From: a virus
IMG/VR virus record: IMGVR_UViG_3300000101_000093
Location: 1 to 30,713 of that record
Strand: one strand, 5' to 3'
DNA length: 30,713 nucleotides
Below the pieces are notes generated by a model. The model was not told the DNA's origin and made no database searches. It was given only the letters and a program-made list of their open reading frames with translations. A program made the translations under genes and the position numbers. This document shows, piece by piece, positions 1 to 30,713 of this stretch. Position 1 is the first letter of the stretch. Each line of letters opens with the position of its first letter.

Positions 1-1380
1 ATTTACTGTTTGATTAAGGCTGACATCTAGGATATTCAAATCTTCGATGGCACTATCAGGATTGTCCTGTATAGGTCGATAGAGAGCAGCACGGTCTATG
101 CAGAGAATACCATTCCAATCTTCAGACCCACTAGTACTGTTTCTGGCCATATTTATTTGCCAACCATACATTTCTGAAGGAGTAAAGTTACCGCCCCCAC
201 TTTTGGCAGTCATAGCGTTATTTGTTGACACCGCAACCCCATCGGCAAAGACATCGTAAGTATAGGCATCATAGTCAATACTAATATCTATGTCTGTCCA
301 CAATTGAGATTCAGTGTATGTGTTCTGCGTAGCAGTAGAACCACTACTACCTACCCACTCAAAGAAGGCAGCGGCAGCGGCAGCATCGTTAAGACCAGTC
401 CCATCACTTTCAATAACATGAGTAATTGCTGAGTTATTTGCAAATCCAGTTTGGGTAGGGGAGCCTGTGAAGCCAATCTTAATTTCTGCTTTCCAAGAAT
501 CAGCGGCAGCGTAGGCCCCATTATTAAGATAGCCTTGTAAATTAACACGAAGATGAAATACGTCAGTTGTCCCCAAACTGTTTAGTGAACCGTCGTAGAA
601 TATCATAGGTTTGTAAGTATCGTCGACAGTAGTATCATGCCAAGTATTTACAACCATGAATGGTTTACCAGCAGGACTTTCTATTGGGTGAAGGAGAGTG
701 TTAGCGTAAGGGTAGTCGGCAGCGGCGGCGACGGGTCTTTCTCCCATAAAGCAACCACTTAAATGAGCGTGTTGCTGGCGAACTACTGGCACAGCGTTTG
801 CTGTATTAGGGATGCCACTAGTAGCAGCAATCCCATCCATTTTCTGCATAACATCCCTACCAAAAGTAGAATCAGTTTCCTCAATAGGAACCCAGTATTT
901 GCCAGAGGTATCGTAACCGTTACAGAACAAAATGTAACCCTCTACTGCGTCAGTGCTTTTGTAAGGATCACCAATATGACCAGTCCCTTTGTCGAACTTT
1001 TGCCTGTTAGCATTACTAATAGTGTTAGGGTATTGTGGTGAGACTCTCCCAGACCAATCAGAAGCACCACGCCTATTCTCATCGTATGTTAGCCACTCAT
1101 GCATACCTGAGTTGTGAAGATACTGAGGGCCATTACTTGCTGCGGCTACGACTGAAGCATTGTTAAATCTGCCACCGTCGGCGTCACCACGCTCAACCCA
1201 TGCGTAGGTGTAACGAGGATTTAGTGGAGCGTAACCATTGATAGGGCTGCCATGATGACTTGCAGAAGATTTGTATGTAGTTCCTACTGCGTTACTGTCG
1301 TCAGGGAGGACGCGAGCGGAATTGAAATCGTCGTAATATCCTGCTAACCAAAACGAATACTTTCTACTAACCGACCTCAT
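1..1380 (-). CDS. Distal tail / receptor-binding-type virion protein (3' end beyond window)
   Basis: The reading frame opens at ATG 1380 and stays open for 460 codons to the window edge, so the C-terminus is missing. The ATG lies one base after the stop of the tape-measure gene, as expected for the next gene of a tail operon. The protein is rich in Tyr, Trp, Asn, Gly and Ser. Its later part (about residues 355-440) alternates short strands such as WTDIDISIDYDAYTYDVF and WNGILCIDRAALY, which resembles a concanavalin/LamG-like jelly roll. This is a fold impression, not a recognised family. By position after the tape measure it should be a distal tail, tail-tip or adhesion protein. No enzymatic motif is seen. 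Confidence 0.75.
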   Translation of the reverse strand, partial: MRSVSRKYSFWLAGYYDDFNSARVLPDDSNAVGTTYKSSASHHGSPINGYAPLNPRYTYAWVERGDADGGRFNNASVVAAASNGPQYLHNSGMHEWLTYDENRRGASDWSGRVSPQYPNTISNANRQKFDKGTGHIGDPYKSTDAVEGYILFCNGYDTSGKYWVPIEETDSTFGRDVMQKMDGIAATSGIPNTANAVPVVRQQHAHLSGCFMGERPVAAAADYPYANTLLHPIESPAGKPFMVVNTWHDTTVDDTYKPMIFYDGSLNSLGTTDVFHLRVNLQGYLNNGAYAAADSWKAEIKIGFTGSPTQTGFANNSAITHVIESDGTGLNDAAAAAAFFEWVGSSGSTATQNTYTESQLWTDIDISIDYDAYTYDVFADGVAVSTNNAMTAKSGGGNFTPSEMYGWQINMARNSTSGSEDWNGILCIDRAALYRPIQDNPDSAIEDLNILDVSLNQTVN

Positions 1381-1381
1381 C

Positions 1382-4300
1382 TCACGACCCCGTTTCCATG
1401 TGCTTGTTTAAGACAGAGATAATTTTAGCCGCTGCCTCTTCTTCATTGAAAAACCCGTTGAAATTGTTAGTCATTATGACTTCTTGTTTATTATACAGGG
1501 TGCCTACGCCTTGTGTCACTACTTGCTTGTAGAGCGATCCGGTAACATTTCCATATTTACCGCCAAAGAATAGTTCATCTTTTGCATTACCAAAGGCAGT
1601 CATTTCTTCAGTGAGGTTGGTGAAATCATCTGATAATACTTGAAGACCACCATCCACTTCTGTCGCTGCATCATTCATTGAAAGAATAGCATTAGCCGCC
1701 GCAAGTGCCCCTAGTGAGCCTTCGGCGAGCATTTCATTATAAAGGTCTAAAGGTCGACTGTTATCACCCAATGTTTTGCCCATACTTTTATACGCATTTT
1801 CTAACATTTTCAACGCAATAAACTCTGTTTTGGCTTCGTTTTTCCTTGATTGACTATAATCATCAGTCTGGTCAGAGAAAATACGCGCGGAAGCCAGCGA
1901 TTGTTCTCTAATACCAAGCCCTGCTTCAAAGTCTCCTTGTATAGCCCCAAGTATTCTTCTATTAGTTCTTATTGCTTGGTCGCCATCAGCCTCAAATAAC
2001 ATATCCAAATCTCCGTAGAACGCACCTTTTCCTGCCTTATCAGATAGCATCTGCCCATATCCAGGCAAGTCGCCTAGTGGCCCAAACGCCTCATCCCATG
2101 TTGCGTGTATTTCTTCTCGATTCAGATTTTTACCAAATCCTCTAATCATAGCATCGGCCATAACTCGCCCACTCGATTCACTATCCCCAACAATATAACC
2201 CTGATACTGCATCCGCTGTATGTCTAGGTGAGCAGCAGTAATCGCCTGCACTTCCTTGAGATTTGTTTCAAGCATATCCCTAGTATCTGGATCTAGTGCT
2301 TGTTCCAACGCCAAGCCGAGTTCATGTGCTGTTTCTCTAGCCATTCCATAGTTTTCTTTCAATTCTCTTATTTCGTAATTAACAAGACCAAGACTTGATG
2401 CTATATGCTTTTCCACGCCTTCAAAGAGCATATAGTCAGTCCCACCCTTTAGTTGATCTAATATGCTAGTCATTTTCATTAATTCATTTGTGAAGTCGGT
2501 GGTCGCATCGGTCGCACTCTCAGCCCCCATAATCCAGTCTGCGAAGTAATACACGGCGGCTGCTGCTAATAGAAGACCTGAAACAGAAACAATAGTAGTC
2601 ATTGCGGCTGATAGTTGCAATGCTGCGAGAGATGTTTTCATCATTGCTATCGTTGCTGCGCCCATAGTGAAAATCATAGGAACCATTGAAAGTGTAGTGG
2701 CCACCATAGATATTCTCATACCTTCTTGGCCGCCCATAATCATAGGGGCAAGCATAGATATAGCCATCAACCCGCCGGAATATGCTTGTGCTCCTGTCTT
2801 AGCGTAGCCGTAAGCCTTAGCACCTTTAGTGATAGCGACATTTTTCTTTTCTTCAGCAAGAATTACCTTTTGCATTGAGGTTTCTAATCTTTTCATTGCT
2901 AAATCTAAATCGCCCGTTGTAACAGTACGCCTTAATTCTGCCATACTAAGTTTTATATTACTTTCCCTCAAAAGTTCATTTAGAGCAGTCATTTTCCCTG
3001 TTGTAGTTGCGGTACTATCAAGAATTGACCGCGCCTTACTTCTGGTCACTGTAATTTCTTTTTCAACTCTATCATAAATCTTTAATTTTGTTATATGAGT
3101 GTCTAAATCCATGATTGAACTGTGCATATAAAATGCTTGCGCTTCCATCTGTTGCGTTATGGCTTGGTGCTCCTTCCATTTTTTCTTCAAATCTGCAATT
3201 TCTTTCGCTGTATATGCCCTTCCCTGTGCGTTAGTGTACTGTTCTGCTTGGGCTCGATTCGCTTCAACCTTTAACGCTATCTCGTCGAATTGTCTTTGAA
3301 TAATTTGCGTTTGAATAATTTCTCTCTCTGCTACCAATTGTGCATGTGTAGTCGCTAATTGTATGCGCGCTGTTGTATTCATCTTTGCGCTAGTGCCACC
3401 ATATTGCTTGAGCAAAATGGTTCTTTCCATCAAAGCACTTCTCTCTGTCGCTGCTGCTGTCGCATGGCCTCGTATTTCATCACCAATATTCTTAAGAAGT
3501 TGTCCACGTAACTTTTCTTTAGTAAAGTTTAGACTTAGTTCGCTACCGTACAGTGTAGTGTAGGCCGCTTCTTGCTGCTTCATATCAAGTATTTCCCTCT
3601 CAACATATTTCTTAGCCTGCTGCGCAGCCCTAACATTACCTTCAGCAGCCCTATCTTTAGACTTTAGAAGTGTGATTTGGTCATTAATACCTTTTATCTC
3701 CTTCATAATTGTTTTTTGTTCTTTGAGACTCATATTACTACCTTGTATAGTAGTTCTAGTGGAGCCAAAGGCACTATCAATAGCAATTTGCTGTCCTCCT
3801 ATCGCCGCCATTACTGATCTGAATGCACCCATTCCGATAATTATGGCTCTTATGGTCAATTGTAATTGAAGGAAGCCGCCAGTAATTTTAGTCATTTCTC
3901 TGAACTTAACTAGGCTATTGGCTATCGAGGCAAAGGTATCACCATATTCACCTGAAGTAAAGTTAAGCAATTCAGCATTGTAATCTCTTTGGGCTCTCGC
4001 CGCTGCTGTTATACCTGGAAGTAGAGAAGTGCCTATCTTAGCACTGTAATCTTCTATCTCGGCATTCAAGGCTTCTAGTATAACTACTGGGTCTTCTAAT
4101 CGCCTATTAACCTCTTCTTGGGCACTAGCAAGTCCGTCTGTTGCTTCTGCGCTCAACTGAACAGCACGGTCATATCCTTCCATTAGTTTAATGAAACGGA
4201 CATAGTGTCTATTCCCAGCGATTGTCTGAGCGATTGCCTGCTTATTAGCGGAAGTAGTTTGATCCCAACCTTTCTCTTTGAGTTCTCTCATGATGGATAT

Positions 4301-5158
4301 CATATCCTTCATATCGCCATTGGCCAATTTAGTATCAATACCATACTCTTTTAATTTTGTACTCGCTCCACCAATGTCGCCACCAAGTCGAGCATACATC
4401 ATTTTCAAAGAACGACCAGCGGCACCAGCCTGTTCACCAGACTCAATCATAACAGCGGACATTGCCGCCATATCTTCAATACTTGAACCTGTCAAATGTG
4501 CCTGCGAAGCGAACTGATTCATAGTGAAAGTTAATTGTTCCATCGTAGCGATAGACCGATTCTCAACGGTATTCAAAGCATCGAGAGTTTGTATGCTTGA
4601 CTTTTCTAAAACACTTTTCTGCTCCATAGCATTTAGGGCCTTAAAAGTTTCCTTACTATACTCACCATACATAAAGCCAGTCTGTTGCTGTAAGTTAGTT
4701 ATACGACGCATAGCACTCTCAGTGTCCATACCACTGATAAGAGAGAACATAACACCCATTTGGGTTCCAATTAGGATATTAGTTTCACCAATGACAGCGC
4801 CCATTTGAGCCATACGAGCAGCAGCATCGAAAGTCTCACTTGCTGTCATAGCAAAGTTATGACCCATATCAATTAAACTTTCATTTATGTTATCTAAGGC
4901 TATTCGACTATCCACGCTTACGAACTTTTCAAAGGCTATTCTAGCCTCTCCTACCTCGATAGCCAAATCTTTTGTTCTACTGACCATGCCATCAATCATC
5001 ATCCCTACGTCACCCATAGGGCCTAGGACAGCATCGAACACGTCAAGCATTACTGCTTGCATGATAGTCTGAGAAGTTTTCATGTCAGCAATCAGTTTAT
5101 CTGATTGCCATTTGGCAACGACATCGAAAAAGATACGGGATGCGCCAACACGTGTCAT
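1382..5158 (-). CDS. Tail tape measure protein
   Basis: This is the longest gene, 1258 residues from ATG 5158. The start is chosen because GGAGTGAT lies 4-8 bases upstream; an in-frame GTG at 5167 overlaps the previous stop. The N-terminal third (about residues 85-300) has the helical pattern of TP901-type tape measures, including the segment GEQAGAAGRSLKMMYARLGG. The middle is long coiled-coil helix rich in Ala, Gln, Lys and Glu. Around residues 790-890 there are two or three hydrophobic segments, typical of tape measures that insert into the host membrane. Its position after the tail-chaperone pair fits. By the rule of about 0.15 nm per residue the tail could be roughly 180-190 nm long (inference). 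Confidence 0.93.
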   Translation of the reverse strand: MTRVGASRIFFDVVAKWQSDKLIADMKTSQTIMQAVMLDVFDAVLGPMGDVGMMIDGMVSRTKDLAIEVGEARIAFEKFVSVDSRIALDNINESLIDMGHNFAMTASETFDAAARMAQMGAVIGETNILIGTQMGVMFSLISGMDTESAMRRITNLQQQTGFMYGEYSKETFKALNAMEQKSVLEKSSIQTLDALNTVENRSIATMEQLTFTMNQFASQAHLTGSSIEDMAAMSAVMIESGEQAGAAGRSLKMMYARLGGDIGGASTKLKEYGIDTKLANGDMKDMISIMRELKEKGWDQTTSANKQAIAQTIAGNRHYVRFIKLMEGYDRAVQLSAEATDGLASAQEEVNRRLEDPVVILEALNAEIEDYSAKIGTSLLPGITAAARAQRDYNAELLNFTSGEYGDTFASIANSLVKFREMTKITGGFLQLQLTIRAIIIGMGAFRSVMAAIGGQQIAIDSAFGSTRTTIQGSNMSLKEQKTIMKEIKGINDQITLLKSKDRAAEGNVRAAQQAKKYVEREILDMKQQEAAYTTLYGSELSLNFTKEKLRGQLLKNIGDEIRGHATAAATERSALMERTILLKQYGGTSAKMNTTARIQLATTHAQLVAEREIIQTQIIQRQFDEIALKVEANRAQAEQYTNAQGRAYTAKEIADLKKKWKEHQAITQQMEAQAFYMHSSIMDLDTHITKLKIYDRVEKEITVTRSKARSILDSTATTTGKMTALNELLRESNIKLSMAELRRTVTTGDLDLAMKRLETSMQKVILAEEKKNVAITKGAKAYGYAKTGAQAYSGGLMAISMLAPMIMGGQEGMRISMVATTLSMVPMIFTMGAATIAMMKTSLAALQLSAAMTTIVSVSGLLLAAAAVYYFADWIMGAESATDATTDFTNELMKMTSILDQLKGGTDYMLFEGVEKHIASSLGLVNYEIRELKENYGMARETAHELGLALEQALDPDTRDMLETNLKEVQAITAAHLDIQRMQYQGYIVGDSESSGRVMADAMIRGFGKNLNREEIHATWDEAFGPLGDLPGYGQMLSDKAGKGAFYGDLDMLFEADGDQAIRTNRRILGAIQGDFEAGLGIREQSLASARIFSDQTDDYSQSRKNEAKTEFIALKMLENAYKSMGKTLGDNSRPLDLYNEMLAEGSLGALAAANAILSMNDAATEVDGGLQVLSDDFTNLTEEMTAFGNAKDELFFGGKYGNVTGSLYKQVVTQGVGTLYNKQEVIMTNNFNGFFNEEEAAAKIISVLNKHMETGS

Positions 5159-5163
5159 ATAAA

Positions 5164-5433
5164 TCACTCCTTGTCTTCTCTAATGAACCCACCGTCTTTT
5201 AACAATTGCAGTGTTTCAGCGCCGTCCATTTCAACAGAACGCTGTGCTCTTCTCTGTCTTTTTCTTGACTCCATAGCATTACCAGAGTTTTTATCTGTGC
5301 CATGAGCCTCTTTAATCTGATCGTGAATCTCACCAAGGGTAGATAAATCAAACTCCATCCTTCTCCATCCTCCAAATCCGTTGTATTTTTCAATCAGGTC
5401 GGAGGGTAAGATGCCCTTGTAAGAAGAGCACAT
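5164..5433 (-). CDS. Tail assembly chaperone T-domain ORF (expressed mainly by -1 frameshift)
   Basis: An 89-codon frame from ATG 5433 lies between the G-like gene and the tape measure. The same frame is open upstream to 5478, overlapping the end of the G-like gene, which places it in -1 relative to that gene. A CCCTTTG slippery heptamer lies in the overlap. This matches the G/GT chaperone organisation of lambda-like tails, so the main product is probably a G-T fusion; independent initiation at 5433 is possible. The protein is hydrophilic and basic in the middle (ESRKRQRRAQRSVEM). Its stop is six bases upstream of the tape-measure start. No sequence family is recognised, so the call rests on context and the slippery site. 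Confidence 0.72.
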   Translation of the reverse strand: MCSSYKGILPSDLIEKYNGFGGWRRMEFDLSTLGEIHDQIKEAHGTDKNSGNAMESRKRQRRAQRSVEMDGAETLQLLKDGGFIREDKE

Positions 5434-5450
5434 CGCCGGAGCGACCTTCC

Positions 5451-5807
5451 CTATTGATCCAAAGGGGCTGCGCCGTCTTCATCTCCGACATCACCACCGC
5501 GCACGAACAAAAAGATTTCTCTCAGTTCTTCAATGGTGAGTGAGTTAATGTCAAAGTTTTCGTTCAGGATGCATGGGGGGACAAGAGCCATCATTTGGTC
5601 TTGCATACCGCCGCCGAGTTCTTCGACGTGATCCATAAACTCTTCGGTTTGCTCTTCAGTCCAAGTAGACTGGTCAAGGCCGAAGTGCCTAAACTTTCTA
5701 AACGCCTTAGAGAGAATACTCTCAAAGGGTAATTTTTCAAGGCCACTGGCCTGTCGCGCTTCTATCTCTAGTTCATCAAACGTGAACTCTTTTGTTTTTA
5801 CTGGCAT
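5451..5807 (-). CDS. Tail assembly chaperone (G-like)
   Basis: 118 residues from ATG 5807, preceded by GAAGTGATAGAG, a ribosome-binding pattern also used by the protease and tape-measure genes. A longer in-frame start at 5876 overlaps the preceding stop (ATGA), but it would add a hydrophobic, Arg-rich stretch unlike the rest. The protein is acidic and helical (KTKEFTFDELEIEARQ at the start, EEQTEEFMDHVEELGGG mid-way) and resembles small tail chaperones in size and composition. It sits between the tail tube and the tape measure, where G proteins are found. Near its 3' end, frame codons CCT TTG form a slippery site that lets some ribosomes enter the downstream T frame. Confidence 0.75.
   Translation of the reverse strand: MPVKTKEFTFDELEIEARQASGLEKLPFESILSKAFRKFRHFGLDQSTWTEEQTEEFMDHVEELGGGMQDQMMALVPPCILNENFDINSLTIEELREIFLFVRGGDVGDEDGAAPLDQ
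5460..5466 (-). promoter_or_regulatory. Programmed -1 ribosomal frameshift site CCCTTTG
   Basis: Read on the minus strand, the zero-frame codons ..GCC CCT TTG GAT CAA TAG contain C CCT TTG, a perfect X XXY YYZ heptamer. After a -1 slip the frame continues CCC TTT GGA TCA ATA GGG AAG with no stop through the T-domain ORF. The site lies three codons before the G-like stop, in the gene position where tail-chaperone frameshifting is widespread. I did not identify a clear downstream pseudoknot. Confidence 0.75.
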
Positions 5808-5872
5808 CTCTATCACTTCTCTTACTCTTAACTCTGTTCTCAGATAATGGAAACATAATAACACTCCCATAA

Positions 5873-6070
5873 TCATGCGACATCATACCACACTACGGTT
5901 AGTGTGATGCGGTCGCTATCTTTTTTCCTGCTTGTATCACAAGATATTATTACGTCAGCATTGGCTATTGCGGCCCTAAATGCTGTTTGAACTTCTGCTG
6001 CTGTACCAGTAAATTGACTGACTATTAACTTTGTCTTGTCAGTAACAACCATTCCACCGTTATTAGCCAT
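5873..6070 (-). CDS. Small conserved-position tail protein, unknown
   Basis: 65 residues from ATG 6070, with GAGGTGG upstream in the gap after the tail-tube stop. The short product (start MANNGGMVVTDKTK, end LTVVWYDVA) alternates beta-like stretches. No family is recognised. Its position between tail tube and tail chaperone suggests a minor tail or assembly protein. The stop overlaps an ATG at 5876 (ATGA), but the better start for the next gene is at 5807. Confidence 0.7.
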   Translation of the reverse strand: MANNGGMVVTDKTKLIVSQFTGTAAEVQTAFRAAIANADVIISCDTSRKKDSDRITLTVVWYDVA

Positions 6071-6080
6071 CTAAGCCACC

Positions 6081-7124
6081 TCACATTCCTGTGTAGACTT
6101 GATTGGCACCGGCTGTCATGTGAGTAACTTCTAGCATATGGTTAGAAGGATTAGAACCCATTATACGGACGTATGCTCGGTAGTTTAGAGACATGGTAGT
6201 GGTATCTCTACCACTAACATTGGTTCCTGAAGGAGCCTCATATCTAACATCGAAAAGGTCGATTTGTGTAGTGTGTGTTCCATCTGATAGTGTAAATCTA
6301 AGTGCGTAAGATGTAACAGCGGCGTCAGGTTTAACTTCAAGTCCACCAGATGCTATTAATTCCGCATATGTTGGTTCTGATTCTTGGCCGGCTGGTAGGG
6401 GGTCACTGTTAAGTATTGGTTGGTTGAACTCTATGGTTCCAGTAACTTCTCTGCGCTGCATAGGTGGTTGGCGAACATATGTGTTGCTACCAATAGCACA
6501 AGCAGCGTCACCATCAAGATTGTTATTCAATTCCATTGAGAATGATTTAACCATTGTCGAAGCAGTAGTGTCAGCATCGAACTTAACTGAAGCGTCAACG
6601 AAATGCATTCCATCGACCGCCTTTCCGTCGAAGGCTGGTGATCCTGTTAATGCACTAAGGGCACTCTCAGCCTTACCCATGAAGCCAACGCTCATAGTAA
6701 CATATTCTCCGAGAGAAGCACTAAGGGATAAGCGATTGACACACATACCTTGGTAAGTGTGCTGTAAATCCTGTCTACCTACTCTGATTCTGAAAGAAGG
6801 GAGAGTGTTAGCAACGGTTTCTGTCATTACGTGAGTATAAGGGTCACTGCCGGTAATTGCATCTGTTCCCATAGCGCCATAAAGTAATAGACCACAGAAG
6901 TCATCTGCTTGAAGAACTAAGTTAAGGTCGCCTTCTGAGTATTCTTTTCCGTTTTGGCTCTTGGTCATACCCCAGTAAGAAACATCACCACGGTCAAGTA
7001 TATCGAATGCGTGAACGATTGATTCGTCATCGACTTCACCTATCTTTTCGGTACCAATACTTGTTAGTGATCCATATGTTGCTTCTCGGGATATTCCGAC
7101 GTATCTATTTGCAAAGGTTGTCAT
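6081..7124 (-). CDS. Major tail tube protein
   Basis: 347 residues from ATG 7124, with GGAGTG nine bases upstream. The start (MTTFANRYVGISREATYGSL) and the segment SEGDLNLVLQADDFCGLLLYG are typical of long tail-tube proteins in tailed viruses, with a beta-rich core and an Ig-like C-terminal half (about residues 215-330). The gene lies upstream of the tail chaperones and tape measure, the standard place. No sheath-like gene lies next to it, which argues for a non-contractile tail. Family assignment is by pattern and synteny. Confidence 0.8.
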   Translation of the reverse strand: MTTFANRYVGISREATYGSLTSIGTEKIGEVDDESIVHAFDILDRGDVSYWGMTKSQNGKEYSEGDLNLVLQADDFCGLLLYGAMGTDAITGSDPYTHVMTETVANTLPSFRIRVGRQDLQHTYQGMCVNRLSLSASLGEYVTMSVGFMGKAESALSALTGSPAFDGKAVDGMHFVDASVKFDADTTASTMVKSFSMELNNNLDGDAACAIGSNTYVRQPPMQRREVTGTIEFNQPILNSDPLPAGQESEPTYAELIASGGLEVKPDAAVTSYALRFTLSDGTHTTQIDLFDVRYEAPSGTNVSGRDTTTMSLNYRAYVRIMGSNPSNHMLEVTHMTAGANQVYTGM

Positions 7125-7175
7125 AAGTCATAACACTCCTGTATCTCCTACGTGTATTGTGGTATTTAACTATTA

Positions 7176-8246
7176 TCACCTATGTAACATATTTAGGCGA
7201 CGCATATACCGCATAGTTAGGACGTGAACGCAGACAACATCATCATCATCCATCTTAGAATTAAACTCAATATCATACGAAACAAGACTATCAGTAGTGC
7301 CGTTTAATCCAGTGGTTTTGTATAATTCATCGAAACAATCACCAGCAATTTCTACGCCTAATCTATACGCATTTTTATAATTAGTCCCACGTGTAGTAAT
7401 AAACATCTGAACATCGAACATCTGGTCTATTCTTGTGCCACTTAAGGCAGCAAACTCAGGAGAGTTGACATTCTTCAATAGGACGTGGATAGAAGGTGGT
7501 GCAGTTCTTGACACCATCTGTGCCGAAAGGTCAAACCCATATAGAATAGCAGAGTTATTGACAAAGTTTTTGAGATGTGTTCTAGCACTATTCTGTAGTA
7601 TATTAACAGTTTGAAAGCCCATCCTTAGTAGGGTGTCGCTTGTGAAATCAGAGATAGCGAGTTCGTTAGGGGAAAATGCGCCAGCAGTTGTAGCGTAGAC
7701 GTTATTCCAATCAATAGTGCCAGTGCCATTACCCCACTCTATCTTTTTACTACCACTGGTGTTATTGACAGCAGTAACTTGAAGGAAGTGATTAGCGCCG
7801 TCATCGTCTTCTACTATCTCGCGCATGTATAGTGTGGCGACGCCAGCGGCGGTGAGAGTGAGTCTAAGTAATACAGGGACAGGTATATCCTCTGTCATGT
7901 CAGGATCGAGGTCGTGACTTGTTTTGGTAGTGGCTCCCACGATTGAAAACTTACCACCAGCGGCCACATTTACACTAACACTATGAACTCCGTTATCGAG
8001 GAATAGGATAGTTTCTCCTGTGTTGGGTGTCGCTTCGTAATTTAAGCAAGCCAGAAGTGTGTAGTCACTACTTGTTGGAATAACCTTATACTCGTTATTA
8101 CTAACCCTCCATGCCCCCCCTGATGCAGCGGCAGAGCCAGCACCAGTCTTAGTCCATGCTTCATTGGTAGAAGCGTCACTAGGACTCTCAGGATTGTCAC
8201 CATTTAATCTACTTGTCCAAAATTGTACTGTTGTCGCTATTGCCAT
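7176..8246 (-). CDS. Tail completion/terminator-like protein with an N-terminal jelly-roll-like domain
   Basis: 356 residues from ATG 8246, which overlaps the upstream stop as TAATG; GGAAGTGG precedes it. Residues about 25-185 form a beta-rich domain (GETILFLDNGVHSVSVNV, PVPVLLRLTLTAAGVATLYM) resembling a concanavalin-like sandwich. The remaining C-terminal half (ARTHLKNFVNNS .. SIHVLLKNVNSPEF .. RIDQMFDVQMFITTRG) has the helix-strand pattern of tail terminator proteins and sits in the terminator position between a gp10-like gene and the tail tube. I infer a tail terminator carrying an extra surface domain. The jelly-roll and terminator calls are both by pattern only. Confidence 0.6.
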   Translation of the reverse strand: MAIATTVQFWTSRLNGDNPESPSDASTNEAWTKTGAGSAAASGGAWRVSNNEYKVIPTSSDYTLLACLNYEATPNTGETILFLDNGVHSVSVNVAAGGKFSIVGATTKTSHDLDPDMTEDIPVPVLLRLTLTAAGVATLYMREIVEDDDGANHFLQVTAVNNTSGSKKIEWGNGTGTIDWNNVYATTAGAFSPNELAISDFTSDTLLRMGFQTVNILQNSARTHLKNFVNNSAILYGFDLSAQMVSRTAPPSIHVLLKNVNSPEFAALSGTRIDQMFDVQMFITTRGTNYKNAYRLGVEIAGDCFDELYKTTGLNGTTDSLVSYDIEFNSKMDDDDVVCVHVLTMRYMRRLNMLHR

Positions 8247-8803
8247 TATACCACTTCCCATGCTCTATTTAATGCTTCTATTATTGCATTTTCCATTCTT
8301 GGAACTGCACGTTCTTGTGTTGATGTAAGCCATCCCTCGGAAGGAATTGGCTTGACACCCGGATGCGTCCCAGTCTTTCTTAATGCATTAATGAATCCTT
8401 GGCTGTTCTGACCGAAACCCATATACTTACTGTTGGTTATTTTTAAACCTTCAAAACCGTAAGCAAAGGGTTGCATACCATACTGGAGTATCTGTGCTAT
8501 TTTACCACCGCGAGAACCTTCGACACCACCTTTATCTATTGGGTCAGACCCAAATCTAATTTCGGTTAGTTGCCCACGGCCCCCTTTCTCGACGATCAAA
8601 GAGTCAGCAACAGTCTCGTAAATATCACCACGAACTCTCTGAGCAGACTTTATCATCTTAATAGTGGTTCTCATTTCTTCCTTAATGACATCACTTATGG
8701 CGCCACCTATTACACCAGCAGCCTCTTTATTCATACGTGCTACTGCTGCTTCGGCTTCAGCAAAGTCCCACTCATAGTTAAGAGCAATCATAGGTTCAGC
8801 CAT
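8246..8803 (-). CDS. Head-tail joining / neck protein (HK97 gp10-like)
   Basis: 185 residues from ATG 8803. The N-terminus is a long helix (DFAEAEAAVARMNKEAAGVI), followed by a region with IRFGSDPIDKGG, a Gly-rich loop SRGGKIAQILQYGMQPF and a C-terminal helix. This arrangement, ending in a helix and lying between the head-tail adaptor and the tail terminator, fits HK97 gp10-type neck proteins. A C-terminal loop HPGVKPIPSEGWLTS is also typical of that group. The stop overlaps the next start (TAATG), indicating coupled translation. Confidence 0.62.
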   Translation of the reverse strand: MAEPMIALNYEWDFAEAEAAVARMNKEAAGVIGGAISDVIKEEMRTTIKMIKSAQRVRGDIYETVADSLIVEKGGRGQLTEIRFGSDPIDKGGVEGSRGGKIAQILQYGMQPFAYGFEGLKITNSKYMGFGQNSQGFINALRKTGTHPGVKPIPSEGWLTSTQERAVPRMENAIIEALNRAWEVV

Positions 8804-8814
8804 AATTAATCACC

Positions 8815-9345
8815 TCAATCGACAGAGCCTAGATGAGCAAGTCTCTGTAAGTAATCCATAGCGCGCTCTCTAAGAACATTAGCCCTTATAGGGTCAGCGC
8901 CGGATTGATGGAATGCGGATTCGTCCTCTAAGTAATATGACGCACCTAAATCGGCACATATTTCTCTGAGCAGTTGCCCGAACTCACCTTCTTCTACTGC
9001 CTCATCATCAGCATGATCCCACGAAATGTTTGTCACTCCAGTTAAATCATTTGTTGATTTGCCAGTCCAAGCAAAAGAATCACTACCTATGTAGCCATTA
9101 CCTGCCGTTGAAAATCCAGTTCCAGAAGTTAGTGTTATTGTAGTAGCCCCTGCTACTACTGCGCCGTTGAGCGTAGTCGATACTGTATCTGTGCTAGGTG
9201 TATCTCTACCACGATACCTAAACTCTTGGTCGATATCAAGACCTGCTCTTCTAATTACGGAAGTAATTTTTGATGATGCACGGTCACGCTGACCAGAATC
9301 TAACCCAAGTCTTGAGCCAACATCGGCATTAGAACAATAACCCAT
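8815..9345 (-). CDS. Head-tail connector/adaptor with inserted beta domain
   Basis: 176 residues from ATG 9345, chosen because GAGGTG lies six bases upstream; an in-frame TTG at 9369 would overlap the upstream gene. The N-terminus (NADVGSRLGL .. ASSKITSVIRRAGLDID) and the C-terminus (GQLLREICADLGASYYLEDE .. RERAMDYLQRL) are helical like gp6/adaptor connectors. Between them, about residues 55-115, lies a beta-rich insert (GATTITLTSGTGFSTAG .. GYIGSDSFAWTG) of a type that recurs in phage virion proteins. Position before the gp10-like gene supports the role. Confidence 0.6.
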   Translation of the reverse strand: MGYCSNADVGSRLGLDSGQRDRASSKITSVIRRAGLDIDQEFRYRGRDTPSTDTVSTTLNGAVVAGATTITLTSGTGFSTAGNGYIGSDSFAWTGKSTNDLTGVTNISWDHADDEAVEEGEFGQLLREICADLGASYYLEDESAFHQSGADPIRANVLRERAMDYLQRLAHLGSVD

Positions 9346-9346
9346 T

Positions 9347-9601
9347 CTAAGCACCTCTGAGTAGGTCAATTAACTGCGCTTTTGTTCCTTCGGTAGTAAC
9401 ACCGCGCTCTTCACATAAAGCCTGAATCTCAGCCTTTTTCATTTGCTTAAGTTTTGTTATATTAGGCAGGTCTTCAATAATATCCATGACTTCATCTAAA
9501 GTCACTTCGCCGTCTTTCATAACCGCCTTTATTTTTTTCCATGCTAAAAAAGCAGCGCCTATTAAAAATAAGCCAGCGGTTGCGTATTGTTCGTATTCCA
9601 T
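9347..9601 (-). CDS. Membrane-anchored small protein with C-terminal SAP-like domain
   Basis: 84 residues from ATG 9601 (an in-frame ATG at 9622 overlaps the previous gene). Residues about 6-22 (ATAGLFLIGAAFLAWKK) form one membrane helix. The C-terminus KKAEIQALCEERGVTTEG followed by TKAQLIDLLRG is a good match to the SAP helix-extension-helix motif, normally a nucleic-acid-binding module. A membrane helix joined to a SAP motif in the middle of virion genes is unusual; it could be a minor virion protein near the connector. The stop lies just before the start of the connector gene. Confidence 0.65.
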   Translation of the reverse strand: MEYEQYATAGLFLIGAAFLAWKKIKAVMKDGEVTLDEVMDIIEDLPNITKLKQMKKAEIQALCEERGVTTEGTKAQLIDLLRGA

Positions 9602-9602
9602 G

Positions 9603-9776
9603 TCAATCATCCCAGTATTCAATATTCTTTACTGCACTATGAGGTATAAAAGTGAATGGGTCATCAGAGCCCTCTCGATATATCCTATAACCATAGTCTG
9701 TTTCTTCAATATACACCCTCGTAAAACACTTTTCTGGGGGCGAATAAATTATTTTACCTTTCTTTTTTTCAGTCAT
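9603..9776 (-). CDS. Small hypothetical protein (57 aa)
   Basis: A 57-residue frame from ATG 9776 with a strong ribosome-binding site (AAGGAGTTGATATT before the ATG), placed tightly between the fibre-like gene and the SAP-domain gene. The product starts MTEKKKGKIIYSPPEK and ends AVKNIEYWDD; the middle reads TRVYIEETDYGYRIYREG, a short beta-hairpin-like pattern. No family is recognised. The start and the absence of gaps make it a convincing gene despite its size. Confidence 0.7.
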   Translation of the reverse strand: MTEKKKGKIIYSPPEKCFTRVYIEETDYGYRIYREGSDDPFTFIPHSAVKNIEYWDD

Positions 9777-9780
9777 AATA

Positions 9781-12141
9781 TCAACTCCTTCTTTGGTAAG
9801 CAGGAAGATACAAATCTAAACCGCCAACGGTAACTAGACACCAACCATGTACAACCAAGTTATTGCCAAGCGCGTCGACAAGTGGTGGCGTATCAGCAAA
9901 AGACCCCCCACTGGCTAACATGGGCTGTTTACTATGAATACTTTCCCATGTGAGTGCTCCTGAGCCATCGGTTTGAAGAACCTGTTCTGCTGTACCATCA
10001 GCATTAGGAGTAGTTCCGGGGAATGTTAAAACTTCTCTTGTAGTCCCCCAGCCTGTGTCCTCACCGCTTCTAAAATACAACGGCTCAGTGTTTTTCCCCC
10101 CTGATCCTTCGCTGGCCGCCGAAGAAAACAATTGAGATACACGGTATGAAGTACCCCAACCCTTCATTGTCATAACAGCATCCCAATTGTTAGTCGAACC
10201 TGCAATGTCATCTGTAAAATCCCACGACACCTGACCGTCGCCCCAAGCGTCGGGGTTCAATTCTCCGTCTGCCCTTGCGTCTTTGATTTTTAACTGATTA
10301 ACTCCACCAGTGACCCCAAGCGCAACAGAGTCGCCGCGAATCCATTCTTTAACTTCGGTAAAAGTAGTTTTTCTGTTTGTTCCGTTTGCTCCGTCGTCAA
10401 TCAACAGCAAGTCAGCGTCAGCAATTGCTGTGTTAGCGGTCAAGCCTGAGATATCAAGTGCAATCGTCCCTGTGCTTGTAATTGCTCCACCTGTAATCGG
10501 CGCAGTAGTAGCAATGTTTGTTACAGTTCCAGAACCGCCACCACCACCACCAGCGCCCAGTGTAGTTTCGGCTTCTGTATCACTTACGAAAACAAGAGTT
10601 GTGGGAGAGGTATCTTTGACATAGAGAACTCCATGACCCGCACCAGCGGCAATAGGTTTCGCACTTTGCTCTGGCATAATAAGGCCCTCGCCCGGATAAA
10701 GGACATCGTTGGAGTCGTCGAACTTGAGTTTAGCATCTGTGTCCATTTTCAAATTAGTTTCTCCATAGGGGATATGACCTGCTGGTATATCACTAAGGCC
10801 AGTTCCACCATTAGCCACGGCAGGCATAGTTCTCCAAGGATTACTAGAGAATATTCCGGGTGCTAACTGATAGAAGTTCCATGTTCCCTCTACCTGTGGA
10901 TGACCAAGACAAGTAATCATAGACGAATTATCCCCATCTATACCAGTTCCCTTAAGAGTTGCATTTGCTTTAACAGTTAGATTTGCACAAGTCAGAGTAG
11001 TCCTTCCCCTAACACCAGCATACTTAGCCCCTGTTGAACCGGGTTCGATTACAAGATTATTTATTTTTGCAAAGAATGAACTATTAGTCCCACCAAAGTC
11101 AGTGATATTGCCGGTAGTAGGTAGGAATCTGTCGTTGGCTGTGATATGGAATGTCGAAAGACCAGTATCGAATACTGCGCCTGTGAATTGTAAATTGGGT
11201 GCTGCGAAGGAAGTTATCTTGAATATTTTACTTGCATCTAATCCCGCCGCATTTACTGTGTTAAGTGGTTGGAACTGCACAGTGTTAGAGTTCGTGAGAA
11301 GGAAGGAATAAAAATCTGTGCTACCACTATTACCTATGGGTGGGATGTATTGAGGTGAGAACTTGGAAGCACTGTCGCTAGACACAATTGGATAAGGCCC
11401 ATCATCAAAATGACATGGAGTGCTAGTATTAGCAGTCTGATCAATAGAATATCTTAATCTTTGAGGACTTAATACTGAAGCATTATCTCCATTTAAAATA
11501 TATCTTTGAAGATACTCTGTATCTGGCGTAGGACTAGTCCCTAAATATGATCCAGCAAAACTTATAGTTCTGGTATATCCATCGGGCGCAATAGTCCCAT
11601 TAAGATAAAGACCATTAGTAGTTACCCCTTCTGCCATTTGTAAATAACTAGGTGCCGCCACTACACTGATTTCATACTCAGCGCCAGAAGCGATAGTTTC
11701 GTCAGTAAGTCCGGCTGTAAGGTCTAGTGTTGTTTTTGTTACTCCACTAGCGGCTATTGTATATGTGCCATTATTACTCTTTGACCCCATAACATCAACA
11801 ACCATACCTGGTTTGAATCCGTCACTAATAAAATCACTATCGACACTAGTAAGAACATCGGTAGAAGCAGTAAATACAGTGCCTACTCTGCCAACAGTAG
11901 TGCTAACAGTGTATTTATATCCTTCTAAAACAACTATTTCGGTGAGGGAGAGTGAGGCTATATTGAAATTACAAGGAGCCATCCCTTTACCGGCTGCTAT
12001 TGTTTCAGAATGACCGAAAATAATAGTATCAGTGCTACTAGGAGCAACACCAGTGCTACCAGTAGTTGTTGTGCCCCAATTAGAACCAACACTAGCATTA
12101 ATCGCTGTTGCGCCTATGCCCTGCCAATACCTAGTAGCCAT
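9781..12141 (-). CDS. Large fibre-like / surface virion protein
   Basis: 786 residues from ATG 12141. The N-terminus (MATRYWQGIGATAINAS then NWGTTTTGSTGVAPSSTDTI) matches the opening module of many phage fibre and surface proteins. The middle, about residues 60-440, is Thr/Ser/Asn-rich and beta-repetitive. A Gly-rich hinge (GAGGGGGGSGTVTNI, about residue 530) is followed by repeats typical of tail fibres (APITGGAITSTGTIALDI, ADADLLLIDDGANGTNRKT). It lies among connector genes rather than after the tape measure, so it may be a head or neck fibre rather than a tail fibre. Function as an adhesin is inferred from composition. Confidence 0.7.
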   Translation of the reverse strand: MATRYWQGIGATAINASVGSNWGTTTTGSTGVAPSSTDTIIFGHSETIAAGKGMAPCNFNIASLSLTEIVVLEGYKYTVSTTVGRVGTVFTASTDVLTSVDSDFISDGFKPGMVVDVMGSKSNNGTYTIAASGVTKTTLDLTAGLTDETIASGAEYEISVVAAPSYLQMAEGVTTNGLYLNGTIAPDGYTRTISFAGSYLGTSPTPDTEYLQRYILNGDNASVLSPQRLRYSIDQTANTSTPCHFDDGPYPIVSSDSASKFSPQYIPPIGNSGSTDFYSFLLTNSNTVQFQPLNTVNAAGLDASKIFKITSFAAPNLQFTGAVFDTGLSTFHITANDRFLPTTGNITDFGGTNSSFFAKINNLVIEPGSTGAKYAGVRGRTTLTCANLTVKANATLKGTGIDGDNSSMITCLGHPQVEGTWNFYQLAPGIFSSNPWRTMPAVANGGTGLSDIPAGHIPYGETNLKMDTDAKLKFDDSNDVLYPGEGLIMPEQSAKPIAAGAGHGVLYVKDTSPTTLVFVSDTEAETTLGAGGGGGGSGTVTNIATTAPITGGAITSTGTIALDISGLTANTAIADADLLLIDDGANGTNRKTTFTEVKEWIRGDSVALGVTGGVNQLKIKDARADGELNPDAWGDGQVSWDFTDDIAGSTNNWDAVMTMKGWGTSYRVSQLFSSAASEGSGGKNTEPLYFRSGEDTGWGTTREVLTFPGTTPNADGTAEQVLQTDGSGALTWESIHSKQPMLASGGSFADTPPLVDALGNNLVVHGWCLVTVGGLDLYLPAYQRRS

Positions 12142-12150
12142 TCATAACCC

Positions 12151-12540
12151 TCACGAAGTAATGCGGCTAGTAGTACTGCCTGTTGCATAAGCAGTTCCCG
12201 CTTTCTCCGAAATCAGGTCGAGGGCTTCCTTTGCCCGTTGCTCAAACACTCTCAATTGTGAACGGAACCTACGATCCTGCTCACCTCTATCATTCTCTGG
12301 GTAAAAAGTAGGAACAGTGTCGATAAGAACTAGTAAGCAGTCCATAGCAACAAGTAACTTAACAGCGTTTTCTTTATCTGCTGTGCTTACTGCATAAGAA
12401 TCGGTGGCGATATAGTCTGAGTTACGAGCCATCTTGTCGACTTGAGTATTTCTTATACTAAGATACTCAGTGATTGTGCCTGAAATCAAACCTCTAGGTC
12501 GATTCAGTAAATCTCTAATGTTCGCATCAGTTACCGCCAT
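12151..12540 (-). CDS. Probable head completion / connector protein
   Basis: 129 residues from ATG 12540, which overlaps the previous gene by 14 bases and is preceded by GGTGAT. It is mostly helical: DANIRDLLNRPRGLISGTIT, then IRNTQVDKMARNSDY, then ENAVKLLVAMDCLLVLIDT, with an Arg-rich C-terminal helix. Size, helicity and its place soon after the capsid gene fit a head-completion or adaptor protein. No definite family match is seen. Confidence 0.55.
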   Translation of the reverse strand: MAVTDANIRDLLNRPRGLISGTITEYLSIRNTQVDKMARNSDYIATDSYAVSTADKENAVKLLVAMDCLLVLIDTVPTFYPENDRGEQDRRFRSQLRVFEQRAKEALDLISEKAGTAYATGSTTSRITS

Positions 12541-12889
12541 CAGTATCACCAATCTGCCATCTGTCAGTAAAATCTTTCGGGACATCTAACATAGTAGAGT
12601 CACGTGGGGGAGTTATAGATCGACCAAGTATGAATACTAGGTTCGACTTTGCTATGATTTCAGCCATCTTACTATTAGGAACCCAGTAGACTGTTGCCCA
12701 GTCTTCTAGCATTTGCACAGGATGTCCTGTTTTCCTAGTAGTAGGTCGTGCTAGTCTAAACAACCAACCTTTACCGGGTAGCCAGTTCTTGAGTCTATGC
12801 TCAAGCACCTTTTTATCGGCTGACTCCGGTAAAGGAATGCCTGCTGCTTTACACTGTTGAATCAATGTTGCTTTTGCGACAGTAGCCAC
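12527..12889 (-). CDS. Small head-region protein with SAP/HeH-like N-terminus
   Basis: 120 residues starting at GTG 12889, with GAGGGT upstream just after the capsid stop. Residues about 4-33 (AKATLIQQCKAAGIPLPESA .. KVLEHRLKNW) resemble a helix-extension-helix/SAP-like motif. The rest includes WATVYWVPNSKMAEIIAKS and an acidic C-terminus. Function is unknown; by position it could be a capsid-associated or head-completion protein. It overlaps the next start, implying coupled translation. Confidence 0.6.
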   Translation of the reverse strand: MATVAKATLIQQCKAAGIPLPESADKKVLEHRLKNWLPGKGWLFRLARPTTRKTGHPVQMLEDWATVYWVPNSKMAEIIAKSNLVFILGRSITPPRDSTMLDVPKDFTDRWQIGDTDGGN

Positions 12890-12904
12890 TAAAAACCCTC
12901 AGCC

Positions 12905-13828
12905 TCAAGCAATTACGCCGGTAATCTTAGCGATTCTGTTTGATGTTCCAGAAGCAGCGCCGTCTTGGTGCTGGTGGATGACCATTCCGTAGTAGGAGGT
13001 CAAAAGCCATGAGTAGCCCATACCTTCAACACGTGTCATCTCAGTCTCCATGAATCCGTTTCCGTTGTATTGGAAGAACTCTGCGGTTTCTGCACCTGGT
13101 ATCATCAAGATTGCGTCAAGGCCGAGTGCGCCAGTTGCTCCGTAATCACGTGTGTAGTAGATTCTTAGGCTAGCGACACGGCGTAGGTGTTCCTCAAGGG
13201 ACTCTACAACGTTGCCGTATAATTGAGTGTTCATCAAGACGCTGCGTGTGCTTGCTGGGACAACCATTGCCATTGGTTCGTTGCCACTGACACGGCCGTT
13301 AGCGAAGATTAAGTCCATTGCGTCGAGCACGTCTTTCTCTTCGTCTGCTGCTCCAGATCCCCATAGTGCGGTTGCTGCTACAGTCTGTCCTGCTCCAGCC
13401 TTCAAGTCTGTTAAAATCTTGTTGTCGATGCTGTCTGCACGTGCTTGGATGATAGCGAGTTGCTGTCGGGACATGTTCTCCCATGTTTCGCCACGTAGTT
13501 CAACACTGTCAAGGAACACAACTCGTCCTTGACCCTTGCGTAGTATGACTTCGTAGTTAGCGGTTCCAATTTCTGTTGGGTCGACTACTGCGTTGTCATC
13601 TAGTGGGTAGGTGAATGTTCCTTGGGCACCAGTGTACCACTTGAAGGTGATCCAGTTTACGGTGCGGACACCGACAATCTGAGTTCCTATTGCTATTTGT
13701 GTTGACTGAAGTTGAATAAAGTCACGAAGGGTCTGCTCGAGGACGGATTGTCCTTTGCCGAAAGGCCCTACGTTGCTTGTTGTCAGTGCGTCTGCATATA
13801 CTATTTGTTCTAATGTTTGGTTTGCCAT
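12905..13828 (-). CDS. Major capsid protein (HK97 fold)
   Basis: 307 residues from ATG 13828, with GGAG nine bases upstream; an ATG at 13837 is inside the ribosome-binding region. The pattern fits an HK97-fold capsid: an N-terminal helical arm, an E-loop-like region with TFKWYTGAQGTFTYPL, a spine-helix region (NMSRQQLAIIQARADSIDNK) and a P/A-domain region with AMVVPASTRSVLMN and LGLDAILMIPGAETAEFF. It follows the protease-scaffold and decoration genes, the standard order. No separate delta domain is present, because scaffolding is supplied by the protease fusion. Confidence 0.88.
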   Translation of the reverse strand: MANQTLEQIVYADALTTSNVGPFGKGQSVLEQTLRDFIQLQSTQIAIGTQIVGVRTVNWITFKWYTGAQGTFTYPLDDNAVVDPTEIGTANYEVILRKGQGRVVFLDSVELRGETWENMSRQQLAIIQARADSIDNKILTDLKAGAGQTVAATALWGSGAADEEKDVLDAMDLIFANGRVSGNEPMAMVVPASTRSVLMNTQLYGNVVESLEEHLRRVASLRIYYTRDYGATGALGLDAILMIPGAETAEFFQYNGNGFMETEMTRVEGMGYSWLLTSYYGMVIHQHQDGAASGTSNRIAKITGVIA

Positions 13829-13843
13829 ATTAATCATCTCCTA

Positions 13844-14272
13844 TCACGCTATTGCTGCCCCTGATGTTGCCACACGAATAAGTGACGCACCTGCTACAGA
13901 GGAAGTTGTTTCGCCGCCGCCGACGTAAAGGCCGATTGCCTTTGCTGAAGAACCGGATGAGGTTGTTGCTAATCCAGCGTTAGTTGCATATACTGTGACA
14001 CCAGTAGTCCATGTTTGGCTTGCAGTTGCTACTACTAGCATTACTCCACCCATTGGGTAGGCCGAAACTGTTGCTCCGGCTGCTGTTTGAAGAGCGCCTG
14101 CTGCATCACGGTTGCTTTCGTCAGCACTGATGAAAACACCAACTTCGCCAACTGCTGTTAGGTCTAGGGTGTTGTTTGTGCTGTCGTTAGTTAGGATAAG
14201 TCCTGCTTGTGCAACAGTTGTTCCTGTTTTTAGAGTCATATCGACTGCTTCTTGTCCACTTGCGTATGTCAT
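13844..14272 (-). CDS. Capsid decoration (cement) protein
   Basis: 142 residues from ATG 14272, with AAAGGAGATGATT upstream overlapping the protease stop. The protein is Ala/Gly/Thr/Val-rich and almost entirely beta, with segments TTVAQAGLILTNDST, GEVGVFISADESNRDAAG and AKAIGLYVGGGETTSS. This is the composition and layout of small decoration proteins of the DUF2190-like type that sit directly before the major capsid gene. It probably stabilises the capsid surface. The family name is by pattern. Confidence 0.75.
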   Translation of the reverse strand: MTYASGQEAVDMTLKTGTTVAQAGLILTNDSTNNTLDLTAVGEVGVFISADESNRDAAGALQTAAGATVSAYPMGGVMLVVATASQTWTTGVTVYATNAGLATTSSGSSAKAIGLYVGGGETTSSVAGASLIRVATSGAAIA

Positions 14273-14273
14273 C

Positions 14274-16259
14274 TTAAATCATCTCCTTTGCTTCAATGTA
14301 TTTTGGTGCTGGAATTGCTTCTCTGTCAACAGACTTGTTGTAAGCGGAAGCCCAAGCGTTCCAAGCGCGCTCGTATAGATTCTCATCAGTTTGTAGTAAT
14401 TCACCATTTAGGTAGTTAGCCACAACACTGTTTGATTCTGGACTGGATGGTGCTGGTGCGGAAGTTGCTGGTGTTGCTGCTTCCATGCTAACCTCAGCCT
14501 TTGGCTCAGGTCGGCTTGATTCCCACGAAGCGATTAGGCTTGTTAGGGTATCAGCGGAAAAATCTTCGTGGCCTTTTAATCCAAGTTCTGAAGCAGTGCT
14601 AACGAGGGAAAGACGGGATTCTTCCTCTCTCTTGCTTTCTAGTTCTTCAAACTCTGCTATGCGGGCTTCTCTAAGAACCATACTGGCCTTGAGAGCCTCC
14701 ATCTCAGCAGCCATTTTATTATCGGCCTCATTGTTTACGATATCGTCTGTCATCTTATTCACCTTTTTGGTCTGACCTACGCTATCATTCAAGTCATTAT
14801 TAAACATTTCTCCAGCAGACACATCCTCATCTTCTTTCTCAACCACTTCATCGGTATCGGAAATTGCTGCCTCTTTCGTTATTTTTTCAGCAGTTTCGAT
14901 GTTTGCGTCTGGGTAAGCAGGGTGGTGGACGATAGCAAGATGATCGAAATCGAAATCTTCTCCGAACCACATTGTAGGCCTTTCGCCTTCTTTCTCGGCT
15001 TCTATAATTTCAGTAGGTATTCCAGACCCACCAATAGATACTCCATATTCAGGGCGCATCCATAAGCCAGACTCAAGGGAGGCGAATAATTCTGTTCGAT
15101 AAACTTCTGCAACATACCTAACTTGGTAGCCTTCTCCGGTAGCATGGTAACTTGCTTCAGTAACAATACCCACTACGGCTTCATCTACTCCGCCATCCAT
15201 ATTTCTACGGAAGCGACCCATTTCAGCCTTGGGGTGATTAAGTGTTACATCCGAGTCAACCATTTTAGCAGTTAAGCGGGTAGCGAGTTCAGGACGAATA
15301 CCCCAATTGTTTTTATTAATACCACTTGTAAATGCAATTCCACTGATACGCATAACACTTTTACCAGTGCTTGCTTCAATGCGTGTTTCTATTTTTTCTA
15401 TTTCAATTTCACAGGTAACTGCTACTCTAACACATTCACCGTCAACAAGTTCTTCACCAACAGCACATTGATTATCGCAGGATGCTTTCTTATCTTTCTC
15501 ATCATCGTGATACGCTACTTCAGGGAAATCATGATCTTCGTGTTGCTTCATACATACAGCATATCGCTGCTCTTCATTCCCGTATTCATCAACCATGACA
15601 GAATCAGCCATACATCTAGCCATGAAGTCGTCATGATTTTCTTGATCGTTAGGAGTTGGCATGGCAGCCTCTACTGTATCTGTACATCCACACATGCTAT
15701 TTGCTAGAGTATCGACTGATTTATCATAGTTCGCCTCAACCTTATTAGTGCTCCATTGGCGACAAGACCAGTAACCGGCAGTTGTTTTATCTTTCTTTTC
15801 AGAACAGTTATGACGGTCACGGAAAGCCTTACGTCGCTTAGGGTCATCCCTTTTTATTTCCATGTTTGGGTCGCCAAATCTGACTATGATAACATTGCCT
15901 TTGGGATTCTTTACATAGACTGCGAACTTCTTACTTTGCTTAGGTGTTCGGAATGGTTTGTTAAGTGTAACTTTACGACCTTTGTATTCAGCGGCTTCCA
16001 TAGTTTCATTCGCAAAAACAGCACCTAATTCTTCTTCTGCGTCGGGGTCATTTTCACGATACCATTCAATAAACTCGTCTTCTGTTTTAGCAGGAGAGTA
16101 TAATTTAGTTCCATCCGCTAATGTGGAGTCATGGATTTCTCCATCAAAACCAATTTCTTTTGATTTTTTAATTGCACCTTCGGGTGTAGTAAATAAATAA
16201 TCTTCCATTTTAGCAACTGAAAGACTCTCTCCCCAGTCTTGATAATCTTCTATTGGCAT
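14274..16259 (-). CDS. Prohead protease fused to scaffold, with extra N-terminal Cys-rich modules
   Basis: 661 residues from ATG 16259 (GAAGTGA six bases upstream). Residues 15-70 form a small module (YLFTTPEGAIKKSKEIGFDG). Residues 92-170 carry KVTLNKPFRTPKQSKKFAVY and FGDPNMEIKRDDPKRRKAF, with Cys152 and Cys166, a module recurring in tailed viruses. Residues 205-280 contain several more Cys pairs. The protease spans about 285-455, with probable catalytic His342 (TLNHPKAEMGRF) and Ser408 (EYGVSIGG), and the typical LAIVHHPAYPDANIE end. Residues 500-570 are an acidic coiled coil, the scaffold. The enzyme should cut scaffold and capsid precursor during maturation. Catalytic residues are inferred from motif position. 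Confidence 0.82.
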   Translation of the reverse strand: MPIEDYQDWGESLSVAKMEDYLFTTPEGAIKKSKEIGFDGEIHDSTLADGTKLYSPAKTEDEFIEWYRENDPDAEEELGAVFANETMEAAEYKGRKVTLNKPFRTPKQSKKFAVYVKNPKGNVIIVRFGDPNMEIKRDDPKRRKAFRDRHNCSEKKDKTTAGYWSCRQWSTNKVEANYDKSVDTLANSMCGCTDTVEAAMPTPNDQENHDDFMARCMADSVMVDEYGNEEQRYAVCMKQHEDHDFPEVAYHDDEKDKKASCDNQCAVGEELVDGECVRVAVTCEIEIEKIETRIEASTGKSVMRISGIAFTSGINKNNWGIRPELATRLTAKMVDSDVTLNHPKAEMGRFRRNMDGGVDEAVVGIVTEASYHATGEGYQVRYVAEVYRTELFASLESGLWMRPEYGVSIGGSGIPTEIIEAEKEGERPTMWFGEDFDFDHLAIVHHPAYPDANIETAEKITKEAAISDTDEVVEKEDEDVSAGEMFNNDLNDSVGQTKKVNKMTDDIVNNEADNKMAAEMEALKASMVLREARIAEFEELESKREEESRLSLVSTASELGLKGHEDFSADTLTSLIASWESSRPEPKAEVSMEAATPATSAPAPSSPESNSVVANYLNGELLQTDENLYERAWNAWASAYNKSVDREAIPAPKYIEAKEMI

Positions 16260-16260
16260 A

Positions 16261-16374
16261 TTATTCACTTCTTTTGAAACGAGAGAATAGAGATTTTAAG
16301 TCTGTAAATATACCACTCCGATATTGTTGTTCACCCATCAATTTTTCAATCCATGTATCAAGTTCTTTATTCAT
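16261..16374 (-). CDS. Very small hypothetical protein (37 aa)
   Basis: 37 codons from ATG 16374, with GAGTGATAG just upstream, overlapping the end region of the holin-like gene. The product runs MNKELDTWIEKLMGEQQYRS to KSLFSRFKRSE. It is short, helical and basic at the end. Its stop adjoins the protease gene start. It may be a real minor protein or simply a coupling ORF that feeds ribosomes to the protease gene. Confidence 0.5.
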   Translation of the reverse strand: MNKELDTWIEKLMGEQQYRSGIFTDLKSLFSRFKRSE

Positions 16375-16378
16375 GCTA

Positions 16379-16807
16379 TCACTCTTTCTTTTTGGCAGGG
16401 GTGATTTTAGATTCAGGAGTTTTACACATTGAGTGCTGGTGACTCTGAGCAAGAGCCTCCATTTGATGCTCATGCTTTTGCGCTAACTTTTCTAATACCA
16501 TATTATGCTCTTGAGCGTCAGTATTACGCTCTCGCTCATGCTTTAATTCAGTAGGAATATTATCGACTTCTTGACTTTGTTCCGACTCCCACATTCGTAG
16601 TACAGTTGAAAGTGCCGGTGCTGCCACTCCACCGATAATTGCTATAAGGGCAATAAAGCCGTCAAGATTTTGCAAAACGACATCTGGTTTTAGAATACCC
16701 ATGCCTACTACTGAACCACAGGCCAAAAGCCATAGGTAGATTGCGGGTAATACAGTTTTACCGACCATCCGATCATTGAAAGATCTGTCATCACTTCTCT
16801 TACTCAT
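16379..16807 (-). CDS. Two-helix membrane protein with coiled-coil tail (holin-like)
   Basis: 142 residues from ATG 16807, with AGAGGTGG seven bases upstream. Two membrane segments are visible at about residues 16-37 (KTVLPAIYLWLLACGSVVGM) and 48-68 (GFIALIAIIGGVAAPALSTV), followed by a charged helical tail with His-rich HEHQMEALAQSHQHS. Two helices joined by a short loop resemble holins, but archaeal viruses seldom use classical holins and the location inside head genes is odd. A virion membrane-contact protein is an alternative. Confidence 0.6.
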   Translation of the reverse strand: MSKRSDDRSFNDRMVGKTVLPAIYLWLLACGSVVGMGILKPDVVLQNLDGFIALIAIIGGVAAPALSTVLRMWESEQSQEVDNIPTELKHERERNTDAQEHNMVLEKLAQKHEHQMEALAQSHQHSMCKTPESKITPAKKKE

Positions 16808-16854
16808 GTTTATACCACCTCTTCTTTGTTTTATGATTATTACTGTCTACGGGT

Positions 16855-18285
16855 TCACACTTCATCTTCAGACATTTCGTCAGACATGTCATCATCATCC
16901 ATAACTTGATTCTCTCTAGGCAATTCTCCTAATTCTATAGGCTGTGAATCCCCTATCCTCTCATCGCCACCTTGTTTCTTCGATACAGGCGGTAGACCAA
17001 GCATATCAAGTGATTGATTAAGAGTTAGTAAGCCAGCACTATAACCAATATTAGCACGTTGCATTGCTTGGAAAGCAGATTCTTCATCTATACTATCGAA
17101 GACAAGCATAGGGAGGTCTTGTTTTCTGTGCTCGATACCTAATAGGTCAAGATGCGTAGAGAACAATTCTTTGATTGATTGAACGAGAACTTGTTGAGTT
17201 CTGCGTATTGCCTGAACCGACCACTGGTTAGCGTTAAAGGTTGCTGCAAAGGTTGAACCTTGTTCTTGACCCATACTTACTCTAGGGACATGTAGAACTG
17301 CTGCGATATCACCGTTCACTTGGTCTAGGAACTTTGAGTTATCTGGGATTGTATTTTTGATATCTACGTGATGTAGATTAACATAGTGTGGTAAGATTGG
17401 TATTTGGTCAGCCCTCATGCTGTCCAGAAGTGTTCCTACCTTACCCATGATATGCTCAAGTCTTTCTCTTTGCTCGTTAGGATCGGTAACATGCTCAACA
17501 GCAGAAGCATCAATGGTAATATACTGCTTAGTCATACTGTCTTCTAAGGCTATACGATTATTCATGGTATTATACTTAGCCCTAATTGCTTGCTTTAACG
17601 ATGAGAATCGGGATGCTCCCCATACTCCATAAGTCCAACGATCTAACTTATCTTCAAACCAGTTAGAGCGGTAATCTATTCTTATGTGTAGGATTTGACC
17701 GGCATCGAATACTTGAGTGTCTCTTTTGTTCTCACGGAAAACATATCTCCTAGCATTCATAATTGGATTGTCTCGGTCTGCTGCGAAAGGTATTTGCCTA
17801 TCGTCGGTGATTGTTATCTGATTAACAGGTAGAGATTGAAGGCCGGTTATCCCACTCTTAGATGAACCAACGTATTTATTGATGTCATTACCGTAAACCA
17901 TAAGATTTCTAGTTGCGCTGATGAGAATGTCGTCAAGGTCTACGGCTTCTTCCACCAATTCTTTAATTGAATTGCGAATTGTGCTATTTTTTGCTTTTTT
18001 ATAATCAATACGGTAGTTATTAGCAGTTAAACTAACTGTTCTCACTGCACCATTTAGTTCAGGATCGTATTTGAGCATGTTATCGTATAGGTCAAAAATA
18101 GTATCATAGTTAGCATCGCTACGGAAAGACTCTGTGTCTGAAAATATATCCTTCATTCCAGCCACTACATAGAATGGGACATCTGATCCACTAATAGTCT
18201 GAGAAGTAGCAACTTCTCCAGTAGATTTTTGAGCCGCAGTTTTGCTCCCCCTTAAAAAGTCAAGCCAACCCATGTTACCTGACAT
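16855..18285 (-). CDS. Portal protein
   Basis: 476 residues from ATG 18285; a second ATG at 18273 is possible, with AGGTAAC before it. The protein has the portal layout: an N-terminal Gly/Trp start, YDPELNGAVRTVSLTAN, a clip/stem region with LVYGNDINKYVG-like text (NLMVYGNDINKY), VFDAGQILHIRIDYRSN, the crown-side helix and PRVSMGQEQGSTFAATFNAN. The C-terminus is acidic. It follows the terminase and membrane genes and precedes the protease, as in HK97-type viruses. AT-rich sequence about 26 bp before 18285 (TTTTAATATTTTAA) could be an internal promoter, uncertain. The protein forms the DNA entry ring at one capsid vertex. Confidence 0.88.
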   Translation of the reverse strand: MSGNMGWLDFLRGSKTAAQKSTGEVATSQTISGSDVPFYVVAGMKDIFSDTESFRSDANYDTIFDLYDNMLKYDPELNGAVRTVSLTANNYRIDYKKAKNSTIRNSIKELVEEAVDLDDILISATRNLMVYGNDINKYVGSSKSGITGLQSLPVNQITITDDRQIPFAADRDNPIMNARRYVFRENKRDTQVFDAGQILHIRIDYRSNWFEDKLDRWTYGVWGASRFSSLKQAIRAKYNTMNNRIALEDSMTKQYITIDASAVEHVTDPNEQRERLEHIMGKVGTLLDSMRADQIPILPHYVNLHHVDIKNTIPDNSKFLDQVNGDIAAVLHVPRVSMGQEQGSTFAATFNANQWSVQAIRRTQQVLVQSIKELFSTHLDLLGIEHRKQDLPMLVFDSIDEESAFQAMQRANIGYSAGLLTLNQSLDMLGLPPVSKKQGGDERIGDSQPIELGELPRENQVMDDDDMSDEMSEDEV

Positions 18286-18309
18286 GACTTACTGCTATTT
18301 TAAGATTGC

Positions 18310-18624
18310 TTAAAATATTAAAATATTAATGAAATACCACATAGATAAACCAAAAGTTCCCATTCCTAAAGAATAAGTAGCAACTTTTTTACGAATAAAT
18401 GTATCAATAAGATATAGGGGCCCTGTTTTCATGTCGCTCAAAGTGCTGTCTATTTGCACTAGAGTATCGTTGATTGCCATACTAGCAGTCTCGAGATTTG
18501 CTACTCGTATATCCATCTGTTCATGGTCAACGGCTAATTTATCTAGGCTAGTGGATATGTCATCAACCTTATCTTTGATAATATCAATTCTGGTCATCAG
18601 ACTGTAGGCTATTGTGTCGTCCAT
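18310..18624 (-). CDS. Coiled-coil protein with C-terminal membrane helix
   Basis: 104 residues from ATG 18624, preceded by AAAGGTGAAAAAG; the in-frame GTG at 18633 is less likely. Residues about 5-65 are a heptad-patterned coiled coil (RIDIIKDKVDDISTSLDKLA, VANLETASMAINDTLVQI), and the last 25 residues (TYSLGMGTFGLSMWYFINIL) form one membrane helix. It overlaps the previous small membrane gene. A lysis-related or membrane-tethering role is possible; nothing specific is recognised. Confidence 0.68.
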   Translation of the reverse strand: MDDTIAYSLMTRIDIIKDKVDDISTSLDKLAVDHEQMDIRVANLETASMAINDTLVQIDSTLSDMKTGPLYLIDTFIRKKVATYSLGMGTFGLSMWYFINILIF

Positions 18625-18841
18625 CTTTTTCACCTTTACGACTTCGTTTCCATAGCACCCAAGAAACGATTACCCAAAACACAACCTCAGTGATAAATAA
18701 AAGTAATGCACCCCATGACCCCCAACCCGGAACCGAGTAACATGTTTCAAACAATTCATCGTAACAAACCTCGAAAGGCCCTGTAGAAGTTAATGCGTCC
18801 CACATACCGCTCCACGTATCTCCATCCACCTGTTTTTTCAT
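18584..18841 (-). CDS. Small single-pass membrane protein
   Basis: 85 residues from ATG 18841; this ATG overlaps the stop of an 11-codon ORF (ATGAAATAT.. at about 18874) that has AGGAAAG upstream, so it may be translated by coupling. Residues 42-66 (SWGALLLFITEVVFWVIVSW) are a membrane helix followed by basic KRSRKGEK. Two Cys (about 26 and 34) lie on the N-terminal side. Paired with the next coiled-coil membrane protein it could form a lysis or membrane-docking pair. No family is recognised. Confidence 0.6.
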   Translation of the reverse strand: MKKQVDGDTWSGMWDALTSTGPFEVCYDELFETCYSVPGWGSWGALLLFITEVVFWVIVSWVLWKRSRKGEKDGRHNSLQSDDQN

Positions 18842-18889
18842 GCTGATAACATGGCGCACTTTTCATATTTCATCTTTCCTACTCTTTGG

Positions 18890-20395
18890 TTAGAATAGTC
18901 CAACGTATTTACCAGCAGATGAAGGAGATTTAGGGTTAGTCTTCCCTTGCCAAGAGCGTATATCTGCTGTTCCTGTGATAACCGGAGTAGGTGCGTGATC
19001 GAAATGATTGAATTGATCTATGGCGTGAGCCAAAGCCATAACTGTGTCATTATGCCTACCAACATCTATTATTTCTCCACCTTTCCACACATGACCTTCT
19101 AACTCATCGAATATTATATTGACTTTGGTGCGTGTTTCAACATTACCATAAGGCCAGTGAAACTTATGCTGCTCAAACCAAGTTCGTAAGCGGTTAAGAA
19201 GTCCCTGCTTCAAACCTTTGTTGCTTGCTTTGGATGAACGATAGTCGACAATAGCACCCTTCTGTCTTATGAGTGCTTCGTATAGTCTCTGGAAGCCAAC
19301 ATCTTCAGCAGCGATAGATGCGCCGCCATACTTAGCAGACCACTCAATAAGCATGTCTGCTTGCTTGTCGGGGGGGAAATCGTTACGCCTCCACATGTCA
19401 ACGAAGTGAATAAAGCCCTGCTCATCTTGCCGCAACACTATTATCACAGTGTAGTCTTTTCCTATACCATGAGAGGGATCGAATCCGAGGATATATTTAC
19501 TGTTGTCGAACTCCACGTCACTACCAAGAATGGCACTTACGTCTATGTTTTTTCTGACATCGCCCCGCTTGAAGACTTGGGCATCATCATCCACGACCTT
19601 ACACAGATACTCCTGAGAGAAGGCGAGGTCGTCGTTCATGCTGAGTTTCTGCTCGAGCAAGAATCCGACTGGTCTGAACTCGGGCCAGAGGGCGAGTAGT
19701 TCTATATCAGGTTGAGCCCTATGCTCATCCCAATTAGGTAAAGCAGACCACACGTTAGAGTTCCAGACTTCTTTTGCTCTTTCTGATAACATCTCAGTGT
19801 GATATAAATCGGTTAGGGCCATAGGAGTCCCTACTACGAATAAGGATGTGCCGGGGTCAGTCATAGGCGTTGTAACCATACGGAACCAGTTTACTACTTT
19901 ATCCATAGTCATATCACCAAGTTCAGCAAGAACATCATCAAGAGCAACGACACCAGGATGCTCACCACGAATAGCAGAACCTACACCTACTGCTCTTATC
20001 CAAGCACCATTGTTAAAGGTGAGTTTTTTCTTTGTTGACTTCTTGATTAATTTGCGCAATTCAGGGTGTCGAAGCATATCTTCTTCTATTTCTGCTAGAC
20101 GATTTGCTGCCTGAGCGTTAGAAGCAGAGAATAACCATACTGTCATAGGTTTGCCATTCTTGCGCTTTTCAAATAAACACATATGTAGGAGTTTAACTCG
20201 GAGTGAACAAGATTTGCTGTGGGAACGAGGGGCGATAACACAGACACGATTAACATACTTATCTTGACCGCCACCATACATCTCCATCCATTCTTGGATA
20301 TGGTCAGCCCATTTATACTCATCAGAAAGCCATTCATAGAAATATTTAATCTCATGGCGAGATCGTTCCATGTGGAAGCCTTTCATTACATTCAT
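18890..20395 (-). CDS. terL: Terminase large subunit
   Basis: 501 residues from ATG 20395, which overlaps the stop of a small upstream ORF (ATGA). The ATPase half has a divergent Walker A (APRSHSKS, residues 55-62), the coupling-type ASN at 91-93 and a Walker B VVALDDVLAE near 149-158, with DD in place of the common DE. The nuclease half has GFDPSHGIGKDYT (Asp306), AAEDVG (Glu364/Asp365) and HNDTVMALAHA (Asp450), the usual three acidic sites. It is the packaging motor that translocates and cuts viral DNA at the portal. No ordinary small terminase gene is recognised; the neighbouring DNA-binding/phosphoesterase fusion may substitute. Confidence 0.93.
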   Translation of the reverse strand: MNVMKGFHMERSRHEIKYFYEWLSDEYKWADHIQEWMEMYGGGQDKYVNRVCVIAPRSHSKSCSLRVKLLHMCLFEKRKNGKPMTVWLFSASNAQAANRLAEIEEDMLRHPELRKLIKKSTKKKLTFNNGAWIRAVGVGSAIRGEHPGVVALDDVLAELGDMTMDKVVNWFRMVTTPMTDPGTSLFVVGTPMALTDLYHTEMLSERAKEVWNSNVWSALPNWDEHRAQPDIELLALWPEFRPVGFLLEQKLSMNDDLAFSQEYLCKVVDDDAQVFKRGDVRKNIDVSAILGSDVEFDNSKYILGFDPSHGIGKDYTVIIVLRQDEQGFIHFVDMWRRNDFPPDKQADMLIEWSAKYGGASIAAEDVGFQRLYEALIRQKGAIVDYRSSKASNKGLKQGLLNRLRTWFEQHKFHWPYGNVETRTKVNIIFDELEGHVWKGGEIIDVGRHNDTVMALAHAIDQFNHFDHAPTPVITGTADIRSWQGKTNPKSPSSAGKYVGLF

Positions 20396-20466
20396 TCATT
20401 GCCTCTCCTAATGTATCTATGCGAGCAGGACTCGCACATATAATGACTATCTAAAGCGTTGCTCAT
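20392..20466 (-). CDS. Tiny ORF coupled to the terminase start (24 aa)
   Basis: A 24-codon frame from ATG 20466 ends in TGA overlapping the terminase ATG as ATGA. The product MSNALDSHYMCESCSHRYIR is followed by RGNE and has a CxxC pair. No strong ribosome-binding site is seen, only GATGGGTGT. It could be a zinc-binding microprotein or a coupling ORF; it may also be chance. Confidence 0.4.
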   Translation of the reverse strand: MSNALDSHYMCESCSHRYIRRGNE

Positions 20467-20553
20467 ACACCCATCAATCCTACAGAGGGATTTTAAGGGC
20501 GCGGGCGACGAAGGTAAGGTCGAAAGCACAACAGGCACAATGCAGCACCCGCA

Positions 20554-20700
20554 TTACTTTTTGCTTTTCTTAGGCTTTTTTGCCTTTGGTTCCGGTGCTG
20601 GTTTTGCAGCCGGTTCTACTAGAATTGAGCGGGATCTACCGTTACCCAAATCTGTCTTTTCCCAAATACCCATTTCATCTTCATATCTTGTTACAGTCAT
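20554..20700 (-). CDS. Small Lys/Pro-rich protein (48 aa)
   Basis: 48 residues from ATG 20700, with AAGGTGATTTCC upstream, a good ribosome-binding site. The N-terminal half (MTVTRYEDEMGIWEKTDLGN) may be folded; the C-terminus (EPAAKPAPEPKAKKPKKSKK) is a charged, Pro/Ala/Lys tail typical of small nucleic-acid-contacting or virion-associated proteins. It sits between a beta-rich putative virion gene and the terminase. Function unknown. Confidence 0.7.
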   Translation of the reverse strand: MTVTRYEDEMGIWEKTDLGNGRSRSILVEPAAKPAPEPKAKKPKKSKK

Positions 20701-20711
20701 TGGAAATCACC

Positions 20712-21140
20712 TTACAACATTGGAATTGCGCTAATTAGAATAGTCATTGATGGTATATCGGATGAGCCAGCGTCGGTTGCTACGAGATTTAATTGGGCAC
20801 CCTTAACAACTGCCTTACCGATACCAAGTTCTCCTTCACGGACTACAGCGTTTACGGCAGCGGTTCCTACTACCATAGAGTCAGTAATATTGACATTGCC
20901 AAGACCGGGATTCACTTTGAGTTGTATGGCATTGCCGTTTGCTCCGCCGTCGGCCAAAAGTATTGCTTTTACTTCAGTAATCATTACCTTTCTATCTACG
21001 ACTAAACTAACTGTTTCAGTAGCGCCGCCTTCAGTCTGCAATTGATACATCATAGTCATTTGGCCTGATGTTGCTGTTGCATTGCCATCAGCAATCATGT
21101 TGGTTGTTTGTAATCTTTGTAGTTTTCTGTTTCGAGCCAT
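20712..21140 (-). CDS. Beta-rich putative virion surface protein
   Basis: 142 residues from ATG 21140, with AAGGTGATTCTT upstream. After a basic start (MARNRKLQRLQTTN) the protein is Thr/Val/Ala/Gly-rich with alternating strands (TETVSLVVDRKVMITEVKAI, GNAIQLKVNPGLGNVNIT) and ends DIPSMTILISAIPML. Composition and size resemble capsid decoration or head-spike proteins, and it lies in the morphogenesis operon. No family is recognised with confidence. Confidence 0.65.
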   Translation of the reverse strand: MARNRKLQRLQTTNMIADGNATATSGQMTMMYQLQTEGGATETVSLVVDRKVMITEVKAILLADGGANGNAIQLKVNPGLGNVNITDSMVVGTAAVNAVVREGELGIGKAVVKGAQLNLVATDAGSSDIPSMTILISAIPML

Positions 21141-21186
21141 AAGAATCACCTTATGAGTATGACACACCTATCGTGTTACTTAAGTC

Positions 21187-22602
21187 TTACTCGATAAGCA
21201 CTGGTGAAAACAAAGAACCAACTAAGCCTTCCTCATAATCTATTATATGAGCAGCCAAACCAGCAGGACTTTGCGTATAACCGTGTCGATAATGATAACG
21301 ATCATGACCAGCAAGAGATGGTAGTTGGACAACTGTGCAGCCTTCAGTTTCTATTAGAGACTGGTGGTGAAGATGTCCGTGGAACCAGATATGCCAACGA
21401 TGGGAACCCCAATGCTCACGTGCCTCCGAAGCCATTAGTGATGGGAGTTTATTCCCACGAACAGCATCTCCGTGTGTGAAACCTAAGAGTGTGTCGCCAT
21501 AAGTTAGATATTGACGCGTCTTTGGTGAAACTATTACAGATACATCGTTAGCATTCTCATAAACAGCAGATAAATACATCATTAGGGCGTAAGTCGAGTG
21601 CCTATCGTGATTACCCGGCATAAATGTGACATCAACAGGCGCTATTTGTCGAAGTAATTCGATATGTTCACGCGCAAGGCGGCAACCAGTCATAAGTATC
21701 TCGGCAGGGGAAGCACAGGAGTCCTGTGGGGTGCCACGTGTTGTCGTATTGTTATCATTGTCGATATGGAACCAATCTGAACCAGCAGCGAGAATGATTT
21801 TTTCTGGTTGACCCGGAATACGAGCAGCCAATTCTTCAGTCTTTGAAAATAACCTCTCTCTAGCAGTATCAAAATTATAAGTCTCTCCTACTTCATCTAC
21901 CCACCCATACTTTCCCCAATGGAAATCAGTAGGACTGATAACTAAGGCATATTGGCGACGAGATGATTTTAACTTGAGTTTTGGCGTTTTAGCCGGTGCA
22001 GCAGATACAAGTTTTAATAGATCGTCAAGGATGCTAGTTTTAAAATGGCGAAAGGACTGTGCGTCTTTCTTAATCTGAAGCATCTCTGCCTTTTCTGCAT
22101 CTTTGATAATAGTAGCCTTTTTCTTCTGTAGTAATTTCTCTGTCAATTCTTGAGTCGAAGTGTTATTGATAATCTCGTCAGTAAAGGGAATAGATGTATG
22201 AGTCCAACCATGCTTGCGAGCGTATTCTCCAAACCATGACTGCGGGAACTCGTATCGGAGACAGATTTCAGCCTTTGTGAGCGGCTTACCTATCTTATCA
22301 GAGTAAGCATCAAGCATACCACGATGAATATCACCCTCAAGCGATATAGTCTCCTGAGCCACATGCAAATATGTATGGTAAATATCAAGCGCCGAATCGT
22401 AAGTATAATCTTCCCTTTCCTCAGCCTCTTCTGTAATCGGATTCAAAGGCATATTTTCCCATCGCATGATAGCCATTTCCCAACCTTTTACGGATCGTGT
22501 ATCATCAATACTATGAAGGAACTTGGCGAAACCAAGTCGAGAGGTAGGTCGTTCATTAGCATATTCTTCTATAAGCGCATAGTCAAAAGGCGGTCTTCTC
22601 AT
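21187..22602 (-). CDS. Metallophosphoesterase with N-terminal DNA-binding-like domain
   Basis: 471 residues from ATG 22602. Residues 100-140 (GKPLTKAEICLRYEFPQSWF .. YARKHGW) resemble the helix-turn-helix of small terminases and similar proteins, then a Lys/Glu-rich helix to about 200. From 218 it is a calcineurin-like phosphoesterase: Asp226-x-His228 (SPTDFHWG), Asp276 (GSDWFH), Asn331-His332 (PGNHDRHS), His377 (FTHGD) and His410-x-His412 (HGHLHH), a complete two-metal site. Being the first gene of the morphogenesis run and next to the terminase module, it may act in DNA recognition, end processing or packaging. Substrate (DNA, nucleotide or protein phosphate) is not shown by the sequence. 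Confidence 0.82.
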   Translation of the reverse strand: MRRPPFDYALIEEYANERPTSRLGFAKFLHSIDDTRSVKGWEMAIMRWENMPLNPITEEAEEREDYTYDSALDIYHTYLHVAQETISLEGDIHRGMLDAYSDKIGKPLTKAEICLRYEFPQSWFGEYARKHGWTHTSIPFTDEIINNTSTQELTEKLLQKKKATIIKDAEKAEMLQIKKDAQSFRHFKTSILDDLLKLVSAAPAKTPKLKLKSSRRQYALVISPTDFHWGKYGWVDEVGETYNFDTARERLFSKTEELAARIPGQPEKIILAAGSDWFHIDNDNNTTTRGTPQDSCASPAEILMTGCRLAREHIELLRQIAPVDVTFMPGNHDRHSTYALMMYLSAVYENANDVSVIVSPKTRQYLTYGDTLLGFTHGDAVRGNKLPSLMASEAREHWGSHRWHIWFHGHLHHQSLIETEGCTVVQLPSLAGHDRYHYRHGYTQSPAGLAAHIIDYEEGLVGSLFSPVLIE

Positions 22603-22611
22603 CGTTATTAG

Positions 22612-22775
22612 GCAGTAAGTGGCTACTTAATAAGATTTGGGAAAAAAATACAGAAAAAAATGCGGGACACTAGGCTCTGCCAATGCGACTCAATAGAGTT
22701 CTTTTTGGAGGATGCCCGCCACCCTGCCGCCCCCTAGAGAGGGCAGCGAGGGCAGCAGAAGAGCCGCACTGTGTA
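22612..22775. other. Gene-free stretch with T-runs and GC-rich hairpin
   Basis: On the minus strand, a GC-rich segment with GCCCTCTCTAGGGGGC (able to fold) follows the stop of the 44-residue gene. Further on are two runs of seven T (22641-22666), which could act as an archaeal-type T-rich terminator before the morphogenesis operon promoter. No gene is seen in it. Confidence 0.4.
22626..22634 (-). promoter_or_regulatory. Candidate promoter of the morphogenesis operon
   Basis: CTTATTAAG on the minus strand is centred about 28 bp before ATG 22602, close to the 25-26 bp seen for the better TATA elements of this genome. It lies just after two T-runs that could end the upstream unit. It is weaker than the TATATATA boxes further right. 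Confidence 0.4.
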
Positions 22776-22910
22776 TCATGCTGCGGCATCACTGAGTCTC
22801 TCCTGTGTCCACACTTGGAACTCGCACTCATCGGTCTTGACTGAGTAGGCGAGCCTTTCAATCATGATGCCGTCCACGATATCGGTTACTTTTCTATCTG
22901 ACATTATCAT
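22776..22910 (-). CDS. Small hypothetical protein (44 aa)
   Basis: 44 residues from ATG 22910, whose start overlaps the stop of the preceding 59-residue gene (ATGA). The product MIMSDRKVTDIVDGIMIERL .. QVWTQERLSDAAA is helical and mixed-charge. No family is recognised. It is the third gene of a tiny three-gene unit. Confidence 0.6.
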   Translation of the reverse strand: MIMSDRKVTDIVDGIMIERLAYSVKTDECEFQVWTQERLSDAAA

Positions 22911-23086
22911 TCCTCCATTTTTGCAATAACCCATTGAGGGGCACAGGGGGCACAATATATCCCCCTTTCAACCAAAACGCCTTCATCGTTTCTAATCTTA
23001 CTGTCACTGCGTCCCCACCATCCTAACCACTCATCACCACTCCAAGCGTGATGGTTTCCACATACTAAGCACTTGATGTATGTCAT
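22907..23086 (-). CDS. Small zinc-ribbon-like protein (59 aa)
   Basis: 59 residues from ATG 23086, with an excellent ribosome-binding site (GGAGGTGAT, six bases before the ATG). Two Cys pairs, CLVC near residue 6 and CAPC near residue 47, flank a Trp-rich segment (HHAWSGDEWLGWWGR), giving a likely four-Cys zinc site. It starts three bases after the stop of a 32-residue ORF and overlaps the next gene. Function unknown; small zinc-ribbon proteins of viruses are often nucleic-acid or protein adaptors. Confidence 0.75.
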   Translation of the reverse strand: MTYIKCLVCGNHHAWSGDEWLGWWGRSDSKIRNDEGVLVERGIYCAPCAPQWVIAKMEE

Positions 23087-23089
23087 CTT

Positions 23090-23188
23090 TCACATCACCT
23101 CCACACATTGGCAGTAATCTACTACCGGAGGGCATTCGCAGGTTGCTGTGTCATTGGCCACAGTCGCCGGTTGTGTCTGTTGGGACAT
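23090..23188 (-). CDS. Leaderless micro-protein with two CxC motifs (32 aa)
   Basis: 32 residues from ATG 23188. TATATATA is centred 25.5 bp upstream with no ribosome-binding site, so the transcript probably begins at the start codon. The product MSQQTQPATVANDTATCECP is followed by PVVDYCQCVEVM. CEC and CQC, seven residues apart, could bind a metal. The stop is three bases before the next start, and that gene's ribosome-binding site lies inside this ORF. Confidence 0.6.
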   Translation of the reverse strand: MSQQTQPATVANDTATCECPPVVDYCQCVEVM

Positions 23189-23209
23189 ACCCCGCTCTGG
23201 TGGTGCCAC

Positions 23210-23217
23210 TATATATA
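23210..23217 (-). promoter_or_regulatory. TATA element for the 23188 start
   Basis: GGGGTATATATAGTGG on the minus strand; its centre is 25.5 bp before ATG 23188 and about 45 bp after the CTTCCCAT box of cassette A. Spacing suits archaeal TBP/TFB-dependent leaderless transcription. Confidence 0.65.
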
Positions 23218-23257
23218 CCCCTCAGTGTGTTTATTACACCGCATCTATATCTACTAT

Positions 23258-23352
23258 ATGGGAAGTATAACAGCGCCTAATATAAATGGGAAAGAGAGAG
23301 AGAGAGAATCATATTCTCCCAAGGAGAGAGAGATGGGGGGCCGAAGCCCCCC
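23258..23352 (-). repeat. Intergenic cassette A
   Basis: Read leftward: hairpin at 23352-23335, small TCTCC/GGAGA hairpin, CT-repeat, TTTCCCAT (23293-23286), 20 bp, CTTCCCAT (23265-23258). The box repeat period is 28 bp. It separates the 61-residue gene from the TATA element of the next unit. Confidence 0.8.
23335..23352 (-). terminator. C(UUCG)G-capped hairpin, cassette A
   Basis: Seven GC pairs (GGGGGGC / GCCCCCC) close a UUCG loop in transcript sense, 10 bases after the stop at 23362. A CT-rich rather than T-only tract follows, so it may end transcription or protect the 3' end of the mRNA. Confidence 0.6.
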
Positions 23353-23361
23353 ACCTATCAT

Positions 23362-23547
23362 TCAACCTTCGATAATTAAGATGTCACAATTACCTTCAAC
23401 TTCAAAGTGTTGCTTTGCTTTTGCATATGCATCATATTCATAGAAGTACTTTACGAATGGATGACCAAACATGTTCATCTTACCACTAATCTGCATGGCA
23501 CGAAAGTCCTCCCATATGGACTTACTAATGCTGTAAGGCGGCTTCAT
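23362..23547 (-). CDS. Small hypothetical protein (61 aa)
   Basis: 61 residues from ATG 23547, which overlaps the stop of the upstream gene (ATGA); this start is preferred to 23556. The product begins MKPPYSISKSIWEDFRAMQI and has an aromatic segment HPFVKYFYEYDAYAKAKQHF, then an acidic hydrophobic end (CDILIIEG). No family is recognised. It is the second gene of a two-gene leaderless unit in the small-gene array. Confidence 0.65.
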   Translation of the reverse strand: MKPPYSISKSIWEDFRAMQISGKMNMFGHPFVKYFYEYDAYAKAKQHFEVEGNCDILIIEG

Positions 23548-23780
23548 ACCGACCACTTCTTGTCTTGCTCGCTCATTTCGTTGCAGGTTTCATTATACAG
23601 TTGCCATGCCATGTGTTCTTCACATTCCTCTGTTACACACCACACGTACCAGTCATTGTCGTCTTGCACAATTCTATCAGTAGCGTGAAGCATCTTGCCA
23701 CATGCTTCGCAATTACCTACTTGCCATTCCGAGTCGTCTTTTTCAGCCTCGGGCACTGTTGGGGTTATATTTTCCGCCAT
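23544..23780 (-). CDS. Small Cys-containing protein, leaderless (78 aa)
   Basis: 78 residues from ATG 23780. A longer frame to 23915 exists, but TATATATA at 23802-23809 lies within it and is centred 25.5 bp before 23780, fixing the start. The product begins MAENITPTVPEAEKDDSEWQ and carries CEACGKM (residues 24-30) plus Cys near 48, 53 and 66, possibly zinc-binding. The first 13 bases of the coding region (ATGGCGGAAAATA) match those of the gene at 29660. Function unknown. Confidence 0.72.
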   Translation of the reverse strand: MAENITPTVPEAEKDDSEWQVGNCEACGKMLHATDRIVQDDNDWYVWCVTEECEEHMAWQLYNETCNEMSEQDKKWSV

Positions 23781-23801
23781 GTTTAGTGCAGGTAGTTCTT
23801 G

Positions 23802-23809
23802 TATATATA
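23802..23809 (-). promoter_or_regulatory. TATA element for the 23780 start
   Basis: GGGGGGTATATATACAAG on the minus strand, centred 25.5 bp before ATG 23780 and about 45 bp after the CTTCCCAT box of cassette B. No ribosome-binding site lies between, so initiation is probably leaderless. Confidence 0.68.
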
Positions 23810-23849
23810 CCCCCCACATGGTCGAAGATCCAGCACAATAGTATATACT

Positions 23850-23955
23850 ATGGGAAGTATAGCGGCGGCAATTAAAATGGGAAAGAGAGAGAGAGAAAAT
23901 TGATTTCTCCCCCATAGAGAGAAGAGAGAAACCCCGACCCCCGAAGGGGCCGAGG
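23850..23955 (-). repeat. Intergenic cassette B
   Basis: Same order as the other copies: UUCG hairpin, CT-rich tract, TTTCCCAT (23884-23877), CTTCCCAT (23857-23850), box period 27 bp. Just downstream is the perfect palindrome TAGTATATACTA, which is not shared by other copies. Confidence 0.78.
23932..23955 (-). terminator. UUCG-loop hairpin, cassette B
   Basis: CCCC / GGGG close a loop read UUCG in transcript sense; outer pairs are interrupted by mismatches. It lies 13 bases after the stop at 23968. It is the least regular stem of the set. Confidence 0.5.
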
Positions 23956-23967
23956 AATCATTCTTAT

Positions 23968-24315
23968 TCATAGGCTGTTGGTGAAGTCTTCAAAGACCGA
24001 CGCTAGTGCCATTATAGTGCTTTCTAGTTGCTTTATTCGTGCTTCTAGTATAGGTGCCTCGATAGTCTCTAAGGCTTCAGTAATTGCCTCTTCTAAGGTT
24101 TCACTTGTCACAAGTGATTCGTGGACTTCTTGTAGGTCACTGATTTCACTATCTATCTCATCGCATCTGTTGTCAAGGTCATACACTTCAGATTGCACTT
24201 CATCTATCATGCCTTTGAGGTCGTCTGTACCTATTACACCATGTAGGGCGTTAATCAAGACTTCCTCCACTGTCGGCTCTATCTCTTCTTCTACTGTCTC
24301 GTTTGTTTCTTCCAT
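23968..24315 (-). CDS. Acidic coiled-coil protein (115 aa)
   Basis: 115 residues from ATG 24315, with AAGGAGG ten bases upstream. The protein is strongly acidic (start MEETNETVEEEIEPTVEEVL) and most of it is predicted coiled coil by heptad pattern (EVYDLDNRCDEIDSEISDLQ; ILEARIKQLESTIMAL). There is one Cys and no recognisable enzyme motif. It is a single-gene unit of the array. Acidic coiled-coil proteins in viruses can be inhibitors or DNA mimics, but nothing here proves that. Confidence 0.75.
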   Translation of the reverse strand: MEETNETVEEEIEPTVEEVLINALHGVIGTDDLKGMIDEVQSEVYDLDNRCDEIDSEISDLQEVHESLVTSETLEEAITEALETIEAPILEARIKQLESTIMALASVFEDFTNSL

Positions 24316-24357
24316 ATCTTCTGTGCCTCCTTCGGCGTTCCTCCGAGGGGATGCCCC

Positions 24358-24366
24358 TATATAATA
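24358..24366 (-). promoter_or_regulatory. TATA element for the 24315 gene
   Basis: GGGGTATTATATAGGGG on the minus strand, about 47 bp before ATG 24315, predicting a leader of about 22 bases containing AAGGAGG. A weaker TATA-like CCTAAAATATGG at about 24411 lies 47 bp after the CTTCCCAT box of cassette C, near the spacing of the other units, so there may be two start sites. Confidence 0.5.
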
Positions 24367-24457
24367 CCCCTACCTGATTTAGCCTTATTTTACCCTCGCC
24401 GAGCCATATTTTAGGTCGCCGACAAAACCAGGGATTTAATGACAATATAGTGATCAT

Positions 24458-24552
24458 ATGGGAAGGGTACTTGCGCCAATTGATTATGGGAAAGAGAGAG
24501 AGAGAAAGTCACATTCTCCCAAGGAGAGAAAGACGGAGGGCCGAAGCCCTCC
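24458..24552 (-). repeat. Intergenic cassette C
   Basis: UUCG hairpin, TCTCC/GGAGA mini-hairpin, CT-repeat, TTTCCCAT (24493-24486) and CTTCCCAT (24465-24458), period 28 bp. The flank TGATCACTATATTGTCATTA is nearly matched at cassette E. Confidence 0.8.
24535..24552 (-). terminator. C(UUCG)G-capped hairpin, cassette C
   Basis: GGAGGGC / GCCCTCC closes UUCG. Compared with cassette A, the third pair changes from G-C to A-T on both sides, a compensatory change that supports selection on structure. It lies 22 bases after the stop at 24574. Confidence 0.62.
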
Positions 24553-24573
24553 ATCAATCATCCATTAATCAAT

Positions 24574-24837
24574 TCAACATCGAACTATGTTATAGTTGTA
24601 ATGAGAAGCGTCGAAGAACCCGTGGTCATTAAGTCGGTCTTGCATCTCATTTTGCTCTTCCTCTGACATACTACCAAGCACTTCATGTATGGTTCTGTCG
24701 GCGTCGCCTTCTCTAGTAACACTCAACGCACTACTAAAGATGACCCCTCGCTCTTTTTGTTCGTCTGTCAGTTCTCGCATGACAAACTGTATCTTCCTGA
24801 ACGCATAAACTACGTCCTCTATTGTTTTTGGCCACAT
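24574..24837 (-). CDS. Small hypothetical protein (87 aa)
   Basis: 87 residues from ATG 24837. An earlier in-frame ATG (24852) lies in a GGAGATAAGAAA leader shared with the next unit, where it serves better as ribosome-binding site, so the later start is chosen. The product starts MWPKTIEDVVYAFRKIQFVM and is helical and acidic (SMSEEEQNEMQDRLNDHGFF). No family is recognised. It is a stand-alone unit in the array. Confidence 0.68.
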   Translation of the reverse strand: MWPKTIEDVVYAFRKIQFVMRELTDEQKERGVIFSSALSVTREGDADRTIHEVLGSMSEEEQNEMQDRLNDHGFFDASHYNYNIVRC

Positions 24838-24890
24838 ATTTCTTATCTCCATTTTTGCCCGTTTGGGCTTATCTGACGCTGTGGGTATGC

Positions 24891-24898
24891 ATATATAA
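24891..24898 (-). promoter_or_regulatory. TATA element for the 24837 gene
   Basis: GGCAGCCTTATATATGC on the minus strand; predicted start of transcription about 24869, giving a leader of about 32 bases with GGAGAT. It is almost the same as the element at 25370 (GGCAGCCTTATATAGAG). Confidence 0.65.
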
Positions 24899-24936
24899 GG
24901 CTGCCTATCATCACTAATCGAACAATTAGTAATACT

Positions 24937-25031
24937 ATGGGAAGGGTACCGCCGCTATTGAATATGGGATAAGAGAGAGAGAGATGAGAGATAGTCCCCG
25001 AAAGAGAGAACCGAGGGGCCGAAGCCCCCCG
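24937..25031 (-). repeat. Intergenic cassette D
   Basis: UUCG hairpin, CT tract, TATCCCAT (24971-24964), CTTCCCAT (24944-24937), period 27 bp. Downstream is an inverted repeat ACTAAT-TGTTCG-ATTAGT between box and TATA. Confidence 0.78.
25012..25031 (-). terminator. UUCG-loop hairpin, cassette D
   Basis: Eight-position stem (CGAGGGGC / GCCCCCCG) with one A-C mismatch closes UUCG in transcript sense, 19 bases after the stop at 25050. Confidence 0.58.
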
Positions 25032-25049
25032 ATAATCTTTTTCAGCGAT

Positions 25050-25316
25050 TCAACGCTTGTATAATTTGACTACATCAAGGGCGAGATTATCGGCCATTAT
25101 GTTGATGTGTCGGGTTGTCGTTGTGCTGTGCCATTCAGGGACGACTAAGTGTGCGCCCTGCCTCATAGCGACGCAGGTATCATAGGAATAGATGAACTCT
25201 CCACATACCAACATCTTAGGCGAACCGCCATAATTTCTTAGGCTCGGTGCCTTCCTCATTAGCGCGACTATCTGCGCCCTGTCATACCATCCTTCTGTAT
25301 CAATTATTGTCTCCAT
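25050..25316 (-). CDS. Small hypothetical protein with SYDT...TTTTRH motif (88 aa)
   Basis: 88 residues from ATG 25316, preceded by GGAGATAAGAAAA; the in-frame ATG at 25331 overlaps that site. Segments CGEFIYSYDTCVAMRQG and PEWHSTTTTRHINIM resemble a small phage domain with a Y-D/N-T-x-V-A strand followed by S-x-TT-x-x-H, which I recall from small proteins of tailed viruses without a known function. It is a single-gene unit in the array. The function is unknown. Confidence 0.7.
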   Translation of the reverse strand: METIIDTEGWYDRAQIVALMRKAPSLRNYGGSPKMLVCGEFIYSYDTCVAMRQGAHLVVPEWHSTTTTRHINIMADNLALDVVKLYKR

Positions 25317-25369
25317 TTTTCTTATCTCCATTTTCCGCCTTGCGGCCTATCTGCTGCTGCGCATCCCTC

Positions 25370-25377
25370 TATATAAG
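25370..25377 (-). promoter_or_regulatory. TATA element for the 25316 gene
   Basis: CCTTATATAGAGG on the minus strand, about 57 bp before ATG 25316 and about 45 bp after the CTTCCCAT box of cassette E. The predicted leader of about 32 bases contains GGAGAT. Confidence 0.65.
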
Positions 25378-25417
25378 GCTGCCTCTGGTCTATATTTAAT
25401 GACAATATTATGATCTA

Positions 25418-25515
25418 ATGGGAAGCATAGCCCGCCAATAGTATATGGGATAAGAGAGAGAGAGAATTAAGAGAGTCCCCGAAGAGAGAGACTCTGAGGC
25501 CCGAAGGCCCCAGAG
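25418..25515 (-). repeat. Intergenic cassette E
   Basis: UUCG hairpin, CT tract, TATCCCAT (25452-25445), CTTCCCAT (25425-25418), period 27 bp. The flank between box and TATA (ATCATAATATTGTCATTAAA) closely matches cassette C. Confidence 0.8.
25492..25515 (-). terminator. C(UUCG)G-capped hairpin, cassette E
   Basis: CTCTG and GGCC arms pair with GGCC and CAGAG around UUCG, with one A-C mismatch. The stem sequence differs from all other copies while pairing is kept. It lies nine bases after the stop at 25524. Confidence 0.62.
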
Positions 25516-25523
25516 AATCAACT

Positions 25524-25862
25524 TCACTGTTGGTATAGTGACAGGTTCCAAGCATTACCGAGTTCGTGATAGTAGCCATATCCGCCTATCAAATCCATGA
25601 ACTCATTGTGTAATTTGTTCATCTGGGGTCGCTCCCACCAGTAGTTCATGACCCTATACATGCCACCCTCAAAGGACATAGTGATGGTGTCGTTGTTACC
25701 ATACTCTACATAGTCAGTTGCCTTTATGTCCTCTATTACCGTTTTTACTCCGCTACTATTGTAACTCCATGCTTTATTACCGAAGTATATTCTACTATCA
25801 GTTTGCAATTCATTCTTTTTCATCCACGCCTCAATCTTGCGTGCAATCTCGTATTTTTTCAT
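25524..25862 (-). CDS. Hypothetical protein (112 aa)
   Basis: 112 residues from ATG 25862, preceded by AAGGAGATGTGAAG; an in-frame upstream start at 25913 lies before the predicted transcription start and is rejected. The product begins MKKYEIARKIEAWMKKNELQ, a helical start, then a beta-rich aromatic part (VEYGNNDTITMSFEGGMYRV; YGYYHELGNAWNLSLYQQ). No family is recognised. It is the first leftward gene next to the divergent region, so probably early. Confidence 0.72.
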   Translation of the reverse strand: MKKYEIARKIEAWMKKNELQTDSRIYFGNKAWSYNSSGVKTVIEDIKATDYVEYGNNDTITMSFEGGMYRVMNYWWERPQMNKLHNEFMDLIGGYGYYHELGNAWNLSLYQQ

Positions 25863-25913
25863 CTTCACATCTCCTTGTGCCGTCTTCGGCTTATCCGATG
25901 CTGCGGGTTCCAC

Positions 25914-25922
25914 CCTATAAAG
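25914..25922 (-). promoter_or_regulatory. TATA element for the 25862 gene
   Basis: GGTGCCTTTATAGGG on the minus strand, centred 56 bp before ATG 25862; predicted leader of about 30 bases with AAGGAGATG. It lies 40 bp after the CTTCCCAT box at 25958. The same GGTGCCTTTATA core occurs on the plus strand at 29625. Confidence 0.62.
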
Positions 25923-26145
25923 GCACCGCTACTCTCTATTTTATGATCTAGGGGCTAATGGGAAGGAAGCCTTCCTCATACCCGACCCCCCCAAGAGAGA
26001 GAAAAGAGAGAGAAAATCACCCTGCCAAAATCGGGAAATCCTATGGGAAGGAGGGAAAAGTGCGAAATTAGGCCAATAAGAGAGATTATGCTTTCAAAAA
26101 GTGGGAAATGGTTATCGGCGAAAAGCCGCTCCGATACATATCGAG

Positions 26146-26175
26146 TATATAGCATGAACTACGGTGACTATATAT
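26146..26175 (+). promoter_or_regulatory. Candidate promoters of the amidoligase operon
   Basis: TATATA at 26146-26151 and CTATATAT at 26168-26175 on the plus strand predict transcription starts near 26174 and 26197. The leader would be 220-250 bases before the favoured ATG at 26421. Confidence 0.45.
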
Positions 26176-26193
26176 CTAAACGCCGACAGGACG

Positions 26194-26269
26194 GGTTGCA
26201 CTGAACCTAATTCAGAAGCCGAGATACCAATAGCATCCTCCCGAGGGATGCAAGCACCCGATTGACGGG
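26194..26269 (+). promoter_or_regulatory. Three consecutive hairpins in the amidoligase leader
   Basis: GGTT-GCACTG-AACC (26194-26207), GCATCC-tcccgag-GGATGC (26233-26251) and CCCG-ATTGA-CGGG (26257-26269) could fold in the 5' leader. They do not match a riboswitch I know. They may be an mRNA control element or chance short stems. Confidence 0.35.
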
Positions 26270-26420
26270 AAAGCAGGTCAAACCGCACAAGGGGAGAGGT
26301 GCGATGAGTTCCGAAATTACTTATTCACGTCATACGATTATCAGACGATTACATTTGTGCTGTCCTGTGTGGCAGCACCATTATTTTCCCATTAGGGATA
26401 AACAAGGAGGAAACAAACAA

Positions 26421-27572
26421 ATGAAAATAGAAAACGTAGCACTAGGAATGAATGAATTAGCCCTTGGGGTGGCCTTGGTTGCGATGCTTGCATTGCTTCT
26501 AGGGGTTGCTGCCAAGGGTCGTAGGTATGGCGTCGAAATCGAAGTCATTCGCAAGCATGGGGTCAGCAAATCCGGCCTAGCGAATTGGCTATCACGATTT
26601 GTAAACGGCACTCAATACCGTGGATATACGCATGAAACTATGAACACATGGAAGTTGGTCGATGACGGCTCTCTGAACAGCAGAGGAGTCGAAATAGTCA
26701 GCCCACCCATGTATTCAGAAGGCCATCAACTCATCCATACGATATGCACTAAATTGAAGGGATTGGCTTCGGCTGACGCTTCATGTGGAGTTCATCTCCA
26801 CACCCGCATATTGGATGAAAATGATGGCATTGATTCAGTGATGTATGGTGGTAATTTAGACAAGGCTGTAAGCCTAGTCGGGTGGATGTTTAGAACAGCA
26901 TTTGCTTACAATTATTTCCAACCTGTGATTGATAATTTCATGGCACCTTCGCGCCGTTCTGAAAACAACCCGAGTTATTGTGGGTCAATAGATAGAATGG
27001 TTATGCGAGCAGGTAGCATGAACCCAAATTACAACATCACAGCCGACTCATTTCAAGGTGGTCTTAACGCCATCAAGGATGAGGAAAGTAGGTGGTATAT
27101 TTCACGTGATATCATGAGTGAGTTGCGAGCAGGTAGATATGGAAATATCAACTTCGGTGCACTAGGTAAATACGGCACCATTGAGTTCCGTCAACATGGC
27201 GGCACTACTAACCCAAATCAGATTAACAATTGGGTTGAATTGATGCAACGTCTTTTGCTTGTCTGTCGTGAGGATTGGACTCCCGCTTCATTGCGTGACC
27301 CGAGACAATACACACAGACTCTAGGTGGATTCTTTGAATGGCTTGGTCTTTACAAGTCGCCACTACATGCGTTCTACACACGTCGCACCAAGAAGTTCAA
27401 CGGGTCGCTTTTAGCAGCCTGTACATCTTGTGACTCGACGCACTGTGACGGTGATGACTTTTGCCCACGGACACGCACACCAACCCCTTATTCTTACAGC
27501 GATGAAATGGATGAAGATGAGGATTATGAGTGCGAGGAATGTGGATATGATGCGGAGGACTGTGAATGTTGA
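26421..27572 (+). CDS. Membrane-anchored amidoligase (Amidoligase_2-like COOH-NH2 ligase)
   Basis: 383 residues from ATG 26421, preceded by AAGGAGG ten bases upstream; an in-frame ATG at 26304 would add 39 residues. A membrane helix (LALGVALVAMLALLLGVAA, residues 13-31) leads into the catalytic domain: RRYGVEIEV (34-42), WKLVDDGSLNSRGVEIVSPP (77-96), CGVHLHT (122-128) and YGTIEFRQHGGTT (251-263). These Glu, Asp, His and Arg positions are those of the glutamine-synthetase-fold amidoligases, which use ATP to join a carboxylate to an amine or ammonia. The C-terminus is acidic with CEEC, CGYD and CEC, a possible zinc knuckle. It is coupled to the amidotransferase gene. The substrate is not known. 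Confidence 0.83.
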   Translation: MKIENVALGMNELALGVALVAMLALLLGVAAKGRRYGVEIEVIRKHGVSKSGLANWLSRFVNGTQYRGYTHETMNTWKLVDDGSLNSRGVEIVSPPMYSEGHQLIHTICTKLKGLASADASCGVHLHTRILDENDGIDSVMYGGNLDKAVSLVGWMFRTAFAYNYFQPVIDNFMAPSRRSENNPSYCGSIDRMVMRAGSMNPNYNITADSFQGGLNAIKDEESRWYISRDIMSELRAGRYGNINFGALGKYGTIEFRQHGGTTNPNQINNWVELMQRLLLVCREDWTPASLRDPRQYTQTLGGFFEWLGLYKSPLHAFYTRRTKKFNGSLLAACTSCDSTHCDGDDFCPRTRTPTPYSYSDEMDEDEDYECEECGYDAEDCEC

Positions 27573-28594
27573 TGCTTCTCAGTCTACTACTACCTTTGGC
27601 CATCTTGGTCAACTGTGGCATTGGTGCTTATCACCACGCCTCAGCAGACACCATGCGTGTCAAGAAGGGACTTCGCAGACTTTGGGTCGGCCTAGCATCT
27701 CGCGGCACAGACGCAGCGGGAATGGCCTTCACTAATACTGATGGACTCAATCCGAATAATGGCAAACCCACTGACTTTAACGGGTCTTGGGTTATCAAGT
27801 CACCAACGGCGTCGAAGTCGATGGCAAAACACGTTTCAGGTTTTCTGAATAACAGCACTACTACTGTGCTGCTACACACTAGACTTGCCACACATGGAGC
27901 CAACGACGAGACAAATGCTCATCCGCATCGCAGCCCACAAACGGGTCGCATAACGATGGTTCACAACGGCATGATTTCAGGCCACTCTCAAGTCTTCAAG
28001 GACTTGAAGGTCAAGCCTCTGACTGATTGCGACAGTGAAGCAGCAGCCGCTTGTCTTGAAGACGGTGGCATCGACTGTGTAGTCGACCTCTGCTTCGGCA
28101 GCATGAGTCTACTATGGACCGACAGCAGTGAACCAAATGTCCTCAATGCTTGGACTAACGGTGGCAATCCTTTGGCCTTCGGGCGATTGGATAATGCCGA
28201 CACAGGTTCCGTAGTATTCGGGTCAACAAAAGCACATCTTCAGGCAGCCTTCAAGGGTCGCCTCAAGTCATGCTTCGATGCAACCATCGGTCGCCACTAC
28301 AAGGTCTTGGCAGACGGGTCAATCACTCATGAGGATATCAAATACTCTGAGGACACCTACTACACCAAGTCTTGGTCATATAGTTACGGCACCAAGTCCA
28401 AAGCAGTCAAGAAGACCAAAGGGAAGCACACTTACAATGGTAAATACCACCAAGGTGTGCGACCTGATGGCACTACTTACAATCTGCCGGATTGGGTCGA
28501 CTTTACTGACCAAATGGATATGATTGATATTGAGGATGGCGAATACGATTACAATCGCTATACTGACTATTACTCGGACTTCGCAAGCCTGTGA
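27566..28594 (+). CDS. Class II glutamine amidotransferase (stand-alone glutaminase domain)
   Basis: 342 residues from ATG 27566, overlapping the amidoligase stop, with GGAGG seven bases upstream; ATG 27572 is an alternative. A hydrophobic N-terminus (MLMLLSLLLPLAILVN) precedes Cys17-Gly-Ile-Gly, the usual nucleophile motif. Other class II landmarks are LASRGTDAAGMAF (43-55), LLHTRLATHG (102-111), NAHPH (117-121), VHNGMISGH (132-140) and TDCDSEA (153-159). There is no sugar isomerase or synthetase domain, so it should release ammonia from glutamine for a partner enzyme, most simply the adjoining amidoligase. The Cys must be exposed at a new N-terminus for normal catalysis, implying processing. 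The C-terminus is Tyr/Asp-rich. Confidence 0.85.
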   Translation: MLMLLSLLLPLAILVNCGIGAYHHASADTMRVKKGLRRLWVGLASRGTDAAGMAFTNTDGLNPNNGKPTDFNGSWVIKSPTASKSMAKHVSGFLNNSTTTVLLHTRLATHGANDETNAHPHRSPQTGRITMVHNGMISGHSQVFKDLKVKPLTDCDSEAAAACLEDGGIDCVVDLCFGSMSLLWTDSSEPNVLNAWTNGGNPLAFGRLDNADTGSVVFGSTKAHLQAAFKGRLKSCFDATIGRHYKVLADGSITHEDIKYSEDTYYTKSWSYSYGTKSKAVKKTKGKHTYNGKYHQGVRPDGTTYNLPDWVDFTDQMDMIDIEDGEYDYNRYTDYYSDFASL

Positions 28595-28633
28595 ATAATT
28601 CATTCATTCAGCACGCAGAAGCAGTCTGCGGCC

Positions 28634-28653
28634 CTCACCCCTTCGGGGGTGGG
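28634..28653 (+). terminator. UUCG-capped hairpin after the amidotransferase gene
   Basis: CTCACCCC / GGGGTGGG closes TTCG, about 40 bases after the stop at 28594. The loop is the same C(UUCG)G cap found in the leftward array, but on the plus strand. A second, overlapping stem (GGGAG-TCG-CTCCC) follows, and a further hairpin plus T-run ends near 28798. Confidence 0.62.
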
Positions 28654-28769
28654 AGTCGCTCCCCCTTGTTACACCCGATTCAATTTCCGATTCACCCAAC
28701 CTCTGTCCTTGGTTGGTTCGGTGGAGGAGCCGTCGGCATTGCCGGCGGTTTCCCCCGCCAGGAACTCAT

Positions 28770-28799
28770 CGCACCGATCCTGCGATCTTAGATTTTTTT
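28770..28799 (+). terminator. Hairpin plus T-run
   Basis: TCGCA-ccgatcc-TGCGA followed by TCTTAGATTTTTTT. It is the likely final stop for the amidoligase/amidotransferase transcript. Confidence 0.5.
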
Positions 28800-28837
28800 C
28801 ATAGACCTTTTTTAGCAAGTTTTTCTGCCGAATGCGC

Positions 28838-29291
28838 AGAGAGATAGAGAGAGACATAGTAGAGAGAGACAGCCGAGAGAGATTACCTACTTAGAGAGAT
28901 AGGGAAAGTAAGAGAGATGTGAATTACCTTCCTTCCCATCCCATTCCACCGCAGCGGTGCATCGAGAGAGATTAGAGAGATGGATCGACCGCAAAAACCC
29001 CAAGCAGCAGCAGCAGCCAATCGTACTAAGAGATGCCAGTATATATAGTTACCTCCAGCCCTTTCGAGAGATTGTTGTCCGCCGAGGCTGCCCCTTATAT
29101 AGCCTTCCATCCCATAAGAGAGATTGGATCGGGAGAGATTAGAGAGATGCTGAAAAGACTATATACCCCCATCTTCTGCGGAGAGTGCTTCCGGCGGAGG
29201 GGCCGCCAAAACCTAGTTTCTTTATTACACCTAGTAACTTCCCCTATGGGAAGAGAGGAAGAAAGAGAGAGAATCGTGCATAAGAGAGATT
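28838..29291 (+). repeat. Iteron-like array of AGAGAGAT / GAGAGATT
   Basis: Copies begin at about 28838, 28877, 28893, 28911, 28966, 28974, 29066, 29117, 29133, 29141 and 29283. Two pairs are almost identical (GAGAGATTAGAGAGATG at 28966 and 29133). Spacing is irregular. A further copy occurs at 26079 in the other intergenic region. Confidence 0.6.
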
Positions 29292-29630
29292 GGGATCTTC
29301 AAAATTGGCAAATCAACAAGACTATAAGCCGACATATTCTGCGCTGACAGGAACGGCGGACAGTTAATAATTAATAACACTGTGCTGTGAGGATAAAAAA
29401 GTGAAAGTAGAAATTGAGGGAGTAGGTTTTCTCGATATTTTCTTGATTTTGACCTATTGCTACCACCAGTTTATTTTATTAAACCTAGTCAGTTTTTCCA
29501 CGGCACCCGCCCTCATACTGCGCTCTTCCATAAGGAAGTCGAATTACCTAGGATTACCTCGCTAACCCCTGAAAAGCCTCGCAATCGTGCGTTATTATAG
29601 GATCGATGTCGGTTTTTGGTAGCCGGTGCC

Positions 29631-29638
29631 TTTATACC
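29631..29638 (+). promoter_or_regulatory. TATA element for the 29660 gene
   Basis: GGTGCCTTTATACCC on the plus strand; TTTATACC is centred 25.5 bp before ATG 29660, the same spacing as at 23188 and 23780. No ribosome-binding site lies between, so translation is probably leaderless. Confidence 0.65.
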
Positions 29639-29659
29639 CTGATACTAACAGCAATGGAT

Positions 29660-29953
29660 ATGGCGGAAAATACCCAACCCATCCCGACCGAGGGGAATCA
29701 TGACTCGGAGGCTGTATTATTGCAAAGCAATTGGTGTGAGTGCGGCTGGTGCTCAACTGAGCACGGTATATCATCTACGCAGCACAGACCTGACTGTGGG
29801 CATATCCCTTACGGTATTCAGCACGGCTATAATGACCCGTATAATATGCTTCGCTGCTCTTGTCCTACCGACAATCTATACGGTGAGGATATGACAATTC
29901 CAATGCGCATTCGCTACAACCCAAGCACTGAGTTTACTGAGGTGGACGCATGA
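29660..29953 (+). CDS. Small Cys/His-rich protein, leaderless (97 aa)
   Basis: 97 residues from ATG 29660, chosen by the TATA element 25.5 bp upstream; ATGs at 29606 and 29654 are in frame but lie before or near the predicted transcript start. The product begins MAENTQPIPTEGNHDSEAVL and has CECGWC (about 26-31), a His/Cys pair RPDCGH near 43-48 and RCSC near 66-69, which could form a zinc site. It ends with an acidic tail that overlaps the next gene (ATGA). Its start resembles the leftward gene at 23780. Function unknown. Confidence 0.72.
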   Translation: MAENTQPIPTEGNHDSEAVLLQSNWCECGWCSTEHGISSTQHRPDCGHIPYGIQHGYNDPYNMLRCSCPTDNLYGEDMTIPMRIRYNPSTEFTEVDA

Positions 29954-30252
29954 ATCCTGATGGCACAATGGATTGGAAAGACAGGGAAGATTTTCTACTG
30001 GAACTAGTTCTCTTAGATGCTCAATCGCTCTCATGGAGATTAGGTAGCCTACTAGGTCAGCGAACAGATGAAATGCGCCTGATATCAGAGCAACCTTATC
30101 CTCACCTTTGCGAATCGTCAGTTCTTTCTGATTTGAATACCAAGATTGGAATGATAGCGCACGTGTCAAAGGCAAAAGGATTTACAGACAATCAAACCGG
30201 CATATGGCGTCTAAAGCAAGAAAAAGATTTGGACTTGGAGGTGGTCTTGTGA
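29950..30252 (+). CDS. Hypothetical helical protein (100 aa)
   Basis: 100 residues from ATG 29950, overlapping the preceding stop by four bases (ATGA). It is mainly helical, e.g. DREDFLLELVLLDAQSLSWR and VLSDLNTKIGMIAHVSK, with a mixed-charge C-terminus. No family is recognised. It is part of a tightly coupled rightward run of small genes, so probably co-translated with its neighbours. Confidence 0.7.
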   Translation: MNPDGTMDWKDREDFLLELVLLDAQSLSWRLGSLLGQRTDEMRLISEQPYPHLCESSVLSDLNTKIGMIAHVSKAKGFTDNQTGIWRLKQEKDLDLEVVL

Positions 30253-30386
30253 AGCGTCAAATCTGTAAATCATGCCTTGGTGCATCCGGTAGCAGGGTAA
30301 TCATGCAAGATACCAAAGGCAACTCACATGGCGAATGTGTGCCGTGTTGGAAGGGCGATTTCGATCCTAGGCAGGTGAACGCATGA
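30249..30386 (+). CDS. Small zinc-ribbon-like protein, GTG start (45 aa)
   Basis: 45 residues from GTG 30249, overlapping the previous stop (GTGA), with GGAGGTGG upstream. A longer in-frame ATG at 30204 would run inside the previous gene and is rejected. Two Cys pairs, CKSC (about residues 5-8) and CVPC (about 31-34), form a likely zinc ribbon. The stop overlaps the next start (ATGA). Function unknown. Confidence 0.66.
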   Translation: MKRQICKSCLGASGSRVIMQDTKGNSHGECVPCWKGDFDPRQVNA

Positions 30387-30586
30387 ATGGGAAATTATGG
30401 ACTGATATTCATGGGCAGTGGATTGAACTATCTGGTCGCCAAGTATTCCAACACAAGATTGAAAATACCGATTACATGCCGATTTCAGATTACGATTGTG
30501 AGCAAGGAATTGACCGCACTTGGTATCTCATGATTGAGACTAGTGGTGCGACTTGGATTTGGGACGGAATGATAATGGAGGGCTAA
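30383..30586 (+). CDS. Small hypothetical protein (67 aa)
   Basis: 67 residues from ATG 30383, overlapping the previous stop by four bases. It is rich in Trp, Asp and Tyr (MNGKLWTDIHGQWIELSGRQ; DRTWYLMIETSGATWIWDG), suggesting a small beta fold. No family is recognised. It is followed two bases later by the next gene start. Confidence 0.66.
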   Translation: MNGKLWTDIHGQWIELSGRQVFQHKIENTDYMPISDYDCEQGIDRTWYLMIETSGATWIWDGMIMEG

Positions 30587-30588
30587 AT

Positions 30589-30713
30589 ATGATAATAAAA
30601 AACGCACAAATAACAAAAGAGGAATTAAAGACACTACGAGATGCGCAGCGTATCGTGGAGGACATGCGAATGGATAACCTATTTGGTGACAAGACCAACA
30701 GTTACATGCTACT
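30589..30713 (+). CDS. Hypothetical protein, 5' part only
   Basis: Frame opens at ATG 30589 with GGAGGGCTAAAT upstream and stays open to the window edge (41 complete codons). The visible start is MIIKNAQITKEELKTLRDAQ, then RIVEDMRMDNLFGDKTNSYM, helical and charged. Too little is seen to assign a function. Confidence 0.6.
   Translation, partial: MIIKNAQITKEELKTLRDAQRIVEDMRMDNLFGDKTNSYML

Follow-up and report, generated by a model that had tools for sequence, protein, structure and literature searches.

The amidoligase and glutaminase genes of the window

The window analysed here, from a marine virus, is the whole 30,713 nt of IMG/VR virus record IMGVR_UViG_3300000101_000093. Its large ORFs between 1.4 and 25.9 kb all run leftward, including the structural genes (terminase, portal, tail tube and tape measure), and the earliest large rightward genes, on the + strand, encode an amidoligase and a class II glutamine amidotransferase (GATase). 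The original prediction had placed the two genes at the head of the rightward genes with a seven-base overlap, which the ORF coordinates (26421-27572 and 27566-28594, sharing 27566-27572) bear out. Conservation is given across 19 records, comprising the window and 18 relatives with a fused gene, which were gathered via a metallophosphoesterase and then with an alignment of eight GATase sequences; scans with a single sequence or with two sequences recovered almost no relatives. The features of the locus are as follows.

26406..26410, + strand: Shine-Dalgarno GGAGG of the amidoligase gene, 10 nt gap to the ATG at 26421
26421..27572, + strand: Amidoligase_2 gene, 383 aa, ATG start (PF12224; phrog_2443)
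26457..26513, + strand: TM1, predicted N-terminal transmembrane segment, residues 13-31 (Kyte-Doolittle mean 2.69)
26517..27275, + strand: amidoligase catalytic domain (Pfam; motifs GVEIE, DDGS, VEIVSP, HLH, PSRR, TIEFRQH)
27420..27569, + strand: Cys-rich acidic tail with CxxC clusters, Zn-binding-like (alignment)
27554..27558, + strand: internal Shine-Dalgarno GGAGG of the GATase gene, within the amidoligase gene, 7 nt gap to the ATG at 27566
27566..28594, + strand: class II glutamine amidotransferase gene, 342 aa, ATG start (PF13522; model; fold match)
27566..27613, + strand: hydrophobic pre-cysteine segment MLMLLSLLLPLAILVN, residues 1-16, predicted to be removed (equivalents in 19/19 records)
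27614..27616, + strand: codon of catalytic Cys17, the expected Cys1 of the mature glutaminase (invariant in 19 records)
27614..28255, + strand: glutaminase (Ntn) domain (conservation, model and fold; Cys, Arg of HTRxATHG, Asn-Gly of HNG, Asp of DS)
28448..28489, + strand: C-terminal motif HxG[IV]RP[DN]GxxYxLP (alignments)

Both families named in the original prediction were recovered by Pfam above the curated cut-offs. The first ORF matches Amidoligase_2 (PF12224) with E = 8.5e-21 and 75.4 bits against a cut-off of 22, and also the PHROG amidoligase family phrog_2443 at 3.4e-24, while the second matches GATase_6 (PF13522) with E = 6.5e-14 and 52.5 bits against a cut-off of 27. An NCBIfam search gave GlmS and PurF matches, all of them sub-threshold. 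Ten of the 11 amidoligase motif residues checked are invariant across the 19 records, the lone exception being the Asn of NIN, which is Arg in L123, and the GATase Cys, Arg, Asn-Gly and Asp are invariant in all 19. The motif HxG[IV]RP[DN]GxxYxLP lies outside the matched Pfam models and is kept in most members of the lineage.

The structure model of the window GATase has a pLDDT of 82.7, with residues 1-13 at very low confidence and the first strand starting beside the Cys. It matches the glutaminases of human GFAT, GlmS, PurF and asparagine synthetase, with a best E of 1.2e-15 (GFAT/GlmS) and a TM-score of 0.73 over the GlmS glutaminase domain. In the model, the window GATase has the Ntn-hydrolase glutaminase fold. 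The glutamine-synthetase/GCS-like fold of the amidoligase is predicted from sequence profiles, and no PDB sequence matched it.

Fused and split forms among related viruses

The nearest relative of the window is IMGVR_UViG_3300030376_005147 (L002), which is syntenic with it and shares 79% identity in the terminase, 75% in the portal and 72% in the metallophosphoesterase. In L002 both genes form one ORF of 721 aa, and in 18/19 records the amidoligase and GATase make up a single protein of about 720-950 aa, the window holding the only split version. The fused proteins are ordered from an N-terminal TM helix through the amidoligase, a linker, a hydrophobic segment of ~20 residues and the GATase to a C-terminal region. 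The linker is variable and in most cases Cys-rich, with CxxC clusters; its counterpart in the window is the Cys-rich acidic tail of the amidoligase, for which no Pfam family passed the cut-off. The original description of a two-gene system with a stand-alone glutaminase is thus right for the window but not for its relatives. The functional pairing of the two enzymes, also predicted, is supported both by this fusion and by the two domains occurring in the same 6/24 related records and never singly.

We also modelled the fused L002 protein. The model contains the same glutaminase, the N-terminal helix and, at moderate confidence, the amidoligase region, with the linker and the pre-Cys segment at low confidence; its pTM is 0.47, at which the domain arrangement is not reliable. 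The amidoligase identity is backed by the profile match and by the presence of the active-site residues, but not by the structure search with this model, where only glutaminase entries were among the 50 matches listed.

Both catalytic domains are under purifying selection, with dN/dS of ~0.07-0.22 in close pairs of relatives (between the window and L002 the synonymous sites are saturated). Because of these values and the catalytic residues kept in 19 records, the window ORFs are not due to chance. The fused gene also lies at 4597-7116 in each of two close virus records of ~60 kb, L116 and L117, whose fused proteins share 94-97% amino acid identity in the catalytic domains.

With all 18 relatives fused, the window gene could in truth be fused too, its split being an error of assembly or sequencing. 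We consider this unlikely, as the second ATG has a GGAGG at a good distance ahead of it, a placement (4-14 nt) found for just 5 of the 451 + strand ATGs, and an indel would need to have hit an interval of ~4 nt between two stops. The GGAGG inside the amidoligase gene argues instead for separate, probably coupled, translation of the GATase. An error would in any case be compatible with the explanation preferred below and would leave the main conclusion unchanged.

The 18 related records are apparently unclassified tailed viruses, and searches of named phages with the terminase, capsid and polymerase gave no close relative. Since relatives of 55-63 kb have a replication module (PolB, an RFC-like protein and an ERCC4 nuclease) that the window does not, the window record probably covers just part of a genome of about 60 kb. 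The metallophosphoesterase (DNA repair exonuclease-like; 21187-22602 in the window) adjoins the terminase gene and is common to 79 viral contigs at 39-71% identity, which makes it a handy marker of this unclassified group. Between 23199 and 25519 the window also carries up to five intergenic cassette repeats flanking small leftward ORFs, each with a GAGAGAGAGA tract and then a GC hairpin such as GGGGGGCCGAAGCCCCCC. A family search found no defence-system families.

The hydrophobic segment ahead of the catalytic cysteine

In all 19 records a hydrophobic segment ends directly at the catalytic Cys of the GATase, which as translated is residue 17 in the window and about residue 386-542 in the fused proteins. 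The window and L002 have VN↓CGIGAYH at the junction (arrow), and the other relatives VG↓CGIGAIH or near variants. In both the window GATase and the fused L002 models this segment has low confidence. The original prediction of N-terminal hydrophobic segments in both proteins is correct as to their presence, but that of the GATase is no ordinary anchor, given its position immediately before the catalytic residue.

Class II glutaminases, MEROPS family C44, normally lie at the extreme N-terminus of a protein, the Cys having to be the first residue. In these enzymes the N-terminal Cys carries out catalysis, and any residues that precede it are removed autocatalytically to free it (PMC9140057, PMC7056826); the ammonia is passed to a partner domain. 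Because class II GATases need the catalytic Cys as a free N-terminus, members of this lineage should need proteolytic maturation. We infer from the sequences that the chain is cleaved at the Cys, most likely autocatalytically. Autocatalysis is our preferred guess, since a Gly in the -1 position would lend itself to an N-S acyl shift, although a host protease might act in its place. A Cys in mid-protein behind a hydrophobic segment predicts such a maturation step, which could couple membrane assembly to enzyme activation.

The same segment can be read differently. Together with [LVI]xG↓C it could act as a Sec or lipoprotein-type signal, so that the GATase half is cut and then either exported or held outside the cell by a lipid anchor. 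In favour of this, the sequences LVG↓C, VVG↓C and IVG↓C look like a bacterial lipobox, and the segment is N-terminal in the window. However, it is internal in 18/19 records, a lipobox would not have the Asn that the window and L002 carry at -1, and 1-5 basic residues follow the segment. Lipidation would also block the catalytic thiol, yet the other catalytic residues are all kept, and we regard a signal of this kind as highly improbable. Very unlikely, too, is a GATase that stays unprocessed and catalytically dead, with a regulatory or structural role, while the amidoligase takes free ammonia or another amine. A free N-terminal Cys is indeed not encoded, and some phage amidoligases have no adjoining GATase gene (Bacillus phage 055SW001), but the Cys, Arg, Asn-Gly and Asp, whose loss would be expected in a dead enzyme, are invariant here in 19/19 records, under a GATase dN/dS of 0.07-0.22.

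A further reading is that the locus is an ordinary phage-type pair, as in Arthrobacter or LUZ24-like phages, in which the hydrophobic segments merely co-locate the two proteins and a host protease trivially frees the Cys. The two families, the adjacency of the genes and the enzyme classes are the same, and such modification cassettes of phages are described in the literature (PMC5498523, PMC10580990). The GATases of distant phages differ, however. All 62 recovered in the same search as the lineage start with Met-Cys (59 scored by script, three by eye) and none is fused to an amidoligase, whereas in the lineage all 19 records keep the segment before the Cys and 18 are fused. We regard an ordinary pair as unlikely and prefer a precursor that is matured at the Cys.

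The N-terminal hydrophobic helix of the amidoligase is likewise present in 19/19 records, with Kyte-Doolittle means of 1.97-2.94 and a basic flank on its C side; in the window, KGRR directly follows TM1, and the predicted orientation is N-out, C-in. As basic residues follow both hydrophobic segments, the positive-inside rule would place both N-out/C-in, so that, if the chain stayed uncut with the amidoligase on one side only, they could not both cross the membrane. Either cleavage may precede insertion, or the second hydrophobic segment may not be membrane-spanning.

Proposed function, host and relation to known systems

Together, these data suggest that the locus encodes a membrane-anchored glutamine-dependent amidoligase whose glutaminase is made as a precursor and switched on by proteolysis at (G/N)↓Cys, a reading to which we give a probability of roughly 0.6. 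The glutaminase half would free ammonia from glutamine, and the Amidoligase_2 half would use ATP to link a carboxyl group of the target to this ammonia, or to a different amine. As the amidoligase has an N-terminal membrane helix, the target would most likely be at or near the cell envelope. In its usual form the lineage has one precursor, with the glutaminase Cys internal and directly behind the hydrophobic segment, which should be silent as a glutaminase until it is cut at (G/N)↓Cys, probably autocatalytically, the route taken by class II GATases of the PurF type. The window differs in that its precursor is divided by a stop and an internal ribosome-binding site, with the hydrophobic segment staying on as an N-terminal propeptide or anchor. 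The fuller proposal, in which a self-activating viral precursor with reversed domain order makes the (G/N)↓Cys cut autocatalytically and amidates part of the envelope of an archaeal host, is more tentative and falls short of even odds.

The archaeal origin suggested by the original prediction gains indirect support. The family B DNA polymerase of long relatives is closest to that of Halorubrum tailed virus 27, and these relatives also have genes for an ERCC4-HHH nuclease and an RFC-like AAA ATPase; in the window all three leftward copies of TTATATA lie 45-49 nt upstream of small leftward ORFs (starting at 24315, 24852 and 25331), although over the whole window the motif is not enriched (four found versus 6.3 expected). 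These genes and the TTATATA placement favour an archaeal host, which is likely on this evidence; Poseidoniales would be a guess. The archaeal marker PCNA was not found, and a search of genome contigs with the amidoligase and terminase alignments yielded no host contig. Should the host be an archaeon that lacks peptidoglycan, the amidation target would be new too. The role in superinfection raised originally is speculation; like the target suggested there, it derives from a peptidoglycan hypothesis, which may not fit an archaeal host.

Pairs of Amidoligase_2 and class II GATase genes, adjacent or close, occur in bacterial phages (Arthrobacter Salgado/Ottawa, Pseudomonas UFV-P2/LUZ24-like, OM43), and a role in cell-envelope modification has been suggested for them (PMC3890496, PMC10580990). 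Such pairs are annotated in many bacterial phages, and the pair itself is not new in viruses. The apparent novelty is in the form, a fusion with a buried Cys: the phage pairs are separate proteins with a Met-Cys GATase, whereas here the two are fused (split in the window), carry membrane-type segments and have an internal or pre-sequenced Cys. A search of the phage collection and of open papers other than the amidoligase survey of Iyer et al. 2009 turned up no membrane-associated fusion with a buried cysteine.

Another parallel is the peptidoglycan modification cassette of podoviruses (PSA-HP1, phiEco32, LUZ24, U17), which combines an amidoligase, a GATase and a gamma-glutamyl cyclotransferase with ATP-grasp and COOH-NH2 ligases (PMC5498523, PMC11945000). 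Long relatives of the window virus have the first three, the third as follows.

L097, 4507-4881: gamma-glutamylamine cyclotransferase gene (also in G032, G040, G044, G047, G048, G049 and G054)

This cyclotransferase (PF06094) was found in 7/8 fusion-bearing records above 45 kb and in 0/6 comparable fusion-less records (one-sided Fisher P ~0.002, hand-calculated, for records that are related and not independent); the 30.7 kb window record, itself probably a fragment, lacks it. As the trio matches the podovirus cassette, the chemistry probably consists in forming and cleaving amide bonds of the gamma-glutamyl or a related type. ATP-grasp_4 (PF13535) was not found in 10 records, and COOH-NH2_lig (PF14395) was not found in the relatives in a search whose positive control gave no signal. 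The podovirus cassette also belongs to a different virus lineage, and the host here probably has no peptidoglycan.

Known class II glutaminase fusions place the glutaminase N-terminally. This is the case in the GFAT, PPAT and ASNS fusions (PMC9140057). GlmS/GFAT, PurF and asparagine synthetase, the closest folds to the window GATase, likewise have a class II glutaminase that feeds ammonia to a synthetase domain, and in PurF-type enzymes the Cys is freed from a propeptide (PMC7056826). Compared with these GlmS/PurF-type fusions, the glutaminase here is C-terminal, behind a hydrophobic segment, and an amidoligase takes the place of the synthetase.
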